Made by a program: the position numbers and the translations under genes. This document shows positions 1 to 61,377 of a DNA stretch of 61,377 nt, piece after piece. The notes under the pieces are model-generated. The model saw only the letters and a list, made by a program, of their open reading frames with translations, was not told where the DNA came from and did not search any database. Each line of letters opens with the position of its first letter. Positions within the stretch are counted from its first letter, which is position 1. The DNA comes from Acidobacteriota bacterium (GTDB taxonomy: Bacteria; Acidobacteriota; Terriglobia; UBA7540): positions 1 to 61,377 of the forward strand of contig CADDZE010000022.1 in the NCBI GenBank assembly GCA_902812465.1, read 5' to 3'.

Positions 1-454
1 ACTCGAGCGCCGACTCAAGGGCCGGAATGGCTGGGGCGGATTCGTCCGCCCCACTCAAATCAGACACCCAGGTCGCTAACTTATTGATGGCCGATTTTGG
101 TCTTGACAACCGGGACCACCATCGACCTTATCGACGTTCCCTGAGGAAGATTTACCTCCTTTAACCTGTAAAATCTGCGAAGGGAGGGTTGTAGTTGTTA
201 CTTTTGGGCAGACAGAGGCAAGCCTGCCGAGATTTCTAACAACCCTCCGAAGTCTGTTGGCGCGAGCCCGTGGAGCGGCACCGGATGCGGAGGTCGTGCA
301 AATCATAAAGTATTAGCGGCTGGTCCACCTGGCCTCGTCCGCCAACCACCGAGACGCTTGTCCAGAGCCCTCTGCCTGGCGGAGTTGGAGTGTGGAAATA
401 CGCAGCCTGCTTAACGTAAACGTGAGTTGTGACCGGTTATCCCGTTTCCTTGGG
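1..454. other. No recognisable gene
   Basis: I see no supported coding region. The open frames here are short and show no family resemblance. This is the far (downstream) side of the decayed epimerase gene and may contain its missing 3' part, too eroded to read. Confidence 0.5.
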
Positions 455-791
455 AGCCGGCAGCCTACCTCGCGCCCGGCGGCAATCAGTTTGTCCAGCC
501 CTCCGGTGCGCAGTCGGTTCGTGATCTCGAATGCGCGGTCGAAATGCCGGATGTCCAGGTTGTCAAGGATTGCCGTTAGTTCGCGCACGATGGCTTCGGG
601 CGCCGCGGCTTTACTTCCTGCATCACTGCCTAGCGATTGCGTCGGCCACTGCGGGCGTTGCCCCGGCCGCGCGCACCTGTTCGGCCTTCTTACCCGAGTG
701 CGTCATCCGTAACCCGATGGCCTGCTTGGACAAGTGATGGAACCAGGCGGCTTCCGATGGCGTCCCTGGCGCCCGCGAGGAACGCTCTCAT
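455..791 (-). pseudogene. NAD-dependent epimerase/oxidoreductase remnant (decayed)
   Basis: Reading the minus strand in shifting frames recovers the N-terminus of an extended SDR/NAD(P)-epimerase. It starts at an ATG at 791, with a damaged Rossmann glycine loop (GARDAIGSRL where GATGAIG is expected), then VPSLVQAGHRVT, then MTHSGKKAEQVRAAGA in another frame, then ELTAILDNLDIRHFDRAFE and TNRLRTGGLDKLIAAG. At least two frame changes and several stops separate these blocks, and homology fades near 455, so only about a third of a normal gene (roughly 300 aa) remains. Its ATG overlaps the TGA of the upstream carboxymuconolactone decarboxylase remnant (ATGA), the mark of a former translationally coupled operon. 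Family knowledge: such epimerases and decarboxylases are typical partners of ECF41-type sigma factors, and one is found at 1954. Confidence 0.7.
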
Positions 792-1263
792 ACGCGCCCT
801 TTTGCGCTGCCGGTATGGGCCGCTTGAGATTCATAAGTTCCAGGAACTGCACGGAACTCGATCAGAATCCGGTTCCAGCCGTCGATTGCGACGATGGCCA
901 TGGTCAAGGCAACCAGCTCCCGTTCGGTAAATTGCTGCCGGACCTCCTCATAGACGGCATCCGGCGCGTGCGTCTCGCTGATTAATGTGAGCGCCTCTGT
1001 CCAGGCGAGCGCCGCGCGTTGCCGGTCGGTGAAGAACGGCGCCTCGCGCCAAGCCGAAAGCGCGTAGATTCGCTGCTCGGACTCCCCAGTGGCGCGCGCA
1101 TCCTTGGTGTGCAATAGGCGCAGCCGTTGAGCTGCGAAGCGCGGATTCTGACCAGCTCCATCGGCGCGGGTTCCAGACCGCTATTGTTGACGTACGATTG
1201 AAAGCCAAGCATAGCCCGGTACGCATCGGGCGCGACCTTTTGAACTTCCAGCCCTGATTGCAT
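788..1263 (-). pseudogene. AhpD-like carboxymuconolactone decarboxylase family protein, frameshifted
   Basis: The N-terminal block (MQSGLEVQKVAP...NGCAYC) and the C-terminal block (HTKDARATGESEQRIYAL..., WTEALTLI, FTERELVALTMAIVAI) are in different frames. Homologues read CAYCIDMHTKDAR across the junction. Here the Cys codon runs straight into CAC ACC AAG, consistent with a 10-bp deletion between two TGCA direct repeats that removes Ile-Asp-Met and shifts the frame. The lost spacing lies exactly in the CxxC...H redox/catalytic motif. The start at 1263 is preferred because AAGGAGG sits 8 nt upstream; an ATG at 1281 falls before that Shine-Dalgarno site. The stop overlaps the ATG of the epimerase remnant. 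The family acts as a peroxidase- or decarboxylase-like trimer; this copy should be inactive unless the indel is an assembly error. Confidence 0.8.
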
Positions 1264-1953
1264 GCGAATTTCCTCCTTCATTGTCGAGAATTGAAATGTG
1301 GAGTACTAGACCATTCGTAAGGGCGAAAATGCTTTTGCATTCTGCTCTCGCTCGTCTGAGCGACAAGCGAGCTTCGTCCTGACACGGCCACTTTCAACAT
1401 GGGATCATCTCGCTTTGCTCAGGCTGGCGGCTGTTTCCCGATAGGGTAAACCCATTTGGCAACGGCCTCATTGTTGCGACCACAGCGTGCACTCCCCGTT
1501 ATGATTCCGACTTTGACCATTCCTTTCCTCCATCAGAAGGCTTTCAACCCTCTTGACGAATCAAAAGAAACGCGTGTGACGAGCGAGGACTCTCTTAACG
1601 AGATTCACAGCAAGTTTCGCTCTCTTCGCACGGTCGAGCGCGCCTAATTCCACAACTGCAGTAGTCCGAGCTGAAGACGATTTGATGACTAGGCTACCGA
1701 TGGGGTGCGGAAGACAGCTCCCTGGTACGCAGCGAGCATCTGCGGATTCGCTGCCCATGACCGGCGTTTGAGTCGGGCCAGTAGAACTCATCACAACCTC
1801 TCGACAACTTTCAGATGGCACTTACTCCGGCTTTGGTTCACGGCCTCAAGTCAAATGAAATGGTAACTGCAGTTCGGTGAGCTGGTTGTGAGAGCGTTCG
1901 CGCTTCCGGCCACCGTCACCCACCATGAGGAATCACGGTAGGCCCCGGTCATA
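1264..1953. other. Gap between divergent remnants, no gene seen
   Basis: This stretch separates the decarboxylase remnant from the divergently oriented sigma-factor remnant. Only short frames without family resemblance are present. It should have held the divergent promoters of the ancestral locus. I looked for the ECF41-type promoter and did not find an acceptable match. Confidence 0.4.
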
Positions 1954-2241
1954 TTGCAGGCTGTTCAGTCGTCAGCATTCCGGGGCGGAACGAGGGACAC
2001 CTTGGCAGCAAACGATTGGTTAGCGGAGAAATTCGAAGAAGGCCGAGGTCATTTGTGGGCTGTAGCCTACCTCATTTTTCGTTCGCTCAGTGAAGCCGAC
2101 GGCGCGGTGCAAGAAGCCTGGCTGCGTCTGAGCCGCTCGGACGCGAACGCGACTGAGAACCTCAGGCGGATGGCTGACCACTGTTGTCTCACGCCTCTAT
2201 CTGGACATATTGCGCTCCATGACCTCAGTGATTTCAGATAG
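1954..2241 (+). pseudogene. ECF sigma factor remnant (ECF41/SigJ-like), frameshifted and truncated
   Basis: The frame reads NDWLAEKFEEGRGHLWAVAY, then SLSEADGAVQEAWLRLSRSD and NATENL, which is sigma-70 region 2 of an ECF factor (the EADDAVQEAWLRL segment is diagnostic). After ENL the homology continues one frame over as GGWLTTVVSRLYLDILRS, so a single indel breaks the gene. After that the sequence no longer matches region 4 or a SnoaL-like C-terminal domain, so the 3' part is lost. A plausible original start is the TTG at 2002. Family knowledge: ECF41 factors carry a C-terminal SnoaL-like domain and lie beside carboxymuconolactone decarboxylase, oxidoreductase or epimerase genes, exactly the remnants found at 455-1263. 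Confidence 0.75.
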
Positions 2242-2297
2242 TACGATTCCTCGCATGACAGGACTCACCGTTTTCGGTGCAGGAGAGGCAACAATTC

Positions 2298-2842
2298 ATG
2301 AGTCGACAACGATTTCAGCGGGGCAGTTTCAGGCCCCGCAAGCGCGATGGCCAGCGCTATTGGTACGCCCAGTAGCGGGAACACGGCAGGCTCCGTTCGA
2401 AAGAACTGGGGCTCTCCTCCGAGATGACGAAAGGCGAGACCGAAGCGATTCTCGCCGAGATTCTTCGTCCTATCCACGAAGATGCCGCAAGCAGGACGAC
2501 GCCGCAGGCCTTTACCTTACAGGGCTTCGTTCGTTCCATATTCCTCGAAGTATGGCGTCGCGAGGGTAAGGTTTCGACGGCTATAACCTCTGATGAGGCG
2601 CAGCATTCATCCCCGCATGCGAGAGATCGGGCTCGGATGGGTGGACTTCCAGGTGGTCCGGGGGCAGCTACGCGACGATGTGCCGCGAGGCCAACGTGGA
2701 CGCCAAAACGCGCGCTGATCAGATGGGGCATCACGTGGCCGTGAACGAAAACGAGTACACGATGACGAGCCTCGCGGTATGGTTGGAGGCGAGCCGGAAG
2801 CTCGAAACTGTAGTAACGCCAGAAAATGTAGTAACGGGCTGA
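2298..2842 (+). pseudogene. Tyrosine recombinase/integrase remnant
   Basis: An ATG at 2298 with AGGAGAGG nine bases upstream opens MSRQRFQRGSFRPRKRDG, RYWYAQ, then an amber TAG at 2373 where Trp is expected (TGG to TAG), then REHGRLRSKELGL and MTKGETEAILAEILRP, the N-terminal arm of acidobacterial site-specific integrases. The core-binding part continues to about 2600 (VWRREGKVSTAITSDE). Much of the catalytic domain is then missing: LGWVDFQVVRG follows in a second frame, and SYATMCREANVDAKTRADQ, MGHHVAVNENEYTMTSL in a third, the latter keeping the late His and the catalytic Tyr of the RHRY set. About 180 codons remain of about 400. It ends 93 bp before the tRNA-Gly 3' end, the classical target of such enzymes. 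Confidence 0.8.
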
Positions 2843-2934
2843 TTGTGCGGAATTGGACTGTGGGACGGTGCGCCTTGCTTAAAGTAGTAGGAGTAGTAAA
2901 CTTGAGATGGGCGTGACCGCTAACTTGTTGATTC

Positions 2935-3009
<75 letters not shown>

Positions 3010-3195
3010 TCGTAGACCCGCCGTCCGGCCAAATAACAGGCTACCCGTAGGCCTTCAGGAGAAGGTTCGGGTCGTCCTGAGCCAAGGTACCGACAGCATC
3101 ACAAATCTACTCCGTTTTTTCCCCCTTCGCAAGCCGACAGCGGCGGGCCCAGCGGGCCGGGGCGCGCAGCCCCGCAAGTTTCCACAAGAATGGTA

Positions 3196-3225
3196 TTGAC
3201 AACGGTGATCCGCTGCGCCTATCCT
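3196..3225 (+). promoter_or_regulatory. Sigma-70 promoter of the riboswitch-thrC operon
   Basis: TTGACA at 3196-3201 is separated by 18 bp from TATCCT at 3220-3225. Transcription would start near 3232, about 30 nt before the riboswitch aptamer. Confidence 0.75.
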
Positions 3226-3263
3226 GTAGGCTTACAACTAAATATCTGATTCAGAACCCTGAA

Positions 3264-3370
3264 TCTCATCCAGAGTGGCCGAGGGACGGGCCCGATGACG
3301 CCACGGCAACCGCCCCGATAGTTGATCGGGGGACAGGTGCCAATTCCTGCCCGATTGGGGAAGATGAGAG
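3264..3370 (+). promoter_or_regulatory. SAM-I (S-box) riboswitch aptamer
   Basis: The conserved S-box landmarks appear in order: P1 strand TCTCATC (3264-3270), CAGAGTGGCCGAGGGAC, GGGCCCGATGACGCC, CGGCAACC, a short P3 hairpin (CCCCGAT/ATCGGGG), GGTGCCAATTCCTGC, and the closing P1 strand GATGAGA (3363-3369). In this class SAM binding stabilises P1 and lets a downstream terminator form; a perfect terminator follows at 3390. The regulated gene is the threonine-synthase-family gene at 3497, an unusual target because threonine synthase competes with methionine synthesis for O-phosphohomoserine. Confidence 0.93.
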
Positions 3371-3389
3371 AGGGCCTTAATGGTCTTCA

Positions 3390-3424
3390 AAGCCTCCCCG
3401 GAAAAAATCGGGGAGGCTTTTTGG
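3390..3424 (+). terminator. Intrinsic terminator (riboswitch expression platform)
   Basis: AAGCCTCCCCG pairs perfectly with CGGGGAGGCTT across an 8-nt A-rich loop, followed by a short T run. It lies 20 nt after the SAM aptamer and 73 nt before the thrC start, so it fits the OFF switch of a SAM-I riboswitch. Confidence 0.9.
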
Positions 3425-3496
3425 TTTTGGCCTCCTGAAATTCTCGCCTGTTTCCCACGTTCCTCGGGATGATGATTCTTGCCTCAAGGAGGAGCC

Positions 3497-4741
3497 GTGA
3501 GTTACGTCTTACACCTCGAGTGCCGCGAATGTCGCAAGACCTATCCCATTGAGCCGCTGGCCGCCTGTCAGGATTGTTGGGCACCTTTGGAGGTAGTCTA
3601 TGACTATGGGAGGCTATGGTCGGACTTGCGGCGAGAGGACATTGCCGGTCGGCCGGCCACGATGTGGCGTTACCGCGAACTACTACCTCTTACCACCGAG
3701 CCTCTGATCGGGCGCCAGACGGGATTCACGCCCCTCGTAAGGACACATCGGCTCGGGCAGGCCCTCGGTGCACGCGAGCTTTACGTGAAGAACGACGGGG
3801 TGAACCATCCAACGCTGTCGTTCAAGGACCGTGTCGTAGCGGTGGCGCTCGGAAAGGCGCGCGAGTTCGGGTTTGACACGGTCGGGTGCTCCTCGACAGG
3901 CAACCTGGCGAACGCTGTGGCTGCCCAGGCGGCGGCCGGAGGTTTCAAGGCGTTTATCTTCATTCCGGCTGACCTCGAAACAGAGAAGATCATCGGTACG
4001 CAGGTATACGGCGCGAAGTTGGTGAGGGTGAACGGAAATTACGACCAGGTGAATCGCCTCTGCGCTGAAGTGGCGGAGAAGTATCCGTGGGGAATCGTCA
4101 ACGTCAACTTGCGTTCCTTTTATGCCGAGGGGTCAAAGACAGTCGGTTATGAAGTCGCCGAGCAGCTCGGTTGGCGTTTGCCGCGAAACATCATCGTGCC
4201 AATGGCCGGGGGCGCACTGATCACCAAAATCCACAAGGCCTTTGAGGAGCTCCGCAACCTGGGCTGGGTGCCGAGCGCGCCCGTGCGCTTCTTCGGCGCC
4301 CAGGCAACGGGTTGTTGTCCGATCACGACGGCAGCCAAGCAGGGGACTACGGAGATCCAGCCGCAGAAGCCTAATACCATCGCCAAGTCGCTGGCGATCG
4401 GTAACCCGGCTGACGGGTATAGCGCGGCGCGCGTCATTCTCTCCTCCGGTGGAGCTGGCGAAGACGTGACCGACGAGGAGATCGTTCAGGGCATCCGCCT
4501 CTTAGCTGAAACGGAGGGCATTTTCACAGAGACCGCTGGAGGAGTGACGGTGGCCGTGGCGCGGAAGCTTATTCAGCAGGGTTACATCCGTCCGGAAGAG
4601 CCAACGGTTCTGGTGATTACTGGCAATGGTCTAAAGACCCTCGACGCAGCCCGCGGGCGCCTCGACGAAGGTGCGGTCATCCGTCCTAAGCTGGCGGACT
4701 TTGAGGAGCAGTGTCTGGAGCTGGCGAGCGTGACTACATGA
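3497..4741 (+). CDS. thrC: Threonine synthase family PLP enzyme
   Basis: A 414-aa fold-type II PLP enzyme. An N-terminal rubredoxin-like segment (CRECRKTYPI...CQDC) precedes the catalytic domain with NHPTLSFKDRVV, where the Lys of SFKDR should hold PLP, a glycine-rich STGN loop (GCSSTGNLANAV) and the C-terminal TGNGLKTLD block. Threonine synthase converts O-phosphohomoserine to threonine and phosphate. I chose the GTG at 3497 because AAGGAGGAG lies just upstream; a TTG at 3479 precedes that site. Expression is behind a SAM-I riboswitch and terminator, so the product may matter for sulfur or methionine metabolism rather than, or as well as, threonine supply. Alternative roles within this superfamily, such as an O-phosphohomoserine-dependent sulfhydrylase or cysteate-synthase-like reaction, cannot be excluded from sequence alone. 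Confidence 0.9.
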   Translation: MSYVLHLECRECRKTYPIEPLAACQDCWAPLEVVYDYGRLWSDLRREDIAGRPATMWRYRELLPLTTEPLIGRQTGFTPLVRTHRLGQALGARELYVKNDGVNHPTLSFKDRVVAVALGKAREFGFDTVGCSSTGNLANAVAAQAAAGGFKAFIFIPADLETEKIIGTQVYGAKLVRVNGNYDQVNRLCAEVAEKYPWGIVNVNLRSFYAEGSKTVGYEVAEQLGWRLPRNIIVPMAGGALITKIHKAFEELRNLGWVPSAPVRFFGAQATGCCPITTAAKQGTTEIQPQKPNTIAKSLAIGNPADGYSAARVILSSGGAGEDVTDEEIVQGIRLLAETEGIFTETAGGVTVAVARKLIQQGYIRPEEPTVLVITGNGLKTLDAARGRLDEGAVIRPKLADFEEQCLELASVTT

Positions 4742-4821
4742 GTTGGCATACTCATGCCCGAGCCGTGGGTGTTCCTGACACCAGGCCTACCATTCGTGCC
4801 CGCGGGTTGGTGAGTGTGCTG

Positions 4822-4827
4822 TATAAT
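4822..4827 (+). promoter_or_regulatory. Candidate -10 element for the Fe(II)-trafficking gene
   Basis: A perfect TATAAT lies 42 nt before the ATG at 4869. The -35 region at the right distance is poor, so this is a tentative secondary promoter inside the 127-nt gap after thrC. Confidence 0.4.
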
Positions 4828-4868
4828 GACGCGACCCGTTTTCGGATAGCCCGGCCAGGAGGTTACGG

Positions 4869-5150
4869 ATGGCGCAGCGCATGGTGAAATGTGTGAAGTT
4901 CGGCAAAGAGTTGCCCGGCCTTGATGAACCGCCTTGGGCGGGTGAGTTGGGCCAGCGCATCTACGAAAACGTTTCGGAGCAGGCGTGGGAGCTTTGGCTC
5001 GAACACCTCAAGATGATCATTAACGAATACCGCCTCAATCCCGCCACCCCAGAAGCCCAGGAGATCATTGCTAAGCAAATGGAAGACTTCTTCTTCGGTG
5101 AAGGTGCTGCCCTTCCTCCTGGCTATGTTCCCCAGCAGCGTAAGAGTTAG
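4869..5150 (+). CDS. yggX: Fe(II)-trafficking / oxidative damage protection protein (YggX family)
   Basis: A 93-aa protein with the YggX layout: [15 protein letters not shown] near the start (the family's single conserved Cys), [16 protein letters not shown], then [16 protein letters not shown] and the C-terminal amphipathic [12 protein letters not shown]. YggX proteins are about 90 aa, cytoplasmic, and linked to Fe(II) handling and protection of Fe-S clusters from oxidants. An AGGAGG box sits just before the ATG. It lies 127 bp after thrC in the same direction and may be read from the same riboswitch-controlled transcript or from its own -10 at 4822. Confidence 0.9.
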
Positions 5151-5217
5151 CGGGGACGAAAATTGAATTCGGGGCGGGAATTCGAAACTGAAGCTGGAGA
5201 CCTAACAGTCCCAGCAC

Positions 5218-5256
5218 GGTGCACAAGAGATACGGAGGGTGCACAAGAGATACGGA
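5218..5256. repeat. Short tandem duplication
   Basis: A 19-bp unit (GGTGCACAAGAGATACGGA) occurs at 5218-5236 and 5238-5256, a 20-bp period repeated exactly twice. It lies in the gap between convergent genes and looks like a replication-slippage duplication. Confidence 0.8.
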
Positions 5257-5357
5257 GAATGAGGTGCCGAGCCCCTTTGTATCCCGGTGAACAAGCAAGA
5301 TCGCGAGCAGGGAATCCGGGAAACACACGCCCCTTGCTGGCCACATTCGGGCGACCC

Positions 5358-5909
5358 TTAACGTACCGCGCCGCTGGAAACATTACTGGTGCCCGTATCT
5401 CCTGGCTGCGGGCTCTGATCAGCCGGCGTAAGCCACAAGGTAGAGTCCAGCCAGCCTATCAGGGTGGAAAGTGGCACCTCACCCGTGTAGTCGAAGACGG
5501 TCTTTCCTGTTCTGTCAAGGATCGTGGTGTGGGGAAGTTCGCCGCGAAAATACTTGAAAGACAGCGGCTGCTGGGCAGGAGGCAGCTGAAGAGACGTCTT
5601 GAGGTCAGTCCAGTCCACGATCACAAAATGGACCCGGCCCTTATAAAGGTTATAAAGCTGGACGGTTCGCTCGGCCTGGCGCTTGGCGTTGTAGCAGAAG
5701 CCGGCGTAGAAGATGATGTAGTTGGGCATGCCCTCTACGACGCCATCACCCATGTTGTCGCCACTAATTAGTGGCCCCTGCTTGCCGTTTTTCATTACGT
5801 TGAGGTGCGGGTTAAGCTGCAGGTTGTCTGCAGCCTGCGACGAGACAAGAAAGGCCATCAGGAAACATAAGAGAAACACCAGGCGGTACGATGAGAGTCG
5901 GCACCTCAT
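5358..5909 (-). CDS. Exported thioredoxin-like protein with a single-Cys active site
   Basis: From the ATG at 5909 the protein (183 aa) opens with a clear signal peptide (MRCRLSSYRLVFLLCFLMAF, then LVSSQA). The mature part has a thioredoxin-like core: PNYIIFYAGFCYNAKRQAE at the position of the WCxxC loop, VHFVIVDWTD, ELPHTTILDRTG (cis-Pro loop) and VFDYTGEVPLSTLIGWLD. The redox motif is reduced to FCYN, so only one Cys is left and a dithiol reaction is not possible. It may act as a monothiol, a chaperone-like or a binding protein. An upstream ATG at 5963 is possible but would put the signal peptide internally. It is convergent with the yggX gene. Confidence 0.7.
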   Translation of the reverse strand: MRCRLSSYRLVFLLCFLMAFLVSSQAADNLQLNPHLNVMKNGKQGPLISGDNMGDGVVEGMPNYIIFYAGFCYNAKRQAERTVQLYNLYKGRVHFVIVDWTDLKTSLQLPPAQQPLSFKYFRGELPHTTILDRTGKTVFDYTGEVPLSTLIGWLDSTLWLTPADQSPQPGDTGTSNVSSGAVR

Positions 5910-6172
5910 CTCAGACGATTGAACTTCTTCTGCGGCGATAGTTCTGAGCCCTTGCCCAAACACACTTGATCAGGATAGCGGATGCCATCCCCCACCCGCA
6001 AGGGCCGGAGCCAAGCAGCCCATCGTAGAGTCGTCACCGAGCTGCAACAGGACCTGCCGAGCCGACGTCTTAAGGGACCCTTTGCTGCCCTGCTATGCTC
6101 GCTGGGGCGCGCCAAGCGTACAAGATGCACGGTAAGGATGAATTTCGCATCTAATAAGAGGGAAGGTAGGCA

Positions 6173-7030
6173 ATGTGGAATAACTTGAAGACTACGCTCC
6201 TGCTGGCGTTGATGACAGGCGTCTTGCTCGCAATCGGAGAGTGGGCGGGGGGACGGAATGGGGTTGAATATGCCCTGGTCCTGGCGGCTCTCATGAACTT
6301 CGTGAGCTACTTTTTTTCGGATAGGATCGCTTTGTCCATGAGCGGTGCCCAGCCTATCTCGCGGGAAGAGGCGCCACGCCTGCACCAAATCGTCGAGCGG
6401 CTGGCCGCTAAGGCGAATATCCCGGTACCCAAGATCTATATTATCCCTACGGACTCGCCCAATGCGTTCGCCACCGGGCGCAACCCTAATCATGCCTCGG
6501 TGGCGGTGACGCAGGGCCTGCTCCAGCTTTGCGATGATGAGGAAATCGAAGGTGTGTTGGCCCATGAACTGGGCCACGTCAAGAATCGCGACATCCTAAC
6601 GAGCTGCGTGGTAGCCACTCTCGCTGGCGCGATCACCTTTCTGGCGCGCTTGGCTTACTGGGGTGAACTCCTGGGTGGCCTAGGCGGCGGCCGCGATGAT
6701 GATCGGAGGGGCGGCGTCCTCTCCGCGCTGGCGATGATTATTCTGGCGCCGCTGGCCGCAACGCTGATACAGCTTTGGATCTCCCGGACGCGGGAATACG
6801 AAGCGGATGCGACTGGCGCAGGCATTACCGGCAACCCTCTGGGTCTGGCGCGAGCGCTAGACAAAATCGACAAGTGGTCGAAGCGTTTGCCCATGCAGGT
6901 GTCGCCCTCGATGGCCCATCTTTACATCTGTCAGCCCCTGGCGGCGGGTGAATTCCTTTCCAGCTTGTTTTCTACCCACCCACCTATCCGTAAGCGCATC
7001 GAGCGGTTGATTGGCCGCGAGTTCGTTTGA
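6173..7030 (+). CDS. htpX: Zinc metalloprotease HtpX (M48B)
   Basis: A 285-aa membrane protease of usual HtpX length. Two N-terminal membrane segments (residues about 6-55) are followed by AKANIPVPKIYII, the zinc motif VLAHELGHVKNRD (HExxH), two more hydrophobic stretches around residues 140-205, and EYEADATGAGITG, which supplies the third zinc ligand (E of the EADxxG block). HtpX degrades misfolded inner-membrane proteins alongside FtsH. GAAGGTAGG precedes the ATG. It is divergent from the thioredoxin-like gene, with 263 bp between starts. Confidence 0.96.
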   Translation: MWNNLKTTLLLALMTGVLLAIGEWAGGRNGVEYALVLAALMNFVSYFFSDRIALSMSGAQPISREEAPRLHQIVERLAAKANIPVPKIYIIPTDSPNAFATGRNPNHASVAVTQGLLQLCDDEEIEGVLAHELGHVKNRDILTSCVVATLAGAITFLARLAYWGELLGGLGGGRDDDRRGGVLSALAMIILAPLAATLIQLWISRTREYEADATGAGITGNPLGLARALDKIDKWSKRLPMQVSPSMAHLYICQPLAAGEFLSSLFSTHPPIRKRIERLIGREFV

Positions 7031-7096
7031 TCCCTCCCGTCCTGCCGGGGGCTGAAGGAAAACAGAGGGATGGGCCCAAAGCAGTCCTGTTTGAGG

Positions 7097-8014
7097 TCAA
7101 TGGCGCTCATGGCCGCTTTGGAGGAAGTAAAGAGACCATTCGCTGCCCCAGGTGGCGACGCGAAACCAGAAGCGCCCAAGGATGACTGCCTGCTGAAAGA
7201 AGAACAGCAAGGCCAGCCTTAAGGGCTCGCTCCACCCGGAGGCGGAGGCAGCAACCGAGGCCGTGCTGGCTGCTTCCGAGTGCGGTGTGACCAGTAGGTA
7301 GGCCGCGAGCAGGGCGACGCCGCAGAGCGAAGGAATAGTGTACACCGCCAGCGCCCTCCCCAGGTGGCCTAACGCGAAGCCCATCGCTCCGAGGAAAGCC
7401 TGCACGGCGCTCGAGCCGTCCTCTGCGGTCAGGCGGACGCGTGCGAAGTCCATCACCAGGTTCACCACCAGCAATCCCGCCAGCGTGAGAATCACAGGAA
7501 TCAATTTGACCCAGAATACACTTCGGTCCTCGACCCAGTATTGTGTCCAATGATCGGCGAGGTCACCGAGTCCCTGGTTGAATAGGCGGAACACAATCCA
7601 GTAACAAGTGAGGCCAATGGCCATCAGGCGCAACAGTCGGCAGGAATAGTAACAGCAGTCATGAATGAAGCCTGAGAGAGACTGTGCCGGTCCGGGCTGG
7701 AATGCGCCAAGCACGCCGCCCGCCAGTAGCGCATTCAGAAAAATTGCTGCCAAGCCATAGATCATGAAACGATGGGCGTAGGCTGCCATGGCGCCTGGAT
7801 GGCTCGACTTGAAGTCTGTCAGCCAGTCGGGCGAAAATGCGGCGGCAAGCACCTGATTCATTCGGCTGTGCCGCGTGACCTCGAGGATGTCCTGATAGAT
7901 CGGCAGGGCCGCCAGGGCGGCCAGGCCCAAGTTAACGAGGAATAGTACCCAGACACCGGTCTTCGCTCTTTTTGCTTGAGTGAACCCTTGCCGGATTGCC
8001 CTGCCGACGTTCAT
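7097..8014 (-). CDS. Polytopic membrane protein of unknown function
   Basis: A 305-aa protein with about six hydrophobic helices: GVWVLFLVNLGLAALAALPI, YGLAAIFLNALLAGGVLGAF, LLRLMAIGLTCYWIVFRL, LIPVILTLAGLLVVNLVMDF, YTIPSLCGVALLAAYLLV and LALLFFFQQAVILGRFWF. The start at 8014 is chosen because AGAGGAC precedes it; the frame also opens at 8062. A long loop after helix 1 carries charged residues (IYQDILEVTRHSRMNQV). I do not recognise a named family. It lies 53 bp after the beta-propeller remnant on the same strand and may have been cotranscribed with it. Confidence 0.65.
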   Translation of the reverse strand: MNVGRAIRQGFTQAKRAKTGVWVLFLVNLGLAALAALPIYQDILEVTRHSRMNQVLAAAFSPDWLTDFKSSHPGAMAAYAHRFMIYGLAAIFLNALLAGGVLGAFQPGPAQSLSGFIHDCCYYSCRLLRLMAIGLTCYWIVFRLFNQGLGDLADHWTQYWVEDRSVFWVKLIPVILTLAGLLVVNLVMDFARVRLTAEDGSSAVQAFLGAMGFALGHLGRALAVYTIPSLCGVALLAAYLLVTPHSEAASTASVAASASGWSEPLRLALLFFFQQAVILGRFWFRVATWGSEWSLYFLQSGHERH

Positions 8015-8067
8015 CAATGTCCTCTGTTGAAAACAGTCGAGCGCGTAGACGCTGTGCGCCACCGCTG

Positions 8068-9089
8068 CTATCTCACCGCCCCGGCCAAGCCGTCCGGACC
8101 TCTGCCCGTCTCGATGCGGCCTATCACTTCCAGCTTGGCGAGATCGATGACGGCGACATTATGGTCCGGGCTACAGGCAATATAGACGCGTGAACCGTCC
8201 GGCTGCATCAGGATGCCGGCGGCGCTATGGTCAAGCCTGATGCGCTTTACTTCCTTCTTGGTTCCGCTGTCAAACACCGCTAGGTCACCGGTACCCAGGG
8301 ATGAAACGAACACCAGTCGGCTATCTGGTGTGAACTTGAGGCGGTTCGCTCCTCGCACATGGGCACTTAGGGTTTCTGCAGTCTTCCTACTTGCGATATC
8401 CACGATGGAAATGGTGCCGTCCTGCGCATTCGCTACCCAAAGCTCCTTGCCGTCAGGCGAAACATCGAAGCCTTCTGCGCCCTGGCCACCGGCACTACGG
8501 TTTCGTTCCAGTCGGTCATTTCTGTACCGCCAGGCAAACCTCGAGGGCCCGCCGGATGCGTTACCTTCTCGATGATGTTGACAGTGGCGGAGCCCACGTT
8601 TGACGTGAAGATGCAGCCGAGATCGTTCGACACCACAACCATGTGCGTCCGGTTCTGGCCAGTGCCCAGGATCCAATCGACCCGGCGGGTGGGAGGGTCA
8701 TAGCGACCAATCACCTTGCTTGCCTCGGCCGTAAAACAAAGTCCTCCGCCGGCAAACCAGAGGACGTGAGGTCCATGCAAAGGTCCGAGATCGATGCGAG
8801 CAAGAGCCTTCTGCCCCGCCAGGTCGACAACGGAAATCGTGTTGTAGGCTCCAAAGCCGTAATTCGAGATGTAGGCGAGTTTCTCGTCAGGAGACGCAAC
8901 CACGTCGTGGGGATCGGGCCTGGCAGGCACCCGGGTGACCACCTTCCGGGTTCCCGGATCGACAATGGCTAGCGATGCGTCCTGTTTTTCGAGCACCAGC
9001 AGGGCCGGTGAGGGAGTGCTCTGCGCAGGGAGGGTCCCTCCGGCTGCAGAGCAAACTAGGGCAAGGATAGCGGGAACTCTGGATATCAT
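8068..9089 (-). pseudogene. Secreted YVTN-type beta-propeller protein, one frameshift
   Basis: The first part (from the ATG at 9089) has a signal peptide (MISRVPAILALVCSAAGGTL) and YVTN-like blades: LVLEKQDASLAIVDPGTRKV, ASPDEKLAYISNYGFGAYNT, ISVVDLAGQKALARIDLG. Near 8485, after WNETVVPV, the frame changes by one base and the propeller continues as GAEGFDVSPDGKELWVANAQ, TISIVDIASRK, LVFVSSLGTGDLAVFDSG, VYIACSPDHNVAVIDLAKL and ends GRGPDGLAG. Together they make one protein of about 340 aa. No other damage is visible, so this is either a very recent frameshift or a single-base assembly error. Such propellers are usually exported; function unknown. Confidence 0.8.
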
Positions 9090-9170
9090 TGGCTGCGCCT
9101 CCGGCTGAAGCTGCTTCCGGATGGTCCGTCATATCCGCACATATTCACCCCACTCATTAACCGAGCGACG

Positions 9171-11378
9171 CTACCCGAAGAATCCTGTCGCCAGGAACAA
9201 ATTCTCCAGCCAAAAGATCCACCGCACATACCAGCGCGCGGCGCCGCGATTATCTTCGTGTGCGATGAAGCTGTTATTGGTGAAGTTAGCCTCGAGGGCC
9301 AGCTTCTGCTCAGGGTCGACCTCGGCGGACACCACCTTCGATGGCCTCTCATAGGTGTACTTGACCCAGCGATACTGGCCGTCCCATTGCTCATGGACTG
9401 TCTCTCCGTTGTCGAAGCGCACCAGCACGTCCACCGGGGCGGTTACCTCGCCTAGTCTGCGAACAACCACGGTGGAGCGGTAGATTGCAGGCTCGGCCGG
9501 TGCCTGGCCGGCGGGATGAAAGACCTTCCTTCCAGCTTCGTCATAGACTCCGATCTTTTCCCCGAGGAGACGCGCGCTGATACTAGCGATGGCATAGTCT
9601 GCCAGATTGGAGTTGTAGAAGAACTGCTGGAAAAACCAGTCCATGTTGCGCCCCGAAACTTCGTTGACTACATTGATGAAGTCCTGCGTGCACGGGTGGC
9701 GGTAGCGCCACCGTTGGTGATAGGTGCGCATTACGCGTGCCATGACGTCCGAACCGAGGTAGCTCTCGAGCGTGCGCAGAGTGAGGGCCGTGCGCGCGTA
9801 AGAGTTCAAACCGTAGCTGGCACCATTCAGGTACTGCCACCCGTAGCGCACCAGATTGTCATCCTTCACGTTGCTTAAGTAGAAGCCCCGACCAGCAGTG
9901 CGCTCAGGCTCGGAGACACACGAGAAGTAAGGTCCCAGGGGGACGCTACCGACGCCGGCGAAGGGAAAGGGGGGAAGATCGGCGCGAGCCCAGGCGAAGG
10001 CAAGGAGAGGGACGCCAGCGAAGCGTTCGTAGGAGCAGGCCGGTGGATAAGCGGCTTCGAGAACCTTACCATCGGAATACGTGTTAAAGCCCTCGTCTAG
10101 CCAGGGCTCCTCAAATTCGTTGTTACCCACCAGGCCGTACCAGAACTGGTGACCAAACTCGTGCACGGTGACGCCCTCCGGACTCAGTTCGCGTGCCGCG
10201 GGCCAGAACGATGTTCCGACAGTGATGAAGGTTGGGTACTCCATGCAACAAGTAGCGGAATTGCGGGGTGCATCGACAATCGTCATTGTGTCATAGGGAT
10301 ACTCGCCGTACCAAAGGCCGAAGTACTTTATGCCATTGAAGACGGCGCGGAAGTAACGGTCCGCCACGTTAACATGATCCGGCTGAAGCAGGAACGTGAC
10401 GTCCACGTTGCGCAACGCGACGTCCTCCTCCCGCACGCCAAACACCCGCGCCCAGTAAGAAAGGTCGGAGTCCGTCACCTCGCGAGTCCAGTTGAATGTG
10501 CGAGTGAGCTTCACAAAGCGAGGACTAGCCGCCCAGGCAAAATCGTGGACATCCTCCTGGTAGTAGTTGTAGGTCGTCGTGCCATCGGAATTTCGCTGTT
10601 CGGTCCGCTGGAAGCCGGTTGCACCCACTACGTAGTTCGAAGGAGCAGTCAGGTCGACGTCGTAAGAGCCGTAATCGGCGTAGAACTCCGTGTGAGCGTG
10701 GTATTGGTGGCAGTTCCAGCCTCCCTGCTGGCGGCTGCGCTCGCCGGCTGCCTCGTAGACCCCGATCTTGGGAAACCACTGGGCGATAAGGAAGTAGTCG
10801 CCTTCGTAGCCGCTGCGGTTGATGGCCAGGGGGAGCTTGGAAGTGAAGTCCACTTCGAGAGTGATGGTGCCGTGAGGTGGAATTGGCTGAGGGAGAACGA
10901 GTCGCATTACCGTTTGGTCTGCAGCGTTATCGTCGTCGGGATGGACAAAGGTCATGGCGGGCGTCAGATCGGGCCCACCGGCAATGCGAATCCGGTTTAC
11001 ATCGATCCATCCCCACTTATCTTCGCCACCCTGACCTATCCAGCGTTCGCGAGGATGACTGCCCTCCTCCGCTGACTCGCGCATCAGGGTGCTGTCTTCG
11101 TTCTTGAATGCGTTTAAGTAGAGGTGGAAATAGAGGTCGGGAATCGTGTCGTTGGTGTGATTCCACCATGCCAGCGTGTAGTGCCCCTTAACGGTCTTTG
11201 AGGCCGGATCGAGCCGCGCCGCCATCCTGTAACGAACGATAGGGTGCTCGATGTGCGAAACATAAGTTTGCGGTTGAGCTTGGGGAACGGTCAAGGCAGC
11301 GAACAAGGAACCTAGAAGGATGTGTCGGGTGCAAATGGCTCTAGTCATGTGCCAGGTGATGGTTGTGCGTTCACACAT
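9171..11378 (-). CDS. Secreted M1-family (gluzincin) metallopeptidase
   Basis: A 735-aa protein. An N-terminal signal-like stretch (HILLGSLFAALTVPQAQP) is followed by the M1 beta-sandwich (YTLAWWNHTNDTIPDLYFHL, PHGTITLEVDFTSKLPL) and the catalytic domain. The zinc site is HEFGHQFWYG followed 18 residues later by Glu in WLDEGFNTY, an exact HExxH-x18-E. The substrate-recognition GxMEN motif appears as CCMEYPTF, a variant seen in bacterial M1 relatives. The C-terminal part includes VVVRRLGEVTAPVDVLVRF, a beta-rich domain. It likely trims peptides outside the cytoplasm. The first start at 11378 is used; an ATG at 11348 is the alternative and gives a tidier signal peptide. Downstream the gene is followed by an M20 peptidase gene that lies upstream of it on the same strand. 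Confidence 0.9.
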   Translation of the reverse strand: MCERTTITWHMTRAICTRHILLGSLFAALTVPQAQPQTYVSHIEHPIVRYRMAARLDPASKTVKGHYTLAWWNHTNDTIPDLYFHLYLNAFKNEDSTLMRESAEEGSHPRERWIGQGGEDKWGWIDVNRIRIAGGPDLTPAMTFVHPDDDNAADQTVMRLVLPQPIPPHGTITLEVDFTSKLPLAINRSGYEGDYFLIAQWFPKIGVYEAAGERSRQQGGWNCHQYHAHTEFYADYGSYDVDLTAPSNYVVGATGFQRTEQRNSDGTTTYNYYQEDVHDFAWAASPRFVKLTRTFNWTREVTDSDLSYWARVFGVREEDVALRNVDVTFLLQPDHVNVADRYFRAVFNGIKYFGLWYGEYPYDTMTIVDAPRNSATCCMEYPTFITVGTSFWPAARELSPEGVTVHEFGHQFWYGLVGNNEFEEPWLDEGFNTYSDGKVLEAAYPPACSYERFAGVPLLAFAWARADLPPFPFAGVGSVPLGPYFSCVSEPERTAGRGFYLSNVKDDNLVRYGWQYLNGASYGLNSYARTALTLRTLESYLGSDVMARVMRTYHQRWRYRHPCTQDFINVVNEVSGRNMDWFFQQFFYNSNLADYAIASISARLLGEKIGVYDEAGRKVFHPAGQAPAEPAIYRSTVVVRRLGEVTAPVDVLVRFDNGETVHEQWDGQYRWVKYTYERPSKVVSAEVDPEQKLALEANFTNNSFIAHEDNRGAARWYVRWIFWLENLFLATGFFG

Positions 11379-11476
11379 GAAACGATATACTCCGCGAGCG
11401 AGCCAGAGGGTGAGCCTTCAGTGGTGCGAGCTCGCGTGCCGCCGCTATCACGACTGGCGTGAGTGAAGAGATGCCG

Positions 11477-12856
11477 TCACTCCTGTCCTAGTATTTCGAA
11501 GTAACGTCCCACGGCTTCAATGCCGCGATAGAAATTGGGCAGATGAAACTTCTCGTTGGGCGCATGCAGATTATCGTCCGGCAGACCGAAACCCATCATT
11601 ACCACGGGGATCTTCAGGTGGTCAGTCAGGATACCGACGATGGGAATTGATCCTCCCGACCGCATGTAGACGGTTTTCTTTCTGAACACGTCCGACAAGG
11701 CTTCAGCAGCGGCTTTCACATAACGATTGTCCGTGCTGACTACCGAGGCAGGAGCAGAACTGAGAACGCGTACCTTCGTCTGGATACCCCTGGGTGTCAG
11801 CTTCTTGACGTATGCGGTATATTGGCGGACTACTTCCTTGGGATCCATACGGGGAACCAAGCGCATGCTGATCTTGGCGGTGGCGACGGCCGGAATGACC
11901 GTTTTGGCGCCTTCGCCCGTGAAGCCGCCACGGATGCCGTGTACTTCGAACGTCGGACGTGCCCAAGTGCGCTCAAGCACTGAGTAGCCCTTCTCACCCG
12001 TGAGGGCGGTGGAGCCAATTTCTGTTTTGAGATACTTCTTTTCGTTGAAAGGCAGGTGCCGCCAGGCCTCGAGCTCCTTCTTGCTTGGTTTCTCCACCCT
12101 CTTGTAGAAACCGGGAATGCGGATCTTCCCGTCCCGTCCCTTCATTCCGCTAATGATCTCGGCCAAGGCTTGAAGCGGATTAGGAGCTACCCCACCATAA
12201 ACGCCTGAGTGCAGGTCATGCGCGGGGCCTCGGGCTTCGAGCTCGGTGTAGACCAGGCCGCGCAGCCCAGTGGTGATGGTCGGCAAGCCGGGCGCAAACA
12301 TCTCTGTGTCGCAGATAACGGCGGCGTCCGCTTTCAGGCGATCGCGGTGCTTGGGCACATACTCCTGAATGTGCTGGCCGCCCATCTCCTCCTCGCCTTC
12401 GATCAGAAACTTTAAATTCACCGGCAGCCCGCCTTCTGTGCGGAGAAAACCCTCGACGGCTTTCATCAGCAGGTAGGTTTGTCCTTTATCGTCTACAGCG
12501 CCGCGCGCGTAGATATTGTCGTTGCGTACCGCCGGCTCAAAAGGGGGCGAAGTCCAGTCCTCAAGTGGGTCTGGTGGCTGCACGTCGTAGTGGCCGTAAA
12601 GCAGCAGAGTCGGCTTGTGCTTCGCGCCCAGCCACTCGGCATAGACCAGCGGATGACGGTCCGGCCCGCCCTCGATCACTTCCACCAGCCGCATTCCCAT
12701 GGTGCGCAGTTCGTCGGCGATGAAGTCCGCGGCGCGGTGCACGTCTGAGCGGTACTCGGGCAAGGTGCTAATGCTTGGAATCTTCAGCAGGCGCTTAAGT
12801 CCCTCGAGAAACTGCTGCTGGTTTGCTCGATAGTACTCGAACGCTGCAGTGCTCAT
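11477..12856 (-). CDS. M20-family dipeptidase (metallopeptidase)
   Basis: A 459-aa cytosolic di-zinc peptidase of the M20 family, the length of carnosinase/PepV-like dipeptidases. Metal and catalytic residues are visible: LLYGHYDVQPPDPLEDW (first His and the catalytic Asp), ARGAVDDKGQ (bridging Asp), EGEEEMGGQHI (catalytic and metal Glu), VICDTEMF (metal Asp) and the late HAPNEKFHL His. The dimerisation domain carries HDLHSGVYGGVAPNP. It should cleave dipeptides to amino acids. It lies 98 bp before the M1 peptidase gene on the same strand, so the two could form a peptide-scavenging operon. Confidence 0.94.
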   Translation of the reverse strand: MSTAAFEYYRANQQQFLEGLKRLLKIPSISTLPEYRSDVHRAADFIADELRTMGMRLVEVIEGGPDRHPLVYAEWLGAKHKPTLLLYGHYDVQPPDPLEDWTSPPFEPAVRNDNIYARGAVDDKGQTYLLMKAVEGFLRTEGGLPVNLKFLIEGEEEMGGQHIQEYVPKHRDRLKADAAVICDTEMFAPGLPTITTGLRGLVYTELEARGPAHDLHSGVYGGVAPNPLQALAEIISGMKGRDGKIRIPGFYKRVEKPSKKELEAWRHLPFNEKKYLKTEIGSTALTGEKGYSVLERTWARPTFEVHGIRGGFTGEGAKTVIPAVATAKISMRLVPRMDPKEVVRQYTAYVKKLTPRGIQTKVRVLSSAPASVVSTDNRYVKAAAEALSDVFRKKTVYMRSGGSIPIVGILTDHLKIPVVMMGFGLPDDNLHAPNEKFHLPNFYRGIEAVGRYFEILGQE

Positions 12857-12930
12857 GATGCCTCCCGCACGGGGTACTTCGCGTCCGCTTTCAGCTCGCC
12901 CCGGCGCTTCGCTTCACAACCTGTTGCTAG

Positions 12931-13203
12931 TCAGCTTCCTGGGCAGGGTCTGCCCACCACAAGGTTCTCTCCTGTCGTGACGCGGCCATCCGTCGTCTTC
13001 CAAACACCCCCAGCCACTGCCCCGAAGTAGTATGTATTGGGCTGCCCCGGCACGCCTGCCACGGCCTCCGTTCGTCCGCCACGGAAGGGACCGATCAAAC
13101 GCCATCGGAGGCCGCTGAAAAGGCTGGGATCGACTTGGGCCCGCGCACCCGCCATCATTGTGGCCGTAACTGCGAAAGCAGTGAGAACGCGTAGCCAAGG
13201 CAC
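12931..13203 (-). pseudogene. N-terminal stub of a VPS10/BNR-repeat (sortilin-like) protein
   Basis: From a GTG at 13203 the frame gives a signal peptide (LRVLTAFAVTATMMAGARAQ), then LFSGLRWRLIGPFRGGRTEA, VAGVPGQPNTYYFGAVAGGV and WKTTDGR, the start of large exported Asp-box/VPS10 beta-propellers that are normally about 1,000 aa. After WKTTDGR the similarity ends and the frame stops within 20 residues. Only about 75 codons of the gene survive, so it is a deletion remnant. Confidence 0.7.
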
Positions 13204-13339
13204 GCCTTTTATACCGAGGAATCCCGGAGATGGCCCCGCGCGCCGCGCCTTCGCTTCGTTGCACCTGCTGAAGCATTTCTGATGGAATCCGAACGCGCAA
13301 GTGTACATCTAGCCAGGCCACCCGAGGCAAGAATTTTGT

Positions 13340-13540
13340 CTAAGTGCGGCTGGCGGGAGTGTGCTCCGAGGGCTGTTGGCTGGCAGCTGCAGTGTTCGCT
13401 CGAATCGCCGGTGCGGACTGCTCAAGAGGATAGCCAAGAGCGCGCCACGCTTCAAATCCACCTTGCAGAGGGCGCACACGAGAAATGCCTCTTCTTCGCA
13501 AGAGGAGCGCCACCCGGGCGCTGGTAGCTTCGTTGGGTCA
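13340..13540 (-). other. In-frame continuation of the rhodanese domain after TGA
   Basis: Directly after the TGA the same frame reads PNEATSARVALLLRRRGISR, VRPLQGGFEAWRALGYPLEQ, then a tail to TAG at 13342-13340. This is the exact C-terminal half of a rhodanese domain, undamaged. On the transcript, nucleotides 19-35 counted from the U of the UGA form a hairpin, AGCGCC-CGGGU-GGCGCU (13522-13506), with a G-rich apical loop 24 nt from the UGA, in the distance range of bacterial SECIS elements. GC-rich coding DNA makes such hairpins common, so this is suggestive only. Confidence 0.6.
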
Positions 13541-14344
13541 AGTGCAGTAAAGCACCACTTCGCGGTCCCGCGGGATCTCCTCGTGCCGTTGCTCAAGCTC
13601 CTCCGGGAGTAAATGCAAAGCGCCGGGCACCTTCACATTCTCGGCCTCGAACTCGTTTGAGTGGCGCAGGTCCACAACGACGACAGGCTCGCCCGCATCC
13701 AGCCGTTGCTTAAGCTCCTCAGGAGTGATTCGCGCGATCCGCAGTGATCGAATGAATCGCCGCCTCTCGACGTACTTCCAAGTGAGGTAAGCTGTGAAGG
13801 CGGCAGCCACCAAAAGGGCGACGCCCCTGCCGAGGTGGATCGCGTAGAGGGCGACGCGGTCGAGCTGACGACTAAAGATGTAACCCACACCGCTGTAGGT
13901 GCCCACCCAAAGTGCAGCTCCGGCCGCGTCCCAGGCGACGAAGCGCCCCAAGCGCATTCCCAGCATACCCGCCAAAGGTGGGGCGGCCGTGCCTAGACCC
14001 GGAAGAAATTTCGCCAACAGCAGTGCGCGACCTCCTTGGCTCGCGAAGGCGTTCTCGGTGCGGCGGACGCATGAGTCCGGCTCCAGTGAAATGCTGCATA
14101 AAAACTTGAGAATGCTGTGGCCTCGCTCCCGCCCGAGTTGATACCACATCAAGTCTGCAAGGAGAGAAGCTAGAACGGCCAGGGTGAAAGCCAGCCAGAA
14201 CGACACTTCTTTTGCGCCGGCCAAAGCACCCAGAGCGAGCAGGATGGGAAGAGAAGGAATGGGCAAGCCGATTTGTTCTGCCAGCACCCAACCGAAGAGC
14301 AGGGCGTAGCCATGATCGCGGAGAAATTCAAAGGCTTCATTCAT
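13538..14344 (-). CDS. DedA/SNARE-associated membrane protein fused to a rhodanese domain (ends at an in-frame TGA)
   Basis: The ATG at 14344 opens MNEAFEFLRDHGYALLFGWV; the frame also opens at 14401. Residues about 1-190 are a DedA domain: EQIGLPIPSLPILLALGALA, LADLMWYQLGRERG, KFLPGLGTAAPPLAGMLGM and several membrane helices. DedA proteins act as undecaprenyl-phosphate or phospholipid flippase-like transporters. A final helix leads into a rhodanese domain (ITPEELKQRLDAGEPVVVVD, LRHSNEFEAENVKVPGALHL, DREVVLYCT) that stops at TGA (13540-13538) in the middle of the active-site loop. Homologues have Cys there (YCTCPNEA). Coding continues in the same frame for 66 more codons (see 13340-13540). 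It is either a nonsense-truncated gene or a selenocysteine or readthrough gene. Confidence 0.8.
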   Translation of the reverse strand: MNEAFEFLRDHGYALLFGWVLAEQIGLPIPSLPILLALGALAGAKEVSFWLAFTLAVLASLLADLMWYQLGRERGHSILKFLCSISLEPDSCVRRTENAFASQGGRALLLAKFLPGLGTAAPPLAGMLGMRLGRFVAWDAAGAALWVGTYSGVGYIFSRQLDRVALYAIHLGRGVALLVAAAFTAYLTWKYVERRRFIRSLRIARITPEELKQRLDAGEPVVVVDLRHSNEFEAENVKVPGALHLLPEELEQRHEEIPRDREVVLYCT

Positions 14345-14526
14345 ACGCGCTAGGCGATCACTCCACGGCTCTCGATAGCCATTCTCCAGCTGGGAAAGCA
14401 CGACAAGGAGCTTTCCTGTTCGCTGGCTATGGTGCGTTGTTCATCCCCTTTAGATGGCCGGGTGGTTCTGTTTGTTCGTCGTCGGCCCAGGGCGGGGAGA
14501 CGCCATGGAGGACTCCCGTTGTTGCA

Positions 14527-15636
14527 CTATGACGAAATGGAATGACCGCTCTTCGGGCAAGTGCTCAGCTCGTGCACCGAATCGACAAGCGTTCGGACAT
14601 GGTCTGCTGGCGTGTCCGGCAGAATGCCGTGACCCAGGTTGAAGATATGGCCAGGGCGGCCGCCAGCTTGCTCGAGGATTCTCTGAGTGCGCAGCCGAAT
14701 GTAGGTCGGTGCGGCGTAAAGTACCGCGGGATCCAGGTTGCCCTGCACCGCCACATCCGCACCGAGGCGCGCCCATGCTTCATCCAGTTCGACGCGGTGA
14801 TCCAATCCGATAATTTCTCCACCCGCCTCCCGCATCACTTCGAGCAGTCCGGCTGTACCGGTCCCAAAGTGGATCACCGGCACTCCGGATTGGATCGAGC
14901 GCAGCAGCGACTGCGAATGAGGCAGCACAAATTCGCGATAGTCAGCTGGTCCCAGGCACCCCACCCATGTATCGAAGACTTGAATGGCCTGTACTCCGGC
15001 CGCAATCTGTGCGTTCACGTAACGTGCCAAGTTGCGGCTGAGGTGTTCCATCAAAGTGTGCCAGGCTACGGCTTCACGATGCATAAAGGCCCTAGTGCGC
15101 CGGTAGTCTCGCGACGTGCCCCCTTCGATCAAATAGGACGCCAACGTGAAGGGCGCTGCGGCGAAGCCGATCAGGGGCTTGGAGGGGTCAAGGGCCGTGC
15201 GAGTACGGCGCACGGCTTCGAGAACGTAGGCCAAGGACTCCTCTGGCTCGACTTCACGCAGCCGCCGGACATCGGCTGGGTCACGGAGCGCCGGCGTGAC
15301 AACTGGGCCATCAGCGCGGCTGTACTCCAATTCCCAGCCCAGAGGCTCGACAATGAGCAGCAGGTCAGCGAAAAGAATCGCCGCATCCACGCCAAGCTGC
15401 TCCGTGGCTTTTACGGCGATTTCGGCCGCTAGGTCGGGATTCTTGCAGAGCTGAAGAAAAGGGACACGATCGCGAAGTTCACGATACTCCTTCATGTAGC
15501 GCCCCGCTTGTCTCATCAGCCACACGGGGGTGACTTCCGTCGGCTCGCCGCGGCAAGCTTTCATGAAGGGCGAGTTCCACCAGGGTGGAACGGGAGCCGC
15601 CGGACCGTGTGATGCGACAGGCTGGGGATGTTTCAT
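14527..15636 (-). CDS. hemE: Uroporphyrinogen III decarboxylase
   Basis: A 369-aa enzyme of usual HemE length (about 350) with all signatures: PVWLMRQAGRYMKEYRELR (substrate-binding Arg and the family signature), AAILFADLLLIVEPLGWELE, GFAAAPFTLASYLIEGG, AIQVFDTWVGCLGPADY and FNLGHGILPDTP. HemE converts uroporphyrinogen III to coproporphyrinogen III in the cytosol. Its ATG overlaps the end of hemG by 4 nt (15633-15636), so translation is coupled. It is the last gene of a hemH-hemG-hemE operon. Confidence 0.97.
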   Translation of the reverse strand: MKHPQPVASHGPAAPVPPWWNSPFMKACRGEPTEVTPVWLMRQAGRYMKEYRELRDRVPFLQLCKNPDLAAEIAVKATEQLGVDAAILFADLLLIVEPLGWELEYSRADGPVVTPALRDPADVRRLREVEPEESLAYVLEAVRRTRTALDPSKPLIGFAAAPFTLASYLIEGGTSRDYRRTRAFMHREAVAWHTLMEHLSRNLARYVNAQIAAGVQAIQVFDTWVGCLGPADYREFVLPHSQSLLRSIQSGVPVIHFGTGTAGLLEVMREAGGEIIGLDHRVELDEAWARLGADVAVQGNLDPAVLYAAPTYIRLRTQRILEQAGGRPGHIFNLGHGILPDTPADHVRTLVDSVHELSTCPKSGHSISS

Positions 15637-17099
15637 AGCTGATTTAGGTGAGCAGCACTTCGGCCGCTGGCAGCTGAGGTTACAAATCGAAGAGCGCCCT
15701 CAGCGGCTCCGTTAGCCGACCGGATGCAGTCGGAGATGCCCACACCGTAGTAGGCATTGCCCGCCAGGAAAAGGCCTGGATGGTCCTCCAGCCTGCGCTC
15801 GACCTCGGCGACCCGTTTCGCGTGCCCGAGGGTATACTGCGGCATCGAGCTAGGCCAGCGATATACAAGCCCAAGAAGCGGTTCCACGGTCAGGCTCAAA
15901 ATTTCCGCAAGTTCTTGCCGGACCATGGCGATCAGGCTGGCATCATCGAGAGCGAGGGCACCTGGGTCGCGGACTCCGCCCAAGAAACAGCGCAGCAGCG
16001 CACACCCGGGCGGCGTACGATAGGCGAACTTCTGATGCACGAACGTGCACGCCAGCAGCCGGTGCCTTTCCTTGCATGGCACCAGCAGCCCGAAGCCGCG
16101 AGGAATACAAACAGGTGCCGAGTAAGCCAGAGAGACGGTTGCCGCCGAGCTGTAGGGAATCTCTGACAGAAGACGCGCGAGCTGCCCATCGGTTGAGTTC
16201 AAGAGGTGAGCGCAGCTATACGCCGGTAACGCCAGAATGACGGCCGCCGCCTCGAGAAATGCGCCGGCTTCGAATCGAACGGCGTAACCGTTGGCACCCG
16301 CCCTGGTTTCGATGGCGACTACGCGGCGGTTTCGACAGATGCGCTGCGGCTCCAGCCGCTTCTCCAAAGCGTTCACAAGTTGCTGCACTCCATCCTTCAA
16401 GGTCGTGAAGAGTGCTTGCTGCGGCTTCTCGCCAGCGGCGAGCCCGGTCTTGCCCTTGGCCCAGCGGGCGACACGCACCAGGTTGCGCTGACCGTAGAAT
16501 CGCGGCAGGGTGGAGCGCGCGCTCAGTGCCTCTGAGTCGCCGCCGAAAATGCCGGCCAGCATCGGGTCGGCAGCAGTTCGCAGCATGCCCTTGCCAAAAT
16601 GGCGGCCAACCAACGCCGCGACCGACTCGTCGCCCTCGCCGAGAGGTCTCGAGTCTTCCGGAGGACGGCCCGACCAGGCGCCCATCCACTCCGCCACCAC
16701 TCGTAGCTTGCTCGCGAAAGGAATAAGCCGCGAGCGCAGAACCGGTCCCAGTCGCGTGGGAACAAACAGCACCATCCCTTCAGGCAGTGGTTCCAGCCGC
16801 CCGCGGTGCAGAATATAGGTGCGGCGCTGGGTGTCGTTCGAGGCCAAAAGGGAGTCACCGAGGCCCAGCTCACGGCACAGTGAGACCGCATCCGGCTTCT
16901 CGGTCAGAAAGGAGTCGGGCCCCGCCTCTATCAGAAAGCCTCCCACCCGTTCGCTCAGGATGAGTCCGCCGAGACGAGGGGCAGACTCGATCAAAACCTC
17001 ATCAATCGGCGCACCGGAAAGCCGTGCCTGAGCGAGACGATACGCCGCAGCCAGCCCTGTGATTCCACCTCCAATTACGGCGATGCGGTGTGCGGTCAC
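15633..17099 (-). CDS. hemG: Protoporphyrinogen/coproporphyrinogen III oxidase (HemG/HemY type)
   Basis: A 488-aa FAD enzyme of the amine-oxidase superfamily. The dinucleotide motif IAVIGGGITGLAAAYRL lies at residues 5-21, followed by PRLGGLILSERVGGFLIEAG (second FAD contact). The C-terminal FAD motif reads GLFLAGNAYYGVGISDCIRS. The flavin oxidises protoporphyrinogen IX or coproporphyrinogen III using oxygen. Which substrate is preferred cannot be read here, as no hemQ is nearby. It overlaps hemH upstream and hemE downstream by 4 nt each. Confidence 0.95.
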   Translation of the reverse strand: MTAHRIAVIGGGITGLAAAYRLAQARLSGAPIDEVLIESAPRLGGLILSERVGGFLIEAGPDSFLTEKPDAVSLCRELGLGDSLLASNDTQRRTYILHRGRLEPLPEGMVLFVPTRLGPVLRSRLIPFASKLRVVAEWMGAWSGRPPEDSRPLGEGDESVAALVGRHFGKGMLRTAADPMLAGIFGGDSEALSARSTLPRFYGQRNLVRVARWAKGKTGLAAGEKPQQALFTTLKDGVQQLVNALEKRLEPQRICRNRRVVAIETRAGANGYAVRFEAGAFLEAAAVILALPAYSCAHLLNSTDGQLARLLSEIPYSSAATVSLAYSAPVCIPRGFGLLVPCKERHRLLACTFVHQKFAYRTPPGCALLRCFLGGVRDPGALALDDASLIAMVRQELAEILSLTVEPLLGLVYRWPSSMPQYTLGHAKRVAEVERRLEDHPGLFLAGNAYYGVGISDCIRSANGAAEGALRFVTSAASGRSAAHLNQL

Positions 17100-18061
17100 G
17101 GCTGGCGTCCTAAGACCGAAGCCAGGAAATGCGTCGGGATGCGAGAAAAAGCCAGGGCAGTCAAGGCGTCAATCAGAAGCGGGCTGTTGTTAAGCGACGC
17201 TGTACGCCACACCCGCACTCCCCTCTGCTTTCCGTACTCACGGAGAACTACGTCGATGTCATACAGCACTTCCACGTGGTCGGAAACGAAGCCGACTGGA
17301 GCGATCAGGACGTACTGGTGGCCCGCCCTCGCCAGTTCGTCGATCTGAGACTCAACCGTGGGCCCAATCCAAGGTTCAGCCGTCATCCCCTGGCTCTGGT
17401 AAGCAAGCCGCCACTCGAACAGCTTGGCCCCCAATTTACCCGCAACCAGCGCGGCAGTCTCCCGCACCTGTGCGTCGTAAGGATCCCCGGCGGCGACGGT
17501 CCGTTCGGGGACGCTGTGAGCGGTGAAGATGACGGGCACCGGACCTCCCGCTTCCTTTTGCACCTGAGCCAGTGCCTCTTCCGCCCGCCCGGCCAGCGCG
17601 GCGATGAAGCTTGGCTGATCATGCCAACTATCGACGAATTCCACGTATAGGCCGGGAGCATACCAGGCCACGGCGTCGGCCAGGTGCTGCCGATACAACC
17701 CGACACTAGTGCGGGAATTCTGCGGCGCCAAGCAGATCGCGACCAGGTGGGTCAAGCCCTCATCGCGGATCAGTTCGACAGCCTCCTGGATGAACGGCTT
17801 CCAGTTGCGCATGCCGACATAGACCGGCAACCCAGACGCCTTTTCTAAGGCTTGCGCTTGCTCTCGCGTCAGGCGCAACAGCGGCGAGCCGCCGCCGATC
17901 ATGCGATAGCGGGCGACGATTTCATGGACTACCTCATCTGGCAGCGGACGTCCGCCACGCACGCGCAGGAGAAACTCAGGAATGTCCTCAAGGCGGTCGG
18001 GCGCGCCATGGGCTAGCAGAAGGATGCCCCAGCGGTCACCGTCTTGCATGGATGCTCTCAT
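17096..18061 (-). CDS. hemH: Ferrochelatase
   Basis: A 321-aa ferrochelatase. The metal-inserting His is in VIFTAHSVPERT, and the acidic partner in GFVSDHVEVLYDID. Further family landmarks are LLLAHGAPDRLEDIPEFL at the N-terminus, RYRMIGGGSPL, VYVGMRNWKPFIQEAV and WRLAYQSQG. It inserts Fe(II) into the porphyrin, the last or penultimate step of heme synthesis. First gene of the hemHGE operon; the stop overlaps hemG by 4 nt. A TATAGT -10-like box sits 20 nt upstream, on the minus strand. Confidence 0.96.
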   Translation of the reverse strand: MRASMQDGDRWGILLLAHGAPDRLEDIPEFLLRVRGGRPLPDEVVHEIVARYRMIGGGSPLLRLTREQAQALEKASGLPVYVGMRNWKPFIQEAVELIRDEGLTHLVAICLAPQNSRTSVGLYRQHLADAVAWYAPGLYVEFVDSWHDQPSFIAALAGRAEEALAQVQKEAGGPVPVIFTAHSVPERTVAAGDPYDAQVRETAALVAGKLGAKLFEWRLAYQSQGMTAEPWIGPTVESQIDELARAGHQYVLIAPVGFVSDHVEVLYDIDVVLREYGKQRGVRVWRTASLNNSPLLIDALTALAFSRIPTHFLASVLGRQP

Positions 18062-18078
18062 CAGCTGTTGCAGTTGTC

Positions 18079-18084
18079 ACTATA
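18079..18084 (-). promoter_or_regulatory. Candidate -10 element of the hemHGE operon
   Basis: On the minus strand TATAGT lies about 18 nt before the hemH ATG. No good -35 is seen at 16-18 bp, so confidence is low. Confidence 0.3.
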
Positions 18085-18161
18085 GCACGCGCCCAGCGCC
18101 GCCGACTGTCGGGGGTAGACCTCGCTGCGATGACCAAGGGGGGCAAGTGTTGCGTCGCGCC

Positions 18162-18190
18162 TTGACGGCGTTTTCATCCCCGGGTAGCAT
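18162..18190 (+). promoter_or_regulatory. Sigma-70 promoter of uvrA
   Basis: TTGACG (18162-18167), a 17-bp spacer and TAGCAT (18185-18190) fit a vegetative promoter. Transcription would start near 18197, about 42 nt before the uvrA ATG. I saw no inverted repeat that would pass for a LexA box. Confidence 0.7.
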
Positions 18191-18238
18191 GAAAAACTGG
18201 CTCGATGTCGCCACACCCCCCTGCGGCGAACAGAGTAC

Positions 18239-21151
<2,913 letters not shown>

Positions 21152-21203
21152 CCTGCTGAACATCATCCATCACCGCCACCGGAACCCTCACCTTGAACAC
21201 CGA

Positions 21204-22193
21204 ATGAGCATCTACCCCCATCAGCCGCTGAAGCTCGATCGGGTCCGAACCTACCCACTGGCTTCGCGCCCCAGCAAGGTCTCCGTCGCTGATTTTGCCC
21301 GCGTTCGGCTCCCTCGCGCCTCCCTTCAGAGGTGGGTAGCGGCACTGCCACGCATCCTGGCCGGGAACGACTTCCGCGGTGTTCTAACGGCTCTCGAAGG
21401 GGCGCGCAGGCGGCGCAAGCCCATCATTTGGGGACTGGGCGGCCATGTCATCAAGTGCGGCCTCGGCCCCGTTCTGATTGACCTGATGCGCCGCGGTTAC
21501 ATCACCGCCGTGGCCATGAACGGAGCGGCGCTGATCCACGACTTCGAAGTTGCCTTGGTGGGTGCCACCTCCGAAGACGTGCCCGCAGCCTTGGGCCAGG
21601 GTCAATTTGGCATGGCGGAGGAAACTGGACGCTTCATCAATGAGGCCATCAACGGAGGCGACAGCCAAGGGCTGGGGATTGGCGAAGCCGTGGGCCAGTT
21701 TCTCCGGCGACACCCTGGCGCACGCTTTCGCCGCTATAGCGTGCTGGCGGAGGCGTTTCGACGCCGCATTCCGGTCACCGTGCACGAGGCCATCGGCACG
21801 GACATTATCCACAACCATCCTTCGGTCAATCCCAGGGCGCTGGGCGCGGCTACCCACCGGGATTTTTTGCTCCTCGCCGCCTTGGTCAGCCAAATGGATC
21901 GCGGTGGAGTCTATCTCAACGTGGGATCAGCAGTGGTGCTCCCGGAGGTCTTCCTCAAGTGTGTGAGCCTGGCGGCGAACCTGGGCCGGCTTCCCAGGGG
22001 AATTACCACGGTTAACCTGGACTTCATCCAGCACTATCGTGCCACGCAAAATGTTTTGCTCCGCCCCACTTCGCTTTCCAACGCCCGGCTGCCCAAGGCA
22101 GGGGCGAAGGGGCGAATCCAGGCCGGCCGCGGCTACGCCCTGACGGGCCACCACGAGCTGATGATTCCCTTACTCGCGGCGGCCTTGCCCTGA
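21204..22193 (+). CDS. Conserved protein, possibly deoxyhypusine-synthase-like fold
   Basis: A 329-aa cytosolic protein. Conserved-looking blocks are KPIIWGLGGHVIKCGLGPVL, ITAVAMNGAALIHDFEVALV, GATSEDVPAALGQGQFGMAE, PVTVHEAIGTDIIHNHPSVN, GVYLNVGSAVVLPEVFLKCV and ALTGHHELMIPLLAAAL. The glycine-rich segments and the acidic and His residues suggest a Rossmann-like nucleotide- or NAD-binding fold. The resemblance to deoxyhypusine synthase is my impression from the overall pattern, not a clear motif match, so I give no symbol. It is 52 bp after uvrA and 11 bp before the CPBP gene, in one plus-strand transcription unit. Confidence 0.75.
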   Translation: MSIYPHQPLKLDRVRTYPLASRPSKVSVADFARVRLPRASLQRWVAALPRILAGNDFRGVLTALEGARRRRKPIIWGLGGHVIKCGLGPVLIDLMRRGYITAVAMNGAALIHDFEVALVGATSEDVPAALGQGQFGMAEETGRFINEAINGGDSQGLGIGEAVGQFLRRHPGARFRRYSVLAEAFRRRIPVTVHEAIGTDIIHNHPSVNPRALGAATHRDFLLLAALVSQMDRGGVYLNVGSAVVLPEVFLKCVSLAANLGRLPRGITTVNLDFIQHYRATQNVLLRPTSLSNARLPKAGAKGRIQAGRGYALTGHHELMIPLLAAALP

Positions 22194-22204
22194 AAAACAC
22201 GTTC

Positions 22205-23038
22205 GTGAGCGATTACCATCCCGCAAAAGACGAGCCATCACACCCTTGCGAAGACGCGGTCGCGGCGATTTCCGGGCTTTCCGCGAACGCTTCACCCTTG
22301 CCAGCTTCCGAGGCATCCCTTTGGACCTGGCGCGACCTGGCACTCTTCGTTGCCTTCGCGCTTCTGGCCCTGTTCTTCGCGAATTTCGTCACCCTCGCCG
22401 GCTATGCCGTCTTGCGACCTTGGATGGGATGGTACTTGCCAATCCAGGCGGCGGCTACCAACACCTTCGTCGTTCTGGTGTTACAGGGGATCTTTTACGC
22501 GCTGATGCTGGCTTACATCTACATTCTGGTGGTCTATCAGCAGCGGCGCCCGTTCTGGCAGGGAATTCGCTGGCGCTCGCCCCAACCCGGGCAAGGCTTG
22601 CGTCTCTTCCTAAGCGGCATGGCTCTGGCTTTTGCCGTCAGCCTGGCGCCAGTCTTGCTGCCCGACAAACGCGATTTCCCTTTTGAGAAGATGTTCAGTT
22701 CGGCGCAGGCGGCATACGCGCTGGCCGCCTTCGCTATTTTCGTTGCTCCGTTCATGGAAGAGCTGATCTTCCGCGGCGTGATCTTTTCCGTATTCGAGGC
22801 GCGCGTGGGGACCGGCTTCGCCGTCGCCGGAACGGCGGTGCTCTTCGCCGTCATCCACATCCCTGAATATTGGGGAGCGTGGAACCGGGTGTTGCTGGTA
22901 GCCCTTGCTGGCTTGGCCTTTTCGTGGGTTCGCGCCCGCACCGGCTCCCTGGCGTCGAGCGTGATTCTGCACTGCGCCTATAATACTACGCTGATGCTGG
23001 CACTATTCTTCCAGACGCGCCACTTCCGGTCTCTTTAG
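22205..23038 (+). CDS. CPBP-family intramembrane metalloprotease (Abi/CAAX-like)
   Basis: A 277-aa membrane protein with about seven helices. The CPBP motifs are present: motif 1 EELIFRGVIFSVFEAR (the E-E-x-x-x-R glutamates and Arg), motif 2 FAVIHIPEYWGAW (His), and the C-terminal SSVILHCAYNTTLMLALF (His/Asn). Bacterial CPBP proteins process prenylated or other membrane substrates; some serve bacteriocin immunity. The substrate cannot be told here. A GTG start at 22205 follows the previous stop by 11 bp. Confidence 0.88.
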   Translation: MSDYHPAKDEPSHPCEDAVAAISGLSANASPLPASEASLWTWRDLALFVAFALLALFFANFVTLAGYAVLRPWMGWYLPIQAAATNTFVVLVLQGIFYALMLAYIYILVVYQQRRPFWQGIRWRSPQPGQGLRLFLSGMALAFAVSLAPVLLPDKRDFPFEKMFSSAQAAYALAAFAIFVAPFMEELIFRGVIFSVFEARVGTGFAVAGTAVLFAVIHIPEYWGAWNRVLLVALAGLAFSWVRARTGSLASSVILHCAYNTTLMLALFFQTRHFRSL

Positions 23039-23197
23039 CCGGTGCCGGGAGAGTGCGCTGCGGACGTGCCGGCAAGGCGTCCGCCGGAGGCACCGGCGAG
23101 CAAGGCCCTGAAAGCCGGCCTGTTTTCTGGGCCGGGCATCACCGCCGGGCGAGGCGTTTCGACCGCTTATCCCCGGCTGCCGGGCCGAAACGCATCT

Positions 23198-24886
23198 ATG
23201 CTCATCCTGGGCCTTTCTGATCTCGGTCACGACACGGCCGCCGCCCTATTGGATGGCCCCCGGCCGACTGCTGCGGTCGAAGAGGACAAACTCAGCCGCT
23301 CACCCGCCAGCGCCGGGATCCCCCACTTGGCTATCCAATCCTGCCTGCGGAAGTGCGGCGCCCGAATCTCCGACCTGGCGATCGCCGGAATTGCTTGCCG
23401 GCCCCGGCGCGCCTGGCTGCGTGATGAGGGCGGGCAGCTCACCACCTTCGTAGCCCCTTTCCGCTACCGCTATGGAGAGGACATCACCCAGACCCTCTTT
23501 CGCAAGCTGAATGAAGTCAGAGGGCTGAGAGCCTCTTTGGGGCCGCAGATTCCGCTGCTGAACTTCGAGCACCACCTCGCGCATGCGGCCAGCGCCTTCT
23601 ATCCCAGCGGCTTTGACCGTGCGCTGGTTCTCACTTTGGACCACTGTGGAGATATGTGGTCCGGCACGGTGGCGCTCGGCGAGGGCACGGCCCTGCGGAT
23701 CCTCCGCCCCCTGCGCTTTCCCAACTCGCTGGGGTGGTTCTACTCGAGAATTACGGAACTCCTCGGGTTCCGGCCGGGAAAGGACGAGCACAAGGTGCAA
23801 TGGCTCAGTAAAGAAGGTGCGCCGGAATTTGTCAGCGTCTTTCGCAAGCTCTTCCGAAAGGGCGCCGACCGTCTTCCGGTGCTCGACTTGCAGCACGTTG
23901 TAGCGGACCAGGCTGGCCATTTCTCTTTCTCGCCGGAGATTCGCCGCCAGTTGCAGCTCTCTACCGGGCCGCCCGCGAAGGGAAGCCCGCTGGCAGCCAG
24001 CATTGCCCGCAGTGCGCAGCAATTTCTGGAAGAGACGGTGGTGGAACTGGCGGAAACGTTCCGCCAAAAGACCGGAACGGAAAACCTGTGCGTGGCGGGC
24101 GGAGTGTTCCTGAACGTGCTCCTGGTGCGCGCCCTCGAGAGGTGCACCGGCTTTGCCGCCGTCTTCGCCCAGCCAGCGGCGGGCAATGCGGGCTCCGCAC
24201 TGGGCGCTGCTTATCTGGCACAGCGGCGGCTTACCCGATCCGACCAGCGCGAAACGCTGGCCCACCTCTACCTCGGACCGCGGTTTGACGAAAGGGAAGT
24301 TAAGGCGGTGCTGGACAACTGCAAGACCATCTACCGGTACATGAGCAGCGACCGGCACTTGATCGCCGAGACCGTCCAGCTTCTCCAGAAAGGCAAAATC
24401 GTGGCCTGGTATCAGGGCGAGGTGGAATTTGGGCACCGCGCCCTCGGCCACCGTAGCATTTTGGCCTCCCCTTTCTCATCCTACGTGACGGAGAACTTAA
24501 ATCGCTTCGTGAAACATCGCGAGGACTTCCACCCCTTCGCCCTTTCGGTACCGGCCGAGAGCGCTTCCGCCCTCTTCGAAGCGTCCCCCAATTGCCGGTT
24601 CATGGCCTCCGTCGGCGAGCTCCAGGATGCAGCGCCAGAGCTGCGCCAGTTTGCCTTCAATGGCCGTACAGTGCGGGTGCATCTGGTGGAGAGGCATGTC
24701 AATCCGCGCTTCTGGAGCCTGCTGGAAGAATTCGGCAAGGCCGGCGCTCCGCCCGTCCTCGTCAATACGTCCTTCAACTTGTTCGGCGAGCCTTTGGTGT
24801 GTGATCCGCGCGACGCGGCCCGTAGCTTTTACTGCTCGGGAATTGATGCCCTGGCCCTTGAGAACTTTCTGGTTGTGAAACCCTGA
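23198..24886 (+). CDS. Carbamoyltransferase (NodU/CmcH/TobZ family)
   Basis: A 562-aa protein from the ATG at 23198, where MLILGLSDLGHDTAAALLDG begins the Kae1/TsaD-like ASKHA domain. The frame is open further upstream, but that part is Pro/Ala-rich and lacks homology. Metal/ATP-site histidines are in NFEHHLAHAASAFYPSGFD, then LTLDHCGDMWSGTVALGEG, CVAGGVFLNVLLVRALE and the C-terminal carbamoyltransferase module EFGHRALGHRSILASPF and VLVNTSFNLFGEPLVCDPRD. Family members use carbamoyl phosphate and ATP to carbamoylate a hydroxyl group in antibiotics, Nod factors or sugars. No biosynthetic cluster surrounds it, so the acceptor is unknown. Confidence 0.93.
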   Translation: MLILGLSDLGHDTAAALLDGPRPTAAVEEDKLSRSPASAGIPHLAIQSCLRKCGARISDLAIAGIACRPRRAWLRDEGGQLTTFVAPFRYRYGEDITQTLFRKLNEVRGLRASLGPQIPLLNFEHHLAHAASAFYPSGFDRALVLTLDHCGDMWSGTVALGEGTALRILRPLRFPNSLGWFYSRITELLGFRPGKDEHKVQWLSKEGAPEFVSVFRKLFRKGADRLPVLDLQHVVADQAGHFSFSPEIRRQLQLSTGPPAKGSPLAASIARSAQQFLEETVVELAETFRQKTGTENLCVAGGVFLNVLLVRALERCTGFAAVFAQPAAGNAGSALGAAYLAQRRLTRSDQRETLAHLYLGPRFDEREVKAVLDNCKTIYRYMSSDRHLIAETVQLLQKGKIVAWYQGEVEFGHRALGHRSILASPFSSYVTENLNRFVKHREDFHPFALSVPAESASALFEASPNCRFMASVGELQDAAPELRQFAFNGRTVRVHLVERHVNPRFWSLLEEFGKAGAPPVLVNTSFNLFGEPLVCDPRDAARSFYCSGIDALALENFLVVKP

Positions 24887-25009
24887 CGCGCCCTGCACCG
24901 CCGGCTGGTCCGTTCGGTGCTTTAGCGAGCCTTCTCGGGCGGGAGGTGGGGTCGGCTTTAACAGGCGAACGAATTTCCCCAAAAAGGGGAATACCCAGCG
25001 TGACACCGC

Positions 25010-26563
25010 TTATTGCCAGTGGATGGCCTCCAGCCTTTCATTCTTCGCTGATCCCGAAGAAGGGGCGCCATTGCTCGGGGCGGGGGGCGCTGTGAGCAAG
25101 CTGATCACCACCAGACAGCTGAGCGACGCAACTAAGGCGGGCAAAATCATCGGTACATGCGCAACCCCATTGCAAAGTGCCTTCAACCATGGTCCAGCGA
25201 CGGAAAAGTGGAGGAAAGGCCACGTGCTGCTTAAGGCGAACCCGATGCGGGCTTCTGTGTGCAACGGGTCTGCCAGCGCCCCCAGGACTTTCCACGCTAC
25301 CGCCACGAACGTTCCTGCCAGGATGGAGGCCAGGCCGCCGGCGGTGGTGGTGCGCTTCCAGAAGAAGGCAGCCACCACAGCCGGCGTGATGCCCGCGCCG
25401 TAGACGTCGTAGGCGTAAACCGCCGTTGCCAGCACCGACTGCTGAAAAGTTTGCGCCAGGGCGATCAAACCCAACACCACCACGACCAGGCGCGAAAGCA
25501 CGAGCAGCGTACGGTCCGAAGCGCCCTTAGTTATGAAACGCTGGAAAACGTCGTGCACCACGCTGGTAGCAGGAGAAAAGAGGTAGTTGTTGCCGGTGGA
25601 AATCACCTTGGCGAAGATAGCACCGAGGAAGAGGGAGCCGATGATCGGCGTGACGCCGTGCCGTGCCGTATAGGGGATGATGCCCCAGGCTGGCACGCCG
25701 CCCGACTCGATGGCGGAATGAAACATGACACCTCCTACCATAGCTAGCAGCACGATTACGGTTTCCAGGACCATGGTGCCGCCAATCCAGCCCACCACCG
25801 AAAGACGCGCATCACGCTCACTCCGCGCAGAAAAAAATTTCTGGTACATGGTCTGGTTGCCGATCATCAGCATGAAAGTGGGCAGGAAATAGCCCAGCGC
25901 TTGGCTGGGTGTCATCGTCCCCATGAAAGTAAAGTGACTGGCTGGTAAGGCGCGGTGCACAGCGCTCCATCCGCCCGCGCGAAGGATCATCGCCGGCAAC
26001 GCAATCAGGCACCCGGCCGTTACCACCAGGCCGATCACCAGGTCCGTATAGGCCACTGACGACATGCCGGCAAGTGCCGTGAAGAGAATCACGAAGGCTG
26101 CCAGGATAAACGTGCCCAGTGTTTGGCTGACGCCAAGGGCTAGGTTTAGCACCCGCCCGCCGCCCAGAAGCTGGTAGCTGACAATGGCGGTATAGGAGAC
26201 GATGATGCATAACGTGCCCAGGACGCGCGCCAGCGGACTGTAGCGGGTTTCCAGCAGATCCGGCACCGTGTACTGGGCGAACGCCCGCGCCCGCCCGGCG
26301 GTGAAATACACCACCAGCAGGCCTGCCCAGCCTCCCGCGGGCAGCCAGAGCGAAGACAGCCCCTGCTGGACGGCAAATTCCGCCCCGCCAAAGAGGCTGC
26401 CGGCCCCAATCCACGAGCACAGCAGCGTGAACACCAGCACCCCGGCTGACAACTTGCGGCCGGCCACCATGAAGTCAGCATGGGTCCGAAGCCGAGCGGC
26501 GCGCGCGACACTAACCGCCAGCAGGCCGAGAACGATTAGCACGAGCACGGAAGCGTAGAGCAT
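25010..26563 (-). CDS. Sodium:solute symporter (SSS family)
   Basis: A 517-aa integral membrane protein with about 13 hydrophobic segments, usual for SSS transporters. Family landmarks: ADFMVAGRKLSAGVLVFTLL near the N-terminus, WIGAGSLFGGAEFAVQQGLS, GMSSVAYTDLVIGLVVTAG, the GTxFLTS-like YTARHGVTPIIGSLFLGAIF, AKVISTGNNYLFSPATSVVH and FWKRTTTAGGLASILAGTFV. Na+-coupled import; substrate not readable. It stands alone, 117 bp from the YggS gene on the same strand. Confidence 0.9.
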   Translation of the reverse strand: MLYASVLVLIVLGLLAVSVARAARLRTHADFMVAGRKLSAGVLVFTLLCSWIGAGSLFGGAEFAVQQGLSSLWLPAGGWAGLLVVYFTAGRARAFAQYTVPDLLETRYSPLARVLGTLCIIVSYTAIVSYQLLGGGRVLNLALGVSQTLGTFILAAFVILFTALAGMSSVAYTDLVIGLVVTAGCLIALPAMILRAGGWSAVHRALPASHFTFMGTMTPSQALGYFLPTFMLMIGNQTMYQKFFSARSERDARLSVVGWIGGTMVLETVIVLLAMVGGVMFHSAIESGGVPAWGIIPYTARHGVTPIIGSLFLGAIFAKVISTGNNYLFSPATSVVHDVFQRFITKGASDRTLLVLSRLVVVVLGLIALAQTFQQSVLATAVYAYDVYGAGITPAVVAAFFWKRTTTAGGLASILAGTFVAVAWKVLGALADPLHTEARIGFALSSTWPFLHFSVAGPWLKALCNGVAHVPMILPALVASLSCLVVISLLTAPPAPSNGAPSSGSAKNERLEAIHWQ

Positions 26564-26680
26564 GGCTGCAAGGTTAAGGGCAAAAGGGTGAAGGAATAAA
26601 GGGCAAACTGAAGGCGTGAAGAACGGAAGTCAAGGCGTACCGCGCAAGGGGTGCTGGCCGTGTGGCGTCCCGAAGCCGCC

Positions 26681-27394
26681 TTACTTGTTCCTTTCGCCAA
26701 AGATGGCGGTCCCGAGGCGCACGATAGTGGCACCCTCCTCGATCGCCACCTCGAAGTCGTGGCTCATTCCCATGGACAGTTCCTGCAGGCAACTCGGGGG
26801 CAGGCCCATCGATTCAAGCTCGCGGGCTAGCTCGCGCAGCCGCCGGAAGTAGGGCCGTACCTGCTCGGGGTCCTCAGAAAAGGGGGGAATGGCCATGAGG
26901 CCGCGCAGATCGAGCGACTCAAGGCGCAGGATGTGTTCCGCCAGAGGGCGAACCTCCGCCTCGCGCACGCCGGATTTGCTCACCTCGCCGCCCAGGTTCA
27001 CCTCGATGAGCACCGGCAACCGCTCGCCCGTGCAGACAGCCGCCTGGTGCACCTTGTCCGCCAGGCGCGTGGAATCGATAGAATGAATCCAGTGGAATAG
27101 CTCACGCGCCAGCTTGGCCTTATTGGTCTGCAGATGGCCGATCAGGTGCCAGGTCACAGTTAAATCAGAAAGGGCAGGGCGTTTCGAGGCTGCTTCCTGC
27201 ACGCGGTTCTCGCCAAAATCCCGGACCCCTGCTTCGTAGGCTTCGCGAATGCGTTCAGGCACCACCGTCTTGGAGACGATCACCGGGCGAACGTCTTCAG
27301 GCCGGCGTCCGGCGCGGCGACAGGCGGCAGCTATTCGCTCCTGCACGCGGGCGAGATTGTCGCGAATCTGCATGATCCTTGCTGAGTCTGCCAT
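26681..27394 (-). CDS. yggS: YggS/PROSC-family pyridoxal-phosphate homeostasis protein
   Basis: A 237-aa single-domain PLP-binding protein folding like the alanine racemase N-terminal barrel. The PLP lysine is in RPVIVSKTVVPERIREA. Other landmarks are GVRDFGENRVQEAASKRPAL, WHLIGHLQTNKAKLARE, IEVNLGGEVSKSGV, GLMAIPPFSED and LSMGMSHDFEVAIEEGATIV, RLGTAIFG. The family buffers free PLP and has no known catalytic turnover. Its start is 35 bp from the thymidylate kinase start on the opposite strand, so the divergent promoters must overlap coding sequence. Confidence 0.96.
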   Translation of the reverse strand: MADSARIMQIRDNLARVQERIAAACRRAGRRPEDVRPVIVSKTVVPERIREAYEAGVRDFGENRVQEAASKRPALSDLTVTWHLIGHLQTNKAKLARELFHWIHSIDSTRLADKVHQAAVCTGERLPVLIEVNLGGEVSKSGVREAEVRPLAEHILRLESLDLRGLMAIPPFSEDPEQVRPYFRRLRELARELESMGLPPSCLQELSMGMSHDFEVAIEEGATIVRLGTAIFGERNK

Positions 27395-27429
27395 AATACC
27401 GCAGGCACCGAAAGCGCCGAACGGAGGCT

Positions 27430-28071
27430 ATGCAGCAAACACGGGGCGTCTTTATCGCTCTCGAAGGCATCGACGGCTCGGGCAAGAGTACGCATTTCCG
27501 CCTGCTCGTACAGTACCTGCGCTGCCGCGGCTATACCGTGTGCGCCACGCGGGAGCCGGGAGGCACGCGTATCGGTGAGCGGGTGCGGGCGATCCTGCTC
27601 GATCCCGGCCACCGGGAGCTGGCGCCCCTGGCCGAGCTGGCACTCATTTACGCGGCGCGCGCTCAACACTTGGCCGAGGTCATCCGGCCGGCTCTGGCTC
27701 AGGGAAAGGTGGTGGTGAGCGACCGCTACAATCTTTCCAGCTTCGCCTACCAAGGGTACGGCCGAAAGCTGGGACTCGGTTTGGTCGGTGCCATGGATGC
27801 CATCGTCTGCGGAAAGACTCAGCCGGATCTGACACTAGTCTTCGACGTTCCTGCTCGCGCGGCGCTGCGGCGTGCCACGTCGCATCGCAGCCGGTTTGAG
27901 CGCGAAGGCGTGGCCTTCCTGGAACGCGTCCGCCAGGGCTATCTCGCCTTGGCCGCGCAGCGCCGCCGCGTCAAAACGATCCCGACGGACGGGCCAGCGC
28001 CCGACGTACAAGCCCAGGTCCGGCGGGCGGTGAGCGCGCTTCTGCAGCGCCGCTTGCCACCACGGCGGTAG
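27430..28071 (+). CDS. tmk: Thymidylate kinase
   Basis: A 213-aa dTMP kinase of normal length. P-loop FIALEGIDGSGKSTHFRLL, the TREPGGTRIGERVR motif, SDRYNLSSFAYQGYGRKLG (DRY/F motif binding dTMP) and DLTLVFDVPARAALRR are all present. It phosphorylates dTMP to dTDP for DNA synthesis. An ACGGAGG Shine-Dalgarno site precedes the ATG. Divergent from yggS. Confidence 0.96.
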   Translation: MQQTRGVFIALEGIDGSGKSTHFRLLVQYLRCRGYTVCATREPGGTRIGERVRAILLDPGHRELAPLAELALIYAARAQHLAEVIRPALAQGKVVVSDRYNLSSFAYQGYGRKLGLGLVGAMDAIVCGKTQPDLTLVFDVPARAALRRATSHRSRFEREGVAFLERVRQGYLALAAQRRRVKTIPTDGPAPDVQAQVRRAVSALLQRRLPPRR

Positions 28072-28250
28072 ACCCGCGCACCTAAGCCGGAAGCCCTCGC
28101 AGCCCGGGGACTTTGACACAGCCCGGACATCGCGCCGCTTGGTGTAGGTCGTATACATGAGCGTCGCCATCGTGGTCTGCATCGAATGTGTCGGGCGTCC
28201 ACAAAGTGTACATTGTTAGGGGGAACCACCCCCGGCCGCAACAAAGTGTT

Positions 28251-28283
28251 TTTGACCAAACGAACCGGATATGTTGTTGAAAA
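28251..28283 (+). repeat. Dispersed intergenic repeat, copy A (33 bp perfect)
   Basis: These 33 bp (starting TTTGACCAAACGAACCGG) recur without a mismatch, inverted, at 59380-59412. The right-hand part, ATATGTTGTTGAAAAT, matches the core of a wider family (49.7 and 59 kb). It lies in the 324-bp gap between tmk and the next gene; the remainder of that gap shows nothing recognisable. Confidence 0.85.
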
Positions 28284-28395
28284 TACACGATCGGCCCAGG
28301 CGGATGGACGCCGTGCGGCGACTTAGCTGGCTGGTAATGGCGATGACCGCCGCGGCGAACGCGGGCAAACTACGATCAACGGCGGACCCTTGACG

Positions 28396-29349
28396 ATGGA
28401 TCAGCACCACGTTGCGATCGGCTTACTCGCCTTTCTGGCGGCGGGCGGCTGGCTGACTGTGGCCTATCTCCGCGCTCCGAAGCGCTCTCCGCTGCCGCGC
28501 TGGGGCTGGGCGGGGCTGGCCATTCTTGTGACGGGCCAGAGCCTGCTGCCGTTGCGTCTTCGGCTCCTTTCCACCTTCTTCACCCCGATCATGTGGACCG
28601 GCTATGTGCTGCTGGCCGATGGGATGGTCCGGAGCTTGCGCGGAGAGTCGCGCCTCGGCGCGGCGCCCCGCGAATTCGCCTCGCTGGCGTTCTGGTCGGT
28701 CCCGCTGTGGTTGATCTTCGAGGCGTACAACCTGCGGCTCGAGAACTGGACCTATGTCGGTCTACCCCTGAGCGCCCTAGCCTCGGCACTGGGCTACATC
28801 TGGTCATTTGCCACGATCTGGCCAGCTATTTTTGAAACCGCGGACCTGATCGACGCTGTGCGGCCGCACGCTCGCGGACGGCCGCGGCCCGTTTCCCGCG
28901 TGACCTTGGTCAGCTTGGCCGCGGCCGGATTTCTCTGCTTGACCCTTCCCGTCGCCGTGCCGGTGGCCATCGGCCGCTACCTGTTTGCGCCCATCTGGCT
29001 AGGGTTCGCGCTGCTGCTCGAGCCGGTCAACTATGTCTGGGGCGGGCGTTCGCTTCTGCGCGAAGCCGAGCAGGGTGACACGTCGGCGCTGCGCAGCTTT
29101 CTCTTAGCCGGGCTGGTCTGCGGTATCTTCTGGGAATTCTGGAATTACTGGGCTGCGGCCAAGTGGATCTACGTCTTCCCCATCGGGCAGAACTGGAAGG
29201 TCTTTGAAATGCCCTTGCCCGGCTTTCTGGGCTTTCCTCCTTTCGCGGTGGAGTGCTTGGTGATGTACGAATTCCTGCGGACGCTGAAGAAGAAGGCGCT
29301 CGCCCGCCAGTGCGAACCTGCCCCCGTGATGAGTTCGCCGCCCAGCTGA
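28396..29349 (+). CDS. Conserved polytopic membrane protein
   Basis: A 317-aa protein with about eight or nine hydrophobic helices; the ATG at 28396 is preferred to a TTG at 28390. Distinctive aromatic motifs occur: WLIFEAYNLRLENWTYVGLP, IFWEFWNYWAAAKWIYVFPI and FEMPLPGFLGFPPFAVECLV. The paired blocks, each with Trp-Tyr and acidic residues in membrane contexts, faintly recall lycopene-cyclase-like domains, but no specific motif supports that. I do not assign a function. Confidence 0.7.
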   Translation: MDQHHVAIGLLAFLAAGGWLTVAYLRAPKRSPLPRWGWAGLAILVTGQSLLPLRLRLLSTFFTPIMWTGYVLLADGMVRSLRGESRLGAAPREFASLAFWSVPLWLIFEAYNLRLENWTYVGLPLSALASALGYIWSFATIWPAIFETADLIDAVRPHARGRPRPVSRVTLVSLAAAGFLCLTLPVAVPVAIGRYLFAPIWLGFALLLEPVNYVWGGRSLLREAEQGDTSALRSFLLAGLVCGIFWEFWNYWAAAKWIYVFPIGQNWKVFEMPLPGFLGFPPFAVECLVMYEFLRTLKKKALARQCEPAPVMSSPPS

Positions 29350-29442
29350 ATCGGCTTCTGACTGATCGCTCGACTGGGCCCTTTCATCTAAGGCAGAGTT
29401 GCCGAGTCGGGCGTCACTTACCCTAGCGTGGAGAGCCAGTAC

Positions 29443-30519
29443 ATGCATCAGACAAGGCAGCGATGGAATCGGAAGGGCGCGTTGCTGGCTCTGGGCCTTG
29501 CTGTGCTCCTGGCCGAAACGCATTCTCCCGCCCGGCCGGGCGGTGCCGACCAGGACGAGCCCATTCTCGAGGCAGCGCGCCAGGGTATGCGCCTTCTAAT
29601 GGACGGCGACCCCGATTCGGCGATCTCCGTCTTTCGCCGTATCCAGGCTCAGAGTCCTGATTCCCCGGTGGGCTATCTTCTGGAAGCCGACGCCACTTGG
29701 TGGAAAATTTATCTCACTACCGGCGACCTTGTCGATCCGGATGTGTTTGACGTTGCGCGCTCGTCCACCACTCCCTACGACGCTCCGATGGAACGACTGG
29801 TGAACGAAGCCATCCGGCGCGCGGAGGCTGGAATCCGCGCCCGTCAAAACTTGGCGCGAAACTACCTCTACCTGGGCTTAGCCTACGGACTTCAGGCACG
29901 CCTCGAGGGCTTGCGCGACCATGACCTCCCCACGGCGCGTGCCGGCAAGAAGATGCGCGCTGCGCTGCTCACCACGCTTCAGCTTGATCGCACTCTCACG
30001 GACGCTTACTTGGGCGTTGGAATCTACAACTACTTCGTGGATACCCTGCCGACGATCGTCAAGATGCTCAAGTTCTTTATCGCCTTGCCGGGCGGAAGCC
30101 GCGAGCTAGGGCTCCAGCAGCTTACCATCTGCGCTCAGCGGGGCGACCTCGCGCGCGATGAAGCTCGCTTCTATCTCGCCAAAGACTTTTCGCGCGCCAA
30201 CGAGCGCCAGTACGAAAAATCTCTGGCGCTCTTTCAGCAGCTTGAGCACGACTATCCCCATAATCCGCTCTGGACGCTGGTGGCGGGAAGTCTCGAAATT
30301 CGCCTGGGCCGCCAGGAACGGGGCGCGCAGCTCTATCAGCAGGCGTGGGAGAAGGCCCGACGCATGAATTCAGAAGTAGGCCGCACCCTGCAAGTCCAGG
30401 TCAAACAGGCCCTCGACCGTTTGCCCAGGAAGGAGAGGGAAGCGGGAGTCCAAGCGGCTGAACCCGCGGCGGCTTGGCGCTGCTTCGGATATCCTGAACT
30501 CCTTTTAGTGCATCCATAG
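29443..30519 (+). CDS. Exported tetratricopeptide-repeat protein
   Basis: A 358-aa protein whose N-terminus, RKGALLALGLAVLLAETHSP, is a signal peptide. The remainder is alpha-helical with TPR-like units: AARQGMRLLMDGDPDSAISV, ARNYLYLGLAYGLQARLEGL, TDAYLGVGIYNYFVDTLPTI, EARFYLAKDFSRANERQYEK and NPLWTLVAGSLEIRLGRQER. Such proteins scaffold complexes in the periplasm; the partner is unknown. The ATG at 29443 has GGAGA eight bases upstream. Confidence 0.75.
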   Translation: MHQTRQRWNRKGALLALGLAVLLAETHSPARPGGADQDEPILEAARQGMRLLMDGDPDSAISVFRRIQAQSPDSPVGYLLEADATWWKIYLTTGDLVDPDVFDVARSSTTPYDAPMERLVNEAIRRAEAGIRARQNLARNYLYLGLAYGLQARLEGLRDHDLPTARAGKKMRAALLTTLQLDRTLTDAYLGVGIYNYFVDTLPTIVKMLKFFIALPGGSRELGLQQLTICAQRGDLARDEARFYLAKDFSRANERQYEKSLALFQQLEHDYPHNPLWTLVAGSLEIRLGRQERGAQLYQQAWEKARRMNSEVGRTLQVQVKQALDRLPRKEREAGVQAAEPAAAWRCFGYPELLLVHP

Positions 30520-30538
30520 CCCCTGACTGGGCTCGCTG

Positions 30539-30958
30539 TTGTTGGCCCATTCCATTCGAGGTCATCGGTGGAGATTCACAACTGCCGCTCTCAACTGCGT
30601 TTTAGGGGGGCTGCTCTTGGGTAGCGATCACGCCCTTCCCGCGCCTGCTGCCATGCGGGGCACAGCGACTCCATCCCGGGCGTTTACTGTGGGCGTGCCG
30701 CTCCTCGATTGCGATGGTGTGCCTTGCGTGGAGGCGCAGCTCGGTGCCCGGCCCATCCGTCTGCTTGTGAAACAGGCTCCGGTGCGTGACGAAGGGTTTC
30801 AGGGCAAGTCGCTGACCGGCTCCGGCGCGAGTCTATCTCCCCACGCCCGGCGTCCGCGAGCTTGATGACCTCTTTGATGCCACGGTAGGGCTAGAGCTCT
30901 TTCGTCACAAGATATTGACCCTCGGCTTTCGCAACCGAAAATTATCGCTCAGGGGCTA
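30539..30958 (+). pseudogene. Retropepsin-like aspartyl protease family remnant
   Basis: The N-terminal part reads a signal-like stretch, then FTVGVPLLDCDGVPCVEAQL, GARPIRLLVKQAP, where homologues have the catalytic LLIDTG; here Asp-Thr-Gly is gone. The middle of the gene is missing, and the C-terminal strand of the family appears in another frame as ELDDLFDATVGLELFRHKIL and TLGFRNRKLSL up to a TAA at 30956-30958. Deletion, frame change and loss of the catalytic Asp make this a pseudogene. Confidence 0.65.
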
Positions 30959-31019
30959 ATGCGGACGCTGTGGTTAGACGGATTCACTGCGGCCGGAGGG
31001 TCGGAGGCGTCCCAAAAGC

Positions 31020-32525
31020 TTAACGCGATTTTATACCGCACCGGCCCAGTTCCTTCTTCCACATCTCGCGAAAGCTTTGTGGTGCGAGCGCTGGCAGATC
31101 GCGGCCACTGGTCCATTGTGAGAGCGGAAGCCAGGGGATCGAGCGAATCCAGCGCTGGTTCGCGGCTTCCCGCATGAGGCACAAACGCTGCATCCAGCGG
31201 CCCGTCCACGCCGCCAAACTGTACGCCCAGGGGTGCTTCATGGCCCATGCCCAAAGGCGCATGGAGAGCTTTTCAGCTCGGGGCGAACCCACGCGTTGAC
31301 TTGCCTCTGACCGCGGCAGGCTCTGGACCTGGTGCCGCAAGTGCAGCAGCAGGTCGGGAATGTTGATGCGCACCGGGCACACCTCGCGGCAGGCTCCGCA
31401 CAGAGAGGAAGCAAAGGGTAATTCTCGGGCGGCACCCAGCCCAGCGAACTGCGGCGTGATCAGTGCCCCAATCGGGCCGCTATAGACCCAGCCGTAGGCA
31501 TGGCCCCCAATCTTGCGATACACCGGGCAGGCATTCAGGCAGGCTCCGCAGCGAATGCAGTAGAGCGCCTCGCGCATCTTGGGATCCGCCAGCGTACGGA
31601 TGCGCCCGTTGTCGAGCAGAATAATGTGCAGCTCGACTGGACCATCTTCGCCCGCGCGTCGCGGTCCGGTGAGCAAGGAGGTATAGCTGGTGAGCTTCTG
31701 GCCGGTGCCGGACCGAGCTAACAGCCGCAGGAAGATGGCCAGGTCGCGAAAGCGCGGAATCAGTTTCTCGATCCCCACCAGTGCCACGTGGATGCGCGGC
31801 ACGGTGGTCGAGAAGCGGATATTGCCTTCGTTCTCGATCAGCACGATGGTCCCGGTTTCCGCCACCGCAAAATTCGCCCCGCTTACCCCCATACCGGCCT
31901 CAGCAAAGGCGCGCCGCAAAGCTTGGCGGGCGATCAATGTGAGCCGTTCGAGTTGCTCGCTACGCTCCGAATGGAGGTGGGTAACGAAGAGGTTGGCAAC
32001 GTCGCCGCGCGTCTTGTGAATAGCCGGGGCAACAATGTGGGCGGGGCGCTCGTGAGCCAGTTGCAGAATGAACTCGCCCAGGTCCGTCTCGACAGCGCGG
32101 ATGCCAGCCGCCTCGAGGGCGTGGTTCAGCTCGATCTCTTCGCTCACCATGCTCTTGGCCTTCACCACCTGGGTCACGCCGGCACGGCGGGCGATCTCGA
32201 CCACCTGCGCGCAAGCCTCTTCGCTGCGCTCCGCCCAATGTACGGACGCTCCTGCACGCTCCGCGCTCGAGGCAAATTCTTGCAGGTAATGGTCGAGATG
32301 TTCGATCACCTCACGCTTCAGTGCACGCGCGCGGTCCCGCAGCAGCTCGAAGTCGGGCACCTGGCGGATGGCCGCCAGACGGTGCTCATAAAGGCGCAAG
32401 GTTGAGGACCGATAGGCCTCTTGCAGATGAGCATCGGCGAGATTCTGGCGCGCCAGCTCGTGAATCTCGTTGCTGTGAATTTCGGACTCTGGGTCAGTCG
32501 CCACTCGTCCCTCGCGGTGCATCAC
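31020..32525 (-). CDS. lutB: LutB-like iron-sulfur protein (L-lactate utilisation)
   Basis: A 501-aa protein with an N-terminal LUD domain (residues about 30-310; VVKAKSMVSEEIELNHALEA, GANFAVAETGTIVLIENEGN, GIEKLIPRFRDLAIFLRLLA) and a C-terminal ferredoxin-like domain with two 4Fe-4S motifs, CIRCGACLNACPVYRKIGG and LCGACREVCPVRINIPDLL. LutB passes electrons in the LutABC L-lactate oxidation complex. It overlaps lutA by 4 nt; no lutC is adjacent, so the complex may be incomplete here or have another partner. Confidence 0.92.
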   Translation of the reverse strand: MMHREGRVATDPESEIHSNEIHELARQNLADAHLQEAYRSSTLRLYEHRLAAIRQVPDFELLRDRARALKREVIEHLDHYLQEFASSAERAGASVHWAERSEEACAQVVEIARRAGVTQVVKAKSMVSEEIELNHALEAAGIRAVETDLGEFILQLAHERPAHIVAPAIHKTRGDVANLFVTHLHSERSEQLERLTLIARQALRRAFAEAGMGVSGANFAVAETGTIVLIENEGNIRFSTTVPRIHVALVGIEKLIPRFRDLAIFLRLLARSGTGQKLTSYTSLLTGPRRAGEDGPVELHIILLDNGRIRTLADPKMREALYCIRCGACLNACPVYRKIGGHAYGWVYSGPIGALITPQFAGLGAARELPFASSLCGACREVCPVRINIPDLLLHLRHQVQSLPRSEASQRVGSPRAEKLSMRLWAWAMKHPWAYSLAAWTGRWMQRLCLMREAANQRWIRSIPWLPLSQWTSGRDLPALAPQSFREMWKKELGRCGIKSR

Positions 32526-33244
32526 CCCGTCTGATCCAGCAGTTCGGCCAGGTGCATCGTGCGCAGCGGCAAGCCCTGCCGGTGTATCAGTCCGGCCAAA
32601 TGCATCAAGCAGCCCGCGTCATTCGCCACTAGGTATTCTGCGCCAGCCTCCAGTGCGGCGCGCACCTTGTCCTCGCCCATGGCCACGGACACCTCAGGAA
32701 ACTTCACGGAAAAGGTGCCGCCAAAGCCGCAGCAGAGCTGATAATCCGGGAGCTCGACAAGTTCGATTCCTGCCACGGCCTGAAGCAGCTGGCGCGGCTC
32801 CTGCTCAATCTGCAACTCGCGCCGCAAGTGGCATGAATCGTGGTAGGCCACGCGATGTGGGAAGCGCGCCCCCACGTCCTCGACTCCCAGGATTTTCACC
32901 AAAAACTCGGACAACTCGAAAAAGCGGGCGCGCAGCTTCACCACCTGCTGCAGGCACCGCGGCTGGCCCTCGAAGAGCTGTGGGTAGAAGACGCGGACCA
33001 TGGCCGTGCAGGAGCCGGAGGGAGCGACCACGTACTCGGCATCATCGAACAGGTCAAGCACCCGCGCGGCCACCGCCCGCGCTTCGTGGCGATAGCCGGT
33101 GTTGAACGCCGGCTGGCCGCAGCACGTCTGAGCAGGGTTAAACGTCACCTCGACGCCGAGGCGCCGCAGCACCCGCACGGCGCAGGCCCCGACCTGAGGA
33201 AAGAACTGATCGGCAAGGCAGGTGATGAAAAGAGCGACGCGCAC
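32522..33244 (-). CDS. lutA: LutA-like (Fe-S)-binding protein, CCG-domain
   Basis: A 240-aa protein from the GTG at 33244, chosen because GAAGGAAGGG precedes it; the frame is open upstream, but that part is Arg/Ser-rich and overlaps the next gene. Two CCG cysteine-rich domains: AQTCCGQPAFNTGYRHEA and DYQLCCGFGGTFSVKFPEVS, with CHLRRELQ and NDAGCLMHLAGLIHRQG. LutA/GlcF-type subunits bind a non-cubane iron-sulfur centre and act in lactate or glycolate oxidation. Translationally coupled to lutB through a 4-nt overlap. Confidence 0.92.
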   Translation of the reverse strand: MRVALFITCLADQFFPQVGACAVRVLRRLGVEVTFNPAQTCCGQPAFNTGYRHEARAVAARVLDLFDDAEYVVAPSGSCTAMVRVFYPQLFEGQPRCLQQVVKLRARFFELSEFLVKILGVEDVGARFPHRVAYHDSCHLRRELQIEQEPRQLLQAVAGIELVELPDYQLCCGFGGTFSVKFPEVSVAMGEDKVRAALEAGAEYLVANDAGCLMHLAGLIHRQGLPLRTMHLAELLDQTG

Positions 33245-33395
33245 GTTCGGCCCTTCCTTCGTCTCTCCCTCGGTTGCAGCTTCGGGGTTCGCACCTCGGC
33301 TTGTCCGGTGCCTGCGAGGATTGACCCGCCGATTCAGAGGCCGCCAGCGCCGGCTTCGGTAATCGGGGAATGACGAACGGAGAACCACAGGTGCT

Positions 33396-34154
33396 TCACT
33401 GAGCTGTGTACCCTCCGTCGACCATGAGCGCTGCGCCGGTGATGTACGATGCTTCGTCCGACGCCAGGAAGAGGATAGCGTAGGCCACTTCGCGCGGCCG
33501 ACCCGCGCGTCCGAGAAAGGTCTTCGCACCCTCCTGGGCATCAAACTGCTCGAGCGTGAGGCCCACCTTCTCCATGTGCCGCAGCGAGGCTGGAGTGATG
33601 ATGGTACCGGGGCAGACGCTGTTGACGCGGATCCGGTAAGGGCCCAAGTCCATGGCCATGTTACGCGTCATTTGCAACAGGGCAGCCTTGGTGGCGCTGT
33701 AGACAAAGAAGTCAGGCTGCGCGACGAAGCCAGAAATGGAGCTGAGATTGACGATGGCGCCGCCCTTCTGCTTCATGTGCGCGACAGCGTAACGGGTGAT
33801 CATCGCCGAGCCGACGACATTCACGCCGAAGGAGAGCTGCCAGTCCTCTGGCGTCGCACCGAAGCCCTTCAGGACGAAGGCGGCCGCATTGTTGACAAGG
33901 ATGTCGACGGTGCCGTAGGCCTGGAGGGTTTCACTCACCGCTTGCGCGCAGTCAGCTCCGCGGGCGATGTCAGCGCGCACAAAACGGGCCTGGCCGCCGT
34001 GTTCGCTAATGTTCCGGGCGGTGGCTTCGCCGCGCTCCACATCGACGTCCACCACCGCAACGGAGGCGCCTTCCTCGGCAAATAACTCCGCCGTCGCTTG
34101 GCCGATGCCGGAGGCCGCTCCAGTGATCATGGCGACTTTGTTTTTCAGCCTCAT
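33396..34154 (-). CDS. Short-chain dehydrogenase/reductase (SDR)
   Basis: A 252-aa classical SDR. The cofactor motif TGAASGIGQATAELF lies at residues 11-25; VVDVDVERGE follows the second strand (an Asp there favours NAD). NNAAAF, the catalytic Ser in NLSSISGF, YSATKAALLQMTR (Tyr-x-x-x-Lys) and the C-terminal FLASDEASYITGAALMVDGG complete the fold. The substrate cannot be told; the nearest relatives are glucose-1-dehydrogenase and 3-oxoacyl reductase types. It lies 151 bp upstream of lutA on the same strand. Confidence 0.94.
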   Translation of the reverse strand: MRLKNKVAMITGAASGIGQATAELFAEEGASVAVVDVDVERGEATARNISEHGGQARFVRADIARGADCAQAVSETLQAYGTVDILVNNAAAFVLKGFGATPEDWQLSFGVNVVGSAMITRYAVAHMKQKGGAIVNLSSISGFVAQPDFFVYSATKAALLQMTRNMAMDLGPYRIRVNSVCPGTIITPASLRHMEKVGLTLEQFDAQEGAKTFLGRAGRPREVAYAILFLASDEASYITGAALMVDGGYTAQ

Positions 34155-34276
34155 GGTACTCTGGCGATCGTCTGACGCTGGCCCGGGCCACGCTTTCCTT
34201 GTGCTGCCCAGGGCAGGAAGGGAGGCGCCGGCCGGGTGATAGCCGGGGCTCCGGATCGATGCCGCCTCCCTACGAC

Positions 34277-35050
34277 TCAGGCGATACGGCCATCGGGAAA
34301 ACGTTTCAGCACTTCTGGATCATACAACGGCACCACGATATCCGCACTCCGCCGGATCCGCTGGTACGCGGCCATGCATTCTGGCAGGCTTTCCATGATG
34401 CCCAGCGGATGCATTCGCTCGATGTTCCCATATTTGAAGCAGCAATCGGTGACTGCCACACGCCCGGCCGCCGTCTCGAAGACGTAAACCATGGAAGACC
34501 GATGGTGCGTCCCTGCCCAGAAACAGGAAAGTCCTGGCAGTATTTGCTCCTCGTCTTCGAGCAAACGCACCTTCTCCGGCACCTCCACCACTAGGTAGGA
34601 GAGGACGTCGTCCGGAATCCTAAGCTTGCGGGGCACGTGCATGGCGTACGCCGGCGCGTGAAAGTCCTCAATCCAGCCGCGACGCGAGATGCCAATTTCG
34701 GCGTTGCGGAACAGCGGGACATTTCCCACCGCGTAAGCCTGCAGGGGTGTGATCAGTACCAGGTGGACATCCTGGGGCGCCACGCCTAGACGCGCGAGCG
34801 CGCGCTCCGGCCATTCGCTTTCAGTGCGGACGAGGGCGCCCCGCGGGCCAAAGGCTGCCGTCCAGCGCGCATTGAGCGCCGTCAGATCGCGTGGCGGCCC
34901 GCTGTTGACGATAACGGTCTTGCCTTTGCCCTGCGCCACTACCATGTAGAAATAGAGTGTTTCCCAATCGTCCCAAGCCTCCATCCAGTAGACCTCGGGA
35001 CCGCGAACCTCGCACTGCCCCATTTTCAGGACATGAATCTGGTAGCTCAT
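34277..35050 (-). CDS. Metallo-beta-lactamase-fold protein lacking the metal motif
   Basis: A 257-aa protein from MSYQIHVLKMGQCEV (ATG 35050; an ATG at 35086 is an alternative). The order of strands resembles the MBL family of quorum-quenching lactonases: KTVIVNSGPP (normally ...VDTG), PQDVHLVLITPLQAYAVGNV, where HxHxDH is expected, FWAGTHHRSSMVYVFETAAG and RVAVTDCCFKYGNIE. In place of the HxHxDH signature is TPLQAYAVGN, without a metal ligand; only the later THH pair survives. It is probably non-hydrolytic, or binds a ligand another way. Adjacent to the SDR and lut genes on the same strand, and divergent from the M19 dipeptidase gene. Confidence 0.65.
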   Translation of the reverse strand: MSYQIHVLKMGQCEVRGPEVYWMEAWDDWETLYFYMVVAQGKGKTVIVNSGPPRDLTALNARWTAAFGPRGALVRTESEWPERALARLGVAPQDVHLVLITPLQAYAVGNVPLFRNAEIGISRRGWIEDFHAPAYAMHVPRKLRIPDDVLSYLVVEVPEKVRLLEDEEQILPGLSCFWAGTHHRSSMVYVFETAAGRVAVTDCCFKYGNIERMHPLGIMESLPECMAAYQRIRRSADIVVPLYDPEVLKRFPDGRIA

Positions 35051-35220
35051 CTGGTTGGACCGCCGGCTCACGGTACCGGATTTCATGGATGCCGTCAAGG
35101 ATCGCACCCCTTTACCGCGGCGCGCCCATATCATATACGCCCAGTCAGGGGACGATTGACACCGGGAGAGCGAGTCTCCTAAGCTTGCGTTTTTGGCTCG
35201 TCTCAGGAGCTTCGGACGGC

Positions 35221-36471
35221 ATGACCAACTTGCGGCGGGATCTCCGCTTCTGCGCTTTTCTGGCTCTGCTCCTTCCTGGCTTGGCCCCGGCGGCCGAGCG
35301 CACACCCGCAGAAGCCGAGCGGATCGCCCAGCGAGTGCTTGAACACGCCATCGTCATTGACACGCACGCGGACACGCCGCAGATGATGCTCGACCAGAGC
35401 TACGATCTGGCGGACCCCGCCAGTCCTTACATGATCAGCATCCCTAAGATGCGAAAAGGGCACCTGGGAGCAGAGTTCATGTCCATTTGGGTGGAGGTCG
35501 ACTGGCCGCCCCAGGACCTGATTCGCCGCGCCCTGGATCTGATCGACGCCGTGAATGTCCAGGTGGCGCAGCACGCCAGTCAACTCGAGCTGGCCAAGAC
35601 GGCAGCAGACATCGAACGCATCCACCTCCAGAGGAAGATTGCCTTGCTCATGGGCTTGGAAGGTGGCCATATTATCGAGGGAGACCTGCGGGTGCTGGAT
35701 ATCTTTTACCAGCTTGGCGTCCGCTATATGACCCTGACGCACACCAAGGACAACCAGCTGGGCGACTCCTCTACCAGCCAGCCGCATTGGAATGGCCTTT
35801 CCCAGCTAGGCCGTCAGGCCGTGGAACACATGAACCGCTTGGGAATGATGGTGGATATTTCACACGTATCGGACCAGACGTTTTACGACGCGCTCAGCGC
35901 CAGCCAGGCGCCGGTGCTGGCTTCGCATTCCTCGTGTCGTGCCCTTTGCAACGCGCCGCGCAACTTAAGCGATGAGATGATTCGCGCCCTGGCCCGAAAG
36001 GGCGGCGTGATGGACATCAATTTCTACTCTGGATTTCTCGATCAGGCCTATGCCGATGCGCGCCGCAAGGTGCTGCCACAGATGGACGCTGAGGTGAAGG
36101 CGGCGCGCGAGGCCGCCGCGCAACAAGGCAAGCACTTAAGCTATGCCGAAGAGGTCAAGATCTACCAGAAATACGAGCCTTCACTGCCCGTGCCCGAATA
36201 TACTCGCATCGCCGACCACATCGACCACGCCGTTAAGGTGGGCGGTGTGGACCACGTCGGTCTGGGGTCCGACTTTGACGGCGTCGATTCCATCCCCCGC
36301 GGCATGGAAGATTGCTCGAAGCTGCCCGCGCTGGTCAAGGAGCTGGCACGCCGCGGCTACAGCGAGCAAGACCTCGAGAAAATCCTGGGCGGGAACGTCC
36401 TGCGCCTCATGCGAGAGGCCGAGGCCACGGCACGGCGGCTGCAAGCGCGAGAGAGGACGGCGGCGCGTTAG
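35221..36471 (+). CDS. Exported M19-family membrane dipeptidase
   Basis: A 416-aa protein. After a signal peptide (FCAFLALLLPGLAPAAERTP), the amidohydrolase barrel shows IVIDTHADTPQMMLD (the HxD metal pair), LMGLEGGHIIEGDLRVLDIF (bridging Glu), GVRYMTLTHTKDN (His), MMVDISHVSDQTFYDALSAS (His), PVLASHSSCRALCNAPRNL and GVDHVGLGSDFDGVDSIPRG (late Asp). The family hydrolyses dipeptides, in bacteria often with broad or D-amino-acid specificity. The ATG at 35221 is the first to give a signal peptide; the frame opens earlier, from 34957, without support. A TTGACA lies at 35156 but no convincing -10 follows. Confidence 0.93.
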   Translation: MTNLRRDLRFCAFLALLLPGLAPAAERTPAEAERIAQRVLEHAIVIDTHADTPQMMLDQSYDLADPASPYMISIPKMRKGHLGAEFMSIWVEVDWPPQDLIRRALDLIDAVNVQVAQHASQLELAKTAADIERIHLQRKIALLMGLEGGHIIEGDLRVLDIFYQLGVRYMTLTHTKDNQLGDSSTSQPHWNGLSQLGRQAVEHMNRLGMMVDISHVSDQTFYDALSASQAPVLASHSSCRALCNAPRNLSDEMIRALARKGGVMDINFYSGFLDQAYADARRKVLPQMDAEVKAAREAAAQQGKHLSYAEEVKIYQKYEPSLPVPEYTRIADHIDHAVKVGGVDHVGLGSDFDGVDSIPRGMEDCSKLPALVKELARRGYSEQDLEKILGGNVLRLMREAEATARRLQARERTAAR

Positions 36472-36556
36472 CGGTGAGCGGCAGTCAACATCCCAGCAGG
36501 CCGAGCATCGCTATGGCGACATCCTCGCCGCTCGCCTGCGGCAAGCCAGTTGGCTG

Positions 36557-36736
36557 TTGGTTCTGCCGATTGTGTTGATCCGGAGCAGTGTTTTCCCCAC
36601 GCAAGCCGATCCCAAGAAGTGGTACGACCGCGCCATCCGAATAGTGGGGGGAGTCCTGATCCTTCTGACCTGGGTCATGGGCATGGTCGTGGCTTGGGTG
36701 AATGGGGCGCATTCGATAGAGGGGAGGCAAAAGTGA
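36557..36736 (+). CDS. Small membrane protein (uncertain start)
   Basis: The frame ending at 36736 encodes a short protein with two hydrophobic segments (LLVLPIVLIRSSVF and IVGGVLILLTWVMGMVVAWV) joined by a charged loop, PTQADPKKWYDRAI. No ATG is present in frame; the TTG at 36557 is a guess. Support for it being real comes from the 4-nt overlap of its TGA with the GTG of the next gene and from an unbroken frame. Function unknown. Confidence 0.4.
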   Translation: MVLPIVLIRSSVFPTQADPKKWYDRAIRIVGGVLILLTWVMGMVVAWVNGAHSIEGRQK

Positions 36737-37461
36737 AAGTCAGAGTGTTAGTTTTGGCGGTTCTGGTTGTGGCGCTGCCGTCCGCCACAGGGCAGGCGCA
36801 ATCTCAGCCGAAGGGGACAGCCCACCGCGCACCGTCTCGCCCGGCACCCCGGGCGTCGCTGCTGAATCCTTCTTCGCTCAAGGCGCGGGCACCGGATACC
36901 TATCAGGTGAAGTTCACCACCACGCAGGGTGCATTCGTGGTGAAGGTGACGCGCGACTGGGCACCGCTGGGAGCCGACCGATTTTACAATCTGGTGAAAA
37001 ACCATTTTTATGACGGAGCCAGCTTCTTCCGCGTGCTGCCCGGATTCGTCGTTCAGTTCGGCATCAGCAGCAATCCCAGGATCGCGGCCGCGTGGAGCCA
37101 TGCCACCATACCGGACGACCCGGTCCGGCAAAGCAACCGGCGCGGCACCGTCACCTTCGCCACCGCCGGGCCTAACACCCGGACCACGCAGGTGTTCATC
37201 AACTTGGCCGACAACACGGGGCTCGACCGTCAGGGCTTTGCGCCCTTTGGTGAAGTGGTCGAAGGGATGGAGGTCGTGGAGAAATTCTACAGCGGGTACG
37301 GCGAGGGGGCACCCCAGGGAAACGGTCCGAGCCAGGAGCTGATCGAAAAGCAGGGCAAAGCCTATCTCGAGAGAGAATTTCCTAAGCTCGACAGCATCCA
37401 AACCGCCGTCATTGTGGGAACCGCATCCAAGCTTACCCCACCTACGACCCGGCCCCAGTGA
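36733..37461 (+). CDS. Exported cyclophilin-type peptidyl-prolyl isomerase
   Basis: A 242-aa protein from the GTG at 36733, preceded by GGGGAGG. A signal peptide (VLVLAVLVVALPSATGQAQ) and a Pro/Ser linker are followed by a cyclophilin domain: YQVKFTTTQGAFVVKVTRDW, GADRFYNLVKNHFYDGASFF, RVLPGFVVQFG (the catalytic FxRV and Q), NRRGTVTFATAGPNTRTTQV, FINLADNTGLDRQGFAPFGE. It accelerates proline isomerisation during folding of exported proteins. Start overlaps the stop of the small membrane protein. Confidence 0.93.
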   Translation: MKVRVLVLAVLVVALPSATGQAQSQPKGTAHRAPSRPAPRASLLNPSSLKARAPDTYQVKFTTTQGAFVVKVTRDWAPLGADRFYNLVKNHFYDGASFFRVLPGFVVQFGISSNPRIAAAWSHATIPDDPVRQSNRRGTVTFATAGPNTRTTQVFINLADNTGLDRQGFAPFGEVVEGMEVVEKFYSGYGEGAPQGNGPSQELIEKQGKAYLEREFPKLDSIQTAVIVGTASKLTPPTTRPQ

Positions 37462-37475
37462 AGCGGCGCCATCGC

Positions 37476-38606
37476 TCACACTTGTACGGCCAGCGTGGTT
37501 GCGGTGCGGATAACGGGGCGGTAGAGCGTGTCGCGCTCGACGGGCTCGCAGCCTGCCTCGCGAATGAGGCGCACGATTTGCTGGCGGGTCATCGCCTGGG
37601 GGGTGGTGGCGCCGGCATCGTGATAGATCTTTTCCTCTACCACGGTGCCGTCCAGGTCGTCGGCGCCAAAGCGCAGCGCGACCTGAGCCACGCGCGAGGT
37701 CATCATAATCCAATAGGCCTTGATATGGGGAAAATTATCCAGCATCAGGCGTGAGATGGCCACGTTCTTGAGATCGGTGAAGCCCGTCGTCTCACGCCAC
37801 GGCACCTTCGTGCCCAGCGCGGTGTTCGCCGGGTGGAAGGCCAAGGGGATGAACGCCAGAAAACCGCGGGTTTGGTCCTGGAGCTGGCGGAGCTGGCACA
37901 AATGGTCGACGCGATCCTCGGCTGACTCGATGTGGCCGTAAAGCATGGTGGCGTTGGAGTGCAGGCCGAGCTCGTGAGCCGTGCGGTGCACCTTCAGCCA
38001 GGTGTACGCGCCGATCTTGTGGTCGCAGATTACCCGGCGGACAGCGGGAGCAAAAATCTCCGCGCCGCCTCCCGGCAGCGAACCCAGGCCGGCTTCCTTC
38101 AATCGCTCTAGCACCTCGCGGATCGGCAGGCGCGTGATGTGGGAGTAGTAGGCGATCTCGACCGCGGTGAAAGCTTTCAGGTGGACCGCCGGGAAGCGCT
38201 CCTTCAATCCGCGCAGCAGGTCAACATAATACTGAAAGGGAAGGTCGGGATGCAGGCCGCCGACAATATGGAACTCGGTCACCGCTTCGGTCCAGCCTTC
38301 GCCCGCTTTCTGGAAAGCCTCTTCGAGGGCCAGGGTATAGGCGCCGGGGGCATTGCGGCTGCGGCCAAAGGCGCAAAGTTTGCAGCTGGCTACACAAACG
38401 TTGGTCGGATTGATGTGGCGGTTGACGTTGAAATACGTTTGCCGGCCGTGCAGTCGCTCGCGGACGCGGTGCGCCAGGTAGCCGATAAAGAGCAGGTCAT
38501 TCGAGCGGTAGAGGGTGACGCCATCCTCAAAGGTCAGGCGTTCGCCAGCGGCGATCTTCTCGGCAATGGGCTCAAGGCGTGAATCTTCCGGTCGTGGGTG
38601 TGGCAT
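37476..38606 (-). CDS. mqnE: Aminofutalosine synthase MqnE (radical SAM)
   Basis: A 376-aa radical SAM enzyme. NVNRHINPTNVCVASCKLCA carries the cluster-binding CxxxCxxC, followed by FHIVGGLHPDLPFQYYVDLL, AFTAVEIAYYSHITRLP, GSLPGGGAEIFAPAVRRVIC and NATMLYGHIESAEDRVDHLC, all matching MqnE. It joins a chorismate-derived enolpyruvyl benzoate with SAM in the futalosine route to menaquinone. The ATG at 38606 is preferred over an upstream frame opening at 38756. It is convergent with the isomerase gene, 14 bp away. CofH is the closest look-alike, but the context and sequence favour MqnE. Confidence 0.92.
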   Translation of the reverse strand: MPHPRPEDSRLEPIAEKIAAGERLTFEDGVTLYRSNDLLFIGYLAHRVRERLHGRQTYFNVNRHINPTNVCVASCKLCAFGRSRNAPGAYTLALEEAFQKAGEGWTEAVTEFHIVGGLHPDLPFQYYVDLLRGLKERFPAVHLKAFTAVEIAYYSHITRLPIREVLERLKEAGLGSLPGGGAEIFAPAVRRVICDHKIGAYTWLKVHRTAHELGLHSNATMLYGHIESAEDRVDHLCQLRQLQDQTRGFLAFIPLAFHPANTALGTKVPWRETTGFTDLKNVAISRLMLDNFPHIKAYWIMMTSRVAQVALRFGADDLDGTVVEEKIYHDAGATTPQAMTRQQIVRLIREAGCEPVERDTLYRPVIRTATTLAVQV

Positions 38607-38718
38607 CGGTGTTGAAAGTGCTATTGTACGGGCGAAGGCGCGCGGAAGGCAAATGGAGAACGAAAAGCGACCGCTTGCTGCTCGTTCGCGACTCCCAACT
38701 CCCGCTGGTTCAGCCGTG

Positions 38719-39135
38719 ATGGAACGCTTCAGGATTCTCGAGCACCCCGCCGACATCGGCTTTGAAGCCTATGGGACAACCCTCGAGGAGGTGTTCGCCC
38801 ACGCGGCACAGGCCTTGATGAGCCTCGTCATTGACTTGGCGACGATCCGCCCAACTATGCAAGTCCCTATTCGCGTGGAGGGTCCCGACCTACCGGGCCT
38901 GCTCGTCAACTGGCTGAGTGAGATTCTATACTTACAAGATGGCGAGGGTTGGCTCCTGCGGGATTTTGAAATGAAGAGTGTGCGCTCGCAAGAAGTGAGT
39001 GCATTGGCCCGCGGCGAGCGGTTTGAAAGAGGGCGGCATCAGTTGAAGCTGCTGGTCAAGGCTGTCACCTATCACCAGCTGAAGCTGGAACAGACGGCCG
39101 CGGGATGGCGGGCCCAGGTCTATGTGGATGTCTGA
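38719..39135 (+). CDS. Archease
   Basis: A 138-aa archease of normal size: FRILEHPADIGFEAYGTTLE, with the calcium-binding Asp of HPADIGFEA, VFAHAAQALMSLVIDL, LLVNWLSEILYLQDGEGWLL and the C-terminal RHQLKLLVKAVTYHQLKLEQ. Archease activates RtcB by promoting its guanylylation, and is commonly encoded next to rtcB. Here rtcB is one gene downstream. The next gene overlaps the archease stop by 14 nt. Confidence 0.93.
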   Translation: MERFRILEHPADIGFEAYGTTLEEVFAHAAQALMSLVIDLATIRPTMQVPIRVEGPDLPGLLVNWLSEILYLQDGEGWLLRDFEMKSVRSQEVSALARGERFERGRHQLKLLVKAVTYHQLKLEQTAAGWRAQVYVDV

Positions 39136-40108
39136 GAGGAAATCCGACGTTGGATGGAGGCAGCACGCCTTCTGGGTGGTGCTGGGTGCTGCAGGGCTGG
39201 TGCCGCTCGTAATCCGATGCTCCGCCCTTCGGGCAGCGGGTGAGCGCTACACCGTGAAGGAGCTCAAGCCCGGGGTTTTCGTCTGGCTACCCGAGGACAT
39301 CATCGAGCAGGACGGCGACCCGGAATTCAGCCGCGCTGCCAATGCGGGCTTCATCGTGGCTCCAGACGGCGTGATCGTAGTGGACACCACTAACACACCG
39401 TTCCATGGCCGCGAGCTGCTCTACGAGATCCGGCACCACACGGACCGGCCAGTGAAGGCGGTGGTCGACATGAGCGCCAGTCCCGATGAGGTGCTCGGCA
39501 ACGAAGTCTTCCTGGATCTCCAGGCTCCCATCATCGCCACGGCGGAAGTGGCCCGCGAGATCGAACAGTACCAGCGCGACCTGTCCATGCGTCTGCGGGG
39601 GGACGACAAGTTGGAGCAGCGGATGCGCGGCGTGCACATCCGCTTCCCGGACCGAACCTTCAGTGGCGAAATGACGCTGGAGGGCGGTGGGCAGCCCGTA
39701 AAGCTTATCAGCCTGGCGACGGGGACATCCGAAAGGGAGGCGGCCGTTTATCTGCCGGCCGCTCGCGTGGCGTTTCTGGGTGATATCTTCGAGAACGGCT
39801 ACTTCCCCAGGCTCGGCCGCCGCGAGGTGCATCAGTGGACCAACGTCCTGCGGCAAGTCGAACACTGGGACGTCGAGTACTTCGTTCCCGCGCATGGCGA
39901 TCCGGCGGGCAAAGCAGAGCTGGTGGCGTTCCGCCAATTTCTCGAGTGGCTCACCCGCGAAGTGGAAACGCGTGTTGGTGCGCATGAAAGCGAAGCGGAG
40001 GTGAAACGCGAACTTGATTCGCTGCCTAACTATCACTGGCACGCACCCGAGAGAGCCGGCCAATTGGTCCGGGACGTCTATCGGCAAACTTCCGGCACCA
40101 GTCATTGA
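39122..40108 (+). CDS. MBL-fold protein with degenerate active site
   Basis: A 328-aa protein with a membrane anchor or signal segment near residues 14-30 (HAFWVVLGAAGLVPLVI). The core follows the MBL layout, YTVKELKPGVFVWLPE, NAGFIVAPDGVIVVDTTN, VKAVVDMSASPDEVLGNEVF, VKLISLATGTSEREAAVYLP, VEYFVPAHGDPAGKAELVAF, but the HxHxDH signature expected after VKAVV is replaced by DMSASPDEV, and the later GHTPGD site by GTSEREA. Only the HGDP His is kept. It sits between archease and rtcB; whether it takes part in RNA repair or just shares the operon is open. Confidence 0.75.
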   Translation: MWMSERKSDVGWRQHAFWVVLGAAGLVPLVIRCSALRAAGERYTVKELKPGVFVWLPEDIIEQDGDPEFSRAANAGFIVAPDGVIVVDTTNTPFHGRELLYEIRHHTDRPVKAVVDMSASPDEVLGNEVFLDLQAPIIATAEVAREIEQYQRDLSMRLRGDDKLEQRMRGVHIRFPDRTFSGEMTLEGGGQPVKLISLATGTSEREAAVYLPAARVAFLGDIFENGYFPRLGRREVHQWTNVLRQVEHWDVEYFVPAHGDPAGKAELVAFRQFLEWLTREVETRVGAHESEAEVKRELDSLPNYHWHAPERAGQLVRDVYRQTSGTSH

Positions 40109-40162
40109 CTCGATGAATCCGTGAGCCAAGATCGATGCTTGGTCACCTGATATTTCCAAACT

Positions 40163-41611
40163 ATGTCTCTAGAACGTTCCCAACTGCAGCAACTCGATGA
40201 TTACCGCTGGCTGATCCCGCAGGGTACCAAGCCCGGCATGCGGACCGACGCGCTCGTTTATGCTAATGAGCGCCTGTTGCAGGACCTGTTGAAGGATCAG
40301 TCGCTCGAGCAGGCCATGAACGTGGCGATGCTCCCTGGCATCGCTGGGCGCTCCCTGGCTATGCCGGATATTCACCAGGGCTACGGTTTCCCGATCGGCG
40401 GTGTCGCCGCCACACTGCCGGATGAAGGCGGCGTCATCTCGCCGGGTGGCGTCGGGTTTGACATCAACTGCGGCGTTCGTCTGCTGGCCAGCACCCTCAC
40501 CGTCGATGCCGTGCGGCCCAGGCTGCGCGATCTGGTGAATCAGCTCTTCCGCGATGTTCCCTCGGGCGCCGGACGCGGCGGCTACGTGCGCGCCTCCTAC
40601 CAAGACCTCGAGCGCATTCTGCGGGAAGGTGCCGCCTGGATGGTCGAGAAGGGCTACGGCCAGCCGGAAGATCTCACCCACTGCGAAGAGAACGGAGCCA
40701 TCGATGGGGCTGACCCCGACGCGGTGAGCGACCGCGCCAAGAAGCGCGGCTTGCCGCAAGTCGGGACGCTCGGCTCCGGAAACCACTTCCTCGAGGTGCA
40801 GTACGTCGAACGCGTTTTTGAGCCCGAAATCGCCCAGACCCTTGGCCTCTACGAGCACCAAGTGGTAGTGCTGATCCATTCCGGTTCGCGCGGCTTGGGA
40901 CATCAGGTCTGCACGGATTACCTGCGCGACATGGATGAGGCGATGCGCCGCTACGGCATCAGCCTGCCCGACCGGCAATTGGCCTGCGTGCCCGTCCACT
41001 CGCGGGAAGGGCAGGCATACCTGGCAGCCATGCGCGCCGCCGCCAATTTTGCCTGGGCTAACCGTCAGGGCATCACCCACTTCACGCGGCAAGCGTTCAA
41101 GCGCATCTTCGGGGAAAAGGAGGAGCTGCGCGTGGTTTATGACGTCTGCCACAACATTGCCAAGCTCGAGCGCCACCGCGTGGACGGACGTGAGCGTCAA
41201 GTAATGGTGCATCGCAAGGGCGCCACGCGGGCGTTCCCGGCCGGCCGTCCGGAGATCCCGGAAGCGTACCGGGCGACGGGGCAACCCGTGTTAATTCCCG
41301 GATCGATGGGAACGGCCAGCTATGTCTTGGTAGGGGCTGAAGGGGCGATGCAGGAGACTTTCGGCACCACCTGCCATGGTGCGGGCCGCGTCCTGAGCCG
41401 CACCGCTGCCAAGAAGTCCGAGTATGCGCAGAACGCGCGCCAGCGGCTGGAGGAGCAGGGAATCATCGTTCGCGCGGAGACGAAGGACGGCATTACCGAG
41501 GAGATTCCGGAAGCTTACAAGGACGTAGACACGGTTATCGACGTCGTACACAATGCGGGATTGTCCCAGCGGGTGGCACGGCTAAGGCCGATTGGAGTGA
41601 TCAAGGGATAG
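40163..41611 (+). CDS. rtcB: RNA-splicing ligase RtcB
   Basis: A 482-aa RtcB. Conserved blocks: MLPGIAGRSLAMPDIHQGYG, FPIGGVAATLP, GGVGFDINCGVRLLASTLT (metal Asp and Cys), GTLGSGNHFLEVQYV, VVVLIHSGSRGLGHQVC, VVYDVCHNIAKLERH, MVHRKGATRAFPAG and GSMGTASYVLVGAEGAMQET, with the guanylylated His in TCHGAGRVLSRTAAKK. RtcB ligates 2',3'-cyclic-phosphate or 3'-phosphate ends to 5'-OH ends with GTP and Mn(II), in RNA repair or tRNA healing. Upstream, archease is the usual activator. Confidence 0.98.
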   Translation: MSLERSQLQQLDDYRWLIPQGTKPGMRTDALVYANERLLQDLLKDQSLEQAMNVAMLPGIAGRSLAMPDIHQGYGFPIGGVAATLPDEGGVISPGGVGFDINCGVRLLASTLTVDAVRPRLRDLVNQLFRDVPSGAGRGGYVRASYQDLERILREGAAWMVEKGYGQPEDLTHCEENGAIDGADPDAVSDRAKKRGLPQVGTLGSGNHFLEVQYVERVFEPEIAQTLGLYEHQVVVLIHSGSRGLGHQVCTDYLRDMDEAMRRYGISLPDRQLACVPVHSREGQAYLAAMRAAANFAWANRQGITHFTRQAFKRIFGEKEELRVVYDVCHNIAKLERHRVDGRERQVMVHRKGATRAFPAGRPEIPEAYRATGQPVLIPGSMGTASYVLVGAEGAMQETFGTTCHGAGRVLSRTAAKKSEYAQNARQRLEEQGIIVRAETKDGITEEIPEAYKDVDTVIDVVHNAGLSQRVARLRPIGVIKG

Positions 41612-41737
41612 AAGGGCATCGTCCGTGATGGACCGTGGGGCTGGCGGCGCCCTGGCGTTCTGCAACAAACTCGCCACTGTACCGCCAAAAGCGCACGCCG
41701 TGGGAAATGCGTTGTCTGGACTTGGCGGATCGGCGGG

Positions 41738-42220
41738 TCAACCCCCTTTCTCCTCGCCCGTTTGCTCCATCAGGTAGTTTTCCAGTCCCACATCGCGAAT
41801 GATTTGCAGCTGCGACTCGAGGAAGTCGACGTGGTCTTCCTCGTCCTGGAGAATGGGCTTGAGGAAGTCGGCGGTGCCGTGATCGCCGGCCATCTGGCAG
41901 ATAGCAATGCCCTTGTTATACTCCGCCACGGCGCTGATCTCGAGCGCCAAGTCGTTTTCGAGCTGCTCCTTCACCGTCTGGCCGATGTTAAGACGCGGCA
42001 GGTCCGCCATATTGGGCAGGCCCTCGAGAAAGAGGATGCGCTCGATGAGGATTTCGGCGTGCTTCATCTCGCCGACAGCTTGCTGCTTGATCTGTTCACT
42101 GAGGCGCGTATAGCCCCAGTTCTCGCACATCTCCGCGTGGAGGAAGTACTGGCTGATGGCGCCCAGCTCCTCCTTCAGCGCGGCCGCGAGCACGTTCATC
42201 ACCTCGGGTTTTCCTTTCAT
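41738..42220 (-). CDS. bfr: Bacterioferritin
   Basis: A 160-aa ferritin-like protein matching Bfr. Ferroxidase ligands at the positions known from E. coli Bfr are all present: Glu18, Glu51, His54, Glu94, Glu127 and His130. Met52 in EMKHAE, the haem ligand of classical Bfr, is also kept. Each cage of 24 stores iron and detoxifies Fe(II) with peroxide. It lies 25 bp after the HAMP protein gene on the same strand, hence likely cotranscribed. Confidence 0.96.
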   Translation of the reverse strand: MKGKPEVMNVLAAALKEELGAISQYFLHAEMCENWGYTRLSEQIKQQAVGEMKHAEILIERILFLEGLPNMADLPRLNIGQTVKEQLENDLALEISAVAEYNKGIAICQMAGDHGTADFLKPILQDEEDHVDFLESQLQIIRDVGLENYLMEQTGEEKGG

Positions 42221-42245
42221 CGAGGCACCTCTGCCGTGGTCATCT

Positions 42246-43268
42246 CTATCGCACCATCCGTGCCTGTTCTTCCCGCTCGCGGACGTGGGCGATTAGCTGC
42301 CGAACGCTGTTGGCCAGTTGCACCACCTCGCCTTCGCCGCGAACGTCGAACTCGATCTCGTAGTTCCCGGCAGCTGCGTGGTCCACCGCCTCCTTGAGGT
42401 CCAAGAGCGGCTTCACCACCTGGCGCGGCAGGACGAAGCTCACAGCGACGCTCAGCACCAAGGTGAGGAAGGAAGCAATGCCCAGCACCCATTCCGCGCG
42501 GCGGATCAGCTTGCGTGCCTCCTCGTGCCCGCGCTCTACTCGCTCCCAGCTGCGCTTTTCGAGCTCCCCCACAAGCCGGATGATTTCCGCGCTGGAAGTC
42601 TCCAAACCGCTCGACGCTTGGCGTAACGCCGGATCGTCGGCCTCAAGCGTCTCGGTAATCTGGGCGTCAAAGGAGCCTACGCGGTTGCGCAAATCGGCGA
42701 GGAGCTCGGTGCGGCTCGTCCGGTTCGACTTTCTGAGCAGGTCGTTGAGGTCGTTTTCGTAAGCGCGGATCACCTGCCGGATGCGCTCGCCCGGTGCTTC
42801 GCCGCCCTCGCCCATGTGCTCGACGGCCGCATTCAACTGCTGGCGGTAGCGCAGGAGCTGGTCCAAAATCTTCTGCGTGGTATCATTCTCGGCCGGCTGA
42901 AGTCCGCGGCAGGTAGTAATGATGGCTTCCAGGCGCGCCAGCGCCTGGCGGTTTTCCTGTAAGTCGGCCGGGTCGTGCAGGAGGAAGTAGTTCCGTTCCG
43001 CGCGCCGGGCCTCCTGCATCTCCACGGAGGCACGCTCAGCGAGCGTCGCCACTGGCGCGTCGACACTCACAATGCTGTCGACGATCCAGCCCATCCGGAA
43101 AAGGTAATAGACCGCCAGCAAGATGACGGGAACCAGGATGAGCCGCGCTAAGGCCAGGCTGTACGCCACTCGCCGGCGCAGCGAGACGCCGCGGGCAAAT
43201 ACCCGCATCGGCTTATGAACACGCCAGCCGACCTTCCCCAGAATCGAAAGCCGCTCTCTGCCAGGCAT
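42246..43268 (-). CDS. Membrane sensor protein with HAMP domain, no output domain
   Basis: A 340-aa protein. A first membrane helix (SLALARLILVPVILLAVYYL, residues about 38-57), a large periplasmic helical bundle (MQEARRAERNYFLLHDPADL, then RQALARLEAIITTCRGL, YRQQLNAAVEH, LRNRVGSFDAQITETLEADD), a second helix (VLGIASFLTLVLSVAVSFVL) and a HAMP linker (QVVKPLLDLKEAVDHAAAGN, YEIEFDVRGEGEVVQLANSV) are present, and the protein ends 20 residues later. There is no kinase, cyclase or methyl-accepting domain. It may signal to a separate partner, or be an orphan after loss of its output domain; the next gene is bfr. Confidence 0.85.
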   Translation of the reverse strand: MPGRERLSILGKVGWRVHKPMRVFARGVSLRRRVAYSLALARLILVPVILLAVYYLFRMGWIVDSIVSVDAPVATLAERASVEMQEARRAERNYFLLHDPADLQENRQALARLEAIITTCRGLQPAENDTTQKILDQLLRYRQQLNAAVEHMGEGGEAPGERIRQVIRAYENDLNDLLRKSNRTSRTELLADLRNRVGSFDAQITETLEADDPALRQASSGLETSSAEIIRLVGELEKRSWERVERGHEEARKLIRRAEWVLGIASFLTLVLSVAVSFVLPRQVVKPLLDLKEAVDHAAAGNYEIEFDVRGEGEVVQLANSVRQLIAHVREREEQARMVR

Positions 43269-43451
43269 AAGACCTGCTCAACAGGCTCGATCAGTGCGAA
43301 TCTTGCTGCCGCTCGGCCCCGTTGGGCCTTGCCGGGCGTCTGATGATCTAACCTCCTTGGAACTTCCCCGACCCAGTGAGCGTATTATACTCGCAGGTGG
43401 GACGCAAGCCGAGCCTAGCATGAGCCCGCCCTGGACGGCGCAGGCGGAACG

Positions 43452-43778
43452 ATGTATTGCCCACAATGCGGTAGAGAGTACAGCGAAAGAGTCAACTTCT
43501 GCTGCAATTGTGGCGCGCCCATGGTGGCACCTCCGGCCAAGCCCCCGCGCAAGCTTACCTTATCGCGCACGGACAAGAAGATTGGCGGCGTGTGCGGCGG
43601 ATTCGCGGAATACTTCGAAGTAGATGCGACGCTGGTCCGCCTGATCTGGGTGATCATGGCGCTCTTCGCGGGCTGGGGCGTGATTGGATACTTGGTCTGC
43701 TGGCTCGTGATGCCCCACGTGCCTGAGGCCCAGGAGCCCGCCCAGGCGGTTGTTCAACCCCAGACACAGAGTCATTAA
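43452..43778 (+). CDS. PspC-domain protein with N-terminal zinc ribbon
   Basis: A 108-aa protein. [20 protein letters not shown] is a zinc ribbon (two CxxC pairs). [40 protein letters not shown] and [19 protein letters not shown] form a PspC domain with its membrane helix. PspC proteins respond to envelope stress in the phage-shock system of enterobacteria, but in other phyla act alone. No pspA is nearby. A -10-like TATTAT is at 43383, but the -35 spacing is poor. Confidence 0.9.
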
Positions 43779-43915
43779 ATCGGCGGTTGGCCCCGTTTGA
43801 ACCGCGGGTCAAGCGCGCGATGAGTCTCCGTGTGGATCGCCCATACCAGTAAATATTAACTCTTGGACTGACCCAGTCATGGAGCGACTTATGTCGAAAT
43901 GCTCAACAAAACTCG

Positions 43916-45343
43916 TCATGGACGCCTCGGCCAGGAGGATCTCTGTGACTCGTGGCTGGGTCTCGCCCGCCGCAAACGGCTTTGGGTCCACAGCCAGTAG
44001 GCTGGGATGCCGCTGGCCACCAGCCCGAGGCACCAAGCGGCATCGGATGTGCGCTCGGCAAATGTCTCAGCCAGCAATAAAACCGCGACCAGAATGAATA
44101 TCGCCGAAACCCAGGGGTAGCCCCATGCGCGGTAAGGGCGAGGGAGGTTGGGTTCGCGCCGTCGCAGGATGATGAGGCTGAGTGTAACCAGTGCGTAGAA
44201 GATCCACTCTGAATAGATGGCCTTTGTGTATAGCGCCTGATAGGAGCCGCTCAGCGCAAATAGGCCAGCCACCAATGCTTGTGCCTCAAGAGATACCGCG
44301 GGCGTGCGGAAACGCGGATGCAAGTGCCCCAGGGCCGAGGGAAAGAGGCGGTCACACGCCTGAGCGTAAGGAATCCGCGAGCCGGAAAGGATCGAGCCAT
44401 TCAGCGTGGCAAACGTCGAGATCAACACGCCCGTAGCCACGAACGCGCCGCCCTGCCCGCCCAGGAAGCTGCGCGCGGCCTCAGCCGCTACTCTTGGCGT
44501 GTCCGCCACCTGCTGCGGCGTGAGCACGTAAAAGTAGGCCAGGTTGACCAGCACATAGACGATGAGCACCAGCATCGAGCCGCCAATCAGCGCCAGCGGC
44601 ATATTGCGCTCCGGGCGTTTTACTTCGCCGGCCACCATGTTCACGTTGTTCCACCCGTCGTACGCCCACAGCGCTGAGACGGTCGCTACCGCGACGCCTC
44701 CGTGCAATCCGGCTGCGGGCGCCGCTGCGTGCAGATGCTCGAACGACCCGTGGCCGAAGGCAAAGCCTCCCACGATGAGGATGGCCAAGATCGCCAGCTT
44801 GGCCAGCGTGAAGAGCGTTTGCAGCGCACCGCTGCGGCGAACCCCAAGAATGTTCAAGGCCGAAATGAAGCCGATTAAAAGGGTAGCCCCAACCTGAATT
44901 CCTGTAAGCTTGAGGGTGAAAGAATGCCCTGCCAGCGACGCCTGCCGCTGCCAAAGAACCGCTGCCAAACCCGGGAAAAAATACGCGAGATAGAGGAGAA
45001 AGCCGGTACCGATGGCGGCGATGGAGGCGGTCTTAGCCACGATGAATTGAGTCCAGCCGTACATAAACCCTAGGGCTGGCCCACAAGCGCGGCGCAGATA
45101 GATGTACTCGCCGCCGGCGGCGGGGATGGCGGCTCCGAGCTCCGCATAACCGAGCGCGCCGAAAAGGCTCAGCACGCCGGCCAACACCCAGACGGCGATC
45201 ACGCGCCAGGGCGTCCCGACACTGCGTAGCATGTCGCTCGAGACCAGGAAGACGGCCGTGCCGATCATGCTGCCGGCGACCACCGAAGTGGCACTGAAAG
45301 GGCCCAGGCCGCGAATAAGTTGAGCTTGTTGTTCACAAGGCAT
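43916..45343 (-). CDS. APC-family amino acid permease
   Basis: A 475-aa permease from the ATG at 45343 (frame open to 45418). Twelve hydrophobic helices with the APC signature at helix 1: IRGLGPFSATSVVAGSMIGT, FLVSSDML, then LGYAELGAAIPAAGGEYIYL, AYDGWNNVNMVAGEVKRPER (helix 6 substrate region) and GSRIPYAQACDRLFPSALGH. Transports an amino acid, probably with protons or by exchange; the specificity is not readable. Same strand and direction as the SSS transporter and GH20 genes upstream. Confidence 0.9.
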   Translation of the reverse strand: MPCEQQAQLIRGLGPFSATSVVAGSMIGTAVFLVSSDMLRSVGTPWRVIAVWVLAGVLSLFGALGYAELGAAIPAAGGEYIYLRRACGPALGFMYGWTQFIVAKTASIAAIGTGFLLYLAYFFPGLAAVLWQRQASLAGHSFTLKLTGIQVGATLLIGFISALNILGVRRSGALQTLFTLAKLAILAILIVGGFAFGHGSFEHLHAAAPAAGLHGGVAVATVSALWAYDGWNNVNMVAGEVKRPERNMPLALIGGSMLVLIVYVLVNLAYFYVLTPQQVADTPRVAAEAARSFLGGQGGAFVATGVLISTFATLNGSILSGSRIPYAQACDRLFPSALGHLHPRFRTPAVSLEAQALVAGLFALSGSYQALYTKAIYSEWIFYALVTLSLIILRRREPNLPRPYRAWGYPWVSAIFILVAVLLLAETFAERTSDAAWCLGLVASGIPAYWLWTQSRLRRARPSHESQRSSWPRRP

Positions 45344-45442
45344 GCCGAAAGTCCCTTCGGGGCTTGGGGTGTCCGCTTGTGGAACTCCATGGCTGGGCCC
45401 ATCGCACCGGCCAGTCATCCGTCATGGGCCTTGTTAATCTCA

Positions 45443-46885
45443 CTAGAGCGCGAAACTTGCCAGCCACCCGACGCCAAAGGTTATGCTGGTTCCCAGGGCA
45501 ACATACCACGTCCACGCCAAGTTTATGAGATGGGTTGCGTTCAGGACCATCACCGTAGCCAACGTGGCCAGGGCCAGCAATGCTCCGGCTAGGGCACCGC
45601 GCGCCGTAGCCCGCTTGGAAAGCACTCCGAGCAAGAAGATACCCAACATGCTGCCGTAGGGAACGGAGGCGATGGTCAGCGCGAGTTCCAGCACGCTCTG
45701 CTTCATCCGCTGTGCAGCCAGGGCGATGGCGATCAACGCACCACCCCACACCAGTGTCAACAGCCGGGACACGCGCATGTAATGCCGCTCGTCAGCCTGG
45801 GGGTGAATGAAAGGGCGGTAGAAGTCCATGACGGAGCTCGAGGCCAGCGAATTCAGGGCGGCGCTCAGGTTGGCCATTCCCGCAGCGATGATGGCAGCCA
45901 CGACGAGTCCCGCCAAGCCGGCCGGTAGCTGGGTGACGACGAACGTGGGAAAGATCTGGTCGGGGCGCGCGAACGGAACTGACGGTGGTGTGAACTGGTA
46001 AAAGACCCATAGCACCACGCCTGTGACCAGGAAAAGTGCAAACTGAAACAGAATGACCGCTCCGCTCGCTAGCAGCGCCACCTGGCTTTGCCGCTGGTTC
46101 CGCGCTGCCAGCAGCCGCTGCACAATGAGCTGATCCGTTCCATGGCTGGCGCTGGTGAGGAACGTTCCCCCAATCAGGCCGGACCAAAAAACATAGGGGT
46201 CGTGCCAATTGAATCCGAAGTTGAAAATCGCGAGCTTATGGCCCGCTCGCGCGGCGAGAAAGGTCACTTCTCTCCAGCCCCCGGGAATAGCGCACAGCGC
46301 AAGCACCAGGGCCAAGGCCGTCCCGGAGAGATAGATCAGCAGCTGGAGGACGTCGGTCCAAATCACTGCAGTAAGCCCGCCTTCCAGCGTGTAGAAGAGG
46401 GTCAGGAGCGTGATGACGACAATCGAGGCCAAAACACCGGACCTCAGGATCACGCCGATGACAAGGGAAAGGGCGAAGACACGCACGCCCTCGGCTAGCG
46501 CGCGGGTGACTAAAAACAGCGCCGCCGTGAACACCTTCAGGTTGCGGCCAAAGCGGCGTTCGATAAGCTGGTAGGCGGTGAAAAGCTCGCCGGCAAAGTA
46601 CCGCGGTATGAGCAGAAAGCTCACCACCACCCGTGCCACCAGGTAGCCGAACACGAGTTGGAGAAAGGCCAAATTCGAGCGGTAAGCGATGCCGGGCGTG
46701 CTGATGATGGTCAGGATGCTTGTTTCGGCAGAGACCACCGAAAACGCGATGGCCCACCAGGGAAGCCGGCGCCCGCCTAGAAAGTAATCGTGCAGGGTGC
46801 ACTGGCTCTTGCGAAAGTGCGCGCCGAAAAGGGTGATGCCTAGGAGGTAGGCAACCACTACCGCGAGATCGATGGAGTGCAGCAA
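45443..46885 (-). CDS. Sodium:solute symporter (SSS family)
   Basis: A 480-aa transporter with about 13 helices. Family landmarks: LHDYFLGGRRLPWWAIAFSV, ETSILTIISTPGIAYRSNLA, GTFLTSASHGTDQLIVQRLL, GMANLSAALNSLASSSVMDF and SVPYGSMLGIFLLGVLSKRA. The nearest typical relatives carry sugars or sialic acid-like substrates. It sits 103 bp downstream of the GH20 gene on the same strand, which makes an N-acetylhexosamine plausible as substrate; that is inference. Confidence 0.9.
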   Translation of the reverse strand: MLHSIDLAVVVAYLLGITLFGAHFRKSQCTLHDYFLGGRRLPWWAIAFSVVSAETSILTIISTPGIAYRSNLAFLQLVFGYLVARVVVSFLLIPRYFAGELFTAYQLIERRFGRNLKVFTAALFLVTRALAEGVRVFALSLVIGVILRSGVLASIVVITLLTLFYTLEGGLTAVIWTDVLQLLIYLSGTALALVLALCAIPGGWREVTFLAARAGHKLAIFNFGFNWHDPYVFWSGLIGGTFLTSASHGTDQLIVQRLLAARNQRQSQVALLASGAVILFQFALFLVTGVVLWVFYQFTPPSVPFARPDQIFPTFVVTQLPAGLAGLVVAAIIAAGMANLSAALNSLASSSVMDFYRPFIHPQADERHYMRVSRLLTLVWGGALIAIALAAQRMKQSVLELALTIASVPYGSMLGIFLLGVLSKRATARGALAGALLALATLATVMVLNATHLINLAWTWYVALGTSITFGVGWLASFAL

Positions 46886-46988
46886 GTGATTTCCGCCACG
46901 AGCGAGTAGTGAGCAGCCAGAAAATTGCCGACCTCCGGTCGACGACGGTGGTCCGATCAGGCAGTTCCCCCCGGGCCACTGCCTACCC

Positions 46989-49121
46989 TCAGGGGTCTTG
47001 GGGCAGCAGTCCGAGCGAGTCGGGCGGCGGCAACGGTTTCCCCTGCGCGCGCTCAGCTCGAATACGCGAGAACTTGGCGATCATCTCCTGCCAGAGTTGG
47101 CTATTGCGGTCGTAGAGCTGCAAAATATTGGGCAGCCATCCAGGCAGGTTTTCGCTGAGCCAGCGCTGCCGGTAGAGCTCGCGCAGGCGGGTGGTGTAGT
47201 CGCGCAGGTCCTGAAGTCGCCCGTTTGTACCGTCAATCTCAGACAGCTCGTTGTCCACCAGCTCCTGTCGGTTCCGCTCGTGCTCGTGCGCCCGGGCGGT
47301 CGCGTAGAGTTGGGAAATCTCCTTCACGAATTGGTAACGCATGCCGAGCGCGTCGATCTTGAGCGCCGCGAATTGGAGATCCTCGAGCGTATCGCGATTC
47401 CGCCGGGCAAGGGGCGCCCCGTTTACGAAAACCGTGTAGGCGTCTTCTGCCACCCGGCGGACCTCGGCGGCTGCGGGCAGCGCTCGCGTTACTTCCTCCA
47501 GCCCTTCCGGCGTGAAGGGATTGTGCCAAAAGAGAGCGTCGGCGGTGCCACCGAACTCGCGGAATAGGCGGCCAACGCCGTGGGCGCGCATGGTCTCGTT
47601 CACACGGCTCAGGCTAGTGATGGCCTGGGCGAAGCGATGGTCAGTATTGCGGTAGAAAGCCCAGTCGTACTTCTGGTTGAAATCACTGACGGGCGTCGCG
47701 TCGGGTTCCCAGGCGCACGCCGCGCCGTAGACGATGCTCCACCAGTTCGGGCCGTAGAGCGATTCGCCGTCATCATTCCACACGGTTATATCCGTGCCGA
47801 TCGCGCCCGCTTTCTTGCCCTCGGTGAGGAAGCCCTCGATGTTCGCCGCGGCCTCCTGGTAGTCGGGCACGATTAGGCTGGTATTACCGACCCACGGACA
47901 GACGAAGAGCTTCAGGCCCGTGCCGGCGAACGGCTTCAACCACGGCTCGTAGCTTGCATGCGCCCCGTATTCCCAGCTGGCGACGATCAGGTCCTTAGGA
48001 AGGCGCGGGATCATCTCTGGATGCTCGACGGCGATGTCACCCCAGAACATCACCTGCTTGTGGTAGCGGCGTACCACGTCGGCGACGCGCCCCAGGTTAT
48101 CAACGTAAACCTGCCCGTAGCCTTCCTTGGCTACCCGGTCTGCCGTGCGCCCCAGGCCGAGGTCGAACGTTTCGTCGCAGCCGATGTGATAGATGGGGGA
48201 AGGAAAGACGGTAGACTCCTGCTCGATCAATCCGTCGAGGAAGGCCAAGGCTTGCGGATCGTTGGCCGCCAGCCCATGTCCATGGGGGAGCTCGGCCAGC
48301 GGTGAATACTGCTCGAAGCGCAGAAGCTTGTGCAGATGCCCGCAAGCTTCGTTGGCCGGGATGATCTCGACGTGGTACTTGGCCGCATAGGCGACCAGCT
48401 CCTTCCACTCTTGCCGGGAGAGGGTGTCGCTGAGAAGGCCCACCAGCGGCTGGCCGTCGAGCTGAAACGATTCCTCCATGTACACGAACAGGGCATTCAG
48501 CTTGAACTCGGCGATGGTCCGCACAATGCGCTTCAAGTACGCTAGGTTGGGCACCGGCCCGCGAGCCATATCCACCTGCGTGCCGCGATAAGTCAAGGCT
48601 GGCCAGTCCCTCACGCGGACTCCAAGGATCTGCGCGTTGTCCCCGCCTCCCACCACCAGCTGGCGCAGAGTCTGGACACCGTAGAAGAGCCCGGAAGCAT
48701 CCTTCCCGGCAACGAGCACCTGAGTCGGCGTGACCTCCAGCAGGTAGCCCTGGTCACCCAGACCCTCAGGGGACAGCCCCCGGGAAACAACCTCTCGGTG
48801 GACATCCGGATCTGTGAGCCGCACTAGGCGGATTGCCGCGCCGCGAGGCGGAGACGGTGAGGCTATAATGGCGAGGTCGTGTCCCGTGGCTTCCTTCAGC
48901 TCTTCTTCCAGGAGTTCAGCCGCGAAGTGATCCTCGACGGCGGTTGCCGCTGGCAGGACAATCTCAGTGTCGCCCTTGATAGCAAAAGACGAAAGGGTGG
49001 TTTGCATCTCCCGCGGCTGCGGGATGAGCTGAGGTCGTTGTGCAGAAAGAACGGACGGCAGCAGACTGGTCAAAATGGCTACAACGTGCGAACGAAGCAC
49101 GCCGTGGTGTAGAGTGGTCAT
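46989..49121 (-). CDS. Secreted GH20-like beta-N-acetylhexosaminidase
   Basis: A 710-aa protein with a signal peptide (HVVAILTSLLPSVLSAQRPQ), an N-terminal Glyco_hydro_20b domain (QLIPQPREMQTTLSSFAIKG, GYLLEVTPTQVLVAGKDASG, LFYGVQTLRQLV) and a TIM barrel (YRGTQVDMARGPVPNLAYLK, NALFVYMEESFQLDG, IYHIGCDETFDLGLGR). The adjacent Asp-Glu pair in GCDETF is the substrate-assisted catalytic pair of GH20. It should remove terminal GlcNAc or GalNAc outside the cytoplasm. The C-terminal 200 residues are helical and beyond the usual family end. The barrel is a good but not perfect GH20 match; GH84-like relatives are an alternative. Confidence 0.88.
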   Translation of the reverse strand: MTTLHHGVLRSHVVAILTSLLPSVLSAQRPQLIPQPREMQTTLSSFAIKGDTEIVLPAATAVEDHFAAELLEEELKEATGHDLAIIASPSPPRGAAIRLVRLTDPDVHREVVSRGLSPEGLGDQGYLLEVTPTQVLVAGKDASGLFYGVQTLRQLVVGGGDNAQILGVRVRDWPALTYRGTQVDMARGPVPNLAYLKRIVRTIAEFKLNALFVYMEESFQLDGQPLVGLLSDTLSRQEWKELVAYAAKYHVEIIPANEACGHLHKLLRFEQYSPLAELPHGHGLAANDPQALAFLDGLIEQESTVFPSPIYHIGCDETFDLGLGRTADRVAKEGYGQVYVDNLGRVADVVRRYHKQVMFWGDIAVEHPEMIPRLPKDLIVASWEYGAHASYEPWLKPFAGTGLKLFVCPWVGNTSLIVPDYQEAAANIEGFLTEGKKAGAIGTDITVWNDDGESLYGPNWWSIVYGAACAWEPDATPVSDFNQKYDWAFYRNTDHRFAQAITSLSRVNETMRAHGVGRLFREFGGTADALFWHNPFTPEGLEEVTRALPAAAEVRRVAEDAYTVFVNGAPLARRNRDTLEDLQFAALKIDALGMRYQFVKEISQLYATARAHEHERNRQELVDNELSEIDGTNGRLQDLRDYTTRLRELYRQRWLSENLPGWLPNILQLYDRNSQLWQEMIAKFSRIRAERAQGKPLPPPDSLGLLPQDP

Positions 49122-50217
49122 CGAGGGCCTCGCTGGAATTCTGCTTAACGGCGCCCCGCAGGGCGCCGTCTGGCTTGTGCCGCCCCAGAGCTGGCAGTCT
49201 AGGGGTACTAGAGGTGCCTGTCAAATACCCTTACCTGTCCATCAGAGGTTTAAGTCCTTTCTGCGACAAGGCGCTTGCGGCTAAGAACTGTGTGAGGGCC
49301 TGGCTACCCAGAGTGGCAATCCTCTGCCGCACGGCCTGTTAGATGAGTACCACTCGGCAGGGCACCTTGCCACGGCGGGCAGTCTAGTTTGCGCAAAATC
49401 CTATCAACGTATACGGCTGGTTGTGGATGCCGGGGTGTGGATTGGACCGTCGTTGCCTTTCACGCCGCGCTAGGATGACGGGTACGCCTGGCCGAGGCAG
49501 ACACCATCCGGGCAAGGCTTCAGCCTTCGAGATGCTCCACACATTACGATCAGAAGATGCCGTCCACACCCTCGAGACGTCCCAGCCGCTACCAGCTATT
49601 CGAAGACAACGTCAAAAAAGTTGACATGTCCTAACTCATTCATTACCAGTGATTTAATCCATCAAGAGGGGCCTCGCCGAAGTTTCAACAAGATAGGTGG
49701 GATTCACCAAAAGGTACCCAAAAACGTGAGACAGATGAGACAAAGCGGGCCTTTATTTTCAACAACATCATGGGATCCTCCGCAGCCTGATCGCGTATCT
49801 CTCTTATTTTCAGCAACATCATAGGATTTACTGCTACCTCCGTTTTCCCCCGCTCTCGGGCCAGCGTCTCTTTCCAGGGTCCCGTGTTGGGCCATCCCTC
49901 CTTGAGCTCTGGTTGTGATGAAAACAATCCCCATATTATCATTAAGTTAACAGGCGGTCAAGCGTCTTAGGTCCCCCGAGCCTGGACCTCGGCATCATCC
50001 TGCTCCTCCGTGCTCCACGCCGAATGGCCAACGAGCAGGGCGAGATAGCGCGGTGGTAGCGGCGGGACTGCATAATCCTGCCGGATCGCTGCAAGCTTCG
50101 GCGCCTTGTCCTGGTCCCGATCCAGCAGGACTCCCAAGCGTTATCACTCCTGTGCCCTTCCACGCACTGGGGTGGCGCTGGTTGAGCCCCCTTACGGCTC
50201 GATGGTATGCTGGCTTC
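49122..50217. other. Long gap, no gene seen, contains short repeats
   Basis: About 1.1 kb between the divergent GH20 and sigma54-activator genes without a supported coding frame. The part from 49680 to 49830 holds copies of a dispersed repeat; the rest shows nothing I recognise. Short frames in it are not family-like. Confidence 0.5.
49680..49830 (-). repeat. Clustered copies of the dispersed ATGTTGYTGAAAAT repeat
   Basis: On the minus strand two clear copies read CCTATGATGTTGCTGAAAAT (around 49824-49805) and CCCATGATGTTGTTGAAAAT (around 49774-49755). A weaker third, CCTATCTTGTTGAAACT, sits at about 49698-49682. Spacing between the first two is about 50 bp. Confidence 0.65.
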
Positions 50218-52326
50218 ATGGCGGAGTCTTGCCTGGCTCAAGCGTCGAACGAGCAGCATTGCCGCGTCTTGCTCGAGGTGTCAGAGTCGATTGCTTCGCA
50301 GCGCAGTTTGCCGGACCTGTTTCACGAGCTGGCGGAGAATCTGCACCGCATTGTGCAATTTGACTTCGTCAACCTGGTATTGCCTGACCTTGACCGCCAG
50401 GTGATGCGCCTCCACATTCTCGAGTGCCTGCAGCCCGTCAGCGTGACGCCGGGCTGCGAAACGCCGATGGCTGAGTCGCCGGGAGGCTGGGTGTGGGAGC
50501 ATCAGGCGCCACTGGTGATCAACGACGTTGACCAGGAGACCCGTTTCCCTCGCGTCATGGCTGTCATGCGGGAGTGCGGGGTGAAATCCTGCTGCATGCT
50601 GCCTCTCACCACGGCGCAGCGGCGCGTGGGAGCGCTCGGTTTTGGCAGTACCCAGACGCATGCCTACGACCAGCAGGACCTCGAGCTGCTCGAGCAGGTG
50701 GCGCGGCAGGTGGCCGTGGCGGTGGACAACACCCTGAACTATGAGCAGGCCCGTGCTTACCAGGAACAACTGGCACGCGAGCGTGACCGCCTCTCGCTTT
50801 TGCTGGAGGTGAACAACGCGCTCGTCTCCCACCTGAACCTCCGCGAACTCTTCGCCGCTATCACCTCCTCGCTCCGTCGCGTGATGCAATGCGACTACAC
50901 CAGCCTGGCCCTCTACGACAAGGAACGTAACGAGCTGCGGCTCTACGCCCTGGACTTTCCCGACGGCAAGGGCGTTTTTCGGGAGGGTATGCTGGTGCCG
51001 TCTGAATCGCCCCCAGGACGTGCCTTCGCCCGCCGCGAACCCATGCTGATCGACCCCGAGAAGGCCGCGCAGGCCTCACCCGAGATCTTTGAGGTCGCCA
51101 GGGCGGAGGGCCTGCGCTCGGGATGCATTGTGCCATTAGTCTTTCGCGACCGGGCTTTGGGGACGTTAAACATTGGCAGCCTGCGGCCTGACGCCTTCAC
51201 GCCGGATGACGTCGAGCTGCTGAAGCGTGTCGCGAACCAGGTAGCTATCGCGGTCGAGAACGCCATGGCTTATCGCAAGATCGAAGCGCTGAAGGAGAAG
51301 CTGGCCGAAGAAAAGCTCTACCTCGAAGACGAGATTCGCACGGAGCACCACTTCGAGGACATCGTAGGCGAAAGCCCGGCGTTGAAGCGCGTTCTGAAAC
51401 AGGTGGAGACGGTGGCTCCCACGGATTCGACCGTGCTGCTGCTGGGCGAGACAGGCACGGGCAAGGAGGTGCTGGCTCGCGCCATCCACAACCTGAGTAC
51501 GCGCCGGGAGCGAACTTTCGTCAAGGTGAACTGCGCGGCGATTCCTTCCGGCCTGCTCGAGAGCGAGTTGTTCGGCCACGAGAAGGGCGCCTTCACGGGA
51601 GCTCTCGCTCAAAAGATCGGCCGCTTTGAGTTGGCCCATCAGGGCACCTTGTTTCTGGATGAGGTAGGTGACATCCCGCTCGAGCTGCAGCCCAAACTGC
51701 TGCGTGTCTTGCAGGAACACGAGTTCGAGCGGCTTGGCAGCACGCGCACCATCCGCGTGGATGTCCGGGTGGTCGCGGCGACCAATCGCGACTTGGCGCA
51801 AATGATTGCCGATCACCAGTTCCGTAGCGACCTCTATTACCGCCTCAACGTCTTTCCCATCTATGTGCCGCCCTTGCGCGAGCGGACGGAGGATATTCCG
51901 GCGTTGGTGCGGTATTTTGCCCAGCAGCACGCCCACCGCATGAACAAGCAGATTGAAACCATCCCCGCTGAGACCATGGATGCCCTCATGCGGTGGCACT
52001 GGCCGGGCAACGTCCGCGAACTGGAGAATATCATCGAGCGCGCCGTCATCCTCTCGCCCGGGCCCGTCTTGCGGGTACCGCTGGGCGAACTCACCCTCCC
52101 TTCTGAGAACCCGCCCCCGTTCGAGCCTCCGGTGACCACCCTAGAAGAGGCCGAGCGCGAGCACATCCTGCGCGCGCTGCGCCATTCCAATTGGGTGATC
52201 GGCGGACCCAAGGGTGCGGCCCGCTATCTGGGGATGAAGCGTACAACCCTGCAATCCCGCATGCGAAAACTTGGCATCTCCCGTGCCCACCAGATTGCGG
52301 CGGAGCACTCACGGCCCGAAGCCTAA
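50218..52326 (+). CDS. GAF-GAF-AAA+ sigma54-dependent transcriptional activator (FhlA/NorR type)
   Basis: A 702-aa protein from the ATG at 50218. Two GAF domains (about residues 10-165 and 185-350) precede a linker and the AAA+ domain: Walker [16 protein letters not shown] (about 409), the sigma54-contacting KGAFTGA loop (about 456), Walker [21 protein letters not shown], the arginine-finger region [20 protein letters not shown], and [16 protein letters not shown] Fis-type helix-turn-helix closes it ([20 protein letters not shown]). GAF sensors bind small molecules or gases; the ligand is unknown. The first GAF has [10 protein letters not shown] near its end, a possible redox spot. The GH20 gene diverges on the other side of a 1.1-kb gap. 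Confidence 0.96.
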
Positions 52327-52496
52327 CAAAGGGAGCAGGCTTTAATGCACCCGCGCCCGGACCCCCCGCACAGCGGCACGTGCCGCAACCTGTTCGCCGT
52401 TCACTTCCGCAGCCATCAAGGGCTGGGCCCTGCCGCCCTCCCTTGACCAGCGTTTGGCGCTTATGTTAGCGTCGCTGAGACACCGGCCAGCGCCCC

Positions 52497-53126
52497 ATGT
52501 CGCAAATCCTCAAGCTGGAGAACTCGCGTCTCGACGTCGTGCTGGAGCACTGTGTTCGCGCCATCTTAGCGGGCCAGGTGGTGGCCTTCCCCACGGACAC
52601 CTTTTACTGTCTCGGGGCGGACCCATTCAATCTGAAAGCGGTTAGTGAGATCTTTCGTATTAAGCGCCGCCCAGGTGGACGCGCACTGCCCCTGCTGGTT
52701 TCCTCCCTCGACCAGGCCGCCGACCTGGCTGAGAATCCGCCGGCGGCCTTCTTTCGCCTGGCGGAAAAGTTCTGGCCCGGCCCCTTGACGCTGGTCGTGC
52801 CGGCCTCGCGCCTCATCCCCCTGAAGGTGACGGGCAACACCGGAAAAGTGGGGCTTCGCTGGCCCAAGGCGCCGTTGGCCGAGGCTCTGATCACGGCGGC
52901 CGCCCGGCCGCTGACGGGCACCAGCGCCAACGTCAGCGATAGCCCGGCTTGTGCGACGGCGGAAGAGGTTGAGCGCCAGGTAGGCGACGTGCTTCCCCTG
53001 ATCCTGGATGGCGGGACCACGGCCGGCACTTTGGCCTCCACGGTGGTCGAGCTGGATGGCGATAGTGCTCGTATCGTGCGCCCCGGACCCATCACCGAGT
53101 CGCAGCTCAAGGAGTGTCTCGGCTGA
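52497..53126 (+). CDS. L-threonylcarbamoyladenylate synthase (Sua5/YciO/YrdC/YwlC)
   Basis: A 209-aa YrdC-like protein: VVAFPTDTFYCLGADPFN, KAVSEIFRIKRRPGGRALPL with the basic KRR..R motif, FWPGPLTLVV, VGLRWPKAPLAEALI and PLTGTSANVSDSPACATAEE. It makes threonylcarbamoyl-AMP from threonine, bicarbonate and ATP for t6A37 in tRNAs reading ANN codons. The GRALPLLVSS part deviates slightly from GKPLP of typical YrdC and could suggest a YciO-type subfamily. Overlaps the next gene by 13 nt. Confidence 0.9.
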   Translation: MSQILKLENSRLDVVLEHCVRAILAGQVVAFPTDTFYCLGADPFNLKAVSEIFRIKRRPGGRALPLLVSSLDQAADLAENPPAAFFRLAEKFWPGPLTLVVPASRLIPLKVTGNTGKVGLRWPKAPLAEALITAAARPLTGTSANVSDSPACATAEEVERQVGDVLPLILDGGTTAGTLASTVVELDGDSARIVRPGPITESQLKECLG

Positions 53127-53731
53127 GTTTCGCACGTCTGGCTCGCGCCATCACCCTGCTTTCCTTCCTGATCATGATGCTGCTGTTTGCCGTGGAAGCC
53201 AGCGTCTACCGCAGGGTCCGCTGGCAAGCGCAACGGGACGAGGCACAGCCAGCGGCTGCGATCGTCGTGTTCGGGGCGGCTGAGTACAACGGTACGCCCT
53301 CGCCCGTTTACCAGGCTCGCCTGGACCACGCCTTTGACCTCGAGGAGCAGGGGCTGGCTCCGCTGGTCATCACAACGGGCGGCAGCGGCGGCGATCCCCA
53401 CTTCACCGAAGCTGGCGTAGGACGGGATTATCTGGTGCAGCGAGGCATGGCGGCACGCAAGATCTTGACCGACCCTGCCAGCGAGACAACCTACGAAAGC
53501 GTCTTGGCGGCGAGCCGGCTGCTGCGGCAGCGCCACGCGACCACCTGCATTGCGGTTAGCGACGGTTTCCACCTGTTTCGCATCAAGTTGATGTTTCGCG
53601 CCCAGGGTATCACCGCCTATGGCTCGCCGGCTCCGGCAAGCCCCATCGAAGCGGATCCTGTTCAGCGCGCCCTCCACTCCATACGAGAGACCGTGAGCTC
53701 GACGTTGTGGTACGCCGGATACCGCAGTTAG
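53114..53731 (+). CDS. YdcF-family (DUF218) membrane-anchored protein
   Basis: A 205-aa protein starting at a GTG inside the Sua5-like gene. A single N-terminal helix (AITLLSFLIMMLLFAVEASV) anchors a DUF218 domain: AAAIVVFGAAEYNGTPSPVY, LAPLVITTGGSGGDPHFTEA, DYLVQRGMAARKILTDPASE, TTYESVLAASRLL and IAVSDGFHLFRIKLMFRAQG. ElyC/SanA-like relatives act in envelope integrity or cell-wall precursor supply. Cotranslated with the upstream gene. Confidence 0.9.
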   Translation: MSRLSFARLARAITLLSFLIMMLLFAVEASVYRRVRWQAQRDEAQPAAAIVVFGAAEYNGTPSPVYQARLDHAFDLEEQGLAPLVITTGGSGGDPHFTEAGVGRDYLVQRGMAARKILTDPASETTYESVLAASRLLRQRHATTCIAVSDGFHLFRIKLMFRAQGITAYGSPAPASPIEADPVQRALHSIRETVSSTLWYAGYRS

Positions 53732-53743
53732 CCTCATCGCCAG

Positions 53744-54979
53744 TCACTGCGGTGAACGGCCAGGGGCGATCTGCCCCAGGATAACGGGCCGCCTCGCCCC
53801 TGTGACAGCGGGGAGGTTGCCCGGAAGACCGCGCAGCGTGCGGTCAGCCAGAATAGCGAACGCGATCGCCTCCTTGAAATCAGCCGGAAGGCCGTAGCGA
53901 TCGGAAAGCTCGATGGCCACGTGCGGCAGGTAGTCCCTGAGGGTGCTCAGCAGCAGCCGGTTGTGAACCCCGCCGCCGGAGACCACCAGACGGTCAACGC
54001 GGAGGCGCGGAAAGACGAAGCGGCGCAGGGCTTCGGCCACTGCCCACGCCGTCAGCTGAGTTGCGGTGCGCAGCAGGTCCGCCAAACGCGCGCGCTGCCC
54101 AGTAAAGTAGCGCTTCACAAAGCTCTCGCCGAACTGCTCGCGTCCCGCACTCTTCGGGGGCGGCCGGCGAAAGAAGGGGAAACGCGTCAGTTCGGTAAAC
54201 AGCGATCCGATCACCCGTCCCTGGGCCGCCAGGCGGCCGCCCGCGTCGTAGCTCCGACGCCCGCGTGTTTGGCGGCGCATCAGCGTATCAATGACCATGT
54301 TTCCCGGCCCAGCGTCGAAGCCAAATACCGCATCGGGATCCGCCCCGGCCGGGATCACCGTCAGGTTGGCGATGCCGCCCAGGTTGAGGGCTACCGTGCT
54401 GGCGCTCTCATGGCGCAGCAGAAGGTAATCCACCAAAGGGACGAGCGGTGCGCCCTCGCCGCCGGCCGCCATATCCGCGGTGCGGAAGTTGGCGACCACG
54501 CAAGTGCCGGTGCGCTGGGCGATGATCGCCGGCTCGCCAATCTGCAGAGTGCTCGGGGTGCGAAGGCCCCGGCCGCTTCCCGCGTGCCGCAGGGCGAAAC
54601 GTCCTTGGTGGAACACCGTCTGGCCGTGGGAGCCGATGACCGCCAGCCGCCTAGGCGCCACACGCGCTCGGCGGCAGACCTGCAGGGCCGCCCGCGCGAA
54701 CAGGTCACCGACCAGGAAATTCAGTTCGCTGATCTCGCCGCTGCAGGTGGTTTCACCCGCGGCCATACGTAGGAGGCGCAACCGGAGGCGTTTCGGATAG
54801 GGCATGGTCAACGCGGCAAGGGTGCGAACCTGTAGCTGTTCCGGAGGACCGCTGAGCCGGACCAGGGCGGCATCGATCCCGTCCATGGAGGTGCCCGAAA
54901 TGAGTCCAACGGCGAGTCGCTCTCCGTCCAATGCGGCGTCAACCAGGGAACCAGCGAGACGCTTGGCTCTTTCAGGCAA
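53744..54979 (-). CDS. anmK: Anhydro-N-acetylmuramic acid kinase
   Basis: A 411-aa AnmK: AVGLISGTSMDGIDAALVRL is the ATP-binding signature, followed by LAVIGSHGQTVFHQG, ANFRTADMAAGGEGAPLVPL, VALNLGGIANLTVIPAG, FGFDAGPGNMVIDTLMRRQT, RLVVSGGGVHNRLLLSTLRD, with the active-site ring opening Asp in FRTADMA. The enzyme cleaves and phosphorylates 1,6-anhydroMurNAc to MurNAc-6-phosphate in murein recycling. It overlaps the NagZ-like gene by 8 nt; NagZ supplies the substrate of AnmK in classical pathways. Start at 54979; slightly longer than usual (about 370). Confidence 0.96.
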   Translation of the reverse strand: MPERAKRLAGSLVDAALDGERLAVGLISGTSMDGIDAALVRLSGPPEQLQVRTLAALTMPYPKRLRLRLLRMAAGETTCSGEISELNFLVGDLFARAALQVCRRARVAPRRLAVIGSHGQTVFHQGRFALRHAGSGRGLRTPSTLQIGEPAIIAQRTGTCVVANFRTADMAAGGEGAPLVPLVDYLLLRHESASTVALNLGGIANLTVIPAGADPDAVFGFDAGPGNMVIDTLMRRQTRGRRSYDAGGRLAAQGRVIGSLFTELTRFPFFRRPPPKSAGREQFGESFVKRYFTGQRARLADLLRTATQLTAWAVAEALRRFVFPRLRVDRLVVSGGGVHNRLLLSTLRDYLPHVAIELSDRYGLPADFKEAIAFAILADRTLRGLPGNLPAVTGARRPVILGQIAPGRSPQ

Positions 54980-56048
54980 GCTTGGCCTCCGCTAGAGGGC
55001 ATTCCCGCCGGAAATGTTCGAACTGCCTGACCAGGCGCTGCCAATCTCTGGCGGCAAACCGATCCGAAGGGCGTGCGAGCTGCCGGTGCAACGATCGGAG
55101 GCGGCGCCGCGATGAGTCAGCGCGCGCCGCGGCTATCTTGCCCGTTTCGAGCGCCCGGCTGAACTCCGCCAAGCTTCCCTCAGCAACGCGTTCGGGCACC
55201 ACCAGCAGATCGCAGCCCGCCTTGAAGGCGGCAGCGGCTTCCTGCCCCAGCGAGCTCGACTCGCGCAAACCGCGCAAATCGGCCACCACGATCCCCGTGT
55301 AGCGGAGCTTCACCCGCAGCAGACCCTGGGCGACCGATGGTGAGAGAGCGGCGGGACGGTAGACGTCGAAGTCGTAGGCTTTGAAGGCGGCGTTGCTCAT
55401 GCCCACCAGACGCAGGTAGGGGAGAGCATGGCGAAAGGGGAGAAGGTCTTCGCGCCACAAGTCGGCCATCGTCTTGTCGACGAGAGGGACGGTTGAACCG
55501 GCAAGGGCGGAGGCCGAACCTTCGCCGGGAAAATGCCACGCGCACGCCAGAACACCACGCCGGCGTAGCCCTTTGACGAAGGCCTGGCCGCCGCTGGCAA
55601 CCTGGGCCGGCTCCGAACTGAAGGCCATCGCTTTGACGCGGCGCTGCGCAACGGGGTGAGCGGCAAGGTCCAGCATGACCCCGAAGTCCACGTTGAACCC
55701 TAGCGTCCGCAGCGCTTCGGCGTGAAGTTCCCCGAGCCTTCTCACCAGCTTCCATCCGCCAGCGGCCGCCGCTTGCGAAAGCGAAGGCAGTGGCGGCAGC
55801 AGCCGTCCGAAGCGGCATGCAGCGGCCGGTGGAGCATCGAGGCCGAGGACCGACGTGCCCGCCAGGGTCTTAGCTACAGCCGCTACCAGCGCCGCGGTCT
55901 CTTCCGGTGAGCGCAGGCGGCCGAGTGAGAACAAGACGCCGGCGGGGCGGACCGTGCGCAGGAGCACGGGGAGTCGGGGGTTCCTGGTGGAAGCGTCCGT
56001 GGCGATGAGGAAAAACTGCCCAGCCTCCGGTGGCGACGAGTAGCCCAT
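54972..56048 (-). CDS. NagZ-like glycoside hydrolase family 3 protein with altered active site
   Basis: A 358-aa GH3 barrel similar to NagZ: RPAGVLFSLGRLRSPEETAA, LHAEALRTLGFNVDFGVMLD, ACAWHFPGEGSASALAGSTV and RYTGIVVADLRGLRESSSLG, AFKAGCDLLVVPE. NagZ normally reads KHFPGHGDT with Lys-His contacting GlcNAc, and an Asp-His dyad (DSH) for acid/base catalysis. Here the Lys is Trp (AWHFPG) and the DSH dyad is missing, so ordinary NagZ activity is doubtful; the position of the nucleophile Asp (VVADLRG) is preserved. Operon with anmK (8-nt overlap) suggests a link to murein recycling, possibly as a binding protein or with changed specificity. Confidence 0.8.
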   Translation of the reverse strand: MGYSSPPEAGQFFLIATDASTRNPRLPVLLRTVRPAGVLFSLGRLRSPEETAALVAAVAKTLAGTSVLGLDAPPAAACRFGRLLPPLPSLSQAAAAGGWKLVRRLGELHAEALRTLGFNVDFGVMLDLAAHPVAQRRVKAMAFSSEPAQVASGGQAFVKGLRRRGVLACAWHFPGEGSASALAGSTVPLVDKTMADLWREDLLPFRHALPYLRLVGMSNAAFKAYDFDVYRPAALSPSVAQGLLRVKLRYTGIVVADLRGLRESSSLGQEAAAAFKAGCDLLVVPERVAEGSLAEFSRALETGKIAAARADSSRRRLRSLHRQLARPSDRFAARDWQRLVRQFEHFRRECPLAEAKLA

Positions 56049-56052
56049 AGTC

Positions 56053-58749
56053 TTACGACTGAATCTGCCGCTTCAATTCCGCCAGCAGGTTGAGGGCTTC
56101 GATGGGCTTCATGGTATCGAGGTCCGCTTGCTCGATGGCGCGCACGACTTCCGCGTTGAGAGGCGTAAAAATCGTCAATTGCACCGGGTTGGTACCAGGT
56201 GACTCCGCGCCTCCCGCCAGCCGGCCGCTGAGGCTATGCGCCCTGCGCTCGTGGCTCGCCAGAATCTCGCGCGCGCGTTCGATGACGCTGGGTGGCAGGC
56301 CCGCCAGGCGCGCCACCTCGACGCCGTAGCTCTTATCGGCGGCGCCGGGCTCCACTTTGCGAAGGAAGACGATGTTCGAACCGGACTCCTTAACCGACAC
56401 GTGGTAGTTACGCACCCCGGGCAAGAGGTCGGCGAGCTCGGTCAGCTCGTGGTAGTGGGTGGCAAAGAGCGTCTTGGCGCGGGTGTGAGCCTGGAGGTGT
56501 TCGACCACCGCCCAGGCGATGGCCAGCCCGTCGTAGGTGGCAGTGCCCCGCCCGACCTCATCCAGCAGCACCAGGCTGTCCGGCGTCGCTGTGTTGAGGA
56601 TGCCCGCCGCTTCCGTCATCTCCACCATGAACGTCGACCGCCCCCGCGCCAGGTTGTCGGAGGCGCCGATGCGGGTGAAGATGCGGTCGAGCAGCGGCAG
56701 CTGGGCGCGCTCGGCGGGCACGAAGCAACCCATCTGGGCCATCAGGCAGATCAGCGCCGCCTGGCGCAGATAGGTCGACTTGCCGCCCATATTGGGCCCC
56801 GTGATGATCAGGATGCGGTCGCTGGTTGCGTTCAGGTAGAGGTCGTTCGGGATGAACCGCGACTCGCCTTCATTCAGACGCTCGATGACCGGGTGGCGGC
56901 CCTGGACCACCAGCAGCGTGCCGTCACTCGAGAACTGGGGGCGCCGGTAGTCGCGCTCGCTCGCCAGCCAGGCGAAGCAAGCCAGCACGTCGAGCTCCGC
57001 CACCACGGCAGCGGTGCGGCGGATGCGCCCCGCTTGCTGCGCCACGCGACGCCGGACATCCAGGAAGAGGTCGCGCTCGAGCGCCTGCAGCTTCTCCTCC
57101 GCTTCCAGGATGCGTGCCTCCAGCTCCTTCAGCTCCGGAGTCGTGAAGCGCTCGGCGTTCACCAGGGTCTGCTTGCGTTCGTAGTCGGCGGGCACCAGCG
57201 GCAGGTTGGGCTTCGAGACTTCCAGATAGTAACCGAACACCTGGTTGAAGCGCACCTTTAACGAGGCGATGCCCGTGCGCTCGCGCTCCCGCGTTTCGAT
57301 TTGGGCCACCAGGCTCTTGCTGTTCTGGCTGAGGCTGCGCAGCGCGTCGAGCTCCTGGTGGTAGCCGGGGCGGATCAACCCGCCTTCGTTGAGCAGGGCG
57401 GGCGGCTCGGGATGAATCGAGCGCTCGAGCAAGCTGTGGACATCGTCCAGCTCGTCGAGGTTCTCGCGCAGTTGTACCAGGCGGGCGGAGGCGGCTCCGA
57501 CAAGCTGCCGGCGGATGGCGGGCAGGCGGGCAAGAGAGAGCTTGAGCGCCGCCAGGTCGCGAGGGTTGGCGGTTTCGAGAGCCACCCGGCTGAGAAGGCG
57601 CTCCAGGTCCTGGATCTGGCCGAGGATTCGTCGCAGCTCGTCGCGGCGAATGCTATCCTTCACCAACTCGTCGACGGCCTCCAGGCGGGCTTCAATCTCC
57701 GCGCGATCCATCGACGGCCGCAGCATCCAGTGCTTGAGCAGCCGCGCGCCCAGCGAAGTGGCGCACTGGTCGAGCGTGGCAAACAGCGTGGCATCGCGCC
57801 GGCCGCCCGAAAGGGGTTCGATGAGCTCGAGGTTGCGCAGCGTCGTGGGATCAAGCACGAGGCAGTCCTGCTGCTGGTAAAAGCGGATGCCATCGAGGTG
57901 GGCCAGCGAACCGCGCTGCGTCTCGCGCACATAATGCAGGATGGCTCCCGCGGCGCGCGTTGCCAGGGGATGCTCCTCTAGGCCGTAGCCGGCCAGTGTC
58001 GCAACACCGAAGTGCTCGCGGAGCAGGCGGCTCGTGTACTCGTGGCTGAACACCCATTCATCCAGGCGAGTCTCGGTGTAGAGCGGGGGGCTGGAGCTGG
58101 CCGTCAGCTTGACTTCAGCACCCTCATTGCCGCTTTCGCCCTCGCCGGCGGTCAAGGCCACTTTTCGGCCCTTGCAGTGGGATTTAAAACCGGAGATCGG
58201 AGCATTCTCCTCGGGCAGGAGCAGCTCGCTGGGACCGAGGCGCTCAAGTTCTTCAGCCAGGCGCATCCGGGCTTCGCGCGTGCGCCACTCGGTGGCGCGG
58301 AACTCGCCCGTCGAAAGGTCGGTCAAGGCCAAGCCCGCCCCGTCGTGATCAATCACCGCGGCGGCCAGATAGTTGTTGGCACGAGGTTCGAGCACCTGCG
58401 CATCGATGGCCGTGCCCGGCGTCACGACGCGGGTCACCTCGCGCTTCACTAACTTTCGGGCGAAGCGCGGGTCCTCCACCTGATCGCAGATGGCAACGCG
58501 GTAGCCCTTGCGCACCAGTTTGGCGATGTATCCCTCGGCCGCGTGATAGGGCACGCCGCACATAGGGATGGCCTGGCCCTTCTCCTTGTTCCGCGAGGTT
58601 AGAGTGATCTGCAGTTCGCGGGAGGCGACGACGGCGTCCTCAAAAAAAAGCTCGTAAAAGTCTCCCAGGCGGAAGAGCAGAAGCGCGTCCGGGTGGCGTT
58701 CCTTCACCGCACCGTACTGGCGCATGAGGGGGGTGGAGAACTCGGTCAT
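56053..58749 (-). CDS. mutS: DNA mismatch repair protein MutS
   Basis: An 898-aa MutS from the ATG at 58749 (MTEFSTPLMRQYGAVKERHP); the frame is open to 58899 but that part has no homology. The mismatch-reading motif is LLLFRLGDFYELFFEDAV (GxFYE). Connector, lever, clamp and ATPase domains follow: YYLEVSKPNLPLVPADYERK, IITGPNMGGKSTYLRQAALI (Walker A, about residue 650), SLVLLDEVGRGTATYDGLAI (Walker B) and TLFATHYHELTELADLL (His switch). It starts methyl- or nick-directed mismatch repair with MutL. A linker at KGRKVALTAGEGESGNEGAE is longer than usual, within the family's variation. Confidence 0.97.
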   Translation of the reverse strand: MTEFSTPLMRQYGAVKERHPDALLLFRLGDFYELFFEDAVVASRELQITLTSRNKEKGQAIPMCGVPYHAAEGYIAKLVRKGYRVAICDQVEDPRFARKLVKREVTRVVTPGTAIDAQVLEPRANNYLAAAVIDHDGAGLALTDLSTGEFRATEWRTREARMRLAEELERLGPSELLLPEENAPISGFKSHCKGRKVALTAGEGESGNEGAEVKLTASSSPPLYTETRLDEWVFSHEYTSRLLREHFGVATLAGYGLEEHPLATRAAGAILHYVRETQRGSLAHLDGIRFYQQQDCLVLDPTTLRNLELIEPLSGGRRDATLFATLDQCATSLGARLLKHWMLRPSMDRAEIEARLEAVDELVKDSIRRDELRRILGQIQDLERLLSRVALETANPRDLAALKLSLARLPAIRRQLVGAASARLVQLRENLDELDDVHSLLERSIHPEPPALLNEGGLIRPGYHQELDALRSLSQNSKSLVAQIETRERERTGIASLKVRFNQVFGYYLEVSKPNLPLVPADYERKQTLVNAERFTTPELKELEARILEAEEKLQALERDLFLDVRRRVAQQAGRIRRTAAVVAELDVLACFAWLASERDYRRPQFSSDGTLLVVQGRHPVIERLNEGESRFIPNDLYLNATSDRILIITGPNMGGKSTYLRQAALICLMAQMGCFVPAERAQLPLLDRIFTRIGASDNLARGRSTFMVEMTEAAGILNTATPDSLVLLDEVGRGTATYDGLAIAWAVVEHLQAHTRAKTLFATHYHELTELADLLPGVRNYHVSVKESGSNIVFLRKVEPGAADKSYGVEVARLAGLPPSVIERAREILASHERRAHSLSGRLAGGAESPGTNPVQLTIFTPLNAEVVRAIEQADLDTMKPIEALNLLAELKRQIQS

Positions 58750-58892
58750 AAGGTCCGGCGAGCCATTATGTTGTCCAGCGTTCCAATTTGGCAAACCCAA
58801 TTTGAAACGAAAGCGGGGACTTCTCGCAGCCCTATTTCCGCTGAAGGGCTCGCCTGCGTCTTGTTTGCGTCTGGAAAAACTCCATAAATCAT

Positions 58893-59089
58893 AAGTCACT
58901 GATTCTAAGTAATATTACGGCTTTGTTTGCTAAAAAACGCATGCGTGCCGCCTTCCTCTGATGATGAGCGCTGACCCTTGAGCCGACGAATGCCCCCCTG
59001 GGCGTCCCCGGCTTGAAAGCCGCTTCTCGGCAACCGTTCCCTAGATTGCAAATCATTGATTCTAAGCAACATTACGGCTTTGTTTGCGC
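58893..59089 (-). repeat. Pair of 38-bp direct repeats
   Basis: 58893-58930 and 59052-59089 are direct copies, identical at 34 of 38 positions, ending ...ATTACGGCTTTGTTTGC. On the minus strand they read GCAAACAAAGCCGTAATGTT then GCTTAGAATCA, a diverged relative of the ATGTTGYTGAAAAT core found at 28.3, 49.7 and 59.4 kb. They lie in the 795-bp gap between the mutS and hpt genes, which otherwise has no recognisable gene. Confidence 0.8.
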
Positions 59090-59379
59090 ACCAGTTGGCG
59101 CTTGGTTCTCTACAACTCGTACATATTGGAAGGAGGCTTCCTGCTGTGAGGCTAATTTGAACAGTGCCGCCGGTTGGTGCACGCTTGGACAGGCCAGCCA
59201 GTCTTGCCATGGGATCCCTCCCGCTAGGGCAGCGGCGGGAGCTTGTATTCCTCAGTTAACCCTGAGTATAAGTCGCGTGGCCAGGGCGGTCAATCGTCGC
59301 GTTCCCGCGGCTCTGCGGTGCGCCCGGGCGATGAGGCGAGTCACGCTTTGCGCGGTCGCCTTCCGAAGCCGATCTCGAT

Positions 59380-59412
59380 TTTTCAACAACATATCCGGTT
59401 CGTTTGGTCAAA
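59380..59412 (-). repeat. Dispersed intergenic repeat, copy B (33 bp perfect)
   Basis: The minus strand equals copy A at 28251-28283 over 33 bp without a mismatch. The bases after the block also agree loosely (GATCGGC in both). It sits in the same mutS-hpt gap as the 38-bp direct repeats. Confidence 0.85.
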
Positions 59413-59544
59413 TTTGATGTGTGCAGCGCTGGCTGGCGCGATCGTTCCCGGCCGGCTTGGCAGCGTCCGAAAATGACTCATACTATGTGTACAAATCCCA
59501 CAGGATGTTCACCGGCAGAGAGCCTTGGACAAGGCGCACGTTGT

Positions 59545-60141
59545 TTACCAATGAAACTTTTTGTCAGAAAGGGGACGGCGACCAGGCGTGTCTTTTGGGC
59601 AAGAAGGGGGCACCAGTGGCAGGCGGCAAAGGTGGGGAAGCTGGCGGTAGTTCTGGTCGTAATCGAGGCCGTAGCCGACAACGAACGCGTCGGGGATGGT
59701 GAAGCCGACGTAATCGGCGTGCACGGGGCGAGTTCGGCGTCCCGGCTTATCGAGCAGTACGACCGTCTTCAGGCTGCGCGGCTGGCGGGCGGCGAGCAGC
59801 TCCTGCAGGTAATGGAAGGTTTCGCCGGTATCGAGGATGTCTTCCACCACTAGCACGTCCAGCCCTTCGATGCTCTGGTCCAGGTCCTTCGTGATTTTGA
59901 CCTCGCCAGAGGAGGTGGTGGACTTGCCATAGCTGGCGACGCCCAGGAAGTCGACGGTAATGTGCTCGAGGCGCAGTTCGCGAACCAGGTCGGCCAGGAA
60001 GATCCACGCCCCCTTCAGGATTCCGACGATGAGAAGTGGCCGCCCCGCATAATCGGCCGAGATCTGGGCGGCGAGCTCGCGCACGCGCCGGGCGATCTGT
60101 TCGGCCGAAAGCAAGACCTCGGGCTGGGGCGAAGCGGACAC
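59545..60141 (-). CDS. hpt: Hypoxanthine phosphoribosyltransferase
   Basis: A 198-aa type I phosphoribosyltransferase. LLSAEQIARRVRELAAQISA, PLLIVGILKGAWIFLADLVR, STTSSGEVKITKDLDQSIEG and the PRPP-binding VLVVEDILDTGETFHYLQEL, plus SLKTVVLLDKPGRR and DYVGFTIPDAFVVGYGLDYD, are all standard. It salvages hypoxanthine or guanine with PRPP to IMP or GMP. The start is uncertain: I use a GTG at 60141, near where family members begin; a TTG at 60231 would add 30 unrelated residues. Confidence 0.94.
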   Translation of the reverse strand: MSASPQPEVLLSAEQIARRVRELAAQISADYAGRPLLIVGILKGAWIFLADLVRELRLEHITVDFLGVASYGKSTTSSGEVKITKDLDQSIEGLDVLVVEDILDTGETFHYLQELLAARQPRSLKTVVLLDKPGRRTRPVHADYVGFTIPDAFVVGYGLDYDQNYRQLPHLCRLPLVPPSCPKDTPGRRPLSDKKFHW

Positions 60142-60294
60142 GGAAACGCCAGGCTGTGGATTATGGTGCTTGCATGGCCGTCCACCTTGCGGGAGCAGAG
60201 CTTCCTGCCGGGGCCGGCCATTGACGCCCAATGACGCTGTCTGTTAACGTGGACTCTCAGGTCCAGCAGGCATTCTGAATCCCAAGGAGTTCGC

Positions 60295-60555
60295 GTGGCA
60301 AGTCACAAGTCCGCCTTGAAGCGCATCAAGCAGACGCGTGCCCGGACGGCGCGCAACCGGGCCCATCGCACGCGGCTGCGTCACCAGATTCGCAAACTGC
60401 GGTCGGCGCTGGAAGCCAAGGACAAAGCCCTGGCCGAATCCCTGCTGCGTCCGACGCTGGCGCTGATCGACCATTCCGTAAGCAAAGGTATCCTGCACCG
60501 CAACACCGCCGCCCGCTACAAGTCACGGCTTACCCTCCGCTTCAACGCGCTCTGA
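60295..60555 (+). CDS. rpsT: 30S ribosomal protein S20
   Basis: An 86-aa basic protein with the S20 plan: MASHKSALKRIKQTRARTAR, NRAHRTRLRHQIRKLRSALE and SVSKGILHRNTAARYKSRLT. It binds the 5' domain and h44 of 16S rRNA early in 30S assembly. GTG start with AAGGAG just upstream. Confidence 0.98.
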   Translation: MASHKSALKRIKQTRARTARNRAHRTRLRHQIRKLRSALEAKDKALAESLLRPTLALIDHSVSKGILHRNTAARYKSRLTLRFNAL

Positions 60556-60563
60556 GGGTTGTG

Positions 60564-60596
60564 GGCGTCTTGGGCTCCGGGCTTCGAGAAGACGCC
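60564..60596 (+). terminator. Hairpin after rpsT
   Basis: GGCGTCTT (60564-60571) can pair with AAGACGCC (60589-60596) across 17 nt, starting 8 nt after the rpsT stop. No T run follows, so it could be a weak terminator or a processing hairpin. Confidence 0.35.
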
Positions 60597-60719
60597 GGAG
60601 GGCGTCCATTCCTCAGATCCGGGCAACGGCTTCGGTCGTCGGCCATTCGCCGCGAATCATCTCGCGGAGGGGAATCTTGGCCGCCGCTCGGGCGCTCGCC
60701 GTGGCAGGAGGTCAGCTCG

Positions 60720-61377
60720 TTAGCTCTCGGCCTCAGCCGGCAACGCGGGCTCGCCGATCGTTCCGCTTTCGGCGCTCCGGCCCCTGACAATCTGCCAAAC
60801 CAGAAACTCGAGCAGAATTTTGGCGTCCTTCCAGGACGACTTCAGGTTCAAGTCGGTGGCGTGGACCAGCCGCATAGCAGCTCGCAGCTCCTCGGGTGAA
60901 TAGGCCTTGGCCACGCGCGGGGCGAGGGCATAGGTGGATAGCGGATTTGACCAACCGCCGCCGTAGCCCGAGCCATACCGCGGCCCCCCGGTCCATCCGG
61001 GTGACGCCTCCGTTCGTAGCGCTTGCCGGAACAGGTCGCCAATCGACCACAGGAGGAGCGTCTCAGGTTCCTTGCTAGCCAGCAAGCGGTGCAGTGTGGC
61101 CAGCGCCGCGGCACAATGGCGCTCGGCGAGCGCCTCCAGCAGCCGGCCAATTTCGTGCTCTTCGCGAAAGCTGACGATCAGTTCCAGGTCCGCGGGATCG
61201 AGGCGCTTGATTCCTGGCCGTGCCGCCAGCACCTTCTCCATCTCGGTGCGCAACCAGAGGAGGTTGGCGCCCGCCTGCCGGGCGCCACGCTCGGCGGGCT
61301 GCTCGAAGCGGGCGGCCACGGTTTCAGCCAGCCGGTCGTCGATCTCCACCTGCGAGCGGCGCAGGTAGTGCTTCAGC
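60720..61377 (-). CDS. holA: DNA polymerase III delta subunit, C-terminal part
   Basis: The frame is open to the window edge and the N-terminal part lies beyond it. Visible are LKHYLRRSQVEIDDRLAETV, GANLLWLRTEMEKVLAARPG, LIVSFREEHEIGRLLEALAE, LHRLLASKEPETLLLWSIGD, LFRQALRTEA and the C-terminal LVHATDLNLKSSWKDAKILL, matching domains II-III of HolA. HolA opens the beta clamp within the clamp loader. A Gly/Tyr-rich run (GGPRYGSGYGGGWSN) in front of AKAYSPEELRAAMRLV is an insertion also common in GC-rich relatives. It is convergent with rpsT. Confidence 0.9.
   Translation of the reverse strand, partial: LKHYLRRSQVEIDDRLAETVAARFEQPAERGARQAGANLLWLRTEMEKVLAARPGIKRLDPADLELIVSFREEHEIGRLLEALAERHCAAALATLHRLLASKEPETLLLWSIGDLFRQALRTEASPGWTGGPRYGSGYGGGWSNPLSTYALAPRVAKAYSPEELRAAMRLVHATDLNLKSSWKDAKILLEFLVWQIVRGRSAESGTIGEPALPAEAES

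Follow-up and report, generated by a model that had tools for sequence, protein, structure and literature searches.

A DedA-rhodanese fusion gene of Acidobacteriota with an in-frame TGA very probably encodes a selenoprotein

We analysed a 61,377-nt stretch of DNA from an Acidobacteriota bacterium (hereafter the window; contig C22 of a 3.9 Mb, 190-contig draft genome, completeness 98.6% and contamination 4.2%) and found that the in-frame TGA of a gene joining a DedA (VTT) membrane domain to a rhodanese domain is very probably a selenocysteine (Sec) codon directed by a SECIS element, a reading to which we assign a probability of about 96%. Sec decoding through a SECIS is argued here from comparative genomics, i.e., from the codons found at this site in related genomes, the hairpin that follows it, and the Sec machinery of the genome. 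A preliminary description made from the window had already proposed Sec, and on each computable point that it had named as able to refute Sec, namely absence of Sec machinery from the genome and decayed downstream frames in close relatives, the outcome favoured Sec.

The gene lies on the minus strand (Table 1), and its frame stays open past the TGA as far as a TAG at 13342..13340, with the sequence around the site reading REVVLYCT-TGA-PNEATSARVALLLRRRGISRVRPLQGGFEAWR. The frame beyond the TGA had been described as undamaged, which agrees with this reading to the TAG and with the relatives, among which no decayed downstream frame was seen. Regarding the start, an in-frame GTG at 14401 is a possible alternative and would give a longer frame of 353 aa, but most homologues align with that frame only from residue 19-20; we therefore prefer ATG 14344 as the likely start, and residue numbers below are counted from it.

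Table 1 Features of the DedA-rhodanese gene in the window
Feature	Position	Strand	Details
DedA (VTT)-rhodanese gene, predicted selenoprotein	13340..14344	-	334 codons + stop TAG; from TGA-readthrough translation, Pfam, and homologue alignment starts
UGA codon, very probably read as selenocysteine	13538..13540	-	residue 269 from ATG 14344; motif LYC-T-U-PNEATSAR
DedA (VTT) membrane domain	13880..14260	-	PF09335, about 58.5-60 bits
Rhodanese domain	13418..13744	-	~residues 201-309; Pfam PF00581 57.1 bits; NF041203 93.1 bits
TGC codon, Cys267	13544..13546	-	invariant in alignment A1 (57 sequences)
Conserved Cys pair C83 and C92 (CxxSLEPDxC), DedA domain	14069..14098	-	C83 57/57, C92 56/57 in A1
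Predicted bacterial SECIS hairpin	13506..13522	-	stem AGCGCC / loop CGGGU / stem GGCGCU; nt 16-32 after UGA, loop from nt 22

Both domains are recognizable in the translation, with the VTT match passing the Pfam gathering score (58.5 bits vs 33.9). An AlphaFold model of the protein (mean pLDDT 91.6, pTM 0.73) was compared with solved structures over the rhodanese domain, and residues 199-310 of the model resemble known rhodanese structures (best 3tp9, Z 18.3, rmsd 1.3 over 105 residues), while a phmmer search of the DedA domain alone against the PDB gave no match. Cys267 aligns with the Cys that follows the central strand in 6mxv and 6pfz, a position that we take to be that of the usual catalytic cysteine of rhodaneses, and residue 269 lies two residues after it, so that Sec at the TGA makes a Cys-Thr-Sec active-site loop. 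The CTU beside the rhodanese Cys foreseen in the preliminary description fits this arrangement, with the motif reading LYC-T-U and Cys267 invariant. In the DedA domain, the acidic residues E23 and D64 are conserved, and the C83/C92 pair is present in nearly all homologues of both the Sec and the Cys form of the fusion; the one DedA paralogue examined from the same genome has neither cysteine and carries an Arg pair.

All 200 genomes that we searched contain some match to the DedA-rhodanese protein, and 110 full or nearly full homologues from related genomes were aligned. At the column of the TGA, 68 of these carry TGA, 29 TGC, 12 TGT, and one GGC (i.e., 41 Cys and one Gly), and not one of the 110 carries TAA or TAG. 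The TGA therefore stands where homologues have Cys, as the preliminary description had stated, and the further UGA cases that it had suggested looking for by homologue alignment proved to be the most frequent state of the column. The open frame downstream of the site is intact in all cases, spanning 37-65 codons in Sec genes and 41-80 in the rest. In 25 Sec genes, TGA also serves as the terminal stop, which rules out a reassignment of UGA throughout. In the single homologue with Gly (GGC) in place of Sec or Cys (L118, G098:C1), the second residue of the motif would seem not to be absolutely required, or the function of that copy may have changed.

The state of this column follows the Sec machinery of the host genomes. 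The elongation factor gene selB is present with 63 TGA genes and absent with five, while for the other genes it is present with 21 and absent with 21 (Fisher p = 9e-7, computed over related genomes that are not independent). Among the five TGA genes without selB, two are in genomes with selA and tRNA-Sec (G015 and G003), one is with tRNA-Sec (G028), and one with selA (G190), leaving G025, a 75% complete genome, as the only one lacking selB, selA, and tRNA-Sec alike; missing contigs are the likely explanation of these cases. Conversely, the 21 Cys or Gly homologues in selB-containing genomes indicate that the function does not depend on Sec.

As the preliminary description had pointed out, the window itself holds no selA, selB, or tRNA-Sec, but the machinery is found elsewhere in the genome, where the search for selA, selB, selD, and selC that it had proposed recovered all four. 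The tRNA (73 bits) has the anticodon UCA according to ARAGORN and is called tRNA-Sec by both Rfam and ARAGORN, and selB, selA, and selD score 369.9, 576, and 383 bits, respectively. These genes lie on contigs other than that of the window, some of them short, and the presence of selB in 144 of the 200 genomes of relatives makes a stray contig an unlikely source of them. The selD gene (L020, G000:C42:3121-4047) has an in-frame TGA of its own immediately before AAKLSPS, the usual Sec position in Sec-containing SelD, and the SelD of this genome is probably itself a selenoprotein.

The hairpin downstream of the TGA is placed exactly where the preliminary description had put it, 16-32 nt 3' of the UGA. 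The likeness to a SECIS, there called loose, can be made firmer, as the hairpin fits the published bacterial SECIS model, which asks for a loop of 3-9 nt, a stem of 4-16 bp, an MFE of -7.5 or below, G in the first two loop positions, and 16-37 nt from UGA to loop (PMC13188914). In the window, these values are a 5-nt loop (CGGGU), 6 bp, G in second place, 21 nt, and an MFE of -9.8 kcal/mol. An Rfam scan of 13300-13700 gave no match even at E = 5, which says little against a SECIS given that many bacterial SECIS elements are unlike one another.

Comparison among the homologues ties the hairpin to the TGA. All five pairs of the core are present in 67 of 68 TGA genes vs 5 of 42 others, for which shuffling of synonymous codons would lead one to expect 6% and 4%, respectively, and the hairpin energy relative to such shuffles gives z = -2.7 for the TGA genes and -0.5 for the remainder; core retention and energies together indicate that the hairpin is under selection only in TGA genes. 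Third codon positions are held fixed in the Sec genes, 65 of 68 having GCG for the Ala at position 10, a codon that is divided between GCC and GCG in the Cys genes. Further, the outer pair 15/33, in which both members are synonymous third positions in many sequences, covaries in the Sec genes (34 C-G and 13 G-C vs 8 C-C/G-G mismatches; p = 3e-6, from sequences that are not independent) and shows no covariation in the Cys genes (p = 0.55). Compensatory changes preserve the stem in L124, L126, and L129 (GCACCA/UGGUGC) and in L221 (AGUGCC/GGCACU). One Cys-form gene (L056, G032:C197) has a perfect hairpin and groups with a Sec gene (L061), and selB was not found in its genome, which is 57% complete; this gene has likely gone from Sec to Cys only recently, its SECIS surviving as a fossil.

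In a tree built without the TGA/Cys site, Sec and Cys forms are intermixed, with at least 16 changes, of which 13 are forced by well-supported branches. Other families of Acidobacteriota also have the Sec form, and a single genome from the Nitrospirota sample carries it together with the same hairpin (L215, G220:C16); horizontal transfer is a possible explanation of this last case. The other Nitrospirota-sample members examined are Cys forms. The search of genome contigs with alignment A1 used a Cys pattern and hence recovered Cys forms only. With at least 13 Sec/Cys switches and a SECIS that Sec genes retain and Cys genes have mostly lost, the family offers a natural system for the study of Sec evolution.

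Other readings of the TGA have to be weighed against these data. The preliminary description had regarded a nonsense mutation or sequencing error, i.e., a pseudogene or a miscalled base, as the simpler alternative, and a single genome viewed alone, with a probable gene remnant adjoining at ~12931-13308, would fit that view. It did not survive the comparison, as 68 homologues have TGA at the same codon and none has TAA or TAG, the hairpin and the frame are conserved, and about 16 Sec/Cys changes are scattered over the tree; pseudogene and sequencing error are thus rejected on comparative data, with next to no probability left to them. Hardly more probable is that an opal-reading tRNA, such as a tRNA-Cys of the selC* type working with SelB*, decodes UGA as Cys or as some other amino acid. 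Such tRNAs have been described in some bacteria (PMC7609411), and Cys is indeed the alternative residue at this site, but the tRNA of this genome is called Sec by two programs, and it stands beside selA, which makes Sec, and selD, which makes selenophosphate.

Somewhat less improbable, though still very unlikely, is that the UGA acts as a regulated branch point, such that without selenium translation would end within the rhodanese domain and the truncated DedA protein would be the main functional product. Such a switch would suit the general competition between Sec insertion and termination, as well as the position of the UGA after the whole of the DedA domain, but the protein downstream of the UGA is conserved in Sec genes much as it is in Cys genes.

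Under Sec decoding, SelB would bring the Sec-tRNA to the UGA, guided by the hairpin just downstream, and the ribosome would insert Sec and then continue through the rhodanese domain, giving a membrane-anchored selenoprotein with a Cys-Thr-Sec loop. As to its biochemical role, which we infer from domain identity only, there are perhaps even odds that the Cys-Thr-Sec pair cycles between thiol/selenol and selenenylsulfide or persulfide states, and in this way reduces or transfers sulfane sulfur, or some other oxidised substrate, at the membrane; Sec would then serve as a faster nucleophile than the Cys of lineages that are without Sec or have lost it. The part of the DedA domain in this could be that of an anchor, of a lipid flippase, or of a redox partner through C83 and C92. 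A more speculative and rather unlikely version would have the Sec couple exchange electrons or persulfide sulfur with C83/C92, so that the protein would transport lipids under redox or sulfide gating, or would be a membrane reductase built on DedA; if true, such an exchange would connect the chemistry of selenium with a family of lipid-flipping membrane proteins. The fusion also offers a concrete way of approaching how rhodanese chemistry is linked to the DedA family.

Both CxU rhodaneses and DedA-rhodanese fusions with Cys are already known. Selenoprotein listings include the rhodaneses with CxU as a family ('Rhodanese-like domain-containing protein form 3', NF041203; PMC13188914), and the likeness to this 'rhodanese-related (seleno)protein' model (rhodanese_LYCAU) lies in the rhodanese domain with Sec two residues past the conserved Cys, the CxU/CxC motif being present in the window protein as LYC-T-U. 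The model matches all 57 members of A1 at E <= 1e-10, but it covers the rhodanese domain alone (126 positions), its listing makes no mention of DedA, and the window protein, at 93 bits, falls under the curated cutoff of 115, as does every A1 member, judging from a best A1 E-value of 3e-28. TsoB (NF045694), a rhodanese/DsbD fusion-like selenoprotein, is likewise a rhodanese selenoprotein with a fused domain, but its motif differs (UxxxxU), and the window protein reaches 25.9 bits vs a cutoff of 805.

On the other side, DedA-rhodanese fusions with Cys have been described, e.g., P. aeruginosa PA1209, which shares the N-terminal DedA and the C-terminal PF00581 domain, and the portions of the descriptions available to us do not mention Sec (PMC12893004; PMC10127716). 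The COG0586 DedA undecaprenyl-phosphate flippases need an Arg pair (PMC10127716). These proteins (UptA; E. coli YqjA and YghB) share the VTT fold with the DedA-rhodanese protein, in which E23 and D64 are kept, but it scores far below the cutoffs of the UptA profile. At what we take, by motif, to be the phosphate-binding Arg positions, their RFxPGxR is replaced in the DedA-rhodanese protein by KFxPGx(N/S/G), with the first Arg represented by an invariant Lys112 and the second lost. An incomplete literature search, which leaves an earlier report possible, found none joining DedA, rhodanese, and selenoprotein, and, judged by their titles and abstracts, the papers that contain 'selenoprotein' as well as 'DedA' seem to be unrelated. 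It appears, then, that the Sec form of the fusion is without a prior report that we could find, and that it adds a membrane selenoprotein of new domain architecture, spread across Acidobacteriota and reaching Nitrospirota. Annotation without UGA recoding ends such genes inside the rhodanese active-site loop.

Gene context gave no functional clue, as no conserved neighbour in the gene-neighbourhood comparison involves the window's own locus. Directly upstream of the gene and on the same strand, 14527-18061 (-) holds three frames resembling hemE, protoporphyrinogen oxidase, and ferrochelatase, whose conservation beside DedA-rhodanese homologues elsewhere was not seen. On the other side, the short frame at 12931-13308 (-) is like the beginning of a larger beta-propeller-like secreted protein and is probably a gene remnant.
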